In this document: piece by piece, positions 1 to 64,000 of the stretch | How the letters are laid out: each line of letters opens with the position of its first letter | Numbering within the stretch: position 1 is the first letter of the stretch | NCBI GenBank assembly: GCA_012838345.1 | Contig: DUPK01000078.1 | Coordinates: forward strand, 1 to 64,000 | From: Clostridiales bacterium | GTDB lineage: Bacteria > Bacillota > Clostridia > Oscillospirales > Oscillospiraceae | Direction of reading: 5' to 3' | DNA: 64,000 nt | Made by a program: the position numbers and the translations under genes | The notes under the pieces: model-generated | Told to the model about the DNA's origin: nothing | Databases searched by the model: none | Seen by the model: only the letters and a program-made list of their open reading frames with translations

Positions 1-15
1 ATGGTGTGTAGTTTT

Positions 16-360
16 TTACACCTCTCCCGATGTCTTTCTAACTTCTCTCATTAACATCATTGCCTCGAATGGTTCCATGCCAAGGTATGATTCACAAGGG
101 GCAATTTTGTCAAATTCTTTCAAAATATCTACTGCGGTGGCAAGATATCCATCGTAATCTAAGTTCATTTTGTTTTTACACTTATTCAACTGCTTGTATA
201 GTTCAAAGACTTGGTTAAAGGAGGTGCTGTCTAGTGTTTTCTGGGCATCGGGGAGATTAATTATAAGATTGGTAATTGCACTAATGGTAAACGCTGCTGT
301 TCTGCCATTTTTAATCTTTTGAACGTTCTTTAAAGCTTTGATATTTGCCAAAATACCCAT
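16..360 (-). CDS. hypothetical protein, about 114 aa
   Basis: I do not recognise this protein. It is short, has no signal peptide or membrane segment, and has a basic N-terminus (NIKALKNVQKIKNG) followed by a largely helical, mixed-charge body. An ATG five codons further upstream (375) is in frame, but the GGAG at about 369-372 lies eight or nine bases before the ATG at 360, so I place the start at 360. Nothing on the same strand precedes it closely; upstream lies an AT-rich stretch with AGTCCA repeats. It could be a small cytoplasmic accessory or mobile-element protein. Coding status is supported by length and ribosome site only. Confidence 0.55.
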   Translation of the reverse strand: MGILANIKALKNVQKIKNGRTAAFTISAITNLIINLPDAQKTLDSTSFNQVFELYKQLNKCKNKMNLDYDGYLATAVDILKEFDKIAPCESYLGMEPFEAMMLMREVRKTSGEV

Positions 361-450
361 TCTCAGTATCTCCATAATTTATTGGTTCGCAATAAGGAAC
401 CTTTTGTGAACAAATTATACTGAATTTTCATGTAAAAATCAAGTTTTAAT

Positions 451-502
451 GATAGTCCACCGATTCCCTGCGATAGTCCAACTAATGTCCTGACAGTCCA
501 AC
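451..502. repeat. three spaced AGTCCA direct repeats
   Basis: AGTCCA occurs at 454, 475 and 495, spaced 21 and 20 bases, that is two helical turns apart. The first two copies share a longer GATAGTCCA start. Such phased repeats can be a regulator-binding array or a decayed insertion-sequence end; nothing here decides between these. The rest of 376-619 shows no convincing gene. Confidence 0.4.
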
Positions 503-619
503 GTTTTCTGCATTTTTGCCTTCTATAAAAATATGCGTCCTTATTTCCATAAGAGCACATATTTTACGGAGTAAAACTCAATAAAGTTCGAAAAACAACC
601 TTAAACGTACAATTCTGAG

Positions 620-664
620 AAAAATATAAGGGACGATTGTTCTATCAAAACAATCGTCCCTTAT
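620..664 (-). terminator. intrinsic terminator of tRNA-Pro(GGG)
   Basis: A perfect hairpin with a stem of at least 14 bp (628-641 with 649-662, extendable by two A-T pairs) and a 7-base loop directly follows the tRNA on the minus strand and is followed by a TATTTTT tract. Confidence 0.9.
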
Positions 665-742
665 TGGTCCGAGTGACTGGATTTGAACCAGCGGCCTCTT
701 GAACCCCATTCAAGCGCGATACCAAGCTTCGCCACACCCGGA
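665..742 (-). tRNA. tRNA-Pro(GGG)
   Basis: The minus strand folds as a complete tRNA: acceptor stem TCCGGGT / ACTCGGA with one G-T pair, anticodon stem CTTGA / TCAAG around loop ATGGGGT (anticodon GGG, proline), T-arm containing GGTTCAAATCC, and an encoded 3' CCA at 665-667. A strong terminator follows immediately. It reads proline CCC/CCU codons. Confidence 0.93.
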
Positions 743-880
743 TACCTAAAATTTCAGTACTATTCAGTGGTTTTGAAAACCGTTACTGCCCAGTTGCTAC
801 CAGCGGTAAATTCTAATTTTCCGCCTGTTTTCTGCCGCACCGGCAGAGGTCAACTCAGTTGAATCTCGGTGCGTCCGAGA
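743..880 (-). other. structured leader of tRNA-Pro(GGG)
   Basis: About 135 bases separate the predicted transcription start near 878 from the tRNA. On the minus strand the leader opens with three perfect hairpins placed end to end: 864-880 (6-bp stem), 850-862 (5-bp stem) and 831-847 (7-bp stem, 3-base loop), separated by only one or two bases. A further palindrome lies at 769-781. No known RNA family is recognised and no open reading frame fits. Confidence 0.5.
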
Positions 881-884
881 ATAC

Positions 885-913
885 AGTATAGAACGTTTTC
901 GCTTTTATGTCAA
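885..913 (-). promoter_or_regulatory. sigma-A promoter of tRNA-Pro(GGG)
   Basis: The minus strand has consensus TTGACA (908-913), a 17-base spacer and TATACT (885-890). It points at the leader and tRNA-Pro gene. Confidence 0.85.
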
Positions 914-1017
914 GCCCTTTCTGCCGATACTATAATTTTTCTCGCATCAGGGGAAATCCTGTCGAGATTGCGGAGAGCCTTCAGAAGCGCCTCATCCCTT
1001 TGATAATGGCTCCTTTT
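910..1017 (-). pseudogene. possible 3' gene fragment upstream of tRNA-Pro
   Basis: A minus-strand frame of 35 codons ends in TGA at 910-912, overlapping the -35 box. Its last 28 residues read as a plausible protein tail (for example ALLKALRNLDRISPDARKII), with codon use like neighbouring genes, and vaguely resemble the C-terminal tail of XRE-type regulators. It has no start codon and a stop closes it upstream. It is either a decayed gene end or chance; I favour a remnant weakly. Confidence 0.3.
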
Positions 1018-1132
1018 TCATTTGTCAAATAATCTATGCAAGGTTGCGCGTTATTATTATCTACGCAATAAATTAAGGCAGCATTTAAGCCGGAGCATGC
1101 AGCAAATTTTAATTGGAAACTTAAATTTTGTG

Positions 1133-1161
1133 TTGACAAAAGGCGACTAAGTGGCTATAAT
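1133..1161 (+). promoter_or_regulatory. sigma-A promoter of tRNA-Leu(GAG)
   Basis: Perfect consensus TTGACA (1133-1138), 17-base spacer, TATAAT (1156-1161), ending 33 bases before the tRNA. Confidence 0.92.
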
Positions 1162-1194
1162 AAGTCGTGCGCTGTGAGCGCAGAATGATAATAT

Positions 1195-1279
1195 GCGAGA
1201 GTGCTGGAATTGGTAGACAGGCACGTTTGAGGGGCGTGTGTCCTATGGCGTATGGGTTCAAGTCCCATCTCTCGCACCA
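1195..1279 (+). tRNA. tRNA-Leu(GAG)
   Basis: Acceptor stem GCGAGAG / CTCTCGC, D-arm with GGAATTGGTAGACA typical of leucine tRNAs, anticodon loop TTGAGGG (anticodon GAG), a long class II variable arm, T-arm GGTTCAAGTCC and encoded CCA. It reads CUC/CUU. A weak imperfect hairpin at 1283-1327 followed by TTATTT may terminate it. Confidence 0.93.
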
Positions 1280-1460
1280 AAAAAGTAGTATCGGATTTTG
1301 GCTAGAATGCTGAAATTCGGTACTTCTTATTTATGTGCCTTTTGCCGTTTAGATTTTCGAAAAAAATACTAAGCTAGTTTACTATTAATTTTTCTTTTGC
1401 TTTTTGCATATCAACTAAGTGGCAGTTTTTTAGCAAATTTATAATCTGTTCAGTTTTGTG

Positions 1461-1488
1461 TTGATATATTCAAAAAATATGTTAATAT
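1461..1488 (+). promoter_or_regulatory. putative promoter of the anion transporter
   Basis: TTGATA (1461-1466), 16-base spacer, TAATAT (1483-1488) in a strongly AT-rich stretch. It would give a leader of about 135 bases before the transporter start at 1633. Confidence 0.5.
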
Positions 1489-1504
1489 AGCAAAAGTGTT
1501 TATG

Positions 1505-1558
1505 GACAAGCCCTAAGTTGGGAACACTATTTGTAAATTCGGTTTGTCAGATTTTTTT
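1505..1558 (+). terminator. terminator-like hairpin in the transporter leader
   Basis: GACAAGCC (1505-1512) pairs with GGTTTGTC (1541-1548), one G-T pair, and is followed by seven Ts at 1552-1558. It sits between the putative promoter and the ribosome site, so it looks like an attenuator. A second perfect hairpin, CACAGG/CCTGTG, follows at 1574-1590. Confidence 0.5.
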
Positions 1559-1632
1559 AACAAGTTTATCCTTCACAGGGTCATCCTGTGTCCGCAAATT
1601 ACAAAACATTTTTTAGGAGGCTTTTAAACCCA

Positions 1633-2928
1633 ATGACAAACGTACTCATCTTCTTCCTGGGCTTTGTTCTTGCGATTGTCATAGGTCAGGTTTTCAAAAT
1701 CAATGCTGGCTTCGTCGCTATCTTCTTTGGTTTTCTCCTGAACTGGATAATCGCTAAGGGCACAGCCACCGACTTCATCAAGCTTTTCCCGGTAACTCTT
1801 TTCTGGAACTACGGCATACCCATTATGTTCTATGCTTTTGCCGCCGCCAACGGAACTCTTAGTGCGCTCGGCAACAAAGTTATTTGGAGGTTCCGCTCCA
1901 ATAAGTGGGTTATGTCGATTGCGGTTCTCTGTTCAGCAGCGATAGTCGCAGCCTGCGGTGCGGGAACCAATAACACCCTGATTCTGGCTCCCCTCGCTTG
2001 GCCCCTCTGCATTATAGCCGGAATCCCCTACCTGCTGATTCCCTTCTCCCTGTGGTGCGGCTCCTTCATAGGCTCCTTCCTGCCCTGGACTTCAAACGGA
2101 GCCATGCATGCCGCTCTGATTGGCCAGAACATTCCCGGTATTGATGTCGCTCCCCAGTCATGGCGTATCTTCATGTTCTACTGCCTGTTCGCCATCCTTG
2201 TCTATATTATTGCCTTTGTTGCTCTCAAAGGCTGGAAGACACGCGACCACGCCTCTGATGCGGAGCTCAAGGAGCCCGAGCCACTGAACCCCGTACATAA
2301 GAAGACACTGGCGATTATCATTATTATGATTGCCCTGCTTCTCATCCCGCTTATACTCAATACATTTGCTCCGAGCCCTGTATGGAAGTGGATGTCCGGC
2401 AACCTGTCCATTACCGTAACCAGTATTCTTGGCATATCCTTAATGGGTCTGCTCAAGCTCGGAAACCTTAGGGAAGTATTCAGCAAACACGTCAACTGGG
2501 AGATAATCTTCACCATCACAGGCATGGGAATGTACTGCGCTCTCTCCCGTGGCCTCGGCGTTGATACAGCACTCGGCGAGTGGCTGCCGACGCTGTCTCC
2601 CTCAGTTATCGCTCCGGCCTTCGTGCTCGTAGGCGCGGCACTGAGCTTCGTCGTTTCCGCTACCGCGGTTCTCCCGCTGCTCTATTCGCTCGCTCCCATC
2701 GTTGGCCCGGCCGCCGGTCTGTCACCCGCCGCCCTGATTGTTCCGATAGTCGTGGGTGTCGGCGTCACATCCTTCAGCCCCTTCTCCGTCGGCGGCGCTA
2801 CCGCACTCATCGGAGCTCCCCCGGAGGTTTCCAACAAACTCGTTCCTCAGCAGATTGCCTGCGCAATCGGAATGGCTCTTTTCGGAGTGCTTCTGGCATT
2901 CACCGGAATGTTTACAGTCGGCGCCTGA
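1633..2928 (+). CDS. ion-transporter-superfamily anion/dicarboxylate permease
   Basis: A polytopic membrane protein of 431 aa with about 11-12 hydrophobic segments and almost no soluble domain except a charged loop near residues 205-230. The layout, two hydrophobic halves joined by that loop and glycine/serine-rich turns such as VGVGVTSFSPFSVGG near the C-terminus, fits the ion transporter superfamily (dicarboxylate/anion:sodium symporters, MatC-like N-terminus). Substrate cannot be read from sequence; a C4-dicarboxylate or related organic acid is likely. An upstream in-frame start exists at 1588, but AGGAGG at 1615-1620 points to the ATG at 1633. It is a single-gene unit with its own leader, and a stem-loop follows the stop. 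Confidence 0.75.
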   Translation: MTNVLIFFLGFVLAIVIGQVFKINAGFVAIFFGFLLNWIIAKGTATDFIKLFPVTLFWNYGIPIMFYAFAAANGTLSALGNKVIWRFRSNKWVMSIAVLCSAAIVAACGAGTNNTLILAPLAWPLCIIAGIPYLLIPFSLWCGSFIGSFLPWTSNGAMHAALIGQNIPGIDVAPQSWRIFMFYCLFAILVYIIAFVALKGWKTRDHASDAELKEPEPLNPVHKKTLAIIIIMIALLLIPLILNTFAPSPVWKWMSGNLSITVTSILGISLMGLLKLGNLREVFSKHVNWEIIFTITGMGMYCALSRGLGVDTALGEWLPTLSPSVIAPAFVLVGAALSFVVSATAVLPLLYSLAPIVGPAAGLSPAALIVPIVVGVGVTSFSPFSVGGATALIGAPPEVSNKLVPQQIACAIGMALFGVLLAFTGMFTVGA

Positions 2929-3039
2929 TGGTCGTCTGATAGTCTTTTCAAGATTGCAGTAGTTTGCGGATAAATGGATAAATATAATAGGAAAAAGGGA
3001 TTGCAAGAAGTTCAATTTGTGCATTCCGTAATGAAAGAC

Positions 3040-3085
3040 TAAACCCCCTTCAAACCTAAGATTACAGGGATTGCAAGGGGGTTTA
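3040..3085 (+). terminator. probable terminator after the anion transporter
   Basis: An 11-bp perfect stem TAAACCCCCTT / AAGGGGGTTTA encloses a 24-base loop. The following T tract (TGTTTGG) is weak. Otherwise 2929-3190 holds no gene that I can support. Confidence 0.5.
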
Positions 3086-3190
3086 TGTTTGGCTCCGGAA
3101 TGTTGGGGTTCTAGAAGGACTCCGGCACTTTTGGCTCAATGATAATAATTAGAAAAGTATATATCTCCATTAACATACTGTCAATCAAAG

Positions 3191-3214
3191 ACCCCGGTGC
3201 CTAAGCACCGGGGT
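3191..3214 (-). terminator. terminator of the FMN-lipoprotein gene
   Basis: A 10-bp perfect stem ACCCCGGTGC / GCACCGGGGT with a four-base loop lies 19 bases after the minus-strand stop at 3233, followed by CTTTGATT. Confidence 0.7.
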
Positions 3215-3232
3215 TCAATATTTATTATCGTA

Positions 3233-3679
3233 TTAATCCACGTCAACGATGGCAAGCGTGGCGTCGCCTGCCCTTGCCTTTTCCAAAAGGGCCTTGCACA
3301 TGGCTCTGAAGCTTTTACCCGAGACGGAGGCTCCGGTGACCGTATCGGCAAAACCCGGCGTCTGGGCATCCAGGAAGTAAGCTGCGTAACTGCGGGTGTA
3401 GCGGTTGGGATAAGTGCCCATGCGGGCGCTCATGTTGCGCATGTATCTCATATCCCAGGATTTGATAAATCCCGAGGCGTTCTTTGCATTGTACTCGACC
3501 GACACAATTTCGCCACCACTGACCCGTATGGTCACAAATTCCTTCCAGCCGTTTCTATAGTTTTTCATCTCCGCGGAGTAATAACCGTCCTTAAGCTCCT
3601 GCTGATTCGAGTTACAGCTTCCCAGAACCAGCATCAGCCCGAGAGCACATATCAGCAATATCAGTCTCCTTTTTATCAT
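3233..3679 (-). CDS. FMN-binding-domain lipoprotein
   Basis: A secreted lipoprotein of 148 aa. A basic start (MIKRR) and hydrophobic stretch end in lipobox LGSC (Cys22). The rest is a single small domain beginning DGYYSAEM and ending in DTVTGASVSGKSF, which matches the [ST]GA[ST]-type flavinylation motif of FMN-binding (NqrC/RnfG/PplA-like) domains, where the second hydroxyl residue is linked to FMN through a phosphoester. Listeria PplA is the known lipoprotein example, working in extracellular electron transfer. The gene begins three bases after the chemoreceptor stop, so the two are almost certainly cotranscribed. No ApbE flavin transferase gene is visible in the window. Role as a surface redox carrier or sensor is inference. 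Confidence 0.72.
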   Translation of the reverse strand: MIKRRLILLICALGLMLVLGSCNSNQQELKDGYYSAEMKNYRNGWKEFVTIRVSGGEIVSVEYNAKNASGFIKSWDMRYMRNMSARMGTYPNRYTRSYAAYFLDAQTPGFADTVTGASVSGKSFRAMCKALLEKARAGDATLAIVDVD

Positions 3680-3682
3680 TGC

Positions 3683-5701
3683 TTATCCTCTCCCCTCTCC
3701 GGCTGCTGCGGGATTATTTTTGTCCGAAATCCCCGCGCGGGGCCTTCGCTCCCTGCGCAGAGTAAAGCGGTCAGACACCTCCTGAAGTTCCCAGGCCTGC
3801 GATTTAAGTTTGCTGCTGAAAGAGGCCACAGACTGGCTGAATTGGAGGTTGCGCTCCGCAAGCATTGATATTTCGGATATGTCGCCAGCCACGCTCTCAA
3901 GGGCGTCCTTTTCCCTGTTGACCGACAGCGCAAGCTCGTCGGTGATGCCCACGACCTTTTTCGCTATCTCCTCGAGCTCCTCCATCGCGCGGGCCATCTG
4001 TTGGGCGGAGCCCATACCCTCGGCGATAGCCTTGTGGCTGTTTTGAATCATTTCCGCGGTGCGCTTGGCGGACTGGGCGCTCATCTGAGCAAGCTCCTTC
4101 ACCTGCCCCGCGACGACCGCGAAACCCCTGCCAGTGGCGCCCGCGTGCGAGGCCTCAACGCTTGCGTTAATTGCGAGAATATGTGTCTGGAGTGCGATGT
4201 CCTCCATAAACTTTGTTATCTTGTTTATCTCGTCGGCGTTTTCGCGGATTTTATCCATAACCTCCAGCATGCTGCGCATCTGCTGGTTGCCCTGAGAGAG
4301 CTTCGCCATGGTCTCATCCATCAGCTTATAGGCAGCCTTGGCGTTTTTGTCCACCTCTCCGATGTCGCCTGAAATAATCTGCGTCTGCTCCATCAGCCGC
4401 GTTACGGACTCCGACTGGTGCTCCGAAGAGCTGTGTAGCGTCTGGGCGCTGGCTTCCATCTGTCTTGCCGAGTCGCTTAAAGTACCCGCCGACTGCTGGA
4501 GCCGCTGCATAATCTCATTTAAAAAGTCAATGATGTGGGAAAGTGACTCCTTCATAATCACGAAGTCGCCGGCAAACTCACCTTCAACCCAGATGTCCAG
4601 ATTTCCTTTAGAGAGCTCCGAGAGCGCCTCTTTGAGCTTCATCACATAACCGCTTACCGCCGTAATGGTCTCGCTGAGCGATACGGAGAGCGTCTGCGCC
4701 TCATCGCCCGTGTTCAATACCTCGACGGGGCTTGTGAGGTCGCCCTTGGCAAGCCCCTGGATACGGCTTGTGACAAGGCCAAGTGCGCGTGAAATCTTTC
4801 TGGAATACCGCGCTGTAATCAGAATTGCAATCGCGAGCAGGATGACAACTATAACGACGTTTGATAGAACCGCCATGTTCGCGATGCCCATAAAATCCGA
4901 GGACGGCACAAGAATTGCAATCGACCAGTTCACGCCGCGAATCGGGGAATACGCGACATATGTATCCCTTCCGTCTATTCGGACGGCGGCGGCGCCAATC
5001 TCGCCCGACTGCGCCCGCGACAGCAATGCAAGCATATCGTCGTTCCCCTCAAAGAGCGAGGCCGCGGTCCGTTTTGCTCGCACCACTTCCTGGTTCTGGT
5101 GGGCAAGTATCCGACCGTCGGGGCCCACCACAAGCGCATAGCCGCTGTGCCCGATGTGTATGGTGCCGAGAACATCGTTTAGCAAATCGTAGCGGTAGCT
5201 GCCCACCAGATAGTAGGCCACGTCCTGATTAACAATGACCGGGGCTCCGACCACAACTTCAAGACCTTTATCAGTTACGGCGGTGTCGGCTATTACAAGG
5301 TTCTGGGTCTCGTGCATCATCTGGTAGAGCTTCTCCCCGGAAATGTCCGCCGGTCCGTCGCCGTAGCCTGTGTAAAGTTTACCGTTAGGAGTGTACAGGG
5401 AGAGCCATACAAACTCGATGCCCGAAGCCATATAGTCAAGCTTCTCCTTCAGCTGCGCCCTCGTCGTATTGGCGGCAACAAGCTGCACATCCTCGGAGAG
5501 CAGGAGGATTCTATCGGCCATCAGATGCAGATTGCTCTCCACCGTTTTGGACGCAATCTGCACAAAGGGACCCAGCGTCTCCGTAAGCGTACCGCCAACC
5601 AGCTTTCCGGAGGCAATAAACAGTACCGCTGAGGTGACAATCGCCAGTATCAGCGTGACAATGGTTGTGTTCAGAATTATTTTCCTTCGTATCCCTTTCA
5701 A
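3683..5701 (-). CDS. methyl-accepting chemotaxis protein with dCache-type sensor
   Basis: A 672-aa transmembrane chemoreceptor. Residues about 10-32 are the first membrane helix; about 40-275 form an extracellular Cache-type double sensor (segments such as GHSGYALVVGPDGRILAH are typical); about 285-305 is the second helix; a HAMP region follows; about 400-640 is the coiled-coil signalling domain with hairpin tip ALQTHILAINASVEASHAG and GRGFAVVA. It should relay a bound ligand to CheA/CheW. The start is TTG, eight or nine bases after AAAGGAG. No che genes are nearby. The downstream flavin lipoprotein suggests a redox or energy-taxis link, which is inference. The C-terminal 30 residues are basic and disordered. 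Confidence 0.93.
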   Translation of the reverse strand: MKGIRRKIILNTTIVTLILAIVTSAVLFIASGKLVGGTLTETLGPFVQIASKTVESNLHLMADRILLLSEDVQLVAANTTRAQLKEKLDYMASGIEFVWLSLYTPNGKLYTGYGDGPADISGEKLYQMMHETQNLVIADTAVTDKGLEVVVGAPVIVNQDVAYYLVGSYRYDLLNDVLGTIHIGHSGYALVVGPDGRILAHQNQEVVRAKRTAASLFEGNDDMLALLSRAQSGEIGAAAVRIDGRDTYVAYSPIRGVNWSIAILVPSSDFMGIANMAVLSNVVIVVILLAIAILITARYSRKISRALGLVTSRIQGLAKGDLTSPVEVLNTGDEAQTLSVSLSETITAVSGYVMKLKEALSELSKGNLDIWVEGEFAGDFVIMKESLSHIIDFLNEIMQRLQQSAGTLSDSARQMEASAQTLHSSSEHQSESVTRLMEQTQIISGDIGEVDKNAKAAYKLMDETMAKLSQGNQQMRSMLEVMDKIRENADEINKITKFMEDIALQTHILAINASVEASHAGATGRGFAVVAGQVKELAQMSAQSAKRTAEMIQNSHKAIAEGMGSAQQMARAMEELEEIAKKVVGITDELALSVNREKDALESVAGDISEISMLAERNLQFSQSVASFSSKLKSQAWELQEVSDRFTLRRERRPRAGISDKNNPAAAGEGRG

Positions 5702-5985
5702 TCGCAGCTACTCCTTTAAACTATATATGGTAGACGATAATATCATTTTCTGCAAATTGCGCATGATCTTGTCCGCTTATACTGTCTAATATTAGCACAA
5801 AATGTAAGGAAGTCAATGAATAACATGATAATTATTGCTGCTGATAATGGGCTCGCCAGGCATTTCGACGTATTTCGCGCCGATACATATAGATATAGAG
5901 GGCTTATACTTGGTATAACCCCTCTTAAAACTAAGTTTCGGTTAAACGGCCGCGCCATCACTTATTTGAAACCTGTGCGCCCGAT

Positions 5986-6017
5986 AACACCCGGGTTTTG
6001 CATTAAAACCGGGCTGT
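5986..6017. other. imperfect stem-loop in a 328-base gap
   Basis: AACA, CCCGG and AAAA/TTTT segments pair around a short loop, just beyond the stop of the minus-strand gene at 6030. It lacks a T tract, so termination is uncertain. A second small hairpin lies near 5903-5930. The rest of 5702-6029 shows no supportable gene. Confidence 0.3.
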
Positions 6018-6029
6018 TAGCCCCCTTGC

Positions 6030-6776
6030 CTACCAATCTTCGGCGTTAAACACTATTTTAAGATTTTCCTCGCTGATTAAAACCATGCTCCGCTCGCCGT
6101 GGTTCCATTTTCCCGGCTGATATGGCCTGCTGTAAAGGACATATATTTCAAGGTCACTCGGCAGCTCATTATAATCGCCGCCAAAAACATACAGCGTCCC
6201 GTCAAATACGCCGTGCTCGGTCCTCTCCCAATCGGTGGAGAAGCCGTGCCAGGCGGCGAGGCGGGTGTACATATTCTTATATGAGCGTATGGACTCCTTA
6301 TCCGTTTTAAACCTAAGGACCAGCTCCTCCCCACCCTGACCCAAAGCCGGGTGATAGCTGAAAGAGACCTCCTCCGCATTGTCCGGGATTTCGCGGGGAA
6401 AGCCCTGGGTTAAACTACCCATCTGGTCCAGGGCTACCTTATACCGCGAGACATCCGTAGTCGTCGTTACGATGGAATTGAGAACAATAAATATCAGAAA
6501 AAACGCAGTTAAAATGCCAAATGCAGTCGCAAGGCCGATTGTAAGAATTTTGGATTTCGATTTACTGACCTTCCCCTTTGCCGTCATATACGTGATAATC
6601 CCATATACTACAAACGGTATTGCAAGAAGGAGCCCCTCCCAATAATAGGACTCCACAAACCCCCGGATTAAAATCCAGTACACGACGAGGAAGGCAATAA
6701 AGGAAACGCCCGTCAAAACGGTGGGAAAAGCGGCCCTTCTTATATCAAAACTGTAGCTTTCTGCTTTCAACTCCAA
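6030..6776 (-). CDS. membrane protein of unknown function
   Basis: I do not recognise this 248-aa protein. It has three predicted membrane helices in the first half (about 17-38, 45-65 and 78-105; the last is rich in F, L and I), separated by a basic loop KGKVSKSKSK. The second half (about 115-248) is a soluble domain rich in aromatic residues, probably outside the cell, starting near TTTTDVSRYKVALDQMGSL. The start is ATG at 6776. It is monocistronic, with no terminator carrying a clear T tract. A sensory or envelope role is possible but unsupported. Confidence 0.7.
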   Translation of the reverse strand: MELKAESYSFDIRRAAFPTVLTGVSFIAFLVVYWILIRGFVESYYWEGLLLAIPFVVYGIITYMTAKGKVSKSKSKILTIGLATAFGILTAFFLIFIVLNSIVTTTTDVSRYKVALDQMGSLTQGFPREIPDNAEEVSFSYHPALGQGGEELVLRFKTDKESIRSYKNMYTRLAAWHGFSTDWERTEHGVFDGTLYVFGGDYNELPSDLEIYVLYSRPYQPGKWNHGERSMVLISEENLKIVFNAEDW

Positions 6777-6970
6777 TTACTCCCTTTCCAGCTTGTTTGC
6801 GGATAGTAAATACGGGCGGAAGCCTGGCAAATATTCCAAACCCGTTTTTCGCTTATTATAAGCATTGTATGGGAATTGTACCATATTTTAGGTGCGTTGC
6901 CAAGAGTATAACAAGATATTTGGCTAGTCAATTTTGAAAGTCTAAAGGGAGACGGGTATAGCATTACGGC

Positions 6971-7017
6971 GGAGAAAATAAAAATCGACAGCCTCAGGAC
7001 TTTGCGGCTGTCGATTT
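6971..7017 (-). terminator. terminator at the end of the polC operon
   Basis: A 12-bp perfect stem AAATCGACAGCC / GGCTGTCGATTT (6982-6993 with 7006-7017) begins four bases after the polC stop and is followed on the minus strand by TTTTTATTTTC. Confidence 0.92.
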
Positions 7018-7021
7018 AACG

Positions 7022-10000
7022 TTAAAACAGTGAAATCTGGCTGGTTTCGGGCAGGTCGCCCAGGGCACCGAGGTTTCGAAGCTGCTCTATATGTGTCCTT
7101 GATACCTTGCGGCAGGCGTTTGCAAGCTCCTCAACCGACACGAAATCCATATCGCGGCAGGCATAGAGGTCCTGGGCAGCGGTTTCGCCCAGACCGCTTA
7201 TCGCGACGAAGGGCGGTCGCAGGGCGTTGCCCTCAACCAGAAACTTGGTTGCGTCGGACTTCCTTATGTCTATCGGCAGGAACTCAAAGCCGCGCATATA
7301 GAACTCGTAAACGGACTCAAGCGTGGTCAGAAGCTCCTGCTCCTTGGCCGTGGGGTTGGGGTTTGCATTTATCTGCATTATGTGCTGGCGCACTGTTTCA
7401 ATGCCCCTTGTCATCATTTCAGCGTCGAATGAGTCGCGCCTGCGGTAAAAGTAAGCGCTGTAATAGGCAATCGGCCTGTGCACCTTAAACCAGGCTATAC
7501 GGAAGGCCATCATGACGTAGGCGACGGCGTGAGCCTTGGGGAAAAGGTATTTTATCTTGTTGCAGGAATCTATGTACCAATCAGGGACTCCGAGGCTTCG
7601 CATCTCCTGCTCCCACTCCTCGCTCAGACCCTTGCCCTTCCGTACCGACTCCATTATTTTAAACGCCTTCATCTCGTCCATGCCCTTGGAAACCAGGTAG
7701 AGCATAATATCGTCGCGGCAGCCTATCGTCTCGTCGATTGTCGCAACCTTGTTAATAATCAAATCCTTTGCGTTTCCAAGCCACACGTCCGTTCCGTGCG
7801 AGAAACCCGAGAGCCTTATAAGCGTGTCAAATCGCTCCGGCTGGACGTCCATGAGCATCTGCCTGGTAAAGCTCGTGCCGAACTCCGGTATGCCTATCGT
7901 GCCGGTCTTGCCTATTATCGGGTCGTCGTCCGAAAGGCCGAGCGGCTCGGGAGACTTGAATATCATCATCGTCTCCGGGTCATCGAGCCGAATCTTTCTT
8001 GCGTCCACGCCGGTTAAGTCCTCAAGCATCTTTATCATGGTCGGGTCGTCGTGCCCGAGCTCGTCAAGCTTTAAGAGGTTGTCCTCCATGGCGTGGTATT
8101 CAAAGTGCGTGGTAATTATATCGGTATCCTCGGAGTCAGCCGGGCGCTGAACCGGGCAGAAATCCGTAACGTCCATTTCCTGCGGTATAATCACAAGTCC
8201 GCCGGGGTGCTGTCCGGTCGTGCGCTTTACGCCCACGCAGCCTAAGGTAAGGCGGTTTTCCTCGGCCTTTGTGACTGTGAGCGAGCGCTCCTCAAGGTAC
8301 TTCTTTACATAGCCGTAGGCGGTTTTGCTTGCGAGCGTGCCTATGGTGCCCGCCCTGAACACGTGGTCGGAGCCGAAAAGCTCCTCGGTGTATTTATGCG
8401 CCCTCGCCTGGTACTCGCCCGAGAAGTTCAGGTCAATGTCCGGCACCTTGGCCCCGCCGAAGCCGAGGAAGGTTTCAAAGGGTATGTCAAAGCCATCCTT
8501 TTCGTAGGGAGCGCCGCAGACCGGGCAATCTTTGTCCGGCATGTCGGCGCCGCAGCCGTAGCCCTTGCCCGACTCGAAATCCGAGTGGCGGCAGTTAGGG
8601 CAGCGGTAGTGCGCGGGCAGGGAGTTGACCTCGGTAATGCCCGAGAGGAAAGCGACGATGGATGAGCCGACGCTGCCGCGGGAGCCGACGAGGTAGCCCG
8701 CTTCAAGCGATTTTGCAACGAGCTTCTGGGCGCTCATGTAAATGACGTCGTATTTCCTTGCGAGTATGTCGTTGAGTTCGGTTTCAATGCGCTTTGTTAC
8801 TATCTCGGGCGGGTTTTCGCCGTATAGCTCATGCGTTCTGTCAAATACGAGCTTCTTTAAATCCTCGGCTGAATTCTCTATAACCGGGGTAAAGAGCTTC
8901 TTCGGCAAAAGCTCTATCTCCTCGCACATATCGGCAATCTCTTTGGGATAGCGTATGACGGCGTCGTAGGCGTCCGTTTCACCTAGATACGAAAACTCCT
9001 CGAGCATCTCATCCGTGGTCTTAAAGTAAAGCGGAAGCTCCCTGTCGGCGTCCGAATAGCCCTTGGACGCGAGAAGAATCCGGCGATAGACCTCATGCTC
9101 AGGATGGAGGAAATGGGCATCTCCCGTGGCGATAAAAGGCTTTCCAAGCTCCTTGGCCAGGCGCACTATCTTCCTGTTAAATTCGCGCAGCTCTTGGGTG
9201 TCGGAGGCCGTGCCGTCGTAGAGCATAAACTTGTTGTTGCAAAGCGGCTGAATCTCCAGGTAGTCGTAGAAAGCAGCGAGCCTTTTAAGCTCCGACCAGC
9301 TCTTTCTCGAGGACAAGGCGCTGAAAATCTCGCCTGCCTCACAGGCTGAGCCGATAATAAGCCCTTCCCTGTGCTGCATAAGCACGCTTTTGGGTATAAT
9401 GGGATTTTTCTTGAAGTATTTTAGGTGGCTGAGCGATACGAGCTTGTAGAGATTTTTTAGCCCCGCCTTGCTTTTTGCCAGGATTATCATATGGCGGGGG
9501 TGTCTTGAAGGCTGGTTTTCCGGCCTTAGCCCCTGCATATACGGGTTTATTTGATTTATTCTCTCTATCCCGTTTTCGATAAGCCTAGGAAACAGCTTCC
9601 CGAGAATATGTGCGACGGTTACGGCATCGTCCACCGCGCGGTGATGGGTAAACTCGGGCAAGCCTAAGTAGCCTGCAACGGTGTCGAGCTTATACTTTTT
9701 TAGCTCGGGCAGGAGGTTCTGGGACATGACGAGCGTATCGACGGAAACCGGCTTGTAGTTTATCCCCAATTGCTCGCAGCCCTTAATTATGAAGCCAATA
9801 TCGAAATCCGCATTGTGGGCGCAGAGCGGGGCGTCCCCGGCAAACTTAATAAAGCTCTCAAACGCCTCTCGGAGCTTCGGCGCGCCCAGGACGTCTTTGT
9901 CGCTGATACCGGTAAGCTGAGTGATATTGCCCGGGATATGCCTCTCCGGGTCCACAAACGTGTGGAAGCGCTCCCCGATTTCGCCGTTTTTGCAGCGTAC

Positions 10001-10999
10001 CGCGCCTATTTCGATTATGCAGTCTCGCTCGGAGTCAAGCCCCGTCGTCTCTATGTCGAAGGCGACGAATTCGTCTGTGAGTAACCTGTCTGAATCCCCA
10101 TGCACGACAACACGGTCGTCCACGTCGTTTATGTAATAAGCCTCGGTTCCAAAAATAATTTTGATGCCGGCGGCCTTCCCCGCCTTCCATGCCTCGGGAA
10201 AGGCTTGTACAACCCCGTGGTCAGTTATGGCTATCGCCTTATGGCCCCACTCCGCCGCCTGGCGCACGGCCTCGGCGACATTTGTGAGCGCGTCAAGCGT
10301 CGAATAGGTTGTGTGAAGGTGCAGCTCGACGCGTTTTTCCGCGGCCTTGTCCTCGCGCTTGGGGGCTTCGGCAATCTCTATGCTCGTCGGCTCAAGCACG
10401 ACGTCGTTTTCGTAGCGGTTATAGCGGGCAAAGCCTTGCACCGTCAGCCAGAGCCTCGGCTTTTTTTCGTCGAAGTATATGCGCTCGCAAATCTCCTTGG
10501 CGTTTTCCTCGCGCATGAAGCGGCTGACATGCACGGAGCCGGTGTAGTCGGTCATGTAAAAGGAAAGCGACCAGGCGTTCTGCTTGGGAAGCTCCTTGGA
10601 ATCGGCGGCGAACACCTCTCCCCGGACTGTGATTTTGCCAGAGGCCTCGGAAAATTCGCTCATCGGGGAGATTTTGCCCTTAATCGGCGAGCCCATAATC
10701 ACCTCGCCATGTTTTCTAGTCTTCTTGCCGCCCCTCTCGGCTTTCGTAGCCGGCTGGGGGTAGACAATCTTTATGTCTATGCCGTTTAGGCCGAACTCCT
10801 CTTTTATCTCGCTCTCCATCAGCCCGACAAGGAGCGGCGGAACCGGCTCGTTAAACTGCACCTTAAGCTGCATCTCGCGCTTTTTCTTGTCAACCGTCGC
10901 GCTGAGCACGAGCGCATTATTAAGAGCGCCGAAGATAGCTTCGTCGCCCCTGCAACATGAAAATATATCGTAAAACGGAATCGGTTTCTTTTCACCCAT
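7022..10999 (-). CDS. polC: DNA polymerase III PolC-type alpha subunit
   Basis: The Gram-positive replicative polymerase with built-in 3'-5' exonuclease, 1,325 aa, somewhat shorter than the usual 1,430 or so. Order: N-terminal OB-fold region (about 100-210); PHP domain starting HLHTTYS (about 227); DEDD exonuclease inserted in it with AFDIETTGL (about 313), HNADFD (about 395) and HHRAVDD (about 452); palm-associated GSRGSVGSS (about 772); a zinc site CPNC near 800 with CPVC near 826; and polymerase motif VPDIDLNF (about 852). The shortening is mostly at the N-terminus, which begins directly at a motif preceding the OB-fold. It is the last gene of the cluster, 15 bases after ispG, with a GAGGG ribosome site. 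Confidence 0.97.
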   Translation of the reverse strand: MGEKKPIPFYDIFSCCRGDEAIFGALNNALVLSATVDKKKREMQLKVQFNEPVPPLLVGLMESEIKEEFGLNGIDIKIVYPQPATKAERGGKKTRKHGEVIMGSPIKGKISPMSEFSEASGKITVRGEVFAADSKELPKQNAWSLSFYMTDYTGSVHVSRFMREENAKEICERIYFDEKKPRLWLTVQGFARYNRYENDVVLEPTSIEIAEAPKREDKAAEKRVELHLHTTYSTLDALTNVAEAVRQAAEWGHKAIAITDHGVVQAFPEAWKAGKAAGIKIIFGTEAYYINDVDDRVVVHGDSDRLLTDEFVAFDIETTGLDSERDCIIEIGAVRCKNGEIGERFHTFVDPERHIPGNITQLTGISDKDVLGAPKLREAFESFIKFAGDAPLCAHNADFDIGFIIKGCEQLGINYKPVSVDTLVMSQNLLPELKKYKLDTVAGYLGLPEFTHHRAVDDAVTVAHILGKLFPRLIENGIERINQINPYMQGLRPENQPSRHPRHMIILAKSKAGLKNLYKLVSLSHLKYFKKNPIIPKSVLMQHREGLIIGSACEAGEIFSALSSRKSWSELKRLAAFYDYLEIQPLCNNKFMLYDGTASDTQELREFNRKIVRLAKELGKPFIATGDAHFLHPEHEVYRRILLASKGYSDADRELPLYFKTTDEMLEEFSYLGETDAYDAVIRYPKEIADMCEEIELLPKKLFTPVIENSAEDLKKLVFDRTHELYGENPPEIVTKRIETELNDILARKYDVIYMSAQKLVAKSLEAGYLVGSRGSVGSSIVAFLSGITEVNSLPAHYRCPNCRHSDFESGKGYGCGADMPDKDCPVCGAPYEKDGFDIPFETFLGFGGAKVPDIDLNFSGEYQARAHKYTEELFGSDHVFRAGTIGTLASKTAYGYVKKYLEERSLTVTKAEENRLTLGCVGVKRTTGQHPGGLVIIPQEMDVTDFCPVQRPADSEDTDIITTHFEYHAMEDNLLKLDELGHDDPTMIKMLEDLTGVDARKIRLDDPETMMIFKSPEPLGLSDDDPIIGKTGTIGIPEFGTSFTRQMLMDVQPERFDTLIRLSGFSHGTDVWLGNAKDLIINKVATIDETIGCRDDIMLYLVSKGMDEMKAFKIMESVRKGKGLSEEWEQEMRSLGVPDWYIDSCNKIKYLFPKAHAVAYVMMAFRIAWFKVHRPIAYYSAYFYRRRDSFDAEMMTRGIETVRQHIMQINANPNPTAKEQELLTTLESVYEFYMRGFEFLPIDIRKSDATKFLVEGNALRPPFVAISGLGETAAQDLYACRDMDFVSVEELANACRKVSRTHIEQLRNLGALGDLPETSQISLF

Positions 11000-11014
11000 G
11001 TAATAGTCAACCCT

Positions 11015-12064
11015 CTAATTGTCTTTCTCTATAAGCTCAAGAAGCTCGTCAGCGAGCCTGCCCGCGGGAACAGTTTTTACGATTTCCCCGCGCCTGAAGA
11101 TAATCCCCTTGTCCCTGCCGCCGGCTATCCCGTAATCAGCGTGCGAGGCCTCTCCCGGGCCGTTTACGACGCAGCCCATGACGGCGACGGTTATATCCCA
11201 CGGATAGTTTTTCAGGCGGCTCTCCACCTCTCCGGCGAGTGAAATCAGGTCAATCTCCGTCCTGCCGCAGGTGGGGCAGGAGACAATCGATACCCCCTCG
11301 CGCCTTAGACCTAAAGCCTTCAATATCGCTATTCCGGCCCTGACCTCGGCTTCCGGCTCGGCGGTAAGAGATACGCGTATGGTGTCTCCGATGCCGTCGA
11401 GGAGCAGGGTGCCAATGCCGCAGGCGGATTTGATTATGCCCATGTACTCGGTGCCGGCCTCGGTTATTCCTATGTGCAGGGGATAATCCACCTTTTCGGA
11501 CAAGAGCCTGTATGCAGCGACTGTGAGCGGTACGGACGAAGCCTTTAACGACACGCAGATGTCGCCAAAGCCGAGCTTTTCAAGCTTGTCAATCTGGCCC
11601 ATGGCGCTTTCGACCATGGCCTCGGGGCTCAGCCCGCCGTACTTGTCAAGCAGGGATTTTTCAAGGCTGCCTCCGTTTACGCCCACCCGTATCGGTATCG
11701 AGCGCTCGCGGCAGGCGCCGACGATTGCCCTCAGCTTATCCTCCCCGCCGATATTGCCGGGGTTTATGCGTATTTTGTCGGCCCCGCGCTCGGCGGCGCG
11801 GATTGCAAGCCTGTAATCAAAGTGAACATCGGCGACAAGCGGCAGGTCGGTGCGTTTTTTTATTTCGTAAAAGGCGTTTGCCGCCTCCATATTGGGGACG
11901 GCAAGGCGCACGATGTCACAGCCCACAGCCCTGAGCCTTTCTATCTGGGACACCGTGTCTTCTATGTTTTCGGTCCTAGTGTTGGTCATAGACTGGACGG
12001 TAATTCTCTCACCGCCGCCTATAAAGAGAGGACCGACCTTGATTTTACGGGTTTTTTTACTCAT
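11015..12064 (-). CDS. ispG: 4-hydroxy-3-methylbut-2-enyl-diphosphate synthase
   Basis: IspG (GcpE) converts methylerythritol cyclodiphosphate to HMBPP in the MEP isoprenoid pathway using a [4Fe-4S] cluster. At 349 aa it is the normal short bacterial form. The N-terminal TIM barrel begins with VGPLFIGGG and TVQSMTNTRT. The C-terminal cluster domain shows cysteines in SCPTCGR (about 268-271) and in GCVVNGPGE (about 299), the three expected ligands. It overlaps rseP by four bases (ATGA), and Dxr, another MEP enzyme, is two genes upstream, so pathway enzymes are co-transcribed. The reductant is normally flavodoxin or ferredoxin, not encoded here. Confidence 0.97.
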   Translation of the reverse strand: MSKKTRKIKVGPLFIGGGERITVQSMTNTRTENIEDTVSQIERLRAVGCDIVRLAVPNMEAANAFYEIKKRTDLPLVADVHFDYRLAIRAAERGADKIRINPGNIGGEDKLRAIVGACRERSIPIRVGVNGGSLEKSLLDKYGGLSPEAMVESAMGQIDKLEKLGFGDICVSLKASSVPLTVAAYRLLSEKVDYPLHIGITEAGTEYMGIIKSACGIGTLLLDGIGDTIRVSLTAEPEAEVRAGIAILKALGLRREGVSIVSCPTCGRTEIDLISLAGEVESRLKNYPWDITVAVMGCVVNGPGEASHADYGIAGGRDKGIIFRRGEIVKTVPAGRLADELLELIEKDN

Positions 12065-13119
12065 CCTCTTACCAGCTTTAAGATGTCGTTGAAGAATACG
12101 AAGACCATAAGACCCATGAGCAGTACAAAGCCCGCCAGATGGACGAAATTTTCGTACTTGGGGTTTATTCGTCTTCTCAGTATCTTCTCCGTCACAAAGG
12201 TTACCAGCATGAAGAATATGCGCCCCCCGTCGAGCGCGGGTATGGGAAGCATGTTCATCACGGCAAGATTAATCGCGATGAAGGCGCAGATGTAAGCTAT
12301 GTTTGCAAACGCCGCCGATTTTGATGCGGCGGTAGACCCAACCTCGTTTATTATTCCGACTATGCCAATTGGCCCCGAGAGCTCCCTTACCCCGACGTTT
12401 CCGGTGATTAAATCGCTCAGGCCCATGCGCACCATGCGCACAAAGGATATGGAGCTGTACCATGTGTGGCGGAGCTTTAGGCCCAGCGTAGCTTTCTCCG
12501 CTTTCAGATAGATTCCGTAACGCAGAACCTTTTCCCCGTTTACTTCGTACTCGCGCAGTGAAATGGGGAAATCGCCCAGGAAAACCTTTTTCCCGTCCCT
12601 GATAACAACTATGTCCGCGGTCTTGCCGTTCCCTCTTGAGAGGAATGTCGTTATATCGTTTGAGAGGAATATGCGCTCCCCGTCTATGGAGTAAAAGGTG
12701 TCGCCCTCTCTAAGATAGCTCGTTTCGGTGTTCGGGAAGCCCTCCATGAAGCCGGCAAGCGTGGTGGTCGTAATGGTTCCGTAACCTGAAAACAGTGCGG
12801 CAAGTATCAGGAAACCGGCGAGGAAGTTCATAAAAGAGCCCGCAACAAGTATGATAAACCGTTTCCAGATGGGTTTTTTCATGAACGACCCCGGGTCGCT
12901 CGAGTCCTCGTCCTGTCCCTCCAGGGCGCAGAAACCGCCTATGGGCAGGATTCGGAGAGAGTAAAGCGTCTCCCTGCCCTGCTTCTTTATAATAGCAGGG
13001 CCCATGCCTATTGCAAATTCGTTGACCTTAACGCCGAGCGACTTGGCGGCGAGAAAATGCCCCAGCTCGTGGACGGTTATAAGTAAGCCAAAAACAATGA
13101 TGGCGATTGCTATATACAT
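12061..13119 (-). CDS. rseP: RseP-type site-2 membrane metalloprotease
   Basis: An intramembrane zinc protease (M50, RseP/RasP) that cuts anti-sigma factors and signal-peptide remnants within the membrane. The zinc-binding HELGH motif lies in the first membrane helix and the third ligand motif ALDGGR near the C-terminus; a PDZ-like domain lies between, containing SIDGERIF. Residual length is 352 aa when started at the ATG at 13119, which has AAAGG six bases upstream and begins one base after the dxr stop; a start at 13137 is also open but would overlap dxr. It is followed by ispG with a four-base overlap. The neighbourhood (cdsA-dxr-rseP-ispG) is the classical arrangement. Confidence 0.95.
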   Translation of the reverse strand: MYIAIAIIVFGLLITVHELGHFLAAKSLGVKVNEFAIGMGPAIIKKQGRETLYSLRILPIGGFCALEGQDEDSSDPGSFMKKPIWKRFIILVAGSFMNFLAGFLILAALFSGYGTITTTTLAGFMEGFPNTETSYLREGDTFYSIDGERIFLSNDITTFLSRGNGKTADIVVIRDGKKVFLGDFPISLREYEVNGEKVLRYGIYLKAEKATLGLKLRHTWYSSISFVRMVRMGLSDLITGNVGVRELSGPIGIVGIINEVGSTAASKSAAFANIAYICAFIAINLAVMNMLPIPALDGGRIFFMLVTFVTEKILRRRINPKYENFVHLAGFVLLMGLMVFVFFNDILKLVRG

Positions 13120-13120
13120 T

Positions 13121-14254
13121 TCATGCCTTTCTGACAAGCTCCCTGGCCTGTCGGTCCGCCTCGAGTATGTCCTCGAGCGTTGGACTTGCCTTGTTTTTTA
13201 TGCTATCAAGAGCCAAAACAACGGCATCATAAATGCCGTAAAAAGAAATCTTATCATTGAGGAAAAGCCTGACCGCCTCTTCGTTTGCCGCGTTCATCAC
13301 GGCGGGAGCGGTTCCCCCGAGCCTTGCACTCTCCATCGCGATTTTCAGGCAGGGGAAGGTTTCAAGGTCGGGCTTAAAAAACGTAAGCGGAGCTTTCGTA
13401 AAATCGGGCGCAGGAACTATGGAGGGCTTACGCTCGGGATAGGTAAGAGCGTATTGTATCGGAATCTTCATGTCCGGGACCCCGCACTGCGCAAGAACGG
13501 AGCCGTCCGCAAACTCGACCATGGAGTGGACTATGCTCTGCGGGTGAATGAGCACATCTATATTATCCGGCGAGGCTCCGAAAAGATGCATGGCCTCGAT
13601 AAATTCCAGCCCCTTGTTCATGAGCGTGGCTGAGTCAATCGTTATCTTCGGCCCCATGCTCCAGTTCGGGTGCTTCAGCGCGTCCTCTTTCCTGACGTTC
13701 TTCAGCTCCTCCCTGCTCATCCCGCGGAAGGGGCCGCCCGAAGCCGTTAGGATTATTCTGGAAAACCCCGTATCCTTCTGCCCGTCCAGACACTGAAAAA
13801 TCGCGGAGTGCTCGCTGTCCACAGGGACTATTTCGGCGCCGTGCGTTCCGGCCGCCGCCATGACAATCTCGCCGGCGCAGACCAGCGTCTCCTTGTTTGC
13901 CAGGGCAATCCTCTTTCCCTTTTCTATGGCGGCCATTGTGGGCCTTAGCCCCGCTGCCCCCGACATGGCGGTTATTACCGTGCCGGATGAGTCCGCCGCC
14001 GCCTCTATGACGCCCTCCATGCCCGAAACTATGCGCACGGAAGTGTCCCTGAGCCTTATTTTAAGGTCCGCTGCGGCCTTTTCATCAAACACCGCAACCA
14101 AAGAGGGCTTAAACTCCCGCACCTGCTCTTCCAGAAGTTCTGTGCTGCGGTTTGCAGCAAGCGAGGAAACCGAAAGCCCCAGGTGCTTTATAATCATCAG
14201 GCTCTGTCTGCCTATAGAACCCGTCGAGCCGAGAACGGATACAAGCTTTGTCAT
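13121..14254 (-). CDS. dxr: 1-deoxy-D-xylulose-5-phosphate reductoisomerase
   Basis: Dxr (IspC) rearranges and reduces DXP to MEP with NADPH, the committed step of the MEP pathway. The 377-aa protein starts with the Rossmann motif LGSTGSIGRQSL, followed by the NADPH region SLAANRS, the metal-binding acidic site PVDSEHSAIFQ (about 145-155), the substrate loop ASGGPFRG and the segment HPNWSMGPKI, and it ends with NAANEEAV and a helical C-terminus. Every catalytic element is present and length is normal. It lies between cdsA and rseP on the minus strand in the conserved envelope/isoprenoid block; the gap to cdsA is 94 bases. Confidence 0.97.
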   Translation of the reverse strand: MTKLVSVLGSTGSIGRQSLMIIKHLGLSVSSLAANRSTELLEEQVREFKPSLVAVFDEKAAADLKIRLRDTSVRIVSGMEGVIEAAADSSGTVITAMSGAAGLRPTMAAIEKGKRIALANKETLVCAGEIVMAAAGTHGAEIVPVDSEHSAIFQCLDGQKDTGFSRIILTASGGPFRGMSREELKNVRKEDALKHPNWSMGPKITIDSATLMNKGLEFIEAMHLFGASPDNIDVLIHPQSIVHSMVEFADGSVLAQCGVPDMKIPIQYALTYPERKPSIVPAPDFTKAPLTFFKPDLETFPCLKIAMESARLGGTAPAVMNAANEEAVRLFLNDKISFYGIYDAVVLALDSIKNKASPTLEDILEADRQARELVRKA

Positions 14255-14348
14255 GTTACCTCCATGCTCTCTGCACAGAATAAGTTTATTTAGCCTTGAT
14301 TTATATTATCCCTTTAAGCGGAAACCCTGCAAAAAGCGCTTATGTAAC

Positions 14349-15170
14349 TTAGGTCCCGACGGCGGGCAGCCACAGGATAAGGCAGTAAATAAGCGGCGCT
14401 GTGAATATCACGCTGTCCACCCTGTCGAGCATACCGCCGTGGCCCGGAAGGAGATTTCCGTAGTCCTTAATTTTAAACTCGCGCTTCATAAGCGAAAAGG
14501 CAAGGTCGCCAAGCTGCCCCGCCGCCCCGCCAATCAGCCCGTAGACCGCCAGAAGCGGGAAGCTGACAGGCACCATGCAGGAAAACCTCAAGATAAGCCC
14601 ATAAATAAGCATACCCAAAACGGCGCCTAATAGTCCGCCCCAGGCGCCGGCAACTGTCTTGTTCGGGCTAACATATGGAATCAGCTTTTTCTTGCCGAGC
14701 GCCCTGCCCGTGAAAAAAGCCCCCGTATCGCTACAATATGCCGCAACAAAGGGTATCAGTACAAGATATACCCCGTTTTGCATAAGCCTAATCCTCAGTA
14801 CGGACACAAACAGCAGGGGGACAAAGACCGCGGCAAAAATCGTTGCCAAAACTCTGAACGCAGCGCCGCTCTCCCCCCTGTATGAGATAACCGCCTCGTA
14901 ATAGACAAGAAAGGTCAGCACTACGAGCGAAGCATACAGTATCCTCATATCGGAGCCGAAGTATGCCCAAACAGGGATTCCGGCGGCGAAGACGACTGCA
15001 TACGCCGTGCAGCGGGCATGGACGGTAAGCCCCGCTCCCCTCATAAATTCAAAAGCGATGAGACCCGAAACCAGGGCTATAACCGCCGTCAGAAGCCACA
15101 CGGGCGCTAAAAGCGCAAGCACCAGCAGTATCGGAACCAATATAGCCGCGACCAGAACCCTTGCTCTCAT
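14349..15170 (-). CDS. cdsA: phosphatidate cytidylyltransferase
   Basis: CdsA makes CDP-diacylglycerol from phosphatidic acid and CTP at the membrane, the branch point for bacterial phospholipids. The protein of 273 aa has about eight membrane helices and the C-terminal family signature: SLMKREFKIKDYG followed by PGHGGMLDRVDS, with the catalytic aspartates and lysine in place. A TTG start at 15182 is open, but GGAGG lies a few bases before the ATG at 15170, which I prefer. In many Firmicutes uppS precedes cdsA; here infB is directly upstream (gap 19 bases), so uppS, frr, pyrH, tsf and rbfA are not at this locus. Confidence 0.95.
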   Translation of the reverse strand: MRARVLVAAILVPILLVLALLAPVWLLTAVIALVSGLIAFEFMRGAGLTVHARCTAYAVVFAAGIPVWAYFGSDMRILYASLVVLTFLVYYEAVISYRGESGAAFRVLATIFAAVFVPLLFVSVLRIRLMQNGVYLVLIPFVAAYCSDTGAFFTGRALGKKKLIPYVSPNKTVAGAWGGLLGAVLGMLIYGLILRFSCMVPVSFPLLAVYGLIGGAAGQLGDLAFSLMKREFKIKDYGNLLPGHGGMLDRVDSVIFTAPLIYCLILWLPAVGT

Positions 15171-15189
15171 GCAGACCTCCAAACTTAAG

Positions 15190-17541
15190 CTATTGCTTTA
15201 CCTGCTCCATTACGAAGACTTCTATAATGTCGCCTTCCTTGATGTCGTTGAACTTCTCGACTGACAAGCCGCATTCGTAGCCGGCGGCGACTTCCTTTAC
15301 GTCGTCCTTGAAGCGTTTCAGGGAACCGAGGCTGCCCTCGTGTATGACGATGCCGTCCCGGACGACACGCACCTGGGAGTTTCTCGTTATCTTTCCGTCC
15401 AGCACATAGCCGCCGACAACCGTACCGATTTTTGAAACCTTGTAAATCTGCCTTGCCTCGACATGTCCTATGACGGCTTCCTTGTATACCGGGGCAAGCA
15501 TGCCCTTAATCGCGGCCTCAATCTCGTCTATGCACTCGTAGATTACGCGGTAGAGGCGTATGTCAACACTGAGTCTTGAAGCGCTCGCCGTTGCTGCGGC
15601 ATCGGGGCGCACGTTAAAGCCCACCACTATGGCGTTTGCGGTAGAGGCGAGCATTACGTCCGACTCGCTTATCGCACCGACGCCGCTGTGAATGACCTTT
15701 ACGCGGACCTCGTCGTTCGAGAGCTTCTCAAGCGATGTTTTTAATGCCTCGGCCGAGCCCTGTACATCCGCCTTGACTATTATGTTCAAATCCTTGATTT
15801 CGCCCTGCTGAATCTGGGCAAACAGGTCGTCGAGCGAGACCTTCTTAGTCTCGGCGCCGGTTTCCTTGGCGCTGGCCCTTCGCTGTTCGGCAAGCTCTCT
15901 GGCCATACGCTCGTCGTTTACCGCGTTGAAAGTATCGCCCGCCCTGGGCACTTCGCCAAGTCCCATGATTTCAACCGGAACCGAGGGCCCGGCCTCCGTG
16001 ACCTTTTCGCCCTTGTCGTTTGTCATCACCCGGATGCGTCCGACCGCGGTGCCGGCTATTATTATGTCGCCCTGCTTTAAGGTTCCGTTCTGGACAAGGA
16101 CGGTGGCCACCGGGCCCCTGCCCTTGTCTAGCTTTGCCTCAATAACCGTACCCTTCGCCTGGCGGTTGGGGTTGGCCTTAAGCTCCTTCATCTCGGCCGT
16201 CAGAACGACCATTTCGAGGAGATTGTCTATGCCCATGCCCGTCTTTGCGGATACCGGACAGACTATGGTCTCGCCGCCCCACTCCTCGGGCACAAGGCCG
16301 TGCTCGAGGAGCTGCTGCTTAATCCTCTCGGGGTTTACACCCGGTTTGTCCATCTTGTTAATCGCGACGATTATCGAAAGGTCGGCGGCCTTGGCATGGT
16401 TTATGGATTCAACCGTCTGAGGCATTATCCCGTCGTCCGCTGCGACAACCAATATTGCAATATCCGTAACCATGGCTCCCCGCGCACGCATTGAGGTGAA
16501 AGCCTCGTGTCCCGGGGTATCGAGGAAGGTGATGGGCTTGCCGTTGATATGCACCCTGTAAGCGCCGATATGCTGGGTTATTCCGCCCGCCTCGCCTTCC
16601 GCGACGTTTGCACTGCGGATTTTATCAAGCAGCGAGGTCTTGCCGTGGTCGACATGGCCCATAACCACGACAACCGGAGCGCGCGGTACGAGGTCCTTCT
16701 CGTCGTCTTCGTGGTCGTCAATCAGCTTTTCCTCTATTGTGACTACAACCTCGCGCTCAACCTTGCAGCCGAGCTCCATGGCGACAAGTGCCGCAGTATC
16801 ATAGTCGATTATTTCAGACAGGGATGCCATGACTCCGAGCTTTATGAGCTGTTTTACAACCTCTGCGCCCGTCTTCTTCATGCGGGTGGCAAGCTCTCCA
16901 ACGGAAATCTGGTCGGGTATCAGTACCTTAAGCTGCTGTTTCTTTGCCATCTCAAGCTGCAGCTTGATGAGCTTATCCCGCTCCTCCTGGCGCTTCTTCG
17001 CGCTTGCCGCCATGCTCTGCTGCTTGCCATGCCCCTTGCGCGTGAATTTTTCCTTGCCGTACTTCATGTTAGCAACGCGCTCGGGCACAAGCGTATCAAG
17101 GCGCTCGTCGTACTTATCGAGGTTTACCGTCACCCCGCGCGTGTCAATAACCCTTTTCTGCGGTACGGCTTTGGTAACGATTTGCTCACGTTCCGGCTTG
17201 GCTGCCGGCCCGGCTTCCTTAGTTGCGGCAGGAGCTTTTTTCGTTGCTTCCTTCTTTTCGGCCGGCTTCTCCGGTTCTGAGCTTTTTCCCTCCGCGGCGG
17301 GGGCGGCAGGCTCCTTCTTGGGCTGCGGCTTTTTCGCGTCTGCAAAAACCTCTTCAAGGCTTTCTATCTGGTTGTGCCTTGTAAGGTATTCAAATATTAT
17401 GTTTAGCTCAGCCTCTTCAAGCACCTGCATATGGTTCTTGGGCGCGGTGGCATATTTCCGCAGTATCTCGGAAATATCCTTGGAATTTAATCCAAAGTCC
17501 TTCGCGACCTCGTGAACCCTGTATTTCATAAAACTAGCCAT
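15190..17541 (-). CDS. infB: translation initiation factor IF-2
   Basis: The initiator-tRNA-loading GTPase, 783 aa. An N-terminal IF2N helix region (about 1-55) is followed by an alanine/lysine/proline/glutamate-rich linker (about 65-145), a second IF2N region, then the G domain with GHVDHGKTS (G1), DTPGHEAFT (G3), NKMDKPG (G4) and SAKTGMG (G5), and domains II to IV. The start is ATG at 17541 with GGGAGG nearby, overlapping the ylxQ stop by eight bases. Order rimP-nusA-rnpM-ylxQ-infB is the conserved bacterial cluster. Confidence 0.98.
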
Positions 17542-17989
17542 TCATTTTCCTCCCTTTTCGCTTTGAAGAAGCCCTTTTGCCTGTCCGTACATTGCGCTCA
17601 TGCGCCCGCGCTTCTTTTTTCCTCTGCTCTATCCTGTCGGCCTTCAGCCTGAGCAGCTCCAACGGCTGCGTGAACCTGCCCGGGAACTCCTCCTCAAGCT
17701 TTTCGGCAAAACTTGCGGCAAGGCCAGCGCTCATAAACGCCAGTGCCGCACAGGAGCTTACTCCGACAGCCTTTCCAAGCTCATCCTTTGTAAACGGAAG
17801 CGCAAGGTGCGGTAAACCGTACTTTGCGGCGAAATTATATACTCTCCTTAAGGTGTTTTCGGAGGCGTTATTTGCAGTAAGCAGCGCCCTCGCCTTTCCC
17901 GACCGCGCCGCTATTCCGGCAGATTCCTCGCCGATTTCAAGGGCCCCCGCCTTTCTGGCCAGGCCCAGAATACCCAACGCCCTACTCAT
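17534..17989 (-). CDS. ylxQ: YlxQ, L7Ae/L30e-family RNA-binding protein
   Basis: A small L7Ae-type protein of about 151 aa. The fold begins [19 protein letters not shown] and includes [11 protein letters not shown], followed by a hydrophobic core through FAEKLEEEF. The family binds kink-turn-like RNA, and YlxQ is regularly encoded between rnpM and infB. The open frame extends upstream to 18082, but that part is a shadow of rnpM; the ATG at 17989 overlaps the rnpM stop by eight bases. A basic tail ([11 protein letters not shown]) of about 40 residues after the fold is longer than in many homologues and may add RNA contacts. It overlaps infB by eight bases, implying translational coupling. Confidence 0.88.
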
Positions 17990-18251
17990 CGCCCGCCTCC
18001 ATCTGCTCAGCAAGCTGCGCGTATACCTCGGCGGGAATCTCGGTCTCGAGAGAGCGCTCCAGTGCCTTGGACTTCTTCGCACGGGTGAGGCAGTCTACAT
18101 TTTTGCACAAATATGCCCCGCGCCCCGGCTTTTTCCCCTTGAAATCAAGGGAAATTTCACCATCGGGCGATCTCACGACACGAATAAGCTCCCTTTTTGC
18201 CTTCATCGTACGGCAGCCCGTACATTGGCGCATAGGTATCTTTTTCTGCAC
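17982..18251 (-). CDS. rnpM: RnpM (YlxR), RNase P modulator
   Basis: An 89-aa protein of the YlxR family, recently shown in Bacillus to bind the RNase P RNA and restrain its activity (hence RnpM). The signature PMRQCTGCR near the N-terminus, the segment ELIRVVRSPDGEI and the strand GRGAYLC are all present; the CxxC and the later cysteine may coordinate metal. It lies between nusA (20-base gap) and ylxQ (8-base overlap), its usual place, so it is made with NusA and IF-2. Confidence 0.93.
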   Translation of the reverse strand: MQKKIPMRQCTGCRTMKAKRELIRVVRSPDGEISLDFKGKKPGRGAYLCKNVDCLTRAKKSKALERSLETEIPAEVYAQLAEQMEAGDE

Positions 18252-18271
18252 TTATAATCCTCCGATTAAGA

Positions 18272-19354
18272 TTAAGATAGTTTAATCCTTGTATCGTCCA
18301 TAAACTCCGACGCCGGGCGGATGTCTATTTTGTAGCCCGTAAGCCGCGCGGCTAGGCGGGCGTTCTGCCCCTCCTTGCCTATGGCGAGTGAAAGCTGGTT
18401 GTCTGCAACTATCACGCGGCAGCTCTTGCCGTCCTCGAGCATTGAAACGCTGTAAACCTCGGCCGGGGACAGGGCCGCCGCTATATACTCCTCGGGGTTT
18501 TCGCTGTATTTTACAATGTCTATCTTTTCGCCCCTGAGCTCGTCGACGATGGTGGCAACCCTGCTGCCGCGCGGCCCGACGCAGGCGCCAATCGGGTCGA
18601 CTTCGCTGTCGTTTGACCACACGGCGATTTTTGTCCGGCTTCCCGCCTCGCGCGCTATGCTCTTTATCTCGACCGTGCCGTCGAATATCTCGGGCACCTC
18701 GAGCTCGAACAGACGCTTTACAAGGCCGGGGTGCGTCCTTGAGATGATTACCTGCGGCCCGCGCGAAGACTTCCTGACCTCCACGACATAGACCTTTATG
18801 CGCTCGCCTTCCCTGAGAACCTCGGACTTTACCCGCTCCCCGGGGAGGAGCACTGCCTCAGTGAACTCGGAGCTGCTCGATATTTTGATGTAGACGCTGC
18901 CGGACCTCGGGTCTATTCTTGTGACTACTCCCGAGAGTATTTCGTGCTCTTTTGAGGTAAACTCCTCATATATTATGCCGCGCTCGGCCTCTCGGATGCC
19001 CTGAATGATGACCTGCTTTGCAGCCTGGGCAGCGATACGTCCGAACTTCTTTGTCTCCACGTCCTCGCGGACGGTGTCGCCAATGTTAATTTTGTTGTTC
19101 GCCTTTTTTCTCGCCTGCTCAAGCGTAAGCTCAACCGCGGGATTACTCACTTCCTCGACAACGGTTTTGAGCACGTACATGTCTATTTTCTTCCTGGCCT
19201 CGTCTATGTCAATAACCACACGGTCGGCGGCCTCGGGATTGTCCTTGCGAAAAGCCGCGAGCAGCGCCTGGTGTATGCGCTCGAGCATATATTCCTTGGG
19301 AATACCCTTTTCCCTTTCGAGATCCGCTATCGCGTCAAAAAACTCAGCGTTCAT
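18272..19354 (-). CDS. nusA: transcription termination/antitermination factor NusA
   Basis: NusA binds RNA polymerase and nascent RNA and modulates pausing, termination and antitermination. The 360-aa protein has the N-terminal polymerase-binding domain (about 1-125), an S1 domain with VTRIDPRSGSVYI (about 130-200), and two KH domains containing CVGPRGSR and AIGKEGQNARLA. It lacks the C-terminal acidic repeats of enterobacteria, as usual in Firmicutes. GGAGG lies six bases before the ATG at 19354; an in-frame upstream start (19378) lacks such a site. The 190-base gap to rimP holds a strong hairpin. Confidence 0.97.
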   Translation of the reverse strand: MNAEFFDAIADLEREKGIPKEYMLERIHQALLAAFRKDNPEAADRVVIDIDEARKKIDMYVLKTVVEEVSNPAVELTLEQARKKANNKINIGDTVREDVETKKFGRIAAQAAKQVIIQGIREAERGIIYEEFTSKEHEILSGVVTRIDPRSGSVYIKISSSSEFTEAVLLPGERVKSEVLREGERIKVYVVEVRKSSRGPQVIISRTHPGLVKRLFELEVPEIFDGTVEIKSIAREAGSRTKIAVWSNDSEVDPIGACVGPRGSRVATIVDELRGEKIDIVKYSENPEEYIAAALSPAEVYSVSMLEDGKSCRVIVADNQLSLAIGKEGQNARLAARLTGYKIDIRPASEFMDDTRIKLS

Positions 19355-19410
19355 TATAAACCTCCATTTGCTCCGCACGCGGCTGCATCGTCAACCCCCA
19401 CATTACTACG

Positions 19411-19442
19411 GTTGAGCGGCAGGACGGCGGTTGCCGCTTAAC
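19411..19442 (-). promoter_or_regulatory. hairpin in the rimP-nusA gap
   Basis: GTTAAGCGGCA pairs with TGCCGCTCAAC (one A-C mismatch) around a 10-base loop in the transcript just before nusA. It has no T tract, so it may be a processing or autoregulatory structure rather than a terminator. A TTGGAC-17-TATTAC promoter-like pair lies slightly upstream, near 19465-19495. Confidence 0.35.
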
Positions 19443-19545
19443 GAAACGGCCAGCGGCTCGCCTGTAATATATAATTTAAGTGATTAGTCCAAAACAGTTT
19501 TCTAAAACATACGCACTTTGGGCGGTGGCAGAATCCTAAAGCATA

Positions 19546-20001
19546 TTACAGCATCAAGCGAAGGCGCACAAGCGCAACTTCTCCTTTTTTAAAAAGGACC
19601 GGGCTTCCATCCACCTCTATCTCCAGGTCACCGTTGTCGTATTTTAAAAGCTTCCCCACATATTCTTTTCTGCCGTCTTTCGACCTGTAAAGACGAACCG
19701 CAACATTGTGGCCGATAAAGCGTTCAAAATCGGACGGGCGTTTCAGCGCGCGTTCCGCCCCGGGTGAGGATACTTCAAAAATATAGCTCTCCTTGATTGG
19801 GTCGAGCTCATCGAGCAGCGGGTCCATCTCGCGGCTGACCGCTTCGCAGTCTTCCGTACTTATGTTTCCCTCCCTGTCGATATATACGCGCAGGTAAAGC
19901 TGTCCAGCCTCTTTGACAAGCTCGACATCCCAGAGCTCAAGACCGTGTTTTTCCACTATGGGACGCGCAAGTTCAGCGACCTTTTCGGTGACCTTTTTCA
20001 T
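19546..20001 (-). CDS. rimP: ribosome maturation factor RimP
   Basis: RimP assists 30S subunit maturation. The 151-aa protein matches the family from end to end: N-terminal alpha/beta domain with GLELWDVELVKE and YIDREGNISTEDCE, then the linker motif YIFEVSSPGAERALK that precedes the C-terminal SH3-like barrel with VAVRLY and KKGEVALVRL. Start is ATG at 20001. It opens the long minus-strand cluster that runs to polC. A terminator lies about 45 bases before it, so the cluster's promoter is probably in 20,002-20,050 or transcription reads through. Confidence 0.95.
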   Translation of the reverse strand: MKKVTEKVAELARPIVEKHGLELWDVELVKEAGQLYLRVYIDREGNISTEDCEAVSREMDPLLDELDPIKESYIFEVSSPGAERALKRPSDFERFIGHNVAVRLYRSKDGRKEYVGKLLKYDNGDLEIEVDGSPVLFKKGEVALVRLRLML

Positions 20002-20044
20002 AGGCTCTTTTCCTTTTCCATTTTCTTACAATCTTATAATTTAC

Positions 20045-20071
20045 ATTAAAAAAAGTGGGCACAACCCACTT
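20045..20071 (-). terminator. terminator after the bPH-like gene, upstream of rimP
   Basis: A 7-bp perfect stem AAGTGGG / CCCACTT with a 5-base loop is followed on the minus strand by TTTTTAATG. It isolates the upstream gene from rimP. Confidence 0.85.
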
Positions 20072-20169
20072 ACCACCTCAAACTACTACCAGTATTGGAA
20101 TTATAACACAGAACACCGCGCAATGCAAGCATTTTACTGTAATTTATGAATAAAATGCGCATCTTTTCC

Positions 20170-20598
20170 TCAGAGGTCCAGCCTTGCCCTGAGGGAAGAA
20201 TACACGGCCCGGGTTTCCTCGGCAGTTTTGAGGTTGAAAACAGTCGTTTTACCGCCGCTGCGAATGACGATATAGGCCTCGACATTGTTGTAGACGCACA
20301 GGCGGTATGCCCCGAATTCTTCGTTACTGAACGTGCCGGAGGAGATTTTGGCTCCGCCAAGCCCAAAAGTGCGCCTTCCCTTGTTAAAGCTCTCTCTGAG
20401 GTCAAGGGATACAATGTCGTCGTAAGAAATCGTTTCATTGAACATAAAGCTTTTGATTGAAATATCCGTATCGCCTGCCTCGGCCCTTATCTCTCCTGTA
20501 AAAAGCAAAAAGCCAGCGAGCACGAGCACAACAAAAGTAATGACCGGCCTTGCCGCTCCAATTTTATTGTCTTTATTTTTACCAAACAATCTGGACAT
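20170..20598 (-). CDS. membrane-anchored PH-like domain protein
   Basis: A 142-aa protein with one N-terminal membrane helix (about 18-36, VITFVVLVLAGFLLF) preceded by a basic cytoplasmic tip, then an extracytoplasmic domain of about 100 residues. The segment FGLGGAKISSGTFSNEEFG followed by YIVIRSGGKTTVFNLKT resembles the bacterial PH-like family (bPH_5), often found in small envelope proteins of Firmicutes. Function is unknown. AAAGGGG lies eight bases before the ATG. It is monocistronic and separated from rimP by a terminator. Confidence 0.72.
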   Translation of the reverse strand: MSRLFGKNKDNKIGAARPVITFVVLVLAGFLLFTGEIRAEAGDTDISIKSFMFNETISYDDIVSLDLRESFNKGRRTFGLGGAKISSGTFSNEEFGAYRLCVYNNVEAYIVIRSGGKTTVFNLKTAEETRAVYSSLRARLDL

Positions 20599-20720
20599 AA
20601 TGCATCCCCTTTAAAATGTTGACATGGCTTTTATGTATGGATTATACTATATAGATTACATACAATCCTCACCAATTATTGCACAATAATACATTCTCCA
20701 TAAATATAACCGGGCGCGGC

Positions 20721-20740
20721 TTATGGCAATTATACCATAA
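20721..20740. promoter_or_regulatory. inverted repeat upstream of the ABC transporter
   Basis: TTATGG, eight bases, CCATAA forms a perfect 6-bp dyad 59 bases before the lipoprotein start. It may be an operator; the central bases contain a TATACC sequence that could be part of a -10 region. No clear -35 was found. Confidence 0.35.
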
Positions 20741-20798
20741 AGCGACTGTGCTTGCGATATTAATTTTCTGACGCTCGGAAAACCAAGGAGGTTCCCCT

Positions 20799-21821
20799 AT
20801 GAAAAGAGTTTTATCCCTGCTTCTTTCTTTACTGCTTATATCTGGGCTTGCGGCCTGTCAAAGTTCCCGCAGCCCCGGAAATTCCCCCGCCCCTGAGAGC
20901 ACCACGACTCCTGAAAGCACCACAGCCCCGGCCCCGAAGGCCAAGGTGAAAATCGGCGTTTTAAAGGGGCCGACAGGAATTGGCAGCGCCTATCTTATGG
21001 AGAAAAACGAAAAGGGCGGTACCCTCAACGACTACAAATTCGTCACCGCGACGGCACCGACCGATTTGACGGGAAGGCTTGTCTCCGGCGAGCTCGACAT
21101 GGCCGCTCTGCCGACAAACGTCGCGGCGACGCTCTATAATAAAACTAACGGCAACGTGCAGATACTGGCCGTCAACACACTCGGAGTGCTCTACATACTT
21201 CAAAACGGCAGGCAGATAGAATCCGTAGCGGATTTGAGAGGCAAAACCCTCTTCGCGACCGGTCAGGGCGCAAACCCCGAATACGTGCTCAATTACATAC
21301 TCCGTGAAAACGGCCTTGAGCCGGGCGTCGACCTTACGATAGAATATAAGGACAGCGAGGAGCTCTCTACGCTCATGGCAACGGGAAAAATTGAACTCTG
21401 TATGCTGCCTGTCCCCGCCGCAACAACGGTACTCAGCAAAAACGCCGACGTCAGCATAGCGCTTGACCTCACCGAGGAGTGGGACAAGGTAAGCGAGGGC
21501 AGCGTGCTTACAATGGGCTGCATGGTCTTGCGAAAGAACTCGGAGCTGTCCGCGGAGGCCATTTCAAACTTCCTCAAGGAATACGACGAGTCCATCAAAT
21601 ACGTTAGCGAAAATCCGGGCGAGGCGGCAGAGCTGGTCGCCAAATTTGAAATAACGGGTTCGGCGGAGATAGCCAGAGCCGCAATACCAGAGAGCAATCT
21701 TGTGTTCATTAGCGGAGAGAAGATAAAGGAGGCAATTGAGGGCTACTATGAGGTTTTATTTAAGGCCGACCCGGCATCCATCGGAGGAAAGCTACCCGAC
21801 GACGGTTTCTACTACAAATAA
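20799..21821 (+). CDS. ABC transporter substrate-binding lipoprotein (NitT/TauT type)
   Basis: A lipoprotein of 340 aa with signal peptide and lipobox LAAC (Cys20), then a Thr/Pro/Glu-rich tether (about 22-46) and a periplasmic-binding fold. Segments IGVLKGPTGIGSAYL, SGELDMAALPTN and LRGKTLFATGQGANPEY fit the SsuA/ThiY/TauA-like class used for sulfonates, nitrate or pyrimidine precursors. The substrate cannot be deduced. AAGGAGG lies six bases before the ATG. The 3' end overlaps the permease frame by 74 bases, so the three transporter genes are coupled. Confidence 0.85.
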   Translation: MKRVLSLLLSLLLISGLAACQSSRSPGNSPAPESTTTPESTTAPAPKAKVKIGVLKGPTGIGSAYLMEKNEKGGTLNDYKFVTATAPTDLTGRLVSGELDMAALPTNVAATLYNKTNGNVQILAVNTLGVLYILQNGRQIESVADLRGKTLFATGQGANPEYVLNYILRENGLEPGVDLTIEYKDSEELSTLMATGKIELCMLPVPAATTVLSKNADVSIALDLTEEWDKVSEGSVLTMGCMVLRKNSELSAEAISNFLKEYDESIKYVSENPGEAAELVAKFEITGSAEIARAAIPESNLVFISGEKIKEAIEGYYEVLFKADPASIGGKLPDDGFYYK

Positions 21822-22566
21822 AAAGCTGCCGCAGTGGCTTAAACCGGTGCTGGCGGCAATCTTTTGGCTAGCGCTCTGGTCAGCCGCCGCCCTCTACGTC
21901 TCACAGGAGCTTATCCTGCCCTCCCCGATTTCGGTTTTCAGGACCTTGCTTTATTTGTGCGGCAGGCCGGAGTTTTGGAAGGCGGCAGCGCTCTCGCTGC
22001 TTAGAATTTTCGGCGGCTTTGCTGCCGGGACGGTGCTCGGCACGCTTCTCGCCGTGCTTACGGCCCGCTTTGATCTGATGGATACGCTTTTTTCGCCCCT
22101 TATACGCATAGTACGCACGACGCCCGTAGCTTCATTTATAATACTGGCTCTTTTGTGGATGGGCCACGCGCTTGTCCCCGCATTTATGGCAATGCTCATG
22201 GTAACGCCCATTGTCTGGGAGAGCCTTCGCGCGGCAATCCTGGCAGTTGACCCCGAGCTTCTTGAGATGGCCTTTATTTACCGCTTCGGCGCAGTAAAGA
22301 CGATAAAGCTTGTCTATATCCCCTCGGTCCTCTCCCCCTACGCCGCCTCTCTTGCAACCGCCGTGGGGCTTGCCTGGAAATCAGGGATAGCCGCGGAGGT
22401 CCTGTGCCTTCCGCGCCTTGCCATAGGAACGAACCTGTACTATTCGAAAATTTACCTGGAGACCCCTTCCCTTTTCGCCTGGACCATTGTGGTGATTGTG
22501 CTGAGCTTCATGCTCGAGGGGTTGTTTTCTCGTCTCCTTCGCAAAAGGAGGAAAAAGAGATGGTAA
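21748..22566 (+). CDS. ABC transporter permease (NitT/TauT type)
   Basis: A polytopic permease of about 272 aa with six hydrophobic segments. The EAA-like cytoplasmic loop reads ELLEMAFIYRFGAVKTIKLVYIP, typical of SsuC/TauC-type permeases of the BPD transport family. Choice of start is uncertain: ATG at 21748 (behind GAGGG) and TTG at 21736 both lie inside the lipoprotein gene, and no good start exists after its stop. The downstream ATPase begins seven bases before this stop, so translation is coupled on both sides. Confidence 0.88.
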   Translation: MRFYLRPTRHPSEESYPTTVSTTNKKLPQWLKPVLAAIFWLALWSAAALYVSQELILPSPISVFRTLLYLCGRPEFWKAAALSLLRIFGGFAAGTVLGTLLAVLTARFDLMDTLFSPLIRIVRTTPVASFIILALLWMGHALVPAFMAMLMVTPIVWESLRAAILAVDPELLEMAFIYRFGAVKTIKLVYIPSVLSPYAASLATAVGLAWKSGIAAEVLCLPRLAIGTNLYYSKIYLETPSLFAWTIVVIVLSFMLEGLFSRLLRKRRKKRW

Positions 22567-23144
22567 GACTTAAGGATGTAACGTTCTCCTTCGGGGACAG
22601 GCTGGTGCTGGACAGCTTCTCAATCGAGCTGCCAAATGAGGGCATAACCTGCCTTCTGGGGCCCTCCGGCTGCGGAAAGACGACGCTTTTTCGCCTTATA
22701 GCGGGACTTATCAGGCCTCAGCTCGGAGAAATCAGCGTGGACTTCAATAAAATCTCATTCATGTTTCAGGAGGATAGGCTCCTGCCCTGGCTTTCCGCGC
22801 TTGAAAACGTGAGGGCGGTCCTCCCCGCCGATGAAAGGGATAAGGCGGGGCTTATCCTGAGTGAGCTCGGACTCGGAAACGAGCTTAACACCATGCCCCC
22901 GGAGCTTTCGGCAGGCATGAAAAGGAGAGTGGCGCTTGCAAGGGCGCTTGCCTTTGGCGGCGACCTTCTGCTCCTCGACGAGCCGTTTACCGGGCTTGAG
23001 CCGGAGCTTATGGAAAGGCTCGCTTCTCATATCAAAAAGCAGAGCCGGCCCGTCTATGTAATCACGCATTCGGAGAAAGAGGTGGAGCTTCTCGGCGGAA
23101 GAACCGTCAGGCTGAAAGGCCCTCCCCTGAAGCTGGAAAATTAA
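22560..23144 (+). CDS. ABC transporter ATP-binding protein
   Basis: A short 194-aa ATPase. Walker A is GPSGCGKTT (about 33-41), Q loop in MFQEDRLLPW, signature LSAGMKRR rather than LSGGQ, Walker B LLLLDEPF and switch histidine in VITHSEKE. The signature's third residue (Ala for Gly) is a mild deviation. The open frame extends upstream to 22404 but that is permease sequence; AAAGGAGG before the ATG at 22560 fixes the start. It is shorter than typical SsuB (about 250 aa), having lost C-terminal residues after the switch loop. Confidence 0.9.
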   Translation: MVRLKDVTFSFGDRLVLDSFSIELPNEGITCLLGPSGCGKTTLFRLIAGLIRPQLGEISVDFNKISFMFQEDRLLPWLSALENVRAVLPADERDKAGLILSELGLGNELNTMPPELSAGMKRRVALARALAFGGDLLLLDEPFTGLEPELMERLASHIKKQSRPVYVITHSEKEVELLGGRTVRLKGPPLKLEN

Positions 23145-23187
23145 ACCGTTTACTAATCGTTATATTCTCATATTTTTCCGTTTTGTA

Positions 23188-23217
23188 TTGCAAGCAAACC
23201 TATACCTAATGTATAAT
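23188..23217 (+). promoter_or_regulatory. putative promoter of the GGDEF/EAL gene
   Basis: TTGCAA (23188-23193), 18-base spacer, TATAAT (23212-23217), 34 bases before the start at 23251. Confidence 0.6.
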
Positions 23218-23250
23218 TAGCCTAAAATCTGCCGTGGAGGAGGTTTGCTG

Positions 23251-25212
23251 GTGCATTACATCCCATATATAGAAATGGGCGCTTTCACATTCCTCCTTTT
23301 GGTCACGCTTGTATTCTTTATAAAAGAGAAGCTCTATACCATGCAGAGCACCTGTTACGGCGTGTTGCTCTGCCTGATGCTTACGACACTTGGCGTCGAA
23401 ATAGCGGTGCTCCTTGCCTTTGCCGACCCTAATTTCCTTCCGGTTTGGGCAAACAGGCTGTTAAACTCGCTACTGCTGTTACTGTATGCCTCCATAGCCA
23501 TATATTTTGTGCTTTACGCTCTGGTTCTCAGCGACAGCCTGCATGTAATCAGATTCAGCCGCAATAAGCTTAGTTTTTTGCTCCTTATCCTCCCCTTTGC
23601 CGCCTATTGCGGGGTGTTGCTGCTTAAACCCGAGCTGATTTATTATTTTGACAAGAACCTCCGTTTCAGGTCCGGCACCCTTTTCGGGCTATTGCACGTT
23701 TGCGGGGCTTTTTATATGCTCTGCGGGATTATCGTCACTATAAAATACAGGGCAAAGCTCCCCCGGGCGCAGTTTTACACCGCGCTGCTGTTTGCAGTCC
23801 TTGTCTCGGCCTCCTGTGTGGCTCAGTATTTTCTGAAATCGGTTCTTATAATCGGAACTGTCATCAGCCTCGGGCTAACTTGCATGTTCTTTACGTACCA
23901 GAACCCGGACAATTACGTGGACGAGCTCACAAAGCTCCTGGGGCGCTCGGGCTTTCTAATAATAGTCGGACAGCTTATCAAGTGGCGGAAGAAATCAAAG
24001 AATATAATAATCATAGACGTCAACTCGTTTAAGACGGTAAACAGCCTCTTTGGAATTATTGTGGGCGACGGGCTGATACTGAATATAGTAAACTTCCTAA
24101 GGCAGATAGCACCCAACAGGCAAAGGGTGTTCAGAATCGGCGGGGACCAGTTTGCCCTGATAGCGAACACAAATGAGGCGGCTGAGCTTATCGAGCAGAT
24201 CAGGCGCAGGTTTAAATACAGTTGGAACGCAAACGACAACAGGCTCCATGTATCCGTCAGCATAGCCAAAATCGCGGTGGACCAGTTTAAGTTAACAAGC
24301 GAAGACCTGATGGGCCTTATTCAAAACACCATCTATCTCATGAAGGACAGCGGCAGGGGCGGATACATCGAGGTTGACGACATGATTATAGATTCAATCA
24401 CGCGAAGGACGGCCATAGAGAACAGCCTCAGGAATTTTGAAGAGAACGGCTGCCTTGAGCTCATCTTCCAGCCCATATACAGCGTCAAAAAGAAGCGCAT
24501 TACCTCGGCTGAGGTTTTGCTGCGCATGGAGCTTGAGGGCTTCGGACAGATTCCGCCCGAAGAGTTTATCAAAATCGCGGAGCTCTCCGGCATGATTGCC
24601 CGCATATCGAGATTTGTGCTTATTGACACCTGCCGCTTTATCTCGGAAAACGGGCTCTGGGATTACGGCCTTGATATGATAGACTTAAACCTCTCCCCTG
24701 CGGAATGCCTTCAGGATGACCTTGCAAGCCAGCTGAAGGATATTCTGTCCGGCTACCCCTTTGACAAAAGCATACTCAGCTTCGAGATAACTGAAACTGC
24801 CGCGGTAACCTCGAACGGCCAGATTCCGAAAATTATGGAAACGCTCTCGGCCATGGGGGTGAGCTTTGCGCTGGACGATTACGGCCAGGGCTATTCAAAC
24901 TCCGACACGCTTATATGTTTTCCTTTTACCACCGTCAAGCTGGGCATGGACCTGCTTTGGAGCGCTTTTGCCTCCGAGAAGGCGAGCATAATCTATCGCA
25001 GCACCGTGGAGATGCTAAAGGAGCTCGGCATGCGCATAGTGTCCGAGGGCGCCGAGACACAGGAGCATGTCTCAATGCTCCATGAGCTAGGTGTCGATTA
25101 TATTCAGGGCTATTATTACGGAGAGCCGCTCGACAAAACGGGTTACCTTACCCTGCTCGCCGAGGAAAAGCGGCGCTTAGCAGACAGAGGCGAAGCTCTG
25201 GGCGCTCATTGA
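23251..25212 (+). CDS. membrane GGDEF-EAL protein with altered motifs
   Basis: A 653-aa protein with about seven N-terminal membrane helices (to about residue 220), a GGDEF-like domain (about 225-365) and an EAL domain (about 385-635). The GGDEF signature is GGDQF, so cyclase activity is doubtful. In the EAL domain the motif is EVL (SAEVLLR) and the KID motif is KLG, but the glutamate, the asparagine of NLSP, FEITET, the DD pair in LDDYGQGYS, the lysine, EGAET and QGYYYGEP are kept, so c-di-GMP hydrolysis remains plausible. GTG at 23251 is seven bases after GGAGGAGG; a TTG at 23245 is too close. It likely senses something in the membrane and lowers, or only binds, c-di-GMP. Confidence 0.9.
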   Translation: MHYIPYIEMGAFTFLLLVTLVFFIKEKLYTMQSTCYGVLLCLMLTTLGVEIAVLLAFADPNFLPVWANRLLNSLLLLLYASIAIYFVLYALVLSDSLHVIRFSRNKLSFLLLILPFAAYCGVLLLKPELIYYFDKNLRFRSGTLFGLLHVCGAFYMLCGIIVTIKYRAKLPRAQFYTALLFAVLVSASCVAQYFLKSVLIIGTVISLGLTCMFFTYQNPDNYVDELTKLLGRSGFLIIVGQLIKWRKKSKNIIIIDVNSFKTVNSLFGIIVGDGLILNIVNFLRQIAPNRQRVFRIGGDQFALIANTNEAAELIEQIRRRFKYSWNANDNRLHVSVSIAKIAVDQFKLTSEDLMGLIQNTIYLMKDSGRGGYIEVDDMIIDSITRRTAIENSLRNFEENGCLELIFQPIYSVKKKRITSAEVLLRMELEGFGQIPPEEFIKIAELSGMIARISRFVLIDTCRFISENGLWDYGLDMIDLNLSPAECLQDDLASQLKDILSGYPFDKSILSFEITETAAVTSNGQIPKIMETLSAMGVSFALDDYGQGYSNSDTLICFPFTTVKLGMDLLWSAFASEKASIIYRSTVEMLKELGMRIVSEGAETQEHVSMLHELGVDYIQGYYYGEPLDKTGYLTLLAEEKRRLADRGEALGAH

Positions 25213-25320
25213 AACGGAGCAAATTTTATTTGAAATACAAATCCTGAATTAGGCTTTAACCGTTTCGGTGCCATTGGACTTTGCTTTCTCACGCAAGACA
25301 ACGGGATTTCGAGGTGTTTT

Positions 25321-26592
25321 ATGGAGCTTAATAAAACCCCTTTTCTTAAATACGGCCTAATCGGCGAAAAGCTCGGGCATAGCTATTCAAAGCTCATACA
25401 TGAAAAGCTCGGAGGCTACGCCTACGAGCTTCGTGAGATAGGCCCCGAAAATCTGGATTTGTTCCTCTCGGAGCGTAGATTTATAGGGCTCAACGTCACA
25501 ATTCCTTACAAGAAAGCAGTAATCCCACACTGCAACGAGCTGAGCGACCAGGCTAAGCGCATAGGCAGCGTAAACACCCTGAAAGTGCGCGCCGACGGCT
25601 CTCTTTACGGCCACAACACCGACTACGACGGCTTTGTCTACGCAGTTAAGTCGGCGGGCATCTCATTTTCCGGCAAAAAGGTCCTCATTCTGGGGAGCGG
25701 CGGAACCTCCCTCACGGTCAGGTCGGCCGCCGAGGACATGGGCGCTGCCGAGATAATCACGGTGTCTCGCGGCGGGGAGATTAATTACGAAAACGTCTAT
25801 TCGCAGACCGGCGCCGAGATTATCGTCAACACCACGCCCGTCGGAATGTACCCGAAAACGGGCGAAGCGCCGATAGACCTTGCCCGCTTCCCCGCCCTTT
25901 CAGGTGTCGTGGACGTAATATACAATCCGCTCTACACAGCACTCCTTTTGCAGGCGAGAAAGCTCGGCATCCCCCACACCTGCGGGCTTCCCATGCTGGT
26001 TGCTCAGGCAAAGGCCGCCGCAGAGCTTTTTCTGTCGAGGCCGATATCGGATAGCGAAGTGGAGCGTATCTGCCGGGAAATCATGGGAGAAATCACAAAC
26101 ATAGTTCTCATCGGTATGCCTGGCAGCGGCAAAACCACGATTGGGAAGAAGCTGGCGCTGATTCTAAACAAAAAATTTACCGACACCGACGACCGGACGG
26201 TCGAGCGGGCCGGTATGAGCATACCCGATATTTTTGAAAAGTACGGCGAGGCACATTTCAGGGATTTGGAGACGGAAGTCATTCGGGAAATCGGCAGGCA
26301 GACGGGTCTTGTGATAGCAACCGGCGGCGGCGCCGTTATCAGAGAGGAAAACCGCGACGCGCTGAGGCAAAATGGTCGCATCTACTATGTCACGCGCGAC
26401 ATCGGCGCTCTCAGCACCGAAAACCGCCCCTTATCAAGCTCGCTAGACGCGCTTTACGAGCTTGATAAGGCGCGCAGGCCGCTTTACACTTCCTTTAGCG
26501 ACGTGACGATTTCCAACAATGACAGCATTGAAGCCGCTGTCAAGGCAATCGCGGAGGATTTTTATGAGAATTTTGGTAATAAACGGCCCTAA
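25321..26592 (+). CDS. aroE-aroK: fused shikimate dehydrogenase-shikimate kinase
   Basis: One 423-aa chain carries two consecutive shikimate-pathway enzymes. Residues about 1-258 are AroE: substrate motif GHSYSKLIH, VTIPYKKAV with the catalytic lysine, GSVNT, NTDYDGF with the catalytic aspartate, nucleotide loop GSGGTS (non-standard third and fourth residues), NTTPVGM and GLPMLVAQA. Residues about 259-423 are AroK: Walker A GMPGSGKTT, DTDD, FRDLE, ATGGGAV and a lid with RPLS. Dehydroshikimate is thus reduced and phosphorylated on one polypeptide. The next gene, aroQ, overlaps its 3' end by 29 bases and supplies the preceding step. Confidence 0.95.
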   Translation: MELNKTPFLKYGLIGEKLGHSYSKLIHEKLGGYAYELREIGPENLDLFLSERRFIGLNVTIPYKKAVIPHCNELSDQAKRIGSVNTLKVRADGSLYGHNTDYDGFVYAVKSAGISFSGKKVLILGSGGTSLTVRSAAEDMGAAEIITVSRGGEINYENVYSQTGAEIIVNTTPVGMYPKTGEAPIDLARFPALSGVVDVIYNPLYTALLLQARKLGIPHTCGLPMLVAQAKAAAELFLSRPISDSEVERICREIMGEITNIVLIGMPGSGKTTIGKKLALILNKKFTDTDDRTVERAGMSIPDIFEKYGEAHFRDLETEVIREIGRQTGLVIATGGGAVIREENRDALRQNGRIYYVTRDIGALSTENRPLSSSLDALYELDKARRPLYTSFSDVTISNNDSIEAAVKAIAEDFYENFGNKRP

Positions 26593-27004
26593 CCTGAACA
26601 TGTTAGGGATAAGGGAGCCTGAAATATACGGCTCTCAAACCTATGAGGACCTTGTGAGTTTTGTAAAGGATGTCTGCCGCGAGCAGAACATTGAGGTTGA
26701 ATTCTTTCAGTCGAACCATGAAGGCGCCATTGTGGACGCCATACAGGCGGCATACGGAAAATTTGACGGGATTGTCATAAACCCGGCCGCCTATACCCAC
26801 ACCAGCATAGCGATTCTGGACGCGCTCAAAACAGTAAACATCCCGGCAGTAGAGGTGCATCTGAGCGACATTTACAAGCGGGAAAATTTCAGGCATATTT
26901 CGTATGTGGCCCCTGCCTGTATAAAGACCTTCTACGGTTTTGGCTTTGAGGGCTACCGTCTGGCCGTGCTCTCGATAAAGGAGTACCTTGAAAAGGGCGC
27001 CTAG
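26564..27004 (+). CDS. aroQ: 3-dehydroquinate dehydratase, type II
   Basis: A 146-aa type II dehydroquinase that makes 3-dehydroshikimate. The N-terminus ILVINGPNLNMLG, the catalytic loop with Arg and Tyr (REPEIYG), SNHEGAIVD, the NPAAYTHTS segment with the catalytic histidine and the VEVHLSDIYKRE motif are all present. The start ATG at 26564 lies inside aroE-aroK with GGAGG seven bases upstream; an upstream frame to 26519 is spurious. Its TAG stop shares the palindrome CTAG with the stop of the sigma-factor fragment on the other strand, so the two genes meet tail to tail. Confidence 0.96.
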   Translation: MRILVINGPNLNMLGIREPEIYGSQTYEDLVSFVKDVCREQNIEVEFFQSNHEGAIVDAIQAAYGKFDGIVINPAAYTHTSIAILDALKTVNIPAVEVHLSDIYKRENFRHISYVAPACIKTFYGFGFEGYRLAVLSIKEYLEKGA

Positions 27005-27078
27005 CAGGTTTTGTCGCCAAGTTCGGCCTTGAGCTTCTCAAGCGCTCTCTTTTCAATTCGCGATACATATGGTATCGC
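27001..27078 (-). pseudogene. sigK: 3' fragment of a sigK-like sporulation sigma factor
   Basis: On the minus strand 26 codons read AIPYVSRIEKRALEKLK followed by AELGDKTC and a stop. YVSRIEKRAL is the end of the region 4.2 helix and start of the tail of the mother-cell sigma factor SigK (usually SYVSRIEKRAL). An in-frame TAA stands right before these codons and no start is present, so only the last part of the gene is here. The break falls at the YV codons, inside a 19-bp dyad, and a serine recombinase gene lies 53 bases away on the same strand. I read it as the 3' half of a sigK gene interrupted by a mobile element; whether it can be rejoined is unknown. Confidence 0.72.
27060..27078. repeat. 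dyad at the sigK junction, candidate attachment site
   Basis: GCGATAC, five bases ATATG, GTATCGC forms a perfect 7-bp dyad. One arm lies in sigK coding sequence, the other in sequence that departs from sigK, so the centre (27067-27071) is the probable crossover. Serine recombinase sites are short, imperfect dyads of this kind next to the recombinase gene. Confidence 0.55.
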
Positions 27079-27106
27079 TTATTGTAAGTGAATAATTACC
27101 AATTTA

Positions 27107-27127
27107 ATGCGCCCACCCGCGGCGCAT
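27107..27127 (+). terminator. terminator downstream of aroQ
   Basis: ATGCGCC / GGCGCAT stem with a 7-base loop followed by ATTTTTATT on the plus strand. On the minus strand the tail (TAAATTGG) is poorer, so it serves aroQ mainly and lies just beyond the proposed element boundary. Confidence 0.6.
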
Positions 27128-27131
27128 ATTT

Positions 27132-28721
27132 TTATTGGCTTGACTTCTCGCCGCCCTCCGGCGGGGCGAAGCGAAAGCGGATTATGAGCTCTTTATTCTC
27201 CGTAAGCTCGACTCTCTCAATCAGGCTGACCAGCACTTCCCTGCTAGCAAACGCGCTGTCTATAAATCTCTGAGCGAACTCCCCGGCCTGTGCCTCGACC
27301 GGAGCGGCGGGGCAGTCGGCGCTCTCAAGCTCCGAGAGCCTTCGCTCTAGCGCTGCGCGCTCTCCCTTGACACGAGGGTAAACCCTTTCAAAATCCCCCT
27401 CGTCCAAGACCCCGCTCAGTCTGTCCAGATAGATTTTCTCAAGTCGGGCGCTTAAACTTTCGATTTTGGCTTTCAGCTCCTTTGTATCGTTTTCAGCCCT
27501 TTGAGATTTGAGCGCTTCCCTAATGCTCCGCTCGGCTGTTGCCAGAAGCTCCTCGGGCTTTAGGTGCTCTTCGCATACCTCACGCACTTTTTTCAAGACA
27601 GCCTCCGTCACCGTCTTTTCCTTAATCGAGTGACAGGTGCAGACCCCTGATTTTGTATAGCGCTGATATGTCCTGCAAACAAAGTAGAGGCAGTCCTCGC
27701 CCTTTGAGTTTTTGCGGTTTATGACTCCAAGCGGATAAGTACACTCGTGGCAGTGTATTAGGCCTTTGAGCAGGAAGTCGTACCGGCGTAGGCGCGTTCT
27801 CCTGCGGCTTTTAAGGAGCGACTGTACCTTATAAAAAGTATCCTTATCAATAATCGGCTCGTGCGTACCCTCTACCACCACCCAGTTTTCCCTGGCCTGC
27901 CTTATGCTCTTTTTGGATTTGTAGCTTATCTTCATGCTCCTGCCCTGGACCATATTTCCGATGTAAATCTCGTTTTGCAGCATATCGGAGATTCTCTCGC
28001 CGCTCCAGAGGCCAGCATAGGGCCCCGTGCGCCCCTGCTTCAGTCCCGCATAAGCCGCTGGCGTCGGTATTTTCTCTTCGTTTAGCCTAACTGCAATCTG
28101 ATGGCAGCTCATCCCCTCAAGGGCCAGATTGAAAATGCGCCGCACCAGAGGGGCCGCATTTTCGTCGACAATGATTTTGTTTTTATCGCCAGGATGCTTT
28201 TTGTAGCCGAACAGGGGCTTTCCGCCGATAAACAGGCCCTTTCGCTGCTTGTCACGCTTTACGCTCTTTATCTTCTTGGAGATGTCCCTGGCGTACATGT
28301 CGTTCATTATGGCGCGAAAGGGCGTAATGTCGTTTGCGCTGCTCTCGACGCCGGTGTCTATTCCGTCGAGAACCGATATGTACCTCACCCGGTTTTCGGG
28401 GAAATAGCGCTCCATGAAGTGTCCGGTCATTATGTAGTCGCGCCCTAAGCGGGATAAATCCTTTGTTATGACCATGTTGATTGCCTTTGTCTCAATATCG
28501 GCAATCATGCGTTTGAAGGCTGGCCTGTCGAAATTCGTGCCCGACCAGCCGTCGTCGATGTATGTGTCGTATACAGTGAGCTTGTTTTCATGTGCAAAGC
28601 GGCGCAGTAGCGATATTTGGTTGCTTATGCTCTCCGATGGCCCTTCATTTTCGTCCTCCTTTGATAGCCTTATGTACAGCCCCGCGCGGTACTCCTCGGG
28701 ATTACTTATATTCAGGTACAT
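27132..28721 (-). CDS. large serine recombinase (SpoIVCA-like)
   Basis: A 529-aa site-specific recombinase of the large serine family. Resolvase domain: catalytic Ser20 in YIRLSKED, DDGWSGTNFDRPAF, and arginines in DLSRLGRD; then a recombinase DNA-binding domain (about 185-290) with IPTP and the WVVVEGTHEPII segment, a zinc ribbon with CHEC and later cysteines (about 315-355) and a coiled coil (about 395-460). Length resembles SpoIVCA of Bacillus (about 500 aa), which excises the skin element from sigK. Its stop is 53 bases from a sigK-like fragment and dyad site. It is preceded by a 66-codon gene that overlaps its start by 20 bases. No other phage genes surround it. Confidence 0.95.
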   Translation of the reverse strand: MYLNISNPEEYRAGLYIRLSKEDENEGPSESISNQISLLRRFAHENKLTVYDTYIDDGWSGTNFDRPAFKRMIADIETKAINMVITKDLSRLGRDYIMTGHFMERYFPENRVRYISVLDGIDTGVESSANDITPFRAIMNDMYARDISKKIKSVKRDKQRKGLFIGGKPLFGYKKHPGDKNKIIVDENAAPLVRRIFNLALEGMSCHQIAVRLNEEKIPTPAAYAGLKQGRTGPYAGLWSGERISDMLQNEIYIGNMVQGRSMKISYKSKKSIRQARENWVVVEGTHEPIIDKDTFYKVQSLLKSRRRTRLRRYDFLLKGLIHCHECTYPLGVINRKNSKGEDCLYFVCRTYQRYTKSGVCTCHSIKEKTVTEAVLKKVREVCEEHLKPEELLATAERSIREALKSQRAENDTKELKAKIESLSARLEKIYLDRLSGVLDEGDFERVYPRVKGERAALERRLSELESADCPAAPVEAQAGEFAQRFIDSAFASREVLVSLIERVELTENKELIIRFRFAPPEGGEKSSQ

Positions 28722-28902
28722 TTCGCTCCTCCGCGCTCTCTCCTACCGGCGATCTATCTGGGACAAACGGCGAGGATACCTCTTGTACGCTTTGCCCAAG
28801 CTCCCTTTGAAGATATAAGCGAAATGAGCGGACAAGCAAATCCCGCACATGCTCCGCTCCTTCTGAAAATAGGCATGTTACGCAAATCTCTGGTTTACTC
28901 AT
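28702..28902 (-). CDS. small protein encoded with the recombinase
   Basis: A 66-aa frame overlapping the recombinase start by 20 bases. Its first 40 residues (KPEICVTCLFSEGAEHV, then LLVRSFRLYLQREL) look like a compact conserved unit; the last 25 residues lie over the recombinase start region and are low in structure. AAGG precedes the ATG by five bases. Short proteins of this kind often precede serine recombinase genes in Clostridia; some recombinases need a small directionality factor, and this is a candidate, but I cannot assign a function. Confidence 0.6.
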   Translation of the reverse strand: MSKPEICVTCLFSEGAEHVRDLLVRSFRLYLQRELGQSVQEVSSPFVPDRSPVGESAEERNVPEYK

Positions 28903-29145
28903 ATGTGCCTTACACCCCCTTTTTGCATCGTTAAAAGATATGCAAAACTCCGGGGCTTTTGCCTGTCCTTAAAAAATGGGTAAATCACATATATTTTGAA
29001 GGCAAAAACCGGTGGACTCGTATGGCCCCTTATGTATAGCAATAAATTCGGCTTGAGCAAATATGCGCAAGCTTCGAATTAAAAGAAATACGCAGCATAT
29101 ATCGCGGCTTAAGGGAAACAATAAGCACTGAATAATGTAATATGA

Positions 29146-29316
29146 GATTCCGGAGGTTTATTTAATAGGATACGCATCGCGACAGGAAAAGCGCTCGAAG
29201 CCATAGATAAAGGTTCAAAGGCGGCAATCAGGCTGCAAGCCTTTGGCTTTCGCTGCGCCGAGCTAAAAGGTCTTATTGAGCTAAAACTTGGATGTGTACA
29301 GAGGTTAAATGTATGA
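29146..29316 (+). pseudogene. possible remnant of a small coding gene
   Basis: An open frame of 56 codons ends with TGA inside an ATGA shared with the lipoprotein start. It reads like protein (GLFNRIRIATGKALEAIDKG near its beginning, then a hydrophobic helix) and follows a GGAGG at 29152-29156, yet has no ATG, GTG or TTG. A start-codon loss by a small deletion is one explanation; it loosely resembles the N-terminus of small zinc-ribbon membrane proteins. The rest of 28903-29312 shows no other gene. Confidence 0.3.
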
Positions 29317-30206
29317 AAAATCTGGCTTGCTTCATTCTCGCTTTATTGATTTATCTGGTTTTCACAGCCTGCGGGGCGCCGGCGCCCGCAAACACCGAGG
29401 GCCCGCCGGCTGCCACACCCACGCCGCAGCAGACTGCACAGCCTACAGCAGCGCCCAAAGGAGAACCCGCCATTGAAAGTACCGTCATATACGACGAAGG
29501 CGGCGTTAAGGTCACGGCCAAATCGCTGTCATTAAACGGCCTTCTCGGGCCTGAGTTGGACGTCCTCATTGAAAATAACACTGACAAAAATCTCACAATA
29601 CAGGCGCAAAATGTCTCCGTAAATGACTTCATGATAAGTACGATTTTCTCGTCAGACGTCCCCTCCGGCAAAAAGGCAAACGACGCAATCGTGTTTGAAA
29701 GCTGGAGTTTGGAGGCGTCAAAGGTTGATAAAATAGCCGGCATCGAGCTTTACCTCAGTATTTTTGAAACTGACAGCCTGGACGACTACGCAATATCCGA
29801 TAAGATAACCATCCAGACTTCCGTTGCTGACAGCCACACCCAGCAGGTGGACCGCTCGGGAAAAACGGTGCTTGACGAGGGCGGCATCACAATCATCTGC
29901 AAAGGCATAGACCATGAGGGCTTTCTCGGCCCCGAGATTGTGTTCCTAATCGAGAACAATTCTGAATATGATATAACCGTCCAGGCGGGTTCTTTCTCCG
30001 CAAACGGCTTTTCAATCGACCCCGTGTTCTCAAGCGATGTTTTAAGCGGGAAGAGAATCGTCGACTCCATGACTGTTTTGCAAAGCGATATGGAGGACAA
30101 TGAAATAGAGACTATCTCGGAGATTGAGTTCAGCCTTATTATTTTCGACGCCGATACGTTTGAAGATATTATAAAATCAGAGCCGGTAACCTTGGAATTT
30201 GAATAG
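29313..30206 (+). CDS. lipoprotein with two tandem repeated domains
   Basis: A secreted lipoprotein of 297 aa: signal peptide, lipobox FTAC (about 19), a Pro/Thr/Ala-rich tether, and two homologous domains of about 110 residues. Each begins DEGG(V/I) and contains GLLGPELDVLIENN or GFLGPEIVFLIENN, a 'FSSDV.SGK' segment and a final strand with LxIF(E/D)(T/A)D. The duplication is clear by eye. I do not recognise a function; cell-surface binding or stress sensing is possible. The ATG at 29313 is preceded by AGAGG; another in-frame start (29292) has no ribosome site. A terminator follows. Confidence 0.8.
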   Translation: MKNLACFILALLIYLVFTACGAPAPANTEGPPAATPTPQQTAQPTAAPKGEPAIESTVIYDEGGVKVTAKSLSLNGLLGPELDVLIENNTDKNLTIQAQNVSVNDFMISTIFSSDVPSGKKANDAIVFESWSLEASKVDKIAGIELYLSIFETDSLDDYAISDKITIQTSVADSHTQQVDRSGKTVLDEGGITIICKGIDHEGFLGPEIVFLIENNSEYDITVQAGSFSANGFSIDPVFSSDVLSGKRIVDSMTVLQSDMEDNEIETISEIEFSLIIFDADTFEDIIKSEPVTLEFE

Positions 30207-30240
30207 CAGTTTTATAGTTATATACTCCCCGCCAAAATGC

Positions 30241-30283
30241 AAAAAGCCCCGTAGAGCCGCGACAAAGCGGCCTCCGGGGTTTG
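30241..30283 (+). terminator. terminator after the duplicated lipoprotein
   Basis: AAGCCCCG with GAG and CGC segments pairs to GCG, CTC and CGGGGTT around GACAAA; a short T stretch follows. The stem has a small internal mismatch. Confidence 0.65.
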
Positions 30284-30376
30284 ATATTCGCATTGTCAAG
30301 AGAACGTTCCGGTGATTTTCAGCTATTGGCAAGCGCCTTATCCTTGCTCGAGGCTTCTTTTCATTGCCCATAGGAT

Positions 30377-30409
30377 AAAACAAAAAGGCGAGCCCAATAA
30401 GGGCTCACC
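30377..30409 (-). terminator. terminator of tRNA-Pro(CGG)
   Basis: GGTGAGCCC / GGGCTCGCC stem (one T-G pair) with a 5-base loop, followed on the minus strand by TTTTTGTTTT, two bases beyond the tRNA 3' end. Confidence 0.9.
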
Positions 30410-30411
30410 TA

Positions 30412-30488
30412 TGGTCGGAGTGTCGGGACTTGAACCCGAGGCCTCTTGGTCCCGAACCAAGCGCGATACCAAACTTCGCCACACCCCG
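30412..30488 (-). tRNA. tRNA-Pro(CGG)
   Basis: Minus-strand tRNA: acceptor CGGGGTG / CACTCCG, anticodon stem CTTGG / CCAAG around loop TTCGGGA (anticodon CGG), T-arm GGTTCAAGTCC and encoded CCA at 30412-30414. It reads proline CCG. Its body is very similar to tRNA-Pro(GGG) at 665-742. Confidence 0.93.
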
Positions 30489-30541
30489 ATACGTACTTAT
30501 GAGGACAAAACCTAGTGTTATCAATGCCTTGCGGTAGTGTT

Positions 30542-30607
30542 GTCGGATTGCGTCGGATTGTGTACGCTGTTCCGTGGGTACTCGCGTGGGTACTTGCGGT
30601 GGGTACT
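30542..30607. repeat. short tandem repeats upstream of tRNA-Pro(CGG)
   Basis: GTCGGATTG occurs twice (30542, 30552) and GTGGGTACT three times (30574, 30586, 30599), spaced 10, 12 and 13 bases. They lie in the leader between the tRNA and its putative promoter. Confidence 0.6.
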
Positions 30608-30703
30608 CGTCACGTTAAACTATTAACCGCTTTAAGCTGTTCGGACAAAGGCAACGTCTGGCGGCTGATTCTACATCACATCCCACCGGTGAACGTGCTA
30701 TTT

Positions 30704-30733
30704 ATACTACCACAATCTTTTGACCCGTGTCAA
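30704..30733 (-). promoter_or_regulatory. putative promoter of tRNA-Pro(CGG)
   Basis: Minus-strand TTGACA (30728-30733), 18-base spacer, TAGTAT (30704-30709). It would give a leader of about 210 bases before the tRNA. Confidence 0.55.
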
Positions 30734-30755
30734 GTGCTTTTTGGCTTCGACTTGA

Positions 30756-30908
30756 GCACCGCCGAATAAGGCTCTTAGGATAAAAAATTATGAGAGAACA
30801 AGCAAACAACTGAACATATTTTGCATAGATTGCGGCGGCATTAGCATCGGGGAAGCCGGGCTTAACACGGGCTTCAGCTGGGACGGCGGCTATGTGGTTA
30901 TAAACTGA
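30756..30908 (+). pseudogene. possible coding remnant
   Basis: A plus-strand frame of about 50 codons with no start ends at TGA 30906-30908. Its last 30 residues (NIFCIDCGGISIGEAGLNTG, then FSWDGGYVVIN) use codons like true genes here and look protein-like. I cannot assign a family. It may be the decayed end of a gene or chance. Confidence 0.25.
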
Positions 30909-30913
30909 ATGCA

Positions 30914-30950
30914 TGAAATAAAAATGGCAGACCGGTTGGTCTGCCATTTT
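30914..30950 (-). terminator. terminator of the PucR-type regulator gene
   Basis: A 13-bp perfect stem AAAATGGCAGACC / GGTCTGCCATTTT with a 4-base loop starts two bases after the regulator stop and is followed on the minus strand by TTATTTC. It can work in both directions. Confidence 0.88.
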
Positions 30951-30951
30951 G

Positions 30952-32565
30952 CTACATTGTCCTGTCGGTAGAGTATCTCTTTAGAGCGAGCAAATCCTCA
31001 TTGATGTACTTTTCCTGGTATTCGACAACGTGCATAGAGAACAAAAGCCTCTCCTTCAACAAGGGGTCGTCGAGCTTCTGGCCTATGAGCTCCTCAATCT
31101 TATTGAGCTTGTAATACAGAGTGTTTCTATGCACATAGAGCTGTTTTGCAGTCTTTACCGTATTGCAGTCGTTTGTTAGGTAGACATAAAGCGTATCCCT
31201 CAGGTTGGTGCCATACTTCTTGTCATATCGCTCTATTGTCACAAAAGCCGGATGGCAGAGGTAAATAAGGTTTCCGTTGTGATAACCGTTGTGCGCGGGG
31301 TCGGCCAGAAGGTCAATGGTGTGGTAAATGCTGTATTCCTCGTAATGGAATATCCTGTTTTGCGGGTCCGACCTGAAGACCTTCCCCAAACGTATCGTGG
31401 CCTTTGTCTGCATATATATCGGGCGCAGCGAGGTCAGGAATTTGGAGTAGTTCCCTATCGCCATGTAGGCGTCGTAGTACTCCAGAATCTCCATCATTCT
31501 CTCCCTGTCGAAGCTCGGCTTGGCGTTGTGCCTCTGCTTTTTCGCCAGAATAAGTATGTCATTCTTATATACTGTAATGCAGCTGTTCGGGATTGCCTGC
31601 TCTATCTGGCTTATCACATAGTTCCAGGGAATCGACTTGCTGCGTTCTTCAAAGGACACCACCATGGTATGATAATACTTCGTAATGGTAAGCGCCGGCA
31701 CGAGCTTGAGCCTGTGCTCGAGCTCCTCCGGGTCGGCGAGCCTGCGCTCGATTAAGTCGGCTATCAGGACGCCTATCTCGGTGCTCGCCATATACTGGCT
31801 GGCCTTGGTGCTCAAAAAGTAGTTCTGAACATAATCGGAGAGCTCGGAAGTCAGCTCCAAGCAGTATTCGTTCTTCTCCTCTCCCTCAAGCGTTACGATA
31901 ACGCGGGCTACCAGGTTGCCGTTGTAGTATATCCGCCGTATTATGGTCCTGTTGCCGGTGAGGCGGGAGACATATTCTATCTTGGGAGCAAAGGGGTTTG
32001 TGAGCTTAGCCTCCTCGTCCAGAAGGGAGCACACGCTGTCGTATGACAAAAACCCGTTTTTAACAATCTCCTGCAATAGCGGGTCGTTAAAGCCCTCGGG
32101 CACGCAGCCGCCGAGCATTTTAAAGCCCATGTTGAGTATTACCACAGGATACCCTATCATCTCAAAGCCCTTTTCGGCCAGACCCTGTATTCCGCGCTCC
32201 GAGCGCATGGTCTCATCCAGATCCTTGACCCACTTTAAATAATTGCATAGTATCCGCTGTATTTTGTTCTGGAGGGGAAAAAGCGGCAGGGAGGTAACAA
32301 TCAGGTTTGCCCCGTCCTGCTCAAAATAGGGGTCAAGAACTTCGGAGTCCCCCGCGCTGATAAAGGTCAGGGGGCCCTTCTGCGGCAGCCTGGACAGCGC
32401 GTCTGCAACGTCCTCCGGGCTTCCAAGATAGACATACTCCGGAGTCAGCGGGGTATCCTTATCAAGCAGCATTATACCCTCAACAGTTTCCAGCCTGGTA
32501 TTAACGACGGCTTTGCGCACCAACTCATCTTTAATCGGATAAAGCAAAATGGGAAGCGTAATCAT
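30952..32565 (-). CDS. PucR/CdaR-family transcriptional regulator
   Basis: A 537-aa regulator. The C-terminal helix-turn-helix (about 470-520: TNDCNTVKTAKQLYVHRNT, then LYYKLNKIEELIG) is the PucR-type DNA-binding domain; the N-terminal third resembles a PucR sensor domain and the centre a GGDEF-like CdaR region. Proteins of this kind control purine, sugar-acid or amino-acid catabolism in response to a small ligand. ATG at 32565 follows GGAGGAGGG; a start seven codons upstream would fall on that ribosome site. It is divergent from the dehydratase operon across about 450 bases that contain an operator-like palindrome, so it is the likely regulator of that operon. Confidence 0.88.
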   Translation of the reverse strand: MITLPILLYPIKDELVRKAVVNTRLETVEGIMLLDKDTPLTPEYVYLGSPEDVADALSRLPQKGPLTFISAGDSEVLDPYFEQDGANLIVTSLPLFPLQNKIQRILCNYLKWVKDLDETMRSERGIQGLAEKGFEMIGYPVVILNMGFKMLGGCVPEGFNDPLLQEIVKNGFLSYDSVCSLLDEEAKLTNPFAPKIEYVSRLTGNRTIIRRIYYNGNLVARVIVTLEGEEKNEYCLELTSELSDYVQNYFLSTKASQYMASTEIGVLIADLIERRLADPEELEHRLKLVPALTITKYYHTMVVSFEERSKSIPWNYVISQIEQAIPNSCITVYKNDILILAKKQRHNAKPSFDRERMMEILEYYDAYMAIGNYSKFLTSLRPIYMQTKATIRLGKVFRSDPQNRIFHYEEYSIYHTIDLLADPAHNGYHNGNLIYLCHPAFVTIERYDKKYGTNLRDTLYVYLTNDCNTVKTAKQLYVHRNTLYYKLNKIEELIGQKLDDPLLKERLLFSMHVVEYQEKYINEDLLALKRYSTDRTM

Positions 32566-32732
32566 AAACGTCCCTCCTCCTTTCAAAAAAGGGCTAATTC
32601 AGCCTCGGTATAGCCCCATGCACAGCCGTCAGACAGTCGAATCCCATCCTTTGTGCACTATACACAGGCATACTATCCGCATCCAAAAAAAGGATGCTAT
32701 CTGCTTAACAATAAATTAACAAATGTAAATGG

Positions 32733-32746
32733 CCGTTGAGCAACGG
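32733..32746. promoter_or_regulatory. operator-like palindrome between pucR-type gene and operon
   Basis: CCGTTG AG CAACGG is a perfect 6-bp dyad with a two-base centre, located between two divergent units. A 9-base direct repeat GTGACATAG also occurs at 32760-32768 and 32942-32950, the second copy lying over the predicted start of transcription. Confidence 0.45.
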
Positions 32747-32907
32747 ATATGGGTTCCGTGTGACATAGCTCGATTATATCTTGATTATAACTGATTCTGC
32801 TCAGATTTCAATATCAGCGAATGGGTATTTTTATTAATAATGTCAAATAAAGATTCTTAGACATTCTGCACAGCTTCGCGTTGTTCAAATATGGTCACAC
32901 TACACGG

Positions 32908-32936
32908 TTGTGTTTTGGATATATTGCTGTTATACT
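32908..32936 (+). promoter_or_regulatory. putative promoter of the dehydratase operon
   Basis: TTGTGT (32908-32913), 17-base spacer, TATACT (32931-32936), giving a leader of about 75 bases. The remainder of the 450-base gap is AT-rich without a gene. Confidence 0.6.
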
Positions 32937-33017
32937 TAGTCGTGACATAGGTTTTTCAGTTCAGGTTTACCAAGGCAAAGGGTTAATCGGCCCCAACGAT
33001 TGGCTCTTTGTAATAAA

Positions 33018-34196
33018 ATGAAGGATGTGAAGCCTTTGGGAATTAGGGAATACGCTAGAAATAGTAAAGCGTTTCAGCGCCTACTCCACCACTACAACAA
33101 CAGGGAAGAAGCGGCGCGCCTTTTCAGGCAGAAGGGCGGAAAGGTCGTCGGCCAGCTCGGCGCCGACGTCCCCGACGAACTTATAATGGCCGCCGGGATG
33201 TTCCCCGTGCGTGTTTACGCGGACAGGGACAGCAAACTCACAGAGGCTGACAAGTATCTTGAGTTTTCATTTGACCCTGTTATAAGAGCACAGTTTGAGA
33301 AGATAGTAGACGGTACATATTCCGATATAGTTGATTACCTGGCTATCTCCAACTCGACTGATGTCATAATCCGCACATATCTCTACCTTAAAGAAATCAG
33401 GCGTCAGGAGCCGGAAAAACCGGTGCCGCCCCTTACGTTTATCGACTGGCTGTTTACACGCAGGATGCTGTATCAGGTGAGAAACGAATTCACGATTGAT
33501 CTGTTCCGCCAGACACTTGAGGAGTGGTCCGGCAGAAAGATTTCAGACAGCGATATTGAAGCTGCGGCGAAAATCTGCAACGAAGACCGCACGGCGCTGC
33601 GCGAGATTTCGGAGCTTCGCAAGGCACGGAAGCCGAGAATCAGCGGCAGCGAGGCCCTGGTAATCATTGGCTCTTCCATGTTCATGGATAAGGCGGAGCA
33701 CGCGGAGCTGACACGGCAGGTCGCCCGCGAGGCCAAGGACTGGCCCGAGATTGATGCCAAGCGCATCTTCCTCACCGGAAGCGCCCAGGAGTACACGGAT
33801 CTCTATGAGATGATTGAAAAGTACGGCGCCGTTGTTGTCGGCGAGGACCATGATTGGGGCGACAGATATTACGAGCGTGATTACAACACTTCATACTCCC
33901 CCATACGCGCAATAGTAGACCGTTATATGCTAAGGAGCTTCAGCTCAAAGAAGGCCTTTGTCTCCCAGCGTGTGCAGGCACTTGACGAGGCGGTCAATGC
34001 CTCGAAGGCGGATGCGGTTGTTTTCTATGTAAACATGTACGAAGAGTCCGCCTCGTGGGATTACCCGTCTCAGAAGAAATCACTCGAGAATCGTGGTATC
34101 GCAACGAAGGCTTTCGTGAAAATGGCGTATCCGATTACAAGAAACGAGTGGCTTGAAGACAATCTGAAAAAGTTTATTGACTCGTTAAAGGAGTGA
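33018..34196 (+). CDS. 2-hydroxyacyl-CoA dehydratase-family subunit lacking cluster cysteines
   Basis: A 392-aa member of the HgdB/FldC/BcrC family (2-hydroxyglutaryl-CoA dehydratase D-component). The start VPDELIMAAGMFPVRVY and the end WDYPSQKKSLENRGI are diagnostic. Family members usually bind a [4Fe-4S] cluster with three cysteines; here the matching positions read SFDPVIRAQF, NSTDVIIR, GEDHDWGDRYY and NMYEESASWDYP, with no cysteine, and only one cysteine (KICNED) remains. So this subunit probably binds no cluster. The start is uncertain: ATG at 33018 has no strong ribosome site and a TTG at 33000 is open. It is the first gene of the operon, seven bases before the partner subunit. Confidence 0.88.
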   Translation: MKDVKPLGIREYARNSKAFQRLLHHYNNREEAARLFRQKGGKVVGQLGADVPDELIMAAGMFPVRVYADRDSKLTEADKYLEFSFDPVIRAQFEKIVDGTYSDIVDYLAISNSTDVIIRTYLYLKEIRRQEPEKPVPPLTFIDWLFTRRMLYQVRNEFTIDLFRQTLEEWSGRKISDSDIEAAAKICNEDRTALREISELRKARKPRISGSEALVIIGSSMFMDKAEHAELTRQVAREAKDWPEIDAKRIFLTGSAQEYTDLYEMIEKYGAVVVGEDHDWGDRYYERDYNTSYSPIRAIVDRYMLRSFSSKKAFVSQRVQALDEAVNASKADAVVFYVNMYEESASWDYPSQKKSLENRGIATKAFVKMAYPITRNEWLEDNLKKFIDSLKE

Positions 34197-34203
34197 TTTC
34201 TTA

Positions 34204-35520
34204 ATGCACAACGATACAAAGAGAGCAAATGAGCCGACCAGAGCCAGAAAGTCTTTGCAGGCAACGGCGGTTGCAAGCGCCTATCAGAAGGAATGGTTTA
34301 ACGGATTGCGCGCAAGGGTCGAGGCCGGGGAAGACTTCGGATATTTAAACGCCGACGTGCCCATGGAAATCTTAAGGGCGATGGACATCCCCTTTGTGGT
34401 AAATCAGTGGTGGGCCGCTATCTGCGCTGCAAAGCGCATGACGCCGAAATACTATTCACTTCTGAACGCCGCAGGCTACAGGGATGACCTTTGCTCCTAC
34501 TGCGCAACAGCGCTTGCCGAAAGTCTTGACCCCGACGATAAGATAAGCGGGCCATGGGGAGGTCTCCCCAGCCCCACGATTGCCATAACAAGGCTCACCT
34601 GTGACTGTCAGAGCAAGATATTCGAGCTTTTTGCAAAAAATCACGGCGCGGAAATGTACGTAATGGAGAATACACAGCCGCGCAAAGTTCCACCCAACTG
34701 GTGGGAGCTTGCCGAAGACAGATGGGAAGAACTGTACGATAAGGACAGGCTCGACCTCGCGGTTGAGGATCTGAAGGCCCTTATCGCTTATCTGGAGAAC
34801 AAAACCGGCAAAATGTTTGACATCAACAAGCTCGTTGAGGTTATGAATCTCATTAATGAGCAGGAGATGTGGTACAAGAAAATAAGGGATCTGATAGCGA
34901 AAACCAGCCCCGCACCCGTCACAGTCGTTGACACAATCAACGCGGTTATGCAGGCGCAGTGGCAGCGCGGGACAAAATGGGCTGTCGAACACGCAAAAAG
35001 CCTTTACGAGGAGATAAAGAGCTTCGTAGACACAGGGCGCTCTGCGGTTCCGGACGAAAAGCTTCGTCTTATGTGGCTTGGACGCGGACTCTGGCACGAC
35101 TTTGCCTTCTATCAGAACTTTGAGGAGAAGTACGGTGCGGCCTTCGTCTGGAGCATGTATCTGGCCATGGGCGCAGACGCCTATATCCGCAACAACGTCG
35201 AAGCCGACCCTCTCCGCGCTCTCGCGGCCCGCTACATCGGTATGGAAGATTTCCTGCATATGCCTCCCTGGAACGCAAACTGGTTCTTGAAGGAAGCGAG
35301 GCACAACAACATTGACGGCGTTGTCTACATGGTACCCGAAAACTGCATGCAGGCAGTCGAAGGCTCTTACTTTATTAAGAAGACGCTTGAGGATGCAGGC
35401 ATACCCGTCCTTTTGTTCAAGGCCGACCCGGTTGACTCGAGAAAATGGAACCGTGATACCATGACAGGCCTAGTGGAAGATTTTATTGAGACAAGGATAA
35501 TTATGGGAGGTAAGAAATGA
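34204..35520 (+). CDS. 2-hydroxyacyl-CoA dehydratase-family subunit with cluster cysteines
   Basis: The 438-aa partner subunit of the same family. It keeps cysteines where a cluster is expected: DLCSYCATAL (about 97-100), RLTCDCQSK (about 131-133) and PENCMQAVEG (about 379), the spacing seen in family members with a [4Fe-4S] cluster near the substrate. Together the two proteins should form the heterodimer that removes water from a 2-hydroxyacyl-CoA by a ketyl-radical route, which in known systems needs an ATP-driven activator (HgdC/FldI). No activator gene is in this operon or window. GGGAGG in the gene's 3' end serves the next gene, with which it overlaps by four bases. Confidence 0.9.
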   Translation: MHNDTKRANEPTRARKSLQATAVASAYQKEWFNGLRARVEAGEDFGYLNADVPMEILRAMDIPFVVNQWWAAICAAKRMTPKYYSLLNAAGYRDDLCSYCATALAESLDPDDKISGPWGGLPSPTIAITRLTCDCQSKIFELFAKNHGAEMYVMENTQPRKVPPNWWELAEDRWEELYDKDRLDLAVEDLKALIAYLENKTGKMFDINKLVEVMNLINEQEMWYKKIRDLIAKTSPAPVTVVDTINAVMQAQWQRGTKWAVEHAKSLYEEIKSFVDTGRSAVPDEKLRLMWLGRGLWHDFAFYQNFEEKYGAAFVWSMYLAMGADAYIRNNVEADPLRALAARYIGMEDFLHMPPWNANWFLKEARHNNIDGVVYMVPENCMQAVEGSYFIKKTLEDAGIPVLLFKADPVDSRKWNRDTMTGLVEDFIETRIIMGGKK

Positions 35521-36731
35521 TGAGTAAAGGACCGCTCACTGGAGTAAAGGTTTTGGATTTTACACAGTTTGAAGCCGGCACAGTGTGCACGGAGACTCTC
35601 GCCTGGCTCGGCGCGGAAGTCTGGAAGGTCGAGCGCCCCGAAAAAGGCGAGCTTGGCCGCTACTCCGTCGCCAACCCCGGCGTAGACACCGTAGGCTTCG
35701 TGATAATGAATATGAACAAAAAGTCAATAACCTGCAACCTCAAGACCCCCGAGGGCATAGACCTTATGAAGCGTCTTATCGCGAAGGTCGACGTCGTCGT
35801 CGAGAACATGGGCCCCGGCTCTATGGAGAGGCTCGGCCTCGGCTATGACGAGTGCAAGAAGATTAACGAGAAGATAATCTTCGCTTCGATTAAGGGCTTT
35901 GCCCCGGACAGCCCCTATGCCAATTACCCCGCTTTTGACCCCATCGCCACCCACACAGGCGGTCTGGTCGCCGCAACCGGCCATCCCGACGAACCGATAA
36001 AATGCGGCGTCAGCGTAGCTGACTCGGGCAGCGGCATCACGTGCGCCATGTGCATCATAGCGGCCCTGTACCAGCGCGATACCCAGGGCATAGGGCAGCG
36101 TATCGACGTAGCCATGCAGGACTTCATCATCGGCCTGTCCCGCTCCGGATGGGAGCCGTACTACAACACCGGCAAGCCCCCGCGCCGTGTGGGCAACGGA
36201 ATGCCGCTTGAGGATGTCGCCCCCTCGAACACCTATCGCTGCAAGCCCTTCGGAATCAACGATTACGTCCACATCTACTGCTCCAGAGCTCCCGGAAGCA
36301 AGCAGTTTGAAAACCTCTGCAAGGCCATGGGCCGCGAGGACCTGCTTCAGGACGAGCGCTTTGCAACTCCCAGGTCGCGCTTCGAGCACAGAGAGGTCCT
36401 CGACGCGATTATTTCCGAGTGGACCGCCAAGCACACCAAGTTTGAGGCCATGGATATTCTCGCCAGTGCCGACGTGCCCGCCGGCGCCCTACTCGACGTC
36501 GGAGACATCACAAACGACCCGCAGTACCTCCAGCGCGGCATAATCGTCGAGGTCGACCACAAGGACCACGGAACGCTGAAGCTCCCCGGCTTTGCCCCCC
36601 GTATGTCCGAAAACCATGTGGAATACAAGGTCTCCCCTGAACTCGGCGGCAGCAACGAAGAGGTATACAAAGGCGTGCTTGGGCTCTCCGACGAAGAGAT
36701 GCAGAAGCTCAAGAGCTTGAAAGTCATTTAA
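35517..36731 (+). CDS. class III CoA-transferase (CaiB/BaiF family)
   Basis: A 404-aa family III CoA-transferase, like FldA and formyl-CoA transferase, which moves CoA between acids through an aspartyl-CoA intermediate. The N-terminus GVKVLDFTQFEAGTVCTETL, the strand NKKSITCNLKTPEG, the family motif VVVENMGPGSMERLGL and the segment NYPAFDPIATHTGG, which includes the probable catalytic aspartate (about 141), are all recognisable. It follows dehydratase genes with a four-base overlap (ATGATGA start region), so it likely activates a 2-hydroxy acid for the dehydratase and recycles CoA from the product. Substrate is unknown. Confidence 0.92.
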   Translation: MMSKGPLTGVKVLDFTQFEAGTVCTETLAWLGAEVWKVERPEKGELGRYSVANPGVDTVGFVIMNMNKKSITCNLKTPEGIDLMKRLIAKVDVVVENMGPGSMERLGLGYDECKKINEKIIFASIKGFAPDSPYANYPAFDPIATHTGGLVAATGHPDEPIKCGVSVADSGSGITCAMCIIAALYQRDTQGIGQRIDVAMQDFIIGLSRSGWEPYYNTGKPPRRVGNGMPLEDVAPSNTYRCKPFGINDYVHIYCSRAPGSKQFENLCKAMGREDLLQDERFATPRSRFEHREVLDAIISEWTAKHTKFEAMDILASADVPAGALLDVGDITNDPQYLQRGIIVEVDHKDHGTLKLPGFAPRMSENHVEYKVSPELGGSNEEVYKGVLGLSDEEMQKLKSLKVI

Positions 36732-36802
36732 CCGTTATTCTCCGCATTCGGCCCAAACGGATAACTTCTATCCGAACTTATATGTGAAAAGGAGAGAGTC
36801 AA

Positions 36803-38404
36803 ATGAAAAAGATCCTGGCAATCGTTTTTGTAATCGCAGTACTTCTTTCATTTGCAGCCTGCGGAGACAAAACTCCGGCTCCAACGGCTACCCCTGCTAC
36901 CACTGAGAAGCCAAGCACTTCGGAACCACCGCAGCAAACCGTTCAAACTCTCACCGTAGCGCACAAGGGCGACCCGACAAGTCTATGCCACCTGACGGTA
37001 ACTTTCGGAAGCAACAATGGTCCCATCGACAACATGATATACGACAGGTTGGTGGACTACAACTGGGAGAAAAACGACGTTGAGCCCATGCTTGCCACTT
37101 CCTGGGAGTTTATCGACGACACCCACATCAAGTTCAACCTGCGTAAAGACGTCGTTGCCCATGACGGCTCCCCCTTTAGCGCAAGCGACGTAATCTACAC
37201 CCTTAAAACCGGTCAGGATTCCGGCAAGCTTGCAAACTACTACGGCAATTTTGACATTGAAGGTTGCGAGGTCGTTGACGATTACACAGTCATCATCGCT
37301 ACCAAGAGGGTAGACCCCTTCGCTCTCTACAACCTCTCAAACATCCCCCTCGGTATGGTTGTTGAAGAGGCTGTAAAAAACAGCGGCACAATTGAAGATC
37401 AGAATCAAAAGCCCGACGCCGGAACAGGCCCCTACAAGGTCGTAGAGTGGGTGGCAGGCTCCGCTGTAAAGCTTGAGCGCAACGAGAAATACTGGGGCGA
37501 GAGACCTTTCTTCGATTTTGTTGAATTCCGCATCATCACCGACGCCTCCGCCCGCGTAATGAACCTTGAGTCGGGCACCGTCGACGTGGCTCTGGACCCT
37601 GCAACAGCTCAGGTCGTGCTGTTTGAAGGCAACAAGGACTTCCAGATTATAAACTACCCGACCACCAACATCACCACGTTGTACCTCAACTGCACAAAGG
37701 AGCCCTTCAACGATGTAAAGGTCAGACAGGCAATAGCCCTCGCGCTTGACTACGAGTCCAACCTCGAGGTCGCCGCAAGCGGCTACGGCACCATAAGCGA
37801 CAGCTTCCTGCCGAAGAACAGCAGCGCCTATGTTGCCCCCGACGGCTCTTACACCAACTACTATCATTACGACGTGGAAGCTGCTAAGAAACTCCTTTCG
37901 GAGTCCAACTACCCCAACGGCTTCAGCTTCGAGCTTCTCTACATGGAAGGCGCGACTTTCCAGGCCTATGCCGAACTTATCCAGAACCAGCTGGACCAGA
38001 TAGGCATCAAAGTTACTCCCGTTCCTACTGCTTCCACAGCTTTCTATGAGCTGCTCAGCGCGGGCAACTTCCAGGCCGAGATAGTCAACAGCTCCAACCC
38101 TGACCCCTCCATACAGCTTAAGTTCTTTGACCACCGTGTCGGCTTCGCGGATGTGCGCGGCGGCACCGGCTGGAAGGGCCCCGATGAGCTGGATGCTCTG
38201 ATAGATCAGGCAAATAACACAGTCGACAGTAAAGCCCGCAAGGAGATATTCGCTAAGATCTCGGCAATAATCAACGAAAACTGCCCCGCAATACCGCTCT
38301 ATTCACCCAACAAGGTCTGCCTGGCTGACAATGATTTAGCCGGTATCAAGCTGACCGAGTTCAACGACATCGATCTTTCCAAGGCATATCGCGTTTCCAA
38401 ATAA
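36803..38404 (+). CDS. peptide-family ABC substrate-binding lipoprotein
   Basis: A family 5 extracellular binding lipoprotein (DppA/OppA/NikA class), 533 aa. Signal peptide with lipobox FAAC (about 19), a Thr/Pro-rich tether, then MLATSWEFIDDTHIKFNLR, KDVVAHDGSPFSASDV, GPYKVVEWVAGSAVKLERN and YWGERPFFD, all hallmarks of the family. It probably binds a peptide, or an acyl or amino-acid compound that feeds the upstream CoA enzymes. GGAGAG precedes the ATG. An intercistronic stem-loop follows, which may keep this mRNA more abundant than the permease part. Confidence 0.93.
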   Translation: MKKILAIVFVIAVLLSFAACGDKTPAPTATPATTEKPSTSEPPQQTVQTLTVAHKGDPTSLCHLTVTFGSNNGPIDNMIYDRLVDYNWEKNDVEPMLATSWEFIDDTHIKFNLRKDVVAHDGSPFSASDVIYTLKTGQDSGKLANYYGNFDIEGCEVVDDYTVIIATKRVDPFALYNLSNIPLGMVVEEAVKNSGTIEDQNQKPDAGTGPYKVVEWVAGSAVKLERNEKYWGERPFFDFVEFRIITDASARVMNLESGTVDVALDPATAQVVLFEGNKDFQIINYPTTNITTLYLNCTKEPFNDVKVRQAIALALDYESNLEVAASGYGTISDSFLPKNSSAYVAPDGSYTNYYHYDVEAAKKLLSESNYPNGFSFELLYMEGATFQAYAELIQNQLDQIGIKVTPVPTASTAFYELLSAGNFQAEIVNSSNPDPSIQLKFFDHRVGFADVRGGTGWKGPDELDALIDQANNTVDSKARKEIFAKISAIINENCPAIPLYSPNKVCLADNDLAGIKLTEFNDIDLSKAYRVSK

Positions 38405-38432
38405 TTAAAAGGCTTAGGCCTTGACGAGACTG

Positions 38433-38469
38433 GGGGGACCTCTCCGAAAGCTATTTTCGGAGAGGCCCC
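38433..38469 (+). other. intercistronic stem-loop after the binding protein
   Basis: CCTCTCCGAAA / TTTCGGAGAGG forms an 11-bp perfect stem, flanked by GGGG / CCCC pairs. No T tract follows, so it is more likely a stabilising or processing hairpin than a terminator. Confidence 0.6.
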
Positions 38470-38543
38470 AACCAAATCGGCTCCCCCGCGTTTCTGTATT
38501 GCAGCGGGTATGCCGTAACCCTTTTTAAGGAGCGCAAACTAAC

Positions 38544-39521
38544 ATGCTTAGATACATAATAAAGCGCCTTATATGGATGATCCCGGTAATACTGGGCGTC
38601 CTTTGTATCGTATTCATACTGTCCGAAATAACTCCCGGAGATCCTGTCGACCAGGTTGTCGGGTATGACGCGCCTCCCGAAGTAAGAGAGGCTATGAGAG
38701 AGGCAATGGGCCTGAACGACCCGGTTATTATCAGGTTCTTCCGTTATATCGCAAAGGTGGTAACCAAGGGCGACCTGGGAACATCTTACGCCTCAGGAAA
38801 CCCGGTGCTTACAGAGCTTCTCGCGCGTTTCCCGAATACGTTATTGCTTACATTTGCTTCAGTTATTGTCGCTTTATTAATTGCCATACCCTTAGGGGTA
38901 ATATCGGCAGTAAAACAGTATTCGGTAATAGACAACGCCTCTATGGCTTTTGCCCTCTTCGGCGTTTCGATACCTCAGTTCTGGTTTGCTTTGATGACTC
39001 TTCTGGTGTTCGCGGTAAAGCTCAAATGGTTTCCCGCAAGCGGTATTGAGAAGTTTTCCGGATGGGTGCTCCCTGTCGCTATGATCGGCATTGCGAATGT
39101 CGGAAACCTAGCGCGTATAACCCGTTCGAGCATGCTTGAGGTAATCAGGCAGGATTACATAAGAACCGCACGTGCAAAGGGACAAAAGGAAATCGCGGTT
39201 GTAGTAAAGCATGGCTTAAGGAATGCCCTGATTCCGGTTATCGCGAACGTTGGCAATACAATCGGCGTTTCTCTGGGCGGAGCTGTCATTGCTGAAAGTA
39301 TCTTCTCCATACCGGGCGTCGGCAAGTATATGCTCGACGCAATTAACGGCCGCAACTGGCCTTCCGTGCAGGGCGGCATCGTTATTCTAGCTTTTGCCTT
39401 CAGCGTGACGATGCTGGTCATGGATCTTCTTTATACGGTTATTGACCCGCGCCTCAAGGCCGAGTTTAAGGCCAAGAACAAGATTGCGGTCAAAAAGAAA
39501 ACCATCCGGGAGGCTGCGTAA
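38544..39521 (+). CDS. dppB: peptide ABC transporter permease (DppB-like)
   Basis: A 325-aa permease with six membrane helices. The N-terminal MLRYIIKRLIWMIPVILGV is the family's opening, and the cytoplasmic coupling loop reads IRTARAKGQKEIAVVVKHGL, which matches the EAA motif (ARAKG) of the DppB/OppB class. The C-terminus is basic. It lies 139 bases after the binding protein, with TAAGGAG before the ATG, and is followed by its partner permease two bases later. Confidence 0.93.
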   Translation: MLRYIIKRLIWMIPVILGVLCIVFILSEITPGDPVDQVVGYDAPPEVREAMREAMGLNDPVIIRFFRYIAKVVTKGDLGTSYASGNPVLTELLARFPNTLLLTFASVIVALLIAIPLGVISAVKQYSVIDNASMAFALFGVSIPQFWFALMTLLVFAVKLKWFPASGIEKFSGWVLPVAMIGIANVGNLARITRSSMLEVIRQDYIRTARAKGQKEIAVVVKHGLRNALIPVIANVGNTIGVSLGGAVIAESIFSIPGVGKYMLDAINGRNWPSVQGGIVILAFAFSVTMLVMDLLYTVIDPRLKAEFKAKNKIAVKKKTIREAA

Positions 39522-39523
39522 GA

Positions 39524-40435
39524 ATGGCTAAACTATATACACCTGCTATGGCCAAAATAGAGAAAAAACGCGCGAAGCGTAAGGGCAAGGTCAGGCCGTC
39601 CACCCCCGGGCGTGAGGCCTGGAAGCGCTTGAGGCGCAACAGGCTCGCAATCGCCGGGATGATTATCCTCATCGCGCTTATTCTCGTCGCGTTTTTTGCG
39701 GACTTCATAGCGCCCTACGGAATAGACGAGCAAATGTTAAAGGAAAGGAACCAAACTCCGTCCTCAAAACATCTCATGGGAACCGACAACTACGGCAGGG
39801 ACATCTTCAGCCGCATCATATACGGTACCAGAATATCACTTCCAATAGGTTTTATCTGCGTCATAATCGCATTTGCCTTCGGTGGAACCCTCGGGGCAAT
39901 TGCAGCCTATTACGGCGGCAAGGTAGATAACGTCATCATGCGCATAATGGACATATTCCAGTCCATACCCCCCATGCTTATGGCCATCGCCATCGCGGCC
40001 TCTCTGGGAAACGGAGTTGTAAACCTGGTGTTTGCAATTTCAATCAGCACCATGCCTGCCAGATCGCGCATAGTCCGCGCGGCTATACTTACGGTGAAGC
40101 GCAACGACTATATTGAGTCAGCCCGCGCGATAGGCGCGAACAGCAGTCGTCTGCTTATAAAATATATGCTGCCAAACGCTATAGGCCCAATCCTAACAAG
40201 CTTTACGTTCAGCGTCGCCACAGCCATACTCACCGTATCTTCCCTTAGTTATATCGGCCTTGGAATTACGGCGCCCACTCCCGAATGGGGCTCCATGCTC
40301 TCGGCAGGCAAAGAGCTTATGAGGCAGGCCCCGCACGTTCTGATATTCCCGGGCCTTATGATTATGATAACGGTGCTGGCCCTCAACCTGTTCGGCGACG
40401 GGTTACGCGACGCCCTGGATCCAAGGCTTAAATAG
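39524..40435 (+). CDS. dppC: peptide ABC transporter permease (DppC-like)
   Basis: A 303-aa permease with an N-terminal basic cytoplasmic segment and six helices. RKRAKRK-type basic residues and KRLRRNRLAIAGMIIL precede the first helix as in DppC/OppC; the coupling loop is ESARAIGANSSRLLIKYMLPN. MGTDNYGRDIFSRIIYGTRISL is a family signature. It starts two bases after dppB (GGGAGG inside dppB). Another in-frame ATG (residue 10) could also serve. Together with dppB it forms the membrane channel. Confidence 0.93.
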   Translation: MAKLYTPAMAKIEKKRAKRKGKVRPSTPGREAWKRLRRNRLAIAGMIILIALILVAFFADFIAPYGIDEQMLKERNQTPSSKHLMGTDNYGRDIFSRIIYGTRISLPIGFICVIIAFAFGGTLGAIAAYYGGKVDNVIMRIMDIFQSIPPMLMAIAIAASLGNGVVNLVFAISISTMPARSRIVRAAILTVKRNDYIESARAIGANSSRLLIKYMLPNAIGPILTSFTFSVATAILTVSSLSYIGLGITAPTPEWGSMLSAGKELMRQAPHVLIFPGLMIMITVLALNLFGDGLRDALDPRLK

Positions 40436-40446
40436 GAGGGCTCACA

Positions 40447-41493
40447 ATGAGTGAAAATGTCTTAGAGATAAAAAACCTGGTTGTCCACTACGAAACCCCG
40501 GACGGCGTTGCGGAAGCTGTAAACGACGTCAGCTTTACCATTAAGGCGGGAGAAACACTCGGCCTTGTCGGTGAAACCGGCGCCGGTAAAACAACCATAG
40601 CTCTTACCATAATGGGCCTCCTTCCCAAGCCTGTGGGACAAGTAATACAGGGCGAAATACTCCTTGACGGGGAGAACATTGTCGAAACGTCCCGCAATAA
40701 GCTCAAACAGCGCAAAAACGACAGAATGATGCGCAAGCTCAGGGGCAACAAAATCGGAATGATATTTCAGGACCCCATGTCCGCTCTCAACCCCGTCTTA
40801 CATGTCGGGGATCAGATAGCCGAGGTAATCAGACTTCACAACAAGGTATCCAAGGCCGAAGCCACGCAAAAGGCTATGGAAATGATGGAGCTTGTCGGCA
40901 TTCCCGGCGTGCGTTACAGCGACTACCCCCATCAATTCTCCGGCGGCATGAAGCAGCGCATAGTCATCGCTATGGCGCTCGCCTGCAATCCCCGCGTCCT
41001 GATAGCCGACGAGCCTACGACCGCGCTTGATGTTACAATCCAGGCGCAGGTTCTCGAGCTGATGAACGGCCTTAAGAGCAAGTTCAAAACCGCCACGCTC
41101 ATGATTACCCACGACCTCGGCATTGTTGCGGAGATATGCGACAAGTGCGCGGTCCTTTACGCCGGGCAGCTTGTGGAGTACGGCACGGTCGAGCATATCT
41201 TCAATAATCCCCAGCATCCGTACACTCTCGCGTTGTTTGCGTCGCTTCCGAGCCTTGACAAGGATGTTGATCGCCTAAAGTCTATATCCGGCTTGATGAG
41301 CGACCCCATGAATCTGCCCGAATACTGCACCTTCTACGAAAGGTGCGACGCCGGGTGCGATAGCTGCATGGAGCTAGACCCGCCTCTTACCGAAATTGAG
41401 CCGGGCCACTTTGTAAAATGCGCGAAATTTATGAAGAAAACGCAATCGGCAACGACCAGCAAGGGAACCGATAGCGGGGAGGCCAGAGTATGA
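40447..41493 (+). CDS. dppD: peptide ABC transporter ATP-binding protein (DppD-like)
   Basis: A 348-aa ATPase. Walker A GETGAGKTT (about 40-48), Q loop in IFQDPMSALNPVL, signature FSGGMKQRI, Walker B VLIADEPTTALD, switch histidine in MITHDLG, and a C-terminal oligopeptide-transporter domain with YCTFYERCDAGCDSCMELD, a cysteine cluster found in many DppD/OppD proteins and thought to bind an iron-sulfur cluster in some. AGGAGG lies before the ATG. It overlaps the next ATPase gene by four bases. Confidence 0.93.
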   Translation: MSENVLEIKNLVVHYETPDGVAEAVNDVSFTIKAGETLGLVGETGAGKTTIALTIMGLLPKPVGQVIQGEILLDGENIVETSRNKLKQRKNDRMMRKLRGNKIGMIFQDPMSALNPVLHVGDQIAEVIRLHNKVSKAEATQKAMEMMELVGIPGVRYSDYPHQFSGGMKQRIVIAMALACNPRVLIADEPTTALDVTIQAQVLELMNGLKSKFKTATLMITHDLGIVAEICDKCAVLYAGQLVEYGTVEHIFNNPQHPYTLALFASLPSLDKDVDRLKSISGLMSDPMNLPEYCTFYERCDAGCDSCMELDPPLTEIEPGHFVKCAKFMKKTQSATTSKGTDSGEARV

Positions 41494-42452
41494 GCGAGAT
41501 ACTTAAGGTAACAAACTTGAAAAAATACTTCCCCGTACCGGCCGGAATGCTTCACGCGGTCGACGATGTGTCCTTCTCAATGCATTACGGCGAAACTTTG
41601 GGCGTCGTCGGAGAGTCCGGCTGCGGCAAGTCCACGCTCGGCAAGACGATACTGCGCCTGGAACCCCCTACTTCCGGCGAAATAATATTTGAGGGCGAAG
41701 ACATCACAAATATTGACGACAAGGAGTTTAAAGCCCTCCGCCCGAAGATGCAGATGATTTTCCAGGACCCGCTTTCCTCTCTCAACCCCAGAATGAGTGT
41801 AAGCCAGCAGATTGCGGAACCCCTTCGCATCTACAAGGTGTATAAGAGCAATGAGGAAATGGAAAAGCGTGTCCTCGAGCTGATGGACATAGTCGGTCTT
41901 GCCCGCCGTTATGTCGACACCTATCCCCATGAGCTTGACGGTGGCCGCAGGCAGAGAATAGGCATCGCGCGCGCGCTGGCTCTAAGGCCAAAGCTCATAG
42001 TCTGCGACGAGCCGGTGTCCGCCCTCGACGTTCTTATTCAGGCGCAGATACTGAACCTCCTGCAGGATTTGCAGAAGGAGCACGGGCTTTCATACATGTT
42101 CATTACTCACGATTTGTCCGTCGTTAAGCATATCTCAAACAATATTTGCGTCATGTACCTTGGCCAGATTATCGAGCAATGCGATACTAAGGAGCTGTTT
42201 AAAAATACTCTCCACCCCTACGCCAAGGCGCTGCTGTCGGCGATTCCCGTGCCTTCGCTTAAGCACCGCAGGCAAAAGATACTTCTGAAGGGCGAGCTTG
42301 CCTCCCCCATCAATCCGAAGAACGCCTGCCGTTTCGCGCCCCGCTGTCTCTACGCCAAGGAAGAGTGCTTTGCAAGTGCGCCGGAGCTTGTCGACGTGGG
42401 CGGAAACCACAGGGTGGCCTGCCACTTTGTCAAGGAAATAAACGGACTTTAA
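41490..42452 (+). CDS. dppF: peptide ABC transporter ATP-binding protein (DppF-like)
   Basis: A 320-aa ATPase. Walker A GESGCGKST, Q loop in IFQDPLSSLNPRM, signature LDGGRRQRIGIARAL in which the usual second Ser of LSGG is Asp, Walker B LIVCDEPVSALD, switch histidine in FITHDLS, and a C-terminal cysteine-containing tail (RFAPRCLYAKEECFA). The Asp in the signature is unusual but seen in some transporter ATPases that pair with a consensus partner. A strong terminator follows, ending the operon. Confidence 0.92.
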   Translation: MSEILKVTNLKKYFPVPAGMLHAVDDVSFSMHYGETLGVVGESGCGKSTLGKTILRLEPPTSGEIIFEGEDITNIDDKEFKALRPKMQMIFQDPLSSLNPRMSVSQQIAEPLRIYKVYKSNEEMEKRVLELMDIVGLARRYVDTYPHELDGGRRQRIGIARALALRPKLIVCDEPVSALDVLIQAQILNLLQDLQKEHGLSYMFITHDLSVVKHISNNICVMYLGQIIEQCDTKELFKNTLHPYAKALLSAIPVPSLKHRRQKILLKGELASPINPKNACRFAPRCLYAKEECFASAPELVDVGGNHRVACHFVKEINGL

Positions 42453-42466
42453 TGGAATTAATGTTT

Positions 42467-42507
42467 AAAGCCGCTTTCGGGTTATTTCACATCCCAAAAG
42501 CGGCTTT
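42467..42507 (+). terminator. terminator of the dehydratase-transport operon
   Basis: AAAGCCGCTTT(C)GGG pairs with CCC(A)AAAGCGGCTTT around an 11-base loop, 15 bases after the last stop. Confidence 0.85.
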
Positions 42508-42516
42508 GTTTACAGT

Positions 42517-42550
42517 AAAAAGCGCCGCGGGCTTTCCGCGGCGCTTTTTT
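42517..42550. terminator. bidirectional terminator between converging units
   Basis: AAAAAGCGCCGCGG pairs perfectly with CCGCGGCGCTTTTT around GCTTT. Both strands give a T run after the stem. It serves the minus-strand EF-G paralogue and backs up the plus-strand operon. Confidence 0.93.
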
Positions 42551-42556
42551 ATCAAT

Positions 42557-44617
42557 TTATTGATTTTGCATTGCCTTGGCTTCCTCGATTATCTTTGTCT
42601 GGATATGGGGAGGAGTCTCCTCATAACGGACAAATTCGAAGGTAAAGCTACCTCTGCCCTGGGTCATGCTGCGAAGGTCGATTGCGTAGCTGCCCATTTC
42701 GGCCATCGGCACCTCGGCCTCGATAATCTGCGTGCCGGAAGGAGCGGGATTCATGCCCAGAACTCTGCCGCGGCGCTTGTTGAGGTCGCCTATTATATCA
42801 CCCGTGTAGCTGTCCGGGATTGTAACCTTAAGCGAACCGATGGGTTCCAGGATTACGGGGTTTGCCTGAGGCAGACCTGCCTTATAGGCAAGGGCTGCGG
42901 CAATCTTAAAGGCCATTTCGGAGGAGTCAACATCGTGATAGGAGCCGTCAACCAGCGTAGCTTTGAGGTTGACAACCGGGTAACCGGCGAGTACGCCTTC
43001 AGTCATACTCTCGCGCAGACCCTTTTCGACGGCGGGATGGAAGTTCTTCGGAACGCTTCCTCCGAAAATCTTCTCTTCAAATATCAAATCCTCGGAGTCG
43101 CCCGGCTCAAACTCTATCCAGACATCTCCGTACTGGCCGTGACCGCCGGTCTGCTTCTTGTGGCGGCCCTGAACCTTAACTTTCTTTCTTATCTTCTCGC
43201 GATATGGCACTCTGGCTGTGCTCAGCTCAACATCGACGCCGAACTTTGACTTCAGCTTCGAGCAAAGCACGTCGAGATGAATATCGCCGGCGCCGGACAG
43301 CACCATCTGGCGCGTCTCAGAGTTGTTTACAACCGTGAAAGTGGGGTCTTCATCAGCAAGTCTGGTAAGACCTAGGGAGATTTTATCCTCCTGCCCCTTG
43401 ACCTTGGGCGAAATCGCCATGGAGTAGCAGGGCGGCTGGAACTCTATTCCCAGGAGTTTTACGGGGCGCTTCGGGTCGCAGAGCGTGTCGCCAGTCTTGG
43501 TATCCGAGAGCTTTGCAACCGCGCCGATGTCTCCGCAGCCGATTTCCTTGACCTCTATGCTCTTTTTGCCCTGCATTACGTAAATATGGCCCATCTTCTC
43601 GGTAGTTCCCGTCCGCGGGTTGAGAAGCGTCATATCCGCGGTGACCTTGCCCGAAACTACCTTGAAGAAGCTGAACTTTCCGTATTGGTCGGCAAGCGTC
43701 TTATAAACGATGGCGCAGGCGGGAGCCGAATCGTCCGCGGCAACCTCCGTCTCACCGTCCTCGGAAATCTCGGGCTTTATATCCTTGGGAGAGGGCAGCA
43801 GGTGCACTATGGCGTCCAGAAGCACTTCGGTGCCAATGCCGCTGAGCGCACAACCGCAGAACACAGGGAACAGGCTTAATTCCTTTACGCCTATGCGTAC
43901 GCCCTGAATTACCTCTTCGACCGTGAATTCCTCGCCGGAGAAATACTTCTCCATGGCCTCTTCGCTGGTCTCGGCGACGCACTCATACACAGCGGCGGAG
44001 AGGTGCTCAATCTCATCCTTCATATTCTCGGGCACGGTAATCTCAACCCTCTTGCCCTTCTCCATGGAATAGGCCTTGCGCAGTATAAGGTCATATATAC
44101 CCGTAATGTTGCCGGAGGCGTCCTTAATCGGAACTATACAGGGACATATGGAGGTGCCGAACTTTGCGCGCAGCTCCTCATAGGCGGTTTCGTAGTCGCC
44201 GTTTTCCTCGTCAATCTTGGATATATAGAAGAACCTGGGCTTCTTTGCATCTTCGAGGGCTTTCCAAGCCTTTTCTGTTCCGACGCTTACCGCGCCCTTT
44301 GCGGCGCAAACGATAATGCCGCTGTCGGCGACGCGCAGAGCCTGCGCCACTTCGCCTGCAAAGTCATAATAGCCCGGGGTGTCAAGTATATTAATCTTAT
44401 GTTTCTCATGCTCTACGTGCATTGTGGAAAGGGAAATAGAAATTTTACGCTTAATTTCCTCCGGGTCATAGTCTCCTACTGTGTTCCCGTCCGCTACCTT
44501 TCCAAGTCTGTCGGTTGCGCCCTTGAGGTAAAGCATGCTCTCGGCAAGGCTCGTTTTTCCGTTGCCGCTGTGGCCCAAAAGGCAGATGTTGCGGATTTTT
44601 TCCATAGAATAGCTCAT
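42557..44617 (-). CDS. EF-G-like translational GTPase (FusA2 type)
   Basis: A 686-aa elongation factor G paralogue. G1 reads GHSGNGKTSL, G3 DTPGYYDF and G4 SKID. Canonical EF-G has DTPGHVDF, whose histidine activates GTP hydrolysis; here it is tyrosine, as in other EF-G-like paralogues of Clostridia and actinobacteria. All later domains are present, including VQGRHKKQTGGHGQYGDVW (domain IV) and the C-terminal domain V. A regular fusA gene is not in the window. The role of this class is unsettled (recycling, stress or tetracycline-like protection have been proposed for members). ATG at 44617. Confidence 0.9.
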   Translation of the reverse strand: MSYSMEKIRNICLLGHSGNGKTSLAESMLYLKGATDRLGKVADGNTVGDYDPEEIKRKISISLSTMHVEHEKHKINILDTPGYYDFAGEVAQALRVADSGIIVCAAKGAVSVGTEKAWKALEDAKKPRFFYISKIDEENGDYETAYEELRAKFGTSICPCIVPIKDASGNITGIYDLILRKAYSMEKGKRVEITVPENMKDEIEHLSAAVYECVAETSEEAMEKYFSGEEFTVEEVIQGVRIGVKELSLFPVFCGCALSGIGTEVLLDAIVHLLPSPKDIKPEISEDGETEVAADDSAPACAIVYKTLADQYGKFSFFKVVSGKVTADMTLLNPRTGTTEKMGHIYVMQGKKSIEVKEIGCGDIGAVAKLSDTKTGDTLCDPKRPVKLLGIEFQPPCYSMAISPKVKGQEDKISLGLTRLADEDPTFTVVNNSETRQMVLSGAGDIHLDVLCSKLKSKFGVDVELSTARVPYREKIRKKVKVQGRHKKQTGGHGQYGDVWIEFEPGDSEDLIFEEKIFGGSVPKNFHPAVEKGLRESMTEGVLAGYPVVNLKATLVDGSYHDVDSSEMAFKIAAALAYKAGLPQANPVILEPIGSLKVTIPDSYTGDIIGDLNKRRGRVLGMNPAPSGTQIIEAEVPMAEMGSYAIDLRSMTQGRGSFTFEFVRYEETPPHIQTKIIEEAKAMQNQ

Positions 44618-44875
44618 ATTTACTAATCCTCTCCTTGTGGTTGGGTATTATTTTTTGCTTAAGCCCGGGGAGTCGGTACTGACTTAAACAAACTCAGTGA
44701 ACGCTGTAAATTCTTATTAAAACACTAATCTATTATACAGGACACAGATATTAATTTCAACAAATATTTTAATATATTGTATCACCTTTATGGCGTTTCT
44801 CCCCAGTCTGCGAAAAAAGCCGCACTACCGGCCGCAGGGAGGCTGCAAAAGTCATTTTCGCCTCGGGGCTTAAGC

Positions 44876-44911
44876 TATAAAAACCGCTGTGGAGATTTCG
44901 CTCCGCAGCGG
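44876..44911 (-). terminator. terminator of the pseudo-P-type-ATPase gene
   Basis: CCGCTGCGGAG / CTCCACAGCGG stem with one mismatch and a 6-base loop is followed on the minus strand by TTTTTATAG. The rest of 44618-44983 shows no supported gene. Confidence 0.8.
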
Positions 44912-44983
44912 CCATTTTATATCGGCACAAACTTAAACCGCATTCTCCCCGAAAACTGTTTCACGGGCAGAAAACTATAATCA

Positions 44984-47146
44984 CTAGTATTTGCTCGTCA
45001 AGCCCGAAAGGAAGAATATGGGTATAAGCCAGGCAGTCATGAACATTAGAGTATTTGAGGCTGTGGCGGCCTCAAAAGCTCCCTTTTTGCACATCAGGAA
45101 CATGATTACAAGACCCAAAATTGCCCCCAGCAGCGAAATCACGGCTCCAATATAAACCGCCGTCTGAAGGCTCCTGCCCCCCAGGATAGTCTGCACATAA
45201 GGGGCGAGCCCCTCCCTGAGAACAAGGGCCGTGGGCTGCTTCTTTCTCTCCGGCGGCTCCGACAGCCTGTAACGCTCGGAGTACGATAAAACCTCTATGC
45301 ACTCTGCCCTGTCTGAAGGTATTTTGAACTTCTGCTTGAGCATCATCGTTGTAATGTTGAAGTCGCGTATCGCGAAAAGCGATAGTATTTTTCTTGTGAG
45401 AATGGTCATAAGCGCCGACTGGACGGAACCTATAGGATTATAGTTTACAAGGAAAACGCCCGAGAGCCTGTCGTTGATAGCGCAGAATATGGCGTTTTTG
45501 ATGTTCAGATTCTCCTGCAGGCGAATTCCCATCAGGTTCATAAAGCCCGACGAGCCGACTAGGATACGGTCGGACCCGACAAGTCCCGACAGCCCTCCGC
45601 CTTCATAGCAGGCAAAATCGTCCACCGGCAAAACGTGGCACCTCTGTGCCCTCATATATTCGGCAAAGGTATCCGAAAGCCCCGAGCCGGACCTGATTAT
45701 TAAGCTTCCCGTACATGATATTAGCCTGTCTCTGGAGACTTTCGAGAGAACGGTCACGCCGCTTATTGCGAGCGTTCCGGGCGGGAAAAGGTCCTCGTCC
45801 TTGATTACAAGCCCTATGGCCCCGCCGCAGTCGCATGCCCCCTGCCAGCCGGCAAGCGCGGCTCCCGCCGCGGACAGGCGCTTTGCAAGCGTCTTAAAGG
45901 GGTGCCCGAACACCAGCAGCAGCGAAAATGGAGCGCACACCGAGCTCATCGCCGCAAAGCAGCGGAAAAACCAGGTCACCCTGCCCGTTCCCAGGGAAGC
46001 TACCAGCGACAGGCCTAAAGAGCCCAATACAAGCAGCGGAGCTATGTAAATACACAGCTTTTCGGTGAGCGTCCGCCTGTGGGCGCGCGTCACAAAGCCC
46101 CTGGAGCTGTCGCGGTTCTTTATGAGGACGCACCCCCCCTCTACCCTGTCGTTCTCAACCGAAACACAATAGGGGTAGGAGCCCGCCGAAGCGACCCTGA
46201 AGGTCAGCATATAGCCCCTGGCGGTCTTGCAAGCGCCGAGCATGGCAAAGAACATGGAACAGGCTGCGACCGCGCAGAAAGGCATACCCTTTTCAAAGGC
46301 CCTGGTTATCGCAATATAAGCAGCATCCATCAAAGATGCGATGCAGGCTACGCTCACTAGGGTTTCGGCGCTTGCCTTAATAAGCACAAGGTCCCGAATA
46401 CCCGCCCAGAGTATATCGTAGCCGAGAACCACCACGATAAAATCGGCAATCAGAACCGTGAGCGTAAGTGCAAAGGGATTGCTAGAAAGTATCTGCGGGA
46501 GAGGAAGCCCGAAATCACCGGCGAAGACTATGTAGGCCAAGATAAGACATAACGGCGCTGCAAGCACGCAGCGCCTCTTTAAAGAGTGCGCCTTCGCACC
46601 ATATGCCCTGTATACAGCCTTTAAGTTCGGCTCGTCCTCGGGTATTTCCTCGTCCGGGTCCAGGGGCTCCCGGTATGGCTCCTCGGTCAATTCGTCTTCA
46701 CTCTCGGGCACATATTCTTCCGTATGAGGCTTTTTCTTCCTCCTGCGCCCGAAAAGCCCAAGCTCTTGCGGATTCTCCTCCCGCCCTTCCCCGTCCTCGG
46801 ACTCAGGCGTGCCATCGCGTATGTGCCTTATTTTGGGCGGCTCGTACTTTTCCCTGGACCTACTTTCCATCTCCTCGAAGTACTCGCCTATTTCGCGCGT
46901 GATTATCTCCTTTGCCGCTTCCTCGACTGATTTTTCGGGCGCCGCGGCCCGAAACTCCAGAATTTCCGCCTTTTTGGGAGACTCGGAAGCTCTCTCCTCC
47001 CCTATGATTTCTTCGGCACGGGAGTGTGTTTCCTGGGCCGGCGGATTACTTTCGTCAGCGATATGCGCATTGCCCTTGTATTCCGCCAGTATATCCTCAA
47101 GGGAGTAGTTATCTTCTCTTCTCCCTTTATCCATTTGTTCGGACAC
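44984..47146 (-). CDS. degenerate P-type ATPase-like membrane protein
   Basis: A 720-aa protein with no obvious name. Residues 1-165 or so are acidic and disordered. Then come membrane pairs (about 195-250 and 270-310), a third pair (about 365-420), a cytoplasmic region (about 425-650) and two C-terminal helices. Order and similarity recall a P-type ATPase: SSVCAPFSLLLVFG stands where the CPC helix lies, GGAIGLVIKDEDLFPPGTL where DKTGT should be, LSGLVGSDRILVGSSGFM matches the nucleotide-domain stretch, and IFCAINDRLSGVFLVNY matches the segment before TGD. The phosphorylated Asp (DKTGT), TGD and GDGxNDxP are all absent, so it cannot pump by the usual cycle. GTG at 47146 has the best ribosome site. 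Confidence 0.72.
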   Translation of the reverse strand: MSEQMDKGRREDNYSLEDILAEYKGNAHIADESNPPAQETHSRAEEIIGEERASESPKKAEILEFRAAAPEKSVEEAAKEIITREIGEYFEEMESRSREKYEPPKIRHIRDGTPESEDGEGREENPQELGLFGRRRKKKPHTEEYVPESEDELTEEPYREPLDPDEEIPEDEPNLKAVYRAYGAKAHSLKRRCVLAAPLCLILAYIVFAGDFGLPLPQILSSNPFALTLTVLIADFIVVVLGYDILWAGIRDLVLIKASAETLVSVACIASLMDAAYIAITRAFEKGMPFCAVAACSMFFAMLGACKTARGYMLTFRVASAGSYPYCVSVENDRVEGGCVLIKNRDSSRGFVTRAHRRTLTEKLCIYIAPLLVLGSLGLSLVASLGTGRVTWFFRCFAAMSSVCAPFSLLLVFGHPFKTLAKRLSAAGAALAGWQGACDCGGAIGLVIKDEDLFPPGTLAISGVTVLSKVSRDRLISCTGSLIIRSGSGLSDTFAEYMRAQRCHVLPVDDFACYEGGGLSGLVGSDRILVGSSGFMNLMGIRLQENLNIKNAIFCAINDRLSGVFLVNYNPIGSVQSALMTILTRKILSLFAIRDFNITTMMLKQKFKIPSDRAECIEVLSYSERYRLSEPPERKKQPTALVLREGLAPYVQTILGGRSLQTAVYIGAVISLLGAILGLVIMFLMCKKGAFEAATASNTLMFMTAWLIPIFFLSGLTSKY

Positions 47147-47174
47147 GCTAACCACTCCCCCTGTCTCATTTTAT

Positions 47175-47927
47175 TTATTGCCCTTTTCTCTGTCTGACGG
47201 CCTCGTATAGAAGTATCGCGGCGGATGTGGAGGCGTTGAGAGAGGATATTTTCCCGAACATGGGGATGCCGATTTTGAAGTCGCAGCTTTCGCTGACAAG
47301 CCTCCCCATTCCCCTACCCTCCGAGCCGATGACTATGGCGGAGGCACCCTTGAAATCGGCGTCCCACAGCCTTGTGTCCCCGTCGGCCGCGGTGCCGAAC
47401 ACCCATACGCCCGCCTTCTGAAGCTCCTTTATGGCCGCCGTAATGTTGGAAACCCGGGCAACGGCGATATGCTCCACGGCACCGGCGGAGGTCTTAGAGA
47501 TAATGGGCGTAACTCCGGCGCTGCGGCGCTTTGGGACTATTACACCGTGCGCCCCGGCGCACTCGGCGGTCCTGATTATCGCGCCGAGATTGTGAGGGTC
47601 GGAAATCTCGTCGCATATCACGATAAGCGGTTTTTCCCCCCGCTCCTCGGCAATTTCAAGTATATCGCCAACCGTCGAGTACTCGCGCACCGCCGCCAGA
47701 GCGATAACGCCCTGATGCGAGTGCGTCACGCTCATATAGTCGAGCTTGCGCCTGTCGGCGTCCACAACGACGATGCCCTTCTCCCTCGCCTTGGCGGCAA
47801 TGTGTCTAAGCGTTGAGTCGGTGTCGCCACGCGCAATATATATTTTGTCAATCGGGCGCCCTGTGCGCAGCGCCTCTATCACCGCGTTTCTGCCCTCTAT
47901 GAGGCCCTCGCGTTTATCGTCAGTCAT
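47175..47927 (-). CDS. rlmB: 23S rRNA 2'-O-ribose methyltransferase (RlmB/TrmH family)
   Basis: A SPOUT-fold 2'-O-methyltransferase of 250 aa. An N-terminal substrate-binding domain (about 8-85, EGRNAVIEALR) precedes the catalytic knot with motif 1 DEISDPHNLGAIIRTAE, motif 2 IVIGSEGRGM and motif 3 IPMFGKISSLNASTSAAI, all intact. RlmB modifies G2251 of 23S rRNA. It overlaps the upstream ligase-like gene by four bases and is followed by the ATPase-like gene 28 bases on. ATG at 47927. Confidence 0.93.
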   Translation of the reverse strand: MTDDKREGLIEGRNAVIEALRTGRPIDKIYIARGDTDSTLRHIAAKAREKGIVVVDADRRKLDYMSVTHSHQGVIALAAVREYSTVGDILEIAEERGEKPLIVICDEISDPHNLGAIIRTAECAGAHGVIVPKRRSAGVTPIISKTSAGAVEHIAVARVSNITAAIKELQKAGVWVFGTAADGDTRLWDADFKGASAIVIGSEGRGMGRLVSESCDFKIGIPMFGKISSLNASTSAAILLYEAVRQRKGQ

Positions 47928-49438
47928 GTGAGGCTATCCTCTTTCTTATCTACTGCTGTCTCATCGCCTGCGATTTTCACCGCGGCTATCGTGACCGCAA
48001 TCACGGCCCAGAACACGACCATTACTCTGGGGTAGAACCAGATATAGTCGACGAGCCCGAACACAAGCACTCCTATTATGCCCGCGACGCCCGCCATGAT
48101 TATGTTTTGAAGGTCCCTTGGGCAGTCCCCGTCGACAATCAAGCTTGACGAGCGCTTGAACCAGTTAATCATCGCACCGAGGAATAGGAGTATGCCAAGA
48201 ACGCCCGTTTCAATCCAGATTTGCATATAGGTGTTGTGGCTGTGAATAAACTTAAAGCCGTTTGAGTAATAGGAATAGCTGTTTACCGCCTTCTGTCCGA
48301 TGTCGGTACCAAGGCCCGTCCCCGTCAGCCAGTTGTCGACAAGGTACTTTTTCGCCGAGTCATAGGTCACGTAGCGGCTGTTTATGGAGGAGTCCCCGGT
48401 CGCTATTGTCATTATGCGGTTGAAAATGGTATCGGGCAATAGCGGAATGCAAAGTATTCCAATCACGAGGAACAGGGGTATCAGCTTCCAGTTTTTAAAC
48501 AGCACGAAAACCATGAATACTACCACAATCGCAAGATAGCCCGCCCTTGAATATGTCTCGGCCAAAGCCACCAGGGCGCCTCCGAGGATGATGAGAGCTA
48601 TCATTTTGCCGAGGATTTCCTTTACGTTCAACACCATTATTGCCACGAAGGGGATTAGCATGACCAGTATCTCGGCGTATACGTTCGCGTTTTCAAAAAA
48701 CGAATAGACGCGGCCGGGCATGCCGGCGTTTGCCTCCAAATCCACCTGCCAGCGGACAATCTCAACTCCGGTTCTGGCCTGATAACAGCCGTAGAGCACC
48801 GCTATGGCAAAACCTGAGAGCATCGCTATAAGAAAACCGTTGAGGCTCTTTCTGTCCTTGACGGAGCTGACAATTACAAGCACAAGCAGCATGCATGTAA
48901 AATGGAAAAGGAAAAAGCGAAGGCTAAGAGACCTCGAGGACGAGAACAGGAAGGCAAGCGCAACAATGCAGGCAAAGGCCAATAGATAGGGGCTTATAAG
49001 CTCCGTGCGAAACCTTCGTCCTCCTTTTCTCATAGCATACACCAAAAACAGACAGGTAAGTAAAAGCGCACCTATAAGACTGTAAAGATTGTTCCAATAG
49101 CCCTGCGGGACGACAAGCAGCAGAGCCATGAAAAGACCCGCAACAAGTCCGAGATTGCCGGAAAGAGTGCCGAGCCGGAAAAAGATGGCGCTGCCCTCAA
49201 AAAGGCTCTCAAAGCGCCGATAGAGCGCTCCGAAAAGCCTGGGCAAGAGATTTACTATCCAGTCGAACACCCTGTAGCCGAGGCTGTTTGTCCAGGCCCT
49301 GTCTATCGAGCTCAGGCGCGGAAGTTCAAGCGGAAAGCGGGCGGGTTTCAGGAATAGGTTCACTATAAAACTCATCCTTATTGCATTGATAACCCGCTCC
49401 GAGAATCTCGTGCTGCTGTTTTCCGAGGCTGTGTTCAT
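47924..49438 (-). CDS. O-antigen ligase/polymerase-like membrane protein
   Basis: A 504-aa polytopic protein with about 12 helices. The large extracytoplasmic loop (about 350-410: GDSSINSRYVTYDSAKKYL, then WLTGTGLGTD, and FIHSHNTYMQIWIETG) carries the HSHN motif of the Wzy_C/O-antigen-ligase family. In Gram-positives such proteins polymerise or transfer cell-surface glycans. It overlaps rlmB by four bases; a glycosyltransferase lies just upstream, which suggests a surface polysaccharide function. GGAGG precedes the ATG at 49438 by seven bases; a start two codons upstream sits too close to it. Confidence 0.88.
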   Translation of the reverse strand: MNTASENSSTRFSERVINAIRMSFIVNLFLKPARFPLELPRLSSIDRAWTNSLGYRVFDWIVNLLPRLFGALYRRFESLFEGSAIFFRLGTLSGNLGLVAGLFMALLLVVPQGYWNNLYSLIGALLLTCLFLVYAMRKGGRRFRTELISPYLLAFACIVALAFLFSSSRSLSLRFFLFHFTCMLLVLVIVSSVKDRKSLNGFLIAMLSGFAIAVLYGCYQARTGVEIVRWQVDLEANAGMPGRVYSFFENANVYAEILVMLIPFVAIMVLNVKEILGKMIALIILGGALVALAETYSRAGYLAIVVVFMVFVLFKNWKLIPLFLVIGILCIPLLPDTIFNRIMTIATGDSSINSRYVTYDSAKKYLVDNWLTGTGLGTDIGQKAVNSYSYYSNGFKFIHSHNTYMQIWIETGVLGILLFLGAMINWFKRSSSLIVDGDCPRDLQNIIMAGVAGIIGVLVFGLVDYIWFYPRVMVVFWAVIAVTIAAVKIAGDETAVDKKEDSLT

Positions 49439-49455
49439 TTTCATCCTCCATTGGG

Positions 49456-50472
49456 TTACCTGCCCCTGTTTTTTACCGCGTAGAGCAGCGTAAGGACGGT
49501 AAAGTTTTTAGACGACACAAGGTCGACGACAATCTGCTTGCGTTTCCCGGCGCCGCGCGGCTTTCCTGAGGCTATGGCCGATTTGAAAGGCTCCCTGCCG
49601 CACAGGGCAATGACATTTTTGCGTTTTTCCCATAGAGATATGGGGTTTCCCGGCGCGTACTCGTTGCCTATGGCTATGAGAAGGCCAGCCCAGAGCGTCA
49701 TGCTTTCCCAGCCCTCTATGCCGTCTATCGAGTATCTTTTTACAAGGGCGCGCTTTGCCTCAAAGGAGGCAAGGAAGGTTTTTTCAAAATCCTTCAGGTA
49801 GCGCCTTGTAACCGAGCCGGGGTTCTGATAGTAGTAGTAAAGCGGCTCCGATACGACGGCGAGCCTCTTTGCGCAGCAGAAATACTCTATCAGAAACAGC
49901 TCGTCCTCGAGATAGGCGCCGGAGAACTTTATCCCGTTTTCGCTTATAATGGCGCGGCTGAAGAGGTAGCGCCAGATATAGCCGTTGAAAACCTGCTCCC
50001 TTACCCTGTCTTTGAGAAGCGGGCGCACGATTGCGTCCATTATTTTCTCGCTTCCGTAGACATCTGCCGGCAGGGAAAACGGCTCCGGGCTGCTGCCTCC
50101 GCCGGGGAAAAGATTAATATGTGCGCAGGCCGCCGTATCCGCCCCCTGCGATTTAAGGGCAGAAAAGAGCTTTTCGCACATCGTACTGTCTATATAGTCG
50201 TCGCTGTCGACAAAAAGGATGTAGTCGCCACTTGCCGCCGCGATACCGTCGTTGCGCGCGGCGCTGACTCCCCCGTTATCGCGGTGGATTACGCGCACCC
50301 GCTCGTCGGCGAGGGCATAGGAATCGCAGATTTCCCCGCTTTTGTCCGGGGAGCCGTCATCGACGAGTATTAGCTCTATGTCGGCCATGGTCTGTGAAAG
50401 CACCGAGTCCACGCATTTGCCCAAAAAGCTCTCCGCCTTATAGACGGGTACTATCACGCTGATTGCCGGCAT
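49456..50472 (-). CDS. family 2 glycosyltransferase
   Basis: A 338-aa GT-A-fold glycosyltransferase. The N-terminus is PAISVIVPVYKAESFL; DDGSPDKSGEICDSY and RDNGGVSAARNDGI, and DSDDYID as the metal-binding DxD, are all typical of GT2. The C-terminal part (about 220-338) is basic and helical. The frame is open to 50556, but the ATG at 50472, with AGGA upstream, fits the family start. It lies between metK and the ligase-like gene and likely builds the glycan that the ligase-like protein exports or transfers. Sugar specificity is unknown. Confidence 0.9.
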   Translation of the reverse strand: MPAISVIVPVYKAESFLGKCVDSVLSQTMADIELILVDDGSPDKSGEICDSYALADERVRVIHRDNGGVSAARNDGIAAASGDYILFVDSDDYIDSTMCEKLFSALKSQGADTAACAHINLFPGGGSSPEPFSLPADVYGSEKIMDAIVRPLLKDRVREQVFNGYIWRYLFSRAIISENGIKFSGAYLEDELFLIEYFCCAKRLAVVSEPLYYYYQNPGSVTRRYLKDFEKTFLASFEAKRALVKRYSIDGIEGWESMTLWAGLLIAIGNEYAPGNPISLWEKRKNVIALCGREPFKSAIASGKPRGAGKRKQIVVDLVSSKNFTVLTLLYAVKNRGR

Positions 50473-50500
50473 TATATTAATCAGTCCTTTCGGTTTCTCG

Positions 50501-51682
50501 TCAGATAAGGCTCCTGAGCTTCTCGGCCATGTCGGTCTTCTCCCAGCTAAGGTCAAGATCGGGGCGGCCGAAGTGCCCGTATGCCGCGACCTGCCTGTAT
50601 ATCGGGCGCTTTAGGTCGAGATATTCAATAATGCTGGCTGGGCGCAAATCGAAGTTTTCAAGAACTATTCTAGCTATGCGCTCATCGGGCATAACTCCAG
50701 TACCCTTTGTGTCCACAAAAACGGACACGGGCCTAGCGACGCCTATTGCATAGGCCACTTCTATCTGGCAGTGGCGCGCAAGACCCGCGGCCACTATGTT
50801 CTTAGCCACATAGCGGGCCATATAGGCGGCGCTGCGGTCAACCTTCGTCGGGTCCTTGCCCGAGAAGGCGCCGCCGCCGTGCGCTCCGTAGCCGCCGTAG
50901 GTGTCAACTATTATCTTTCTGCCGGTAAGCCCGGAGTCGCCTATTGGGCCGCCGATGACAAACCTGCCGGTGGGATTAATGTATATCTTTGTGTTCCTGT
51001 CGATGTACTTTTCGGGTATAGCGGGCTTGATAACCGCGTCGTACACCGCTTCGCGCAGTTCCTTTATCCCCACATCGGGTGCGTGCTGTGTAGATACGAC
51101 GATGGCGGCGCAGCGGGAGACATTGCCCTTGTCATCGTATTCAACCGAGACCTGGGTCTTGCCGTCGGGGCGTAAAAAGCTTAGCTCCCCGCTCTTTCTG
51201 ACCCCGGAAAGCCTCCTTGCCAGGGCATGAGCCATGGATATGGGGGCAGGCATGAGCTCCGGCGTCTCGTCGCAGGCATAGCCGAACATCATGCCCTGGT
51301 CGCCCGCTCCTATCTTGTCCGCCAGGTCTCCCGCGCCCTCCTTGCATTCGTATGAGTTGTCCACTCCAAGGGCTATGTCGGGGCTCTGCTCATCTATCGA
51401 ACAGAGTACGGCACAGGAATTTCCGTCAAAGCCGTACTCAGGCTTATCATATCCTATTTTCTTAACGGTCTCGCGGACAATCGCGGGAATATCGGCATAA
51501 CACTTGGTCGTTATCTCGCCCATGACGAGCACCATACCTGTAGTCGCGACAGTCTCGCAGGCGACTCTCGCGTCCTTGTCCTCTGAGAGTATGGCGTCAA
51601 GAATCGCATCGGAAATCTGGTCGCACACTTTGTCGGGATGTCCTTCTGTGACCGACTCTGAAGTAAAAACTCTGTTTGGCAT
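50501..51682 (-). CDS. metK: S-adenosylmethionine synthetase
   Basis: MetK makes S-adenosylmethionine from methionine and ATP; 393 aa, normal. Signatures: [19 protein letters not shown] at the N-terminus, [12 protein letters not shown] (ATP binding), and [19 protein letters not shown]. The 5' region has a TATAAT at 51783-51788 but no recognisable SAM riboswitch. AAAGGAGAGA precedes the ATG. luxS and mtnN lie 2.6 kb away in the window, so the enzymes that make, use and recycle SAM cluster loosely here. A glycosyltransferase follows in the same direction. Confidence 0.97.
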
Positions 51683-51972
51683 CTTTATCTCTCCTTTATT
51701 TCGACGCTGGGGATAAAAGCGGGGGCAAAGGCGAACGGCGCATTATCCCGCAGCCCATGCCGCTTTGGGTATACCGTACTATATTATAGCACTAATAATT
51801 AGCTACTAAAAGCCCAAAATTCGTTTTCTATCGGACTTTTTCGTCTAAAATACATGTTGAATAGCTATCATAACATCTGATATAATTTTTCTGATAATAC
51901 TGCTATGGTATAGCCTTGCTTCTTTTCGAAGGCTTTGTTTTTCAATAATTCAAGCGGTCTGGAGGAGATTCT

Positions 51973-52830
51973 TTGAAATTTATTATCCGCGCGGTGGACA
52001 GGTTCTGTGCAAAGCACCCGCGTTTCGGCATACCCAATCTCATGCTCTATATCATCATAGGCAATGCCGTAGTCTATCTGTTTTCAATGATGGACAGAAC
52101 CGGACTTTTTCTGGATTATCTCTACTTTATACCATCAAGAATAGTGGCGGGAGAAGTCTGGCGCCTTATAACCTTCATGTTTATCCCGAAGGGCGGAAAC
52201 ATCCTTTTTGTAGCTCTGTTTTTATACTTCTACTACTTTATCGGCAGCACTCTGGAGAGAACCTGGGGCAGCGGCAAGTTCACAATCTATTATTTTGCCG
52301 GCGTGATGTTGAACATAATCTACGGCTTTTTGGTTTGGATTATTACGGGTTTGCCTTCCATTACGATAGGGCTTGACGCGCATTATATTAATCTCTCCAT
52401 GTTCTTTGCCTTCGCCACAATCTATCCCGAAACCAGGGTTCTGCTTTTCTTCTTTATCCCGATAAAGATAAAATGGCTGGCCCTTCTAAACGGGCTGTAT
52501 TTTCTTTATACCTTCGTGGTTGCACGATTCCCCCTAAACTTCATGCCGCTGATTGCCATCCTCAATTATCTGATTTTCTGCGGCGAGGACCTCGCAAGAA
52601 CTCTGCAGCCGATGAAATACCGCATGTCAAGGCAGAACATGAGCTTCAGGTCTAAGGCAAAAAAGGCCGAAAAGCAGAGCATTTCAAGCGCATACAAGCG
52701 CAAATGCGCAGTCTGCGGCAGAACCGACGAGGATTATCCGAACCTTGATTTCAGATATTGCTCACGCTGTGAGGGTTACCACTGCTTCTGTGAAGACCAT
52801 ATCAACAACCATGAACACTTTAAAGAATAA
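51973..52830 (+). CDS. rhomboid-like membrane protein with C-terminal zinc-binding tail
   Basis: A 285-aa protein: a six-helix rhomboid-like membrane domain (about 20-215) and a cytoplasmic C-terminus with a zinc-finger-like motif, CAVCGRTD near 249-252 and YCSRCEGYHCFCEDHINNH near 268-285. Helix signatures of rhomboids remain (WRLITFMFIPKGG; LERTWGSGKFTIYYF; LNYLIFCGED), but the catalytic GxSG serine and the helix-6 histidine are absent: the equivalent helices read YINLSMFFAF and PLIAILNYL. So it looks like a pseudoprotease. Start TTG at 51973 behind GGAGGAG. A MarR-family gene follows 145 bases later. Confidence 0.8.
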   Translation: MKFIIRAVDRFCAKHPRFGIPNLMLYIIIGNAVVYLFSMMDRTGLFLDYLYFIPSRIVAGEVWRLITFMFIPKGGNILFVALFLYFYYFIGSTLERTWGSGKFTIYYFAGVMLNIIYGFLVWIITGLPSITIGLDAHYINLSMFFAFATIYPETRVLLFFFIPIKIKWLALLNGLYFLYTFVVARFPLNFMPLIAILNYLIFCGEDLARTLQPMKYRMSRQNMSFRSKAKKAEKQSISSAYKRKCAVCGRTDEDYPNLDFRYCSRCEGYHCFCEDHINNHEHFKE

Positions 52831-52975
52831 AAAAGACCGTTTTTTTATTATTCCGGCCCGATTTTTATTTTAAAATTGACTTTTCATGCTATAAATGTTA
52901 CCATTTAAGCAGATAGATAATCTATGAAATAACTTCAATAGCATCCCAATAATATTTGCTTAAGAGGTGAGGAGA

Positions 52976-53440
52976 ATGTCGGTACCGTTCGATCCCGCAA
53001 AAGCTCAGACGCTGAGACTCATAAGGCGCATACACAATGCGCTGCTGAAGAACAGAAACAAGCACCTCTCAGAATTTGGCCTTACGGCCGCACAGTCGGA
53101 TATAATTGTATACCTGCTGCGCAATTATGGGGAAAAAGACGAGATAAACCAGCTCGACATCCAAAAGCACCTCCAGCTTTCAAATCCCACCGTATCCGGG
53201 CTTCTGAACCGTCTTGAGGACAAGGGCTTTATTTCCAGGACCTCAAGCATAAAGGATGCGCGCTATAACTGTGTAAAGCCCACCCAAAAAGCGCTTGACC
53301 TCGCCACGACTATGAGCGAGCATATGATTTCAACCGAGGAATCCATGCTCTCGGGCCTGTCAGAAACTGAAAGACGCGAGCTTATCCGCCTGTTGAGCAC
53401 CGTACTGGCGAACGTCGATAAAATTGAGGACGAGAAATAA
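52976..53440 (+). CDS. MarR-family transcriptional regulator
   Basis: A 154-aa winged-helix repressor: HNALLKNRNKHLSEFGL and TAAQSDIIVYLLRNYG lead into the DNA-binding HTH (IQKHLQLSNPTVSGLLNRLEDKGFI) and wing (RTSSIKDARYNCVKPT). Dimerisation helices follow. Target is unknown. The ATG at 52976 follows GAGGTGAGGAGA. A bidirectional terminator lies 65 bases after the stop. Confidence 0.9.
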   Translation: MSVPFDPAKAQTLRLIRRIHNALLKNRNKHLSEFGLTAAQSDIIVYLLRNYGEKDEINQLDIQKHLQLSNPTVSGLLNRLEDKGFISRTSSIKDARYNCVKPTQKALDLATTMSEHMISTEESMLSGLSETERRELIRLLSTVLANVDKIEDEK

Positions 53441-53504
53441 TCCCCGTTTAAACCGGCGTAAAATATAAGAGTACTGTAGATCCGATTAGTATTTACCAGA
53501 AAAA

Positions 53505-53531
53505 AGAGGAAGCGCTAAGCCCGCTTCCTCT
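53505..53531. terminator. bidirectional terminator between marR-type gene and mtnN
   Basis: AGAGGAAGCG / CGCTTCCTCT perfect 10-bp stem with a 7-base loop; T run on both sides (CTTTTAA on plus, TTTTTTC on minus). Confidence 0.9.
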
Positions 53532-53568
53532 CTTTTAAATTGCTCATAATTAACATATTATTCTAACC

Positions 53569-54258
53569 CTAGTGCAGCTCCAAAAAGCGCTTCACTGCCT
53601 CGGAAGCATTTTCCGCAGCGGTTTCCAAAAAGCGTGCGTAGTCCACGTGGGAATCGTCGTCTGCGCTGTCCGATATGGCCCTGACCGCTCCGAAGTCCAT
53701 GCCGTTTATATAGCACACCTGTGCTATCGAGGCGCACTCCATATCACAGGCTACGGCGCCGAAGGTCTCCACTATGAACTTCTTCCTGTCGAAGCAGTTA
53801 ATAAACTGGTCCCCAGAGGCCACTGTGCCTTTTAAGCTCTTTACGCCTCCAAGCATCCTGATGCTCTGCTCAAGCAGGCGCGTCACTCTCTCGGAGCTGG
53901 GTATTTTAACAAGGTTAATGCCGGAAATAAACCCCACGGGGTCGCCTATGGGCGATGTGTCCATATCGTGCTGAACCGAAAACTCGGCTATCGCGATGTC
54001 CCCTACCCCGAGTTCGGGAGAGAGGGAGCCTGCTACGCCGGTATTTATGATAAGCTCCGGCTTAAACTTAAGTATCATCGTCTGCGCACAGACGGCCGCG
54101 GCAACCTTGCCTATGCCGCAGGCGGCGGTTACAACTTCCTTGCCGCACAGCCTGCCGCTGTGGTACTCTATGCCGCTTATTGTAACCGTCTTTTTGCCCT
54201 CTATCGCGGCGCTTAATCTCTTAATTTCCACGCCCATGGCGCCTATTATTCCAATCAT
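53569..54258 (-). CDS. mtnN: 5'-methylthioadenosine/S-adenosylhomocysteine nucleosidase
   Basis: MtnN (Pfs) splits adenine from MTA and S-adenosylhomocysteine, detoxifying SAM-cycle products and supplying S-ribosylhomocysteine to LuxS. The 229-aa protein begins IGIIGAMGVEIKRL with the catalytic glutamate (Glu12 equivalent), has GVAGSLSPELGVGDI and ends its active site with ACDMECASIAQ and ISDSADDDSH carrying the catalytic Asp. Downstream of luxS by 32 bases, same strand, so the two form an operon. Confidence 0.96.
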   Translation of the reverse strand: MIGIIGAMGVEIKRLSAAIEGKKTVTISGIEYHSGRLCGKEVVTAACGIGKVAAAVCAQTMILKFKPELIINTGVAGSLSPELGVGDIAIAEFSVQHDMDTSPIGDPVGFISGINLVKIPSSERVTRLLEQSIRMLGGVKSLKGTVASGDQFINCFDRKKFIVETFGAVACDMECASIAQVCYINGMDFGAVRAISDSADDDSHVDYARFLETAAENASEAVKRFLELH

Positions 54259-54290
54259 TCTTCCTTCTCCCCCAGAATTTCAGCCACGAC

Positions 54291-54746
54291 CTAATGTTTG
54301 TACTTAAAATCAATGTCCCGGCCGCTCAGACACTCAAGAAACCTCTCAGCCTCTTTTTGGGCGGCGGCAAGGTCGAGGTTTTGGTAGTTTCCGCACTCCT
54401 TGCGCCCGGCGCCGAACACCGGCCCTTCATGCCCGCATATCTTGCTTAAAGTATCCTTTACCACTTTAAGCACGGTCCCGTTGTCCGCGTTTCTTACAAG
54501 CAGGTAAAAACCGGTCTGGCAGCCCATAGGCCCGAAATAGATGACGCTGCCTGAGAGCGAGGAATTCCTTATATATGTTGCAAACATATGCTCAAAGCTG
54601 TGCATTGTGAGGTTATCCATATAGTCGCCCATGTTCGGCTTTCGGGTCCTGAGGTCATAGGTTGTAATGTCTCCGTCTATGCGCGAGACATAAATACCCG
54701 GTTCGATTCTGTCATGGTCAACCGTAAAGCTGCTGATTTTCTCCAT
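54291..54746 (-). CDS. luxS: S-ribosylhomocysteine lyase
   Basis: LuxS splits S-ribosylhomocysteine to homocysteine and DPD, precursor of the signal AI-2. At 151 aa it is of standard length and has the metal site HSFEHMFATYIRN, the catalytic Cys in FGPMGCQTGFY, and ECGNYQNLDL. It is followed by mtnN, which makes its substrate. GGGGTGAGG stands before the ATG. The 190-base gap upstream is AT-rich, without a recognisable riboswitch. Confidence 0.97.
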   Translation of the reverse strand: MEKISSFTVDHDRIEPGIYVSRIDGDITTYDLRTRKPNMGDYMDNLTMHSFEHMFATYIRNSSLSGSVIYFGPMGCQTGFYLLVRNADNGTVLKVVKDTLSKICGHEGPVFGAGRKECGNYQNLDLAAAQKEAERFLECLSGRDIDFKYKH

Positions 54747-54938
54747 TTCTTACCTCACCCCTAAGAGCAAATTATATATTTTTCGCCATCTTTAGTCAAT
54801 CTTTCGGGGAAATCCTCATTTCGGTTAATAAAAACTGTAGAATCATGATAAGAAATATGGTAATGGTATAATATTTAATAATATAACAGGTTTATTGTTA
54901 TTTATATAAATATATTTGTTTTTATTTTACTGAAATGG

Positions 54939-56198
54939 GTGATTTATTTGCAGGAGCTTCAACGGAAACGCTGCCTTGAATATGCCGAACATATTACAGC
55001 ACTATGCAACGTTCCTGTGTCGGTGTTAGATGTGCAGCAAAAGCAGTTTATTAATACAGGCCGCCCTAACCTGTGCAGGGATTGCGCATATGCAAAATGC
55101 TCAGGTGTCAACACTCACCTCTATGGTAGCAACGAGGCTTACCGATGGAACGGCCAATATATATATTATTGCCCCCTCGGCCTTGTATATGCCGCAGCCT
55201 CCGTAGTTGACGAATCGGGCAGGCTGGAGGCAAGCTTAATAGCCGGCCCTATGATAGTCGGGGACCCGCAGGATACCCTGTTCGATCTTCCCGAGCCCTC
55301 CATGGCGGAGGCCGTGTCTGCCTTGCCAACCATGACCACGGCAAACGTCACACATCTTGCGGCTATACTCTCCGCCTCGGCCGCCTATGCCGCCGGCATA
55401 CCCAACTCCCGCGCCATGGGCTTTGTCTATGAACAGGAGAAAATCCTAAACAGTATATATGAGGCGCGGGATAAGCTGCTCAGCCAGGGAGAAAACATCT
55501 ACCCGATAGAGTATGAAAAGCGTCTGTACAATCTTATATGTACCCACGACAAGGCCGGAGCGCAGCAGCTGTTGAACGAGCTTATCGGCCACATCTACTG
55601 CGCCAGCAATTTTGATTTGCACACCATAAAGGTCAGAGCCATGGAGCTTATCGTCCTCCTGTCGAGGGCGGCGATAGACGCGGGCGCGGACGTGCAGGAA
55701 ATCTTTTTGTTTAACACAAACTACATATCGGAAATCGAGAAGTTTGATTCGCTTGAAGATCTTTCGATATGGCTGTCCGGAATAATGCACCGCTTCATAA
55801 ACTACTCCTTCGACTTTACGCAGGTAAAGCATTCGGACATTGTATATAAGGTCATGGAGTATGTAAAAAGCAACTATGCCTCTAAAATTACGCTGGATGA
55901 CGTTGCAAAACACGTTTATTTAAGCCGCTCATATCTTAGCAGCGTATTTAAGGAGGAAACCGGCTACAGTCTTTTCAACTATATAAACCGCGTCAGAGTC
56001 GAAAAGAGCAAGCTCTATCTTCTCGACAATTCCATCAGCCTTGTAGACGTCGCTGCGATGTGCGGCTTTGAGGACCAGAGCTACTTCACAAAGGTCTTTA
56101 AAAAGGCCACCGGCGTGTCCCCGAAGAAGTACAGGGACAGCCGCGGCAATATAGCCTTAGCCAAATCAAGCAATAAAGCAAGCACCAAAAGCAAGTAG
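54939..56198 (+). CDS. AraC-family regulator with PocR sensor domain
   Basis: A 419-aa regulator. The N-terminal third is a PocR-type ligand domain: LCNVPVSVLDVQQKQFI, cysteine-rich CRDCAYAKCSGVN and YYCPLGLVYAAASV; this domain binds small hydrocarbon ligands in the known PocR. The C-terminal AraC-type DNA-binding domain (about 305-405) holds the two HTHs, with SKITLDDVAKHVYLSRSY, LSSVFKEETG and SYFTKVFKKATGVSPKKYR. Start is uncertain: GTG at 54939 has only a weak ribosome site and TTG at 54948 follows GGGTGA. It stands alone; targets are unknown. Upstream 190 bases are AT-rich. Confidence 0.88.
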   Translation: MIYLQELQRKRCLEYAEHITALCNVPVSVLDVQQKQFINTGRPNLCRDCAYAKCSGVNTHLYGSNEAYRWNGQYIYYCPLGLVYAAASVVDESGRLEASLIAGPMIVGDPQDTLFDLPEPSMAEAVSALPTMTTANVTHLAAILSASAAYAAGIPNSRAMGFVYEQEKILNSIYEARDKLLSQGENIYPIEYEKRLYNLICTHDKAGAQQLLNELIGHIYCASNFDLHTIKVRAMELIVLLSRAAIDAGADVQEIFLFNTNYISEIEKFDSLEDLSIWLSGIMHRFINYSFDFTQVKHSDIVYKVMEYVKSNYASKITLDDVAKHVYLSRSYLSSVFKEETGYSLFNYINRVRVEKSKLYLLDNSISLVDVAAMCGFEDQSYFTKVFKKATGVSPKKYRDSRGNIALAKSSNKASTKSK

Positions 56199-56236
56199 CC
56201 GTTTGTTCGGCGCTTATCCCTTAATAGAATATTAAG

Positions 56237-56267
56237 TTTTTCCGCCGGCCTGCCGCCGGCGGAAAAA
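56237..56267. terminator. bidirectional terminator between araC-type gene and ridA
   Basis: TTTTTCCGCCGGC / GCCGGCGGAAAAA is a perfect 13-bp stem with a 5-base loop, three bases beyond the ridA stop. Confidence 0.88.
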
Positions 56268-56269
56268 TT

Positions 56270-56653
56270 TTACACATTTAATACCGCTATACAGTCTATC
56301 TCGATTAACGCGTCCTTTGCAAGCCTTGCGACCTCCACCGTAGTTCTGGAGGGAACATAGCCATCAAAATAGGACGCATATATCCCGTTTACCGTTTCCA
56401 AATCCTCAATATCTTTAAGAAAAATCGTTATACGGACAGCATTATTCAGGCTGCCCCCGGCTGCCTTGAGAATCTCGCTTAGATTGTCCATGGCGCATCT
56501 TACCTGTTCTCTTATGTCCGAAGGGATAAGGCCGGTTTTCATATCTATCGGGAGCTGGCCGGACACGTACAGAGTGTCTCCGGCCCTCACGGCCTGTGAG
56601 AAGATACCTTCCAGAGCGGGCGCTTTATCGGTTTTTATCGTTTTAATTTCCAT
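56270..56653 (-). CDS. ridA: RidA-family enamine/imine deaminase
   Basis: A 127-aa RidA (YjgF/YER057c) protein that hydrolyses reactive enamine intermediates of PLP enzymes. The start IFSQAVRAGDTLYVSGQLP, the mid segment QVRCAMDNLSEILKAAGGSL and the active-site part VPSRTTVEVARL, containing the substrate-binding arginine, plus the glutamate in IEIDCIA are typical. ATG at 56653 follows GGGAGG; the frame is open a little further upstream. Monocistronic. Confidence 0.94.
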   Translation of the reverse strand: MEIKTIKTDKAPALEGIFSQAVRAGDTLYVSGQLPIDMKTGLIPSDIREQVRCAMDNLSEILKAAGGSLNNAVRITIFLKDIEDLETVNGIYASYFDGYVPSRTTVEVARLAKDALIEIDCIAVLNV

Positions 56654-56784
56654 ACTATACCTCCCTAATGCCACTTGAGGCCACGAAACTATAAATCTCG
56701 GCTTTGTCCTGCAGCGTGCAGAAAATTATGATAATATATTTTTGGAATATGTATTAAATGATAACGCCTGAAACAGGAAAAAGC

Positions 56785-56813
56785 AAGGGCAGGCCTTAGT
56801 CAGGCCTGCCCTT
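56785..56813 (-). terminator. terminator after the small spoIIE-adjacent gene
   Basis: AAGGGCAGGCCT / AGGCCTGCCCTT perfect 12-bp stem, 5-base loop, followed on the minus strand by GCTTTTTCC. Confidence 0.85.
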
Positions 56814-56837
56814 TACCTTCTCATATGCATCCATTAT

Positions 56838-57098
56838 CTATAGCAATGCCGTCAGAAGCCATGCAAGACCGGTAAGGGCTGCGCCGGCCGAAGCGTATGC
56901 TATGGCCGGAAAGCGGCGCGGGTTCTTGTTGTTATTTCCGATATAGCCGTTGGCTATCCTCTGCGCTTCGCGGAGGAAGGCCTCGGCGCTGTGCCCGGTC
57001 TGAGAAACCTCGTCCCGGACAATGAAAATTGCCTCCTCGAATATCTTCGGGTCCGGAGATTTAACCACTATTACCCTTTTTGTAATTCCCTTAATCAT
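56838..57098 (-). CDS. small conserved protein next to spoIIE
   Basis: An 86-aa protein. The N-terminal half is charged and begins GITKRVIVVKSPDPKIFEEA, then IFIVRDEVSQTGHSAEAFLREAQ; the C-terminus (about 64-86) is one hydrophobic helix, so it is likely a tail-anchored membrane protein. It follows spoIIE at 64 bases on the same strand. I recall similar small proteins beside spoIIE in Clostridia, with no known function. The ATG at 57098 has AGAGGTGG upstream; a GTG three codons earlier lies on that site. Confidence 0.7.
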   Translation of the reverse strand: MIKGITKRVIVVKSPDPKIFEEAIFIVRDEVSQTGHSAEAFLREAQRIANGYIGNNNKNPRRFPAIAYASAGAALTGLAWLLTALL

Positions 57099-57162
57099 GC
57101 CTACCACCTCTGGATTTTCCTTCGCTTCCAGTTTAACCCTTGGAAGGCATGATTATTCCAAA

Positions 57163-59502
57163 TTATGCACGTTTTTGCAGCAAAACTGTAAGTACCGTCA
57201 TATCATCGTCCTGGCCGTACTTTTCTATGGCCTCCTCAAGCAGTTTGAGCGCAAGCTCCCTCGCGCAACCGCCATCATATCCGGCGGCGCTTTTTACCAG
57301 CCACTCGTCGTCGAGGGGATTTGCGACCCCGTCGCTTGCGATTATAGTATAGTCCCCTTCCTGTAAAACCAGCCTTATGCAATCAGCACTGCACACCCCT
57401 TCAAGGCAGAGCCCCGCAGCCAGCGCCTCACCCGTGTAACGCCTCACATCACCGCCGCGTTTTAAATAGGACGGTGCGGCGCCATACTTATAAATTCTTG
57501 CCTCGCCGCTGAAAAGGTCTATGCTCAGCAAATCTACGGTCATGCAGAGCGTCCCGTCGCTGTTGCGAACGAGTATCACGGAATTAAGTATTTTAAGCGC
57601 GGTTTCCGGCTCTATCCCCGCGCGCAGGAAGCGCTCAAGGAGCTTGAGCGCGTTTATGCTCTCGCGGGATGCCCTCTCGCCCGTGCCGCAGCCGTCGGAG
57701 AGTATGACGTACAGTATTCCCTCGTCGGATTTAAAATAGGTTCCGCTATCCCCGCTGACAGTCTCCCCCTTTTTCCGGGCTGAGGCAATGCCCACAGAGG
57801 CTGCAAAGGGCTCGGCCTCCATCAGCACCATTCGCCCGTTAGCCCGTTTCTCGGCTATGTTTTCGCAAAGGCGCACCCCTATGGCGGCCGAGAGCTTGTT
57901 TAAACCCTCGGGGTCGTTTGCGATTTCGGGGAGCCTCGTGCTTCTTATTTCAACATGAAGCCTTCCTCGGCTGTCCCTGAAAACAGAGGTCTGCGCGTCG
58001 ATATTTACGCTCTTTAAGTACTTTTGCAGCTTGTATTCAAGCGCTGGGCTGCCCCTCATCTCGGCGCTCAGCTCTCTTGCCACGCTTTTAAGCACGGTCG
58101 CCAGCTCCTCGTACTGGCTGAATAAAACAGACTGGTTGTCAATAATCCGGGCCTTGAGCTGCCTTTTATAAACAAGGGCCTTGAGCTCCTCGTTCGCGGC
58201 TTCGACAAACTGGTCAAGTTTAGGGCATCTTTGGGCAAAATAGGGCGGAAAGTCTTCCCTCATCAGCTGTCCGCGCTCCAGCATTTTGGGCGTTGCGTCG
58301 TTCATCGCGTTTGCGGTGTCGGTATAGTCCCTGTTCCAGCAGCGCATGGATGCCCTGCACTTCCTGCAGACTTTCTCCGCCGCCGCGTCGAAAACGACGC
58401 CGATGTCCCCATCCAGGGGGCCGTCTTCAAGGCTGTCTCTCATGCTCTCATAGACCTCACGGAAGGCAAGCGAGGCCTTCTCAAGCTTTGACGCGGCATA
58501 CGAGCGCACCCCGCTTGCGCTGCCGGAGCCGCCCCCTCCCGCAAATGCGGCGCCCCAGAAAGCCAGTCGCTTCGTGGGAATAAGCATAAACACCACGGTT
58601 GCGATAAAGGTTTCGTACAGTGCGCCCAGATTTATGGGCAAATCCCAGCGCCACAGAACAGCCGCAGCGTTTGCCACAATATACGCCAGGACGAAAAACA
58701 GCTTGCCCTGCTTGTGGAACACGCCCGAAATCAGCCCCGAAAAGGCATAGACCATACTGAAAAACGGCCTGCCCGACCCAATATCCATTGCAATTCCCAT
58801 GGCCGTTCCCGTCCCGGCGCCGGCAAAGACCCCGCCGCTGTAACCGGCCACAAGCACGATGAAAACCGCGGCCGTCCTGCCAAGGGATATTACGTCAAAC
58901 CGGATTCTCTGGGCGGTAATCAGGCAGCAGCCAATCAGGAGCAGCATGCTCACCGTGTGGCGCATCTCGCCGTCGCTTTTGTCCTTCCCTCCCCAGGGCG
59001 AAAGGGCAATTTTAAAGAAATACGCGGCGCCGCCAATGAGTATAGTTTCCGATATGTACATGGTTATGCTCAGAATCCTCCAGCCCTCGTAAGCGGTGTA
59101 GACAATTCCTATACACCCGGCTATAAACGCGGCTGCAAGCGGCATTGCCCATTCCATGGTGATGACCTTCGTACCGCGGAACGTGAAAGCAACGGCGTAA
59201 ACGAGGAGTGATATGGCTATATATTTCACGGCGTTTTCAAAGCTGTTAAATATCAGATAACCCGATATGACGCCGAGAAGGCAGGATATTCCCTCAACAC
59301 CCGAGCCGGAAGAGGCGGTGATGGCGGCCCCGAAGGGCACATAACCTCCCAAAATCTTCGCTCCGGAGAGCAGCGCGCCAAGTATAAATCTCACGATGCA
59401 CTCTATGCTCTTTATGACAAAGGGGCGCTGAAAAGCAATCTCTCCCCGGCTTACTAAATCGCAACGGAGCCTGCCCACTTCCGCTTTAACCTGCTCAAGC
59501 AT
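57163..59502 (-). CDS. spoIIE: stage II sporulation protein E (serine phosphatase)
   Basis: SpoIIE dephosphorylates the anti-anti-sigma factor SpoIIAA to release sigma-F in the forespore and acts at the polar septum. The 779-aa protein has about ten N-terminal helices (to about 330), a linker with CRKCRASMRCW, and a C-terminal PP2C phosphatase (about 560-779) with VILSDGCGTGE, IIASDGVAN and GQDDDMTVLTV carrying metal-binding aspartates. Length is a little below the Bacillus enzyme (about 827 aa). Its presence shows a spore-forming background. GGGGGAG stands before the ATG. copA is divergent. Confidence 0.97.
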   Translation of the reverse strand: MLEQVKAEVGRLRCDLVSRGEIAFQRPFVIKSIECIVRFILGALLSGAKILGGYVPFGAAITASSGSGVEGISCLLGVISGYLIFNSFENAVKYIAISLLVYAVAFTFRGTKVITMEWAMPLAAAFIAGCIGIVYTAYEGWRILSITMYISETILIGGAAYFFKIALSPWGGKDKSDGEMRHTVSMLLLIGCCLITAQRIRFDVISLGRTAAVFIVLVAGYSGGVFAGAGTGTAMGIAMDIGSGRPFFSMVYAFSGLISGVFHKQGKLFFVLAYIVANAAAVLWRWDLPINLGALYETFIATVVFMLIPTKRLAFWGAAFAGGGGSGSASGVRSYAASKLEKASLAFREVYESMRDSLEDGPLDGDIGVVFDAAAEKVCRKCRASMRCWNRDYTDTANAMNDATPKMLERGQLMREDFPPYFAQRCPKLDQFVEAANEELKALVYKRQLKARIIDNQSVLFSQYEELATVLKSVARELSAEMRGSPALEYKLQKYLKSVNIDAQTSVFRDSRGRLHVEIRSTRLPEIANDPEGLNKLSAAIGVRLCENIAEKRANGRMVLMEAEPFAASVGIASARKKGETVSGDSGTYFKSDEGILYVILSDGCGTGERASRESINALKLLERFLRAGIEPETALKILNSVILVRNSDGTLCMTVDLLSIDLFSGEARIYKYGAAPSYLKRGGDVRRYTGEALAAGLCLEGVCSADCIRLVLQEGDYTIIASDGVANPLDDEWLVKSAAGYDGGCARELALKLLEEAIEKYGQDDDMTVLTVLLQKRA

Positions 59503-59634
59503 AATTTTGTCTCCCCCATAAAGATGGCGGAATAAAAGCTCAGCCCGCCACGTATAGTAATAAAATTATATTTTGCTTGTCCTGAGAAAAACGTCAGTTC
59601 GCGCTGTCCGAAAAGCATATTTTTTATATAATAG

Positions 59635-59663
59635 TTGCTAAACTTTGCTTTTTAAAATAGAAT
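59635..59663 (+). promoter_or_regulatory. putative copA promoter
   Basis: TTGCTA (59635-59640), 17-base spacer, TAGAAT (59658-59663), 31 bases before the start of copA. No clear CopY or CsoR operator was seen. Confidence 0.45.
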
Positions 59664-59693
59664 TATAACCATATAGAAAAAGGGGGTATATAG

Positions 59694-61937
59694 TTGGCAA
59701 CGAAAACATTCAAGATCTCCGGCATGCACTGCGCCGCCTGCGCGGCCGGTTCGGAAAAGTCCATAAAACGTCTGCCCGGAATAATCTCGGCCAACGTGAA
59801 TTTAGCCACAGAGACGGCCGTTGTGGAATATGACCCAGCTCTCGTGAAATTTGCGGAAATTAAAGCCGCGGTATCCATGCTCGGCTTCACCCCGGTGGAG
59901 CTTGAGGATAAAAAGGCGGTAGCCGAGGAGGTTTTGAGAAAGCAGGCTGAAGCAAGAGCCATACGAAGGCGCGTAATAATCTCCGTAATTTTAGCCGTTC
60001 CGCTTCTCTATATCGCAATGGGACATATGATGTGGAGCTCTCTTCCGCTCCCTGCCTTTATGTCCATGCACGACGGCCCCTTGGGTTATGCTCTGGTGCA
60101 GTTTGTGCTCACCGCCGTAATCCTCTACTGTGGCAGGCGCTTTTATATAGTGGGCTTCAGGTCGCTTATCAGAAGAATACCGAATATGGACACCCTGGTC
60201 GCCATTGGCACGGGCAGCGCCTTTTTGTACAGCATTTACAACACGGTGCTCATAGCCCTCGGAAGTCACGAGGCTGTGCATCTTTTGTTCTATGAGTCGG
60301 CGGCCATAGTCGTGACGCTTGTCATGCTCGGAAAATACCTTGAGGCCTTCAGTAAGGGCAAGACCTCGGAAGCCATCGAAAAGCTCACGGAGCTTGCGCC
60401 GGACAAGGCCACAATTGAGAAAAACGGAAAACAGCTTGAGATTTCAACCTCGGAGCTGACAGTCGGCGACATAGTGGTCGTCTTCCCCGGCGGACGCTTC
60501 CCCTGCGACGGAACCGTAATTGAGGGCATTTCCTCGGCCGACAACTCGATGCTCACCGGCGAGAGCCTGCCTGTGCCGGTTTCGGAGGGAAGCGGCGTCA
60601 TCGGCGGGGCGATAAACGGCGAGGGGCTAATCAAGTTCCGCGCTGAAAAGGTCGGAAGCGAAACCGCGCTGTCCCAGATTGTGCGCATGGTCGAGGACGC
60701 GCAAGGCAAAAAGGCGCCCATAGCCCACCTTGCGGATGTGATTTCCGGCTACTTTGTGCCTGCCGTGCTTGTGATTGCGACGGTTTCGGCAGTAGTCTGG
60801 GCGCTTCTCGGCAAGGACGCCGCATTCGTCCTCAATATTTTTGTCTCGGTGCTCATAATAGCCTGCCCCTGCGCTCTGGGGCTTGCCACACCGACCGCCA
60901 TCATGGTCGGTACCGGGCGCGGCGCCGAGTTCGGTATTCTTTTTAAGAGCGGAGAGGCGCTGCAGTCTGCACACGACCTTACGCATATCGTGCTCGACAA
61001 GACGGGCACCGTCACCGAGGGCAAGCCCGTCCTCACCGACATCGCGCTTGCGGGCACAATGGAGGAAAACAAGCTGCTCGCCCTCGCCGCCGCGGCGGAG
61101 TCCGGCTCAGAGCACCCGGTCGCCCGCGCCATAATCAGGGCGGCAGAGGAGCGCGCGCTCGAGCTTCCGCAGGCCTCCGACATTTCGGCTATTCCCGGGC
61201 GGGGGATAGAGGCAAAGGTATCGGGCAAATCCGTATTAATCGGAAACGCCGCACTCATGCAGGAGCGCGGAGTGGACGCTTCAATGCTCAGGGAGGATGC
61301 CGAAAAGTTTTCATCAAGCGGCAAAATCCTTATGTACTGCGCAGTCGACGGCACGGCGGCGGGACTCTTCGCCGCCGCGGATACTATAAAGGAAGGCAGC
61401 GTCGAGGCCATCAAGAGTTTGCATAAACTAGGATTAAAAACTATTATGTTAACCGGTGACAACGCGAACGCCGCCAAGTCCATAGCCGATTCCGTGGGCA
61501 TAGACGAGGTAGTGGCCGAAATTCTGCCGGGCGATAAGGCAAACGAGGTGGAAAAGCTCACAAAGAGCGGCATGAAGGTCGCAATGGTAGGAGACGGAAT
61601 CAACGACGCGCCTGCTCTCGCCGCCGCAACGGTCGGCATAGCCATAGGCACGGGCACGGACGTGGCGATTGAGTCGGCGGACATTGTACTGATGAGCGGG
61701 GACCTCTCGGGCGTATACGGGGCGGTAAAGCTCTCAAGAGCCGTCATTCGCAACATCAAGGAAAACCTGTTCTGGGCCTTTATCTACAACTGCATAGGTA
61801 TCCCCTTTGCCGCGGGCGTGGTTTATGCCTTCGGCGGGCCCCTTCTGACACCAATGTTCGGGGGCGCCGCGATGGCGCTCTCCTCAGTCTGCGTGGTAGG
61901 AAACGCCCTGAGGCTTCGCGGCTTTAAGATAAAATAG
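59694..61937 (+). CDS. copA: copper-translocating P1B-type ATPase
   Basis: A 747-aa copper exporter. One N-terminal HMA domain has metal site GMHCAAC (Cys13, Cys16). Eight membrane helices include the CPC motif IACPCALGLATP (about 388). Catalytic motifs: TGES in SMLTGESLP, DKTGT at about 435, HP dipeptide in SEHPVARAI, TGDNANAAKS, and GDGINDAPALAAA at about 632. Everything needed for pumping Cu(I) out of the cell is present. TTG start at 59694 follows GGGGG by eight bases. No chaperone or copper regulator is next to it. It is a useful complete reference for the degenerate relative at 44984-47146. Confidence 0.96.
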   Translation: MATKTFKISGMHCAACAAGSEKSIKRLPGIISANVNLATETAVVEYDPALVKFAEIKAAVSMLGFTPVELEDKKAVAEEVLRKQAEARAIRRRVIISVILAVPLLYIAMGHMMWSSLPLPAFMSMHDGPLGYALVQFVLTAVILYCGRRFYIVGFRSLIRRIPNMDTLVAIGTGSAFLYSIYNTVLIALGSHEAVHLLFYESAAIVVTLVMLGKYLEAFSKGKTSEAIEKLTELAPDKATIEKNGKQLEISTSELTVGDIVVVFPGGRFPCDGTVIEGISSADNSMLTGESLPVPVSEGSGVIGGAINGEGLIKFRAEKVGSETALSQIVRMVEDAQGKKAPIAHLADVISGYFVPAVLVIATVSAVVWALLGKDAAFVLNIFVSVLIIACPCALGLATPTAIMVGTGRGAEFGILFKSGEALQSAHDLTHIVLDKTGTVTEGKPVLTDIALAGTMEENKLLALAAAAESGSEHPVARAIIRAAEERALELPQASDISAIPGRGIEAKVSGKSVLIGNAALMQERGVDASMLREDAEKFSSSGKILMYCAVDGTAAGLFAAADTIKEGSVEAIKSLHKLGLKTIMLTGDNANAAKSIADSVGIDEVVAEILPGDKANEVEKLTKSGMKVAMVGDGINDAPALAAATVGIAIGTGTDVAIESADIVLMSGDLSGVYGAVKLSRAVIRNIKENLFWAFIYNCIGIPFAAGVVYAFGGPLLTPMFGGAAMALSSVCVVGNALRLRGFKIK

Positions 61938-61974
61938 CCCTTATTCCCGTTTGCGATATGATGGAGGTTAATCT

Positions 61975-63360
61975 ATGAACAGTTTCACGATCGATTTGAA
62001 AAAGACCTCCGGCTCGCCCCTTTATGAGCAGCTCTACCGTTATATTTCCGGCGAGATAAGAAGCGGTAATCTTAAGAAAAACGAAAAGCTCCCGTCAAAA
62101 AAGGCGCTGGCCTCGCACCTTAACATCAGCCAAAACACCGTTGAGACGGCCTACTTTATGCTCATGCAGGAGGGCTACATCTATTCAAAGCCCAGGAGCG
62201 GATACTACGTCTGCGACATATCGGACCTGGTGCCGCTCCCGAAGGTGACAGTGCCTGCCGTGTCGGCGCGCCCCGAGGAGAAGTACCGCTATGATTTTCG
62301 CACCAACGCGGTCGACATAAGCTCCTTCCCCTTCAAAACCTGGGCAAAGCTCAACCGCGAGGTCGTCTACCAGAGCCCCGAGCTGCTTTTTGCAGGAGAC
62401 GTCCGCGGCGACCGCTGCTTAAGGGAGAGCCTTACTAAATACCTGCGCGAGTTTCGGGGTGTCAGGTGCAGCCCCGACCAGATTGTCATCGGCGCGGGCA
62501 TAGAATACCTCCTGACTCTCGTCTGCGGGCTTGTCGGGCCTGGGATTTCGGTTGCGGTCGAAAACCCCGGCTACGGGAGGGCCGTATCCGTAATCACGAA
62601 CAGCGGAAGAGAGGTTAAGTACATCCCCCTCGATAGCGACGGCATGCGCCCGGACCTTCTGCGCGAGAGCGGGGCGGGCCTTGCCTATATAACGCCCTCG
62701 CACCAGTTCCCAACCGGGATAATCATGCCCATAAGGAGGCGCGCGGAGCTTCTTAGCTGGGCGGCTGAGAGCGACGGGCGCTATATCATAGAGGACGATT
62801 ACAACAGCGAGTTTAACTTTGCCGGCAAGCCCGTCCCCGCGGTGCAGGGGATTGAGGGCGGCGGGCGCGTCATTTACATGAGCACCTTTTCGCGCACGCT
62901 GGCTCCGTCCATCAGAATTGCGTATATGGTGCTGCCCGAGGAACTGATGAAGCGCTTTTTCGAGAAGTTCGGCCGCTACTCTTCCACGGTTTCGCGCTTT
63001 GAGCAGCACACGCTCTGTAGATTTATCGACGGCGGGCACTTAAGCCGCCACTTAAACCGCGTAAAGCACATATACAGAAGGCGCAGGGACAGGCTCGCTT
63101 CCACTCTGCTGAGCCTCCCCTGCTCCCCGAAGCTCAGAATCTCCGGCGAGAGCGCGGGACTGCACCTAATCGTAGAGGGGCCGGAGAGTTTAATCAAAAA
63201 GGCGCTCGACAACGCTATGCGCGAGAACATAAGAGTGTTTCGCCTTTCGGACTACTACTTTGAAGGCAAAGGCAGGGAGGCCCTGATTTTGGGCTACGCC
63301 TCCATGCCGGAAGAAGATTTTAAGCCTGCCGTAGAACTTCTGTTCAGCAGCTGCAATTAA
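61975..63360 (+). CDS. MocR/PdxR-type regulator with altered PLP lysine
   Basis: A 461-aa fusion of an N-terminal GntR winged helix (about 5-75: SGSPLYEQLYRYI, KKNEKLPSKKALASHLNIS, NTVETAYFMLMQEGYI) and an aminotransferase-fold I domain. MocR proteins use PLP as ligand through a lysine in a (G/S)TFSK motif; here it is STFSRTLAPSIRIAY, with arginine at about residue 307 (codon CGC, so not an apparent K/R ambiguity). PLP-domain residues EDDYNSEF and YITPSHQFPTG are kept. So a Schiff base is not possible in the usual place; it may bind PLP or amino acids non-covalently. GGAGG precedes the ATG. It follows copA by 37 bases, same strand. Confidence 0.9.
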   Translation: MNSFTIDLKKTSGSPLYEQLYRYISGEIRSGNLKKNEKLPSKKALASHLNISQNTVETAYFMLMQEGYIYSKPRSGYYVCDISDLVPLPKVTVPAVSARPEEKYRYDFRTNAVDISSFPFKTWAKLNREVVYQSPELLFAGDVRGDRCLRESLTKYLREFRGVRCSPDQIVIGAGIEYLLTLVCGLVGPGISVAVENPGYGRAVSVITNSGREVKYIPLDSDGMRPDLLRESGAGLAYITPSHQFPTGIIMPIRRRAELLSWAAESDGRYIIEDDYNSEFNFAGKPVPAVQGIEGGGRVIYMSTFSRTLAPSIRIAYMVLPEELMKRFFEKFGRYSSTVSRFEQHTLCRFIDGGHLSRHLNRVKHIYRRRRDRLASTLLSLPCSPKLRISGESAGLHLIVEGPESLIKKALDNAMRENIRVFRLSDYYFEGKGREALILGYASMPEEDFKPAVELLFSSCN

Positions 63361-63428
63361 AAGAAAAGTCTGCGCCCAACCTAGCAGAGCTTGCCTAATA
63401 CAAGACAATTTAAGACCTGAATGATTAT

Positions 63429-63457
63429 AGTCCCCGAGTTTTCGGGGACTTTTTTTC
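63429..63457 (+). terminator. terminator after the MocR-type gene
   Basis: AGTCCCCGA / TCGGGGACT perfect 9-bp stem, 4-base loop, followed by a run of seven Ts. Confidence 0.95.
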
Positions 63458-63698
63458 ACCAAGGTTTGCTCCAAACTTAACAGCACTTGCCAATAATTAC
63501 TTCTTCAACATGCAAGCCGCAAATTCAGCGGACCTACCCGTACCTCCGTTGTCTTTCCAACATTTACTAGGTTGTAATTCATTTTCTATCTACATTTTTG
63601 CTTTATAATTTTCCCGCCTACTGCCGCTTAGATACATATAATTATTTTCTTTGGCGCAGGCAAATAGAGCCTAGCGCCTTATTTTTACCTTTATTTAC

Positions 63699-63733
63699 GC
63701 CGCTTAAATGTGCACTCCCCGGCACCAAGCGGC
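63699..63733 (+). other. stem-loop upstream of the SLH-protein gene
   Basis: GCCGCTT pairs with AAGCGGC around an inner GTGC / GCAC stem, about 50 bases before the start codon. Not recognised as a known riboswitch. The rest of 63458-63784 is AT-rich with no supported gene. Confidence 0.35.
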
Positions 63734-63784
63734 ACGGCTACATAAATCGCCACGCATGACAGACTGTACGGAGGTTTTATTTTT

Positions 63785-64000
63785 ATGAAAAAGAAGGCTT
63801 TGTCATTATTTCTTATCGCTCTGCTCCTTTTTGGAATCCTGCCCGCTTCCTCCTCGGCTACCTTCAACGACATAAGCGACCCGAAAACCGCTCTGGCGGC
63901 AGCCGTCCTAGAGGGCATGGGCATAGTTCAGGGAGTCGCGGAGAATACATACGCGCCCAACCAGGGGCTGACACGCGCCGAGTTCTGCGCAATCGCGGTG
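63785..64000 (+). CDS. S-layer homology domain protein, N-terminal part
   Basis: The frame runs off the window. An N-terminal signal peptide (KKKALSLFLIALLLFGIL, then PASSSA) is followed by an SLH domain: FNDISDPKTALAAAV, then LEGMGIVQGV and NTYAPNQGLTRAEFC, with the ITRAEF-type motif as LTRAEF. Such domains attach proteins to secondary cell-wall polymers. GGAGG lies 11-12 bases before the ATG. Further domains, and hence role, are outside the window. Confidence 0.85.
   Translation, partial: MKKKALSLFLIALLLFGILPASSSATFNDISDPKTALAAAVLEGMGIVQGVAENTYAPNQGLTRAEFCAIAV

Follow-up and report, generated by a model that had tools for sequence, protein, structure and literature searches.

The minus strand of the window (the whole stretch of 64,000 nucleotides that was analysed) carries at 44984..47146 a gene for what we call a pseudo-P1B ATPase. 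The longest open frame runs from a GTG at 47155 to a stop at 44984 and encodes 723 amino acids, but the GTG at 47146, which is preceded at a distance of about 9 nt by a Shine-Dalgarno-like GGGGGAG, is the likely start, so that the protein would comprise 720 amino acids. Residues are numbered here on the 723-residue frame, so that 3 is to be subtracted for the likely start at GTG 47146. Directly upstream lies rlmB (47175..47927, minus strand; TIGR00186, 3.6e-68), and downstream, after a gap of 366 nt, follows a gene for an EF-G paralogue (42557..44617, minus strand; NF009381, 2e-270). The protein falls into two parts of opposite character: residues 4-177 are acidic and hydrophilic (predicted isoelectric point of 4.5, 52 D/E versus 26 K/R, GRAVY of -1.49) and the core is basic (predicted isoelectric point of 9.3) and hydrophobic. 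Two further genes of the window are recorded here as separate observations. A Rhomboid-like membrane protein (51973-52830, plus strand) scores below the Pfam cut-off and shows no GxSG active-site motif when its sequence is read unaligned; of 121 neighbourhoods of pseudo-ATPase genes, 45 contain a relative of it, which in most cases lies just upstream and on the opposite strand. A SpoIIE-like sporulation phosphatase (57163-59502, minus strand), which reaches 355 bits against an NCBIfam equivalog cut-off of 491 bits, adjoins copA.

Searched singly, the window protein gives no Pfam match at E<=1, and its pairwise match with the CopA protein of the window is weak (BLASTP E 4e-4). An alignment of 26 homologues matches the same CopA over 415 columns with an hhalign E of 6.8e-14, which bears out the original prediction that the protein keeps the order of membrane pairs and several nucleotide-domain stretches of P1B ATPases. 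The family profile also matches solved P1B ATPases in the PDB (best E 1.9e-7), and 14 of the 26 family members match TIGR01525. An AlphaFold2 model of the core (residues 175-723), generated from the family alignment without templates, has a mean pLDDT of 90.3 and a pTM of 0.86, and P1B ATPases take the first 14 places among the Foldseek matches in the PDB (best E 1.3e-15), the predicted fold thus being that of a P1B ATPase. TM-scores to these PDB structures are moderate (0.44-0.57), as would be expected if domains have been lost or shifted. In its fold, its membrane-helix order and the insertion of a P/N headpiece between M4 and M5 the protein conforms to the P-type ATPase superfamily. The profile matches together with the P1B matches in Foldseek lead us to reject chance resemblance, and on the evidence of profiles, models and relic motifs the protein is a P1B-type (CopA-like) ATPase by descent.

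Hydropathy, model helices and the profile match place the equivalents of MA, MB, M1 and M2 in residues 178-309 (46228..46624, minus strand, as are all features of the gene given below). The remnant of the actuator domain, residues 325-350 (46106..46183), lacks TGE and has shrunk in the full-length AlphaFold2 model to a beta-hairpin of two strands (residues 329-338 and 341-348). Residues 367-417 (45905..46057) correspond by alignment to M3 and M4, the third and fourth helices of the core, and contain no CPC by the motif scan; the protein closes with the helices that correspond in the full-length model to M5 and M6 (residues 651-722; 44990..45205). In this model the core reaches a pLDDT of about 94 and residues 1-170 are of low confidence.

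P-type ATPases are defined by a phosphorylated aspartate. A motif scan of the window protein confirmed that DKTGT, TGD and GDGxND, reported missing in the original prediction, are indeed absent, and found neither TGE nor CPC. In the family, none of the 121 members read contains DKTG, TGE[SP] or GDGxND, and the loss of DKTGT is accordingly complete (121/121); of the 18 matches that score best outside the order (L165-L182), 16 carry the three catalytic motifs and two are partial frames. Ungapped alignment with HMA4 and conservation identify a DxDLFP motif at the place of DKTGT (residues 453-458; 45782..45799). The site mostly reads [T/D/K]-D-x-D-L-F-P in the family, with position 452 (T, D or K) opposite the phosphorylated Asp of HMA4 and D453 opposite its Lys; in distant families, in which the site is variable, the Asp stands one position earlier. 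We do not favour a restored DxD of HAD phosphatases as an explanation of DxDLFP, since D453 aligns with the Lys of DKTGT and none of the other HAD motifs has survived. Where TGD would stand, the alignment shows RDFN (residues 597-600; 45356..45367), or T-x-D-P-N in distant families, with D598 kept in 52 of 54 members, and the GDGxND segment is deleted from the family alignment. The N-domain retains a GGG...VLVGSSGFM stretch (residues 518-541; 45533..45604), recognised by profile alignments and conservation, whose glycines G521 and G534 are kept in 53 and in all of the 54 members, respectively. Relics are more numerous in distant families, one example being GNRELM in the N-domain. In the alignments with CopA and the PDB proteins we see no His where the P1B HP motif would have it. 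Even a loose form of the CPC metal site, [CST]P[CH], occurs anywhere in the core in only 2 of 121 members. Taken together, these comparisons give good support to a dead enzyme, which would have lost phosphorylation, dephosphorylation, ATP hydrolysis and the CPC metal site early in Oscillospirales. The conservation of D453, D598 and N600 around the old active site suggests, then again, that some binding capacity may be left in the headpiece.

The family is conserved throughout the order. We searched a broader family profile across 295 Oscillospirales genomes, 226 of which count as good genomes. At 1e-15 it matches in 292 of the 295, but since active P1B ATPases can approach this score, the count was restricted to E<=1e-40, at which the family is present in 220 of the 226 good genomes. 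Among the relatives that bear a name are Sporobacter termitidis, Papillibacter cinnamivorans and Flavonifractor. The six good genomes with no match at E<=1e-40 are G275, G027, G063, G090, G104 and G133, of which G027 carries an N-terminal fragment of the gene at a contig end. Elsewhere in the class no score is better than 4e-17, and those loci that were read encode normal P1B ATPases. The position behind rlmB, pointed out in the original prediction, proved to be conserved: by direct tblastn, 110 of 111 loci have rlmB immediately upstream on the same strand, at a median gap of 28 nt. Downstream, an EF-G paralogue is frequent and lies no more than 3.5 kb away on the same strand in 58 of 106 loci. 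The core, with a dN/dS between congeners of about 0.11 and 0.14 (dS of 1.3 and 0.8, respectively), is under purifying selection.

The N-terminal region behaves differently along its length. Congeners are 77-81% identical in the core, 43-49% in the linker and 92-100% in a tip motif, YSLEDILAEY (residues 17-26; 47078..47107), which is defined by pattern match and order-wide conservation and coincides with a short helix at residues 19-27 of the full-length model. The acidic linker that follows (residues 27-170; 46646..47077) evolves fast, and its pLDDT is mostly below 50. Disorder of the N-terminus is thus supported by pLDDT values below 50 for residues 1-16, 27-39, 57-76 and 96-166 in the full-length AlphaFold2 model, in line with the long acidic, disordered N-terminus originally predicted. 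The consensus of the motif in the family is [FY][ST][LVI][DE]xILAE[FY], near the start of the acidic N-terminus. A matrix trained on Oscillospiraceae recovers it at a shuffle p<=0.01 in 24 of 31 proteins, most of them from other families, and it is found in distant family proteins even though these are only about 17-25% identical overall. As we read the sequence, the motif helix would be amphipathic, with the hydrophobic positions on one face and acidic residues between them, and the S/T..E/D of the motif would fit a helix cap. A scan of the window genome with the pattern DDILAE came out empty because the gene reads EDILAE.

The motif is not confined to the pseudo-ATPase. A strict DNA pattern gave 30 matches versus 0 for the control in 295 genomes and a looser one 80 versus 9 in 81 genomes, and most of these matches are the pseudo-ATPase gene itself. 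The motif nevertheless occurs above chance in unrelated membrane proteins, where it occupies a terminus and is set off by a disordered linker. Matches in EF-Ts, an ABC1/UbiB-like kinase, a Mur ligase, sigma factors and a transposase were judged unrelated by reading, and because some matches are of this kind only motifs at the termini of membrane proteins were counted. One case is LspA (signal peptidase II), in which the motif stands at the extreme C-terminus of 14 of the 29 proteins read, in a set that consists of the closest relatives of one tailed LspA and in which the frequency of tails is therefore biased; the LspA of G581 is a fifteenth with the motif. The motif itself was not built into the set of 29, because the search query had been cut before it. 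Tailed LspA proteins occur in at least 15 genera of Oscillospiraceae; they are LspA by TIGR00077 with a normal Peptidase_A8 domain and carry long, low-complexity, disordered C-terminal tails which end in the motif (L254-L265, L267 and L268, and L209:3856-4833 on the minus strand), as in the two examples ...YDLDDILAEFRDNP and ...FDIDSILAEFKD. What they share with the pseudo-ATPase is the motif, which in LspA terminates a disordered cytosolic tail; their membrane fold is unrelated.

Two single cases come from the genome G108. An ABC-2 polysaccharide-export permease (galactan/Wzm-like; L247:3427-4734, minus strand) has the motif at its N-terminus, a disordered region of 180 residues which opens with xSDKFSIDDILAEIG, and a membrane protein without a family match (L364:2850-3869, minus strand) has a disordered C-terminal tail that ends in ...YDIDDILADIEKRHH. 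The latter resembles a degenerate signal peptidase by eye, an identification that we dropped as it has no support in the domain libraries. By established topology, P1B ATPases and ABC-2 permeases have their N-terminus, and LspA its C-terminus, in the cytosol, and therefore the motifs of these proteins lie on the same side of the membrane. In the window genome the motif patterns match the pseudo-ATPase only and LspA has no tail, so that a hub shared by these proteins is not visible there.

A second group of dead P1B ATPases, found in genus g3 only, carries the same kind of arm. It comprises L304 (L284:1038-2924, minus strand; G036:C9) and L305 (G151:C23), which have NKTGT and SLSGT, respectively, in place of DKTGT, contain neither TGES nor GDGxND, and bear the motif (SYDLDDILREY and EYDLEEILKED) together with an acidic linker. 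A tree of 46 P1B cores unites the rlmB-linked family in one clade (SH-aLRT of 100) and places the second group in another P1B branch, its nearest NCBIfam types being those for Zn/Cd. A common origin of both groups is rejected by the AU test (p of 0.009), with long branches as a caveat, and because of these branches it is only provisionally that we read the two groups as having separate origins. Should this hold, dead P1B cores bearing the same arm would have arisen on two occasions, and this would speak for a function of the design of arm plus anchor. A P1B-like ATPase with DKTGV for DKTGT and no GDGxND (L306; G242:C1:1092972-1094153) is nearest to the second group in the tree, and its sequence may represent another step of decay.

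What might a P-type ATPase do that lacks the phosphorylated aspartate? We believe that it probably is a catalytically dead membrane anchor which docks via its flexible arm to a hub of envelope biogenesis. A P1B-type ATPase would have lost its pump chemistry and become a membrane anchor, whose cytosolic arm consists of a long, disordered acidic linker that evolves fast and, near its end, an amphipathic helix motif that stays fixed. This motif may dock into a groove of a hub protein that LspA, the ABC-2 export permease and the second dead P1B ATPase would reach by the same means, and the pseudo-ATPase, as either the anchor of the hub or one of its clients, would keep the machinery of envelope biogenesis at the membrane and transport nothing. 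Where the original prediction had proposed a sensor, scaffold or regulator, the evidence now leans to docking or scaffolding, since the N-terminal motif is common to other envelope proteins. More tentatively, and with somewhat less confidence than we would need to prefer it, we propose a general scheme in which an Oscillospirales hub recruits envelope proteins by one acidic helix motif carried on disordered tails, the pseudo-ATPase is its order-wide client or anchor, and at least two P-type ATPases, one rlmB-linked and one of Zn/Cd type, were converted to this end.

The main rival of the docking anchor is a ligand sensor, whose P/N headpiece would bind nucleotide, phosphate or metal without hydrolysis and whose arm would signal to a cytosolic partner. 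The near invariance of D598 and G534 across the order, the persistence of the N-domain glycines and the clustering of Asp453/Asp455 with Arg597 at the former active site by alignment all speak for it; however, the GDGxND segment is gone, the HP His is not seen in place and the first site varies in distant families, and we consider a sensor unlikely. Less likely still is a regulatory partner, a dead subunit that forms a complex with an active P1B ATPase or another transporter and tunes it. Such a role would agree with the retained P1B membrane-helix order and with the frequency of active P1B ATPases in the same genomes, but the neighbours are rlmB and the EF-G paralogue rather than a transporter, in some of the genomes that carry the gene the search turned up no second P1B match, and the motif shared with LspA points elsewhere. 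We hold in equally low regard a residual channel, scramblase or lipid-binding protein, in which the membrane part would move or hold a substrate without ATP: a full P1B-like helix set is under purifying selection, yet CPC and the other motifs of the metal site have been lost, and in the family alignment we could make out no conserved polar pathway. Finally, a decayed copy of a metal pump might be seen in the loss of all catalytic motifs, but this pseudogene reading is ruled out for practical purposes by frames that are open nearly everywhere, by order-wide orthologues behind rlmB, by the core dN/dS of about 0.11-0.14 and by the uniformity of the DKTGT loss. Neither of the two findings that the original prediction had named as fatal to it, an unrelated fold or homologues with intact DKTGT, was made.

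An order-wide family that is under selection without any catalytic motif implies that the P-type fold can retire to a non-pump role in bacteria. The shared tip motif provides a handle on a possible cell-envelope hub in abundant gut bacteria of little-studied cell biology, and the tails of LspA hint at a spatial organisation of lipoprotein processing in these bacteria. The family also holds a warning for annotation, as the window protein has no Pfam match and some relatives score weakly as metal ATPases.

In comparison with known systems, the pseudo-ATPase has the helix order and the P/N headpiece fold in common with P1B ATPases such as CopA, ATP7B and HMA4 (TIGR01525) and keeps the G-x-G and VLVGxxxFM stretches of their N-domain. 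It differs from them in that it lacks DKTGT, TGES, TGD, GDGxND, CPC and the HMA domain, has a hairpin for an actuator domain and has gained a long acidic arm with a tip motif. A text search of the literature, in which few subscription papers were covered, found no description of an inactive or pseudo P-type ATPase in bacteria, in agreement with the original prediction, which knew of no described inactive P-type family of this layout. The nearest precedent is TMEM94 (ERMA), a human P-type-ATPase-like protein, for which we know of no tip motif. It resembles the pseudo-ATPase in having a P-type-like architecture without TGES, and a structural study found no ATPase activity (PMC12134183), whereas another group reported TMEM94 as an active Mg ATPase (PMC13322241). 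Different from the pseudo-ATPase, it is a eukaryotic ER protein, is most like the SPCA Ca-ATPases and keeps a candidate Asp (D417), and its relation to the family is no closer than the superfamily. What we rate as most novel is the docking-type motif; a dead P-type fold in bacteria we rate as a variant of the pseudoenzyme theme. For the way in which such a motif may work, the ligands of the GpsB adaptor, which are arginine-based and located on peptidoglycan synthases, offer a comparison. In Bacillota GpsB binds cytosolic mini-domains of several envelope (wall) enzymes (PMC6335420). The likeness is one of working principle and not of kinship, namely that several membrane clients meet on one adaptor, and the pseudo-ATPase motif differs in that it is acidic and amphipathic and is carried by proteins other than the clients of GpsB.
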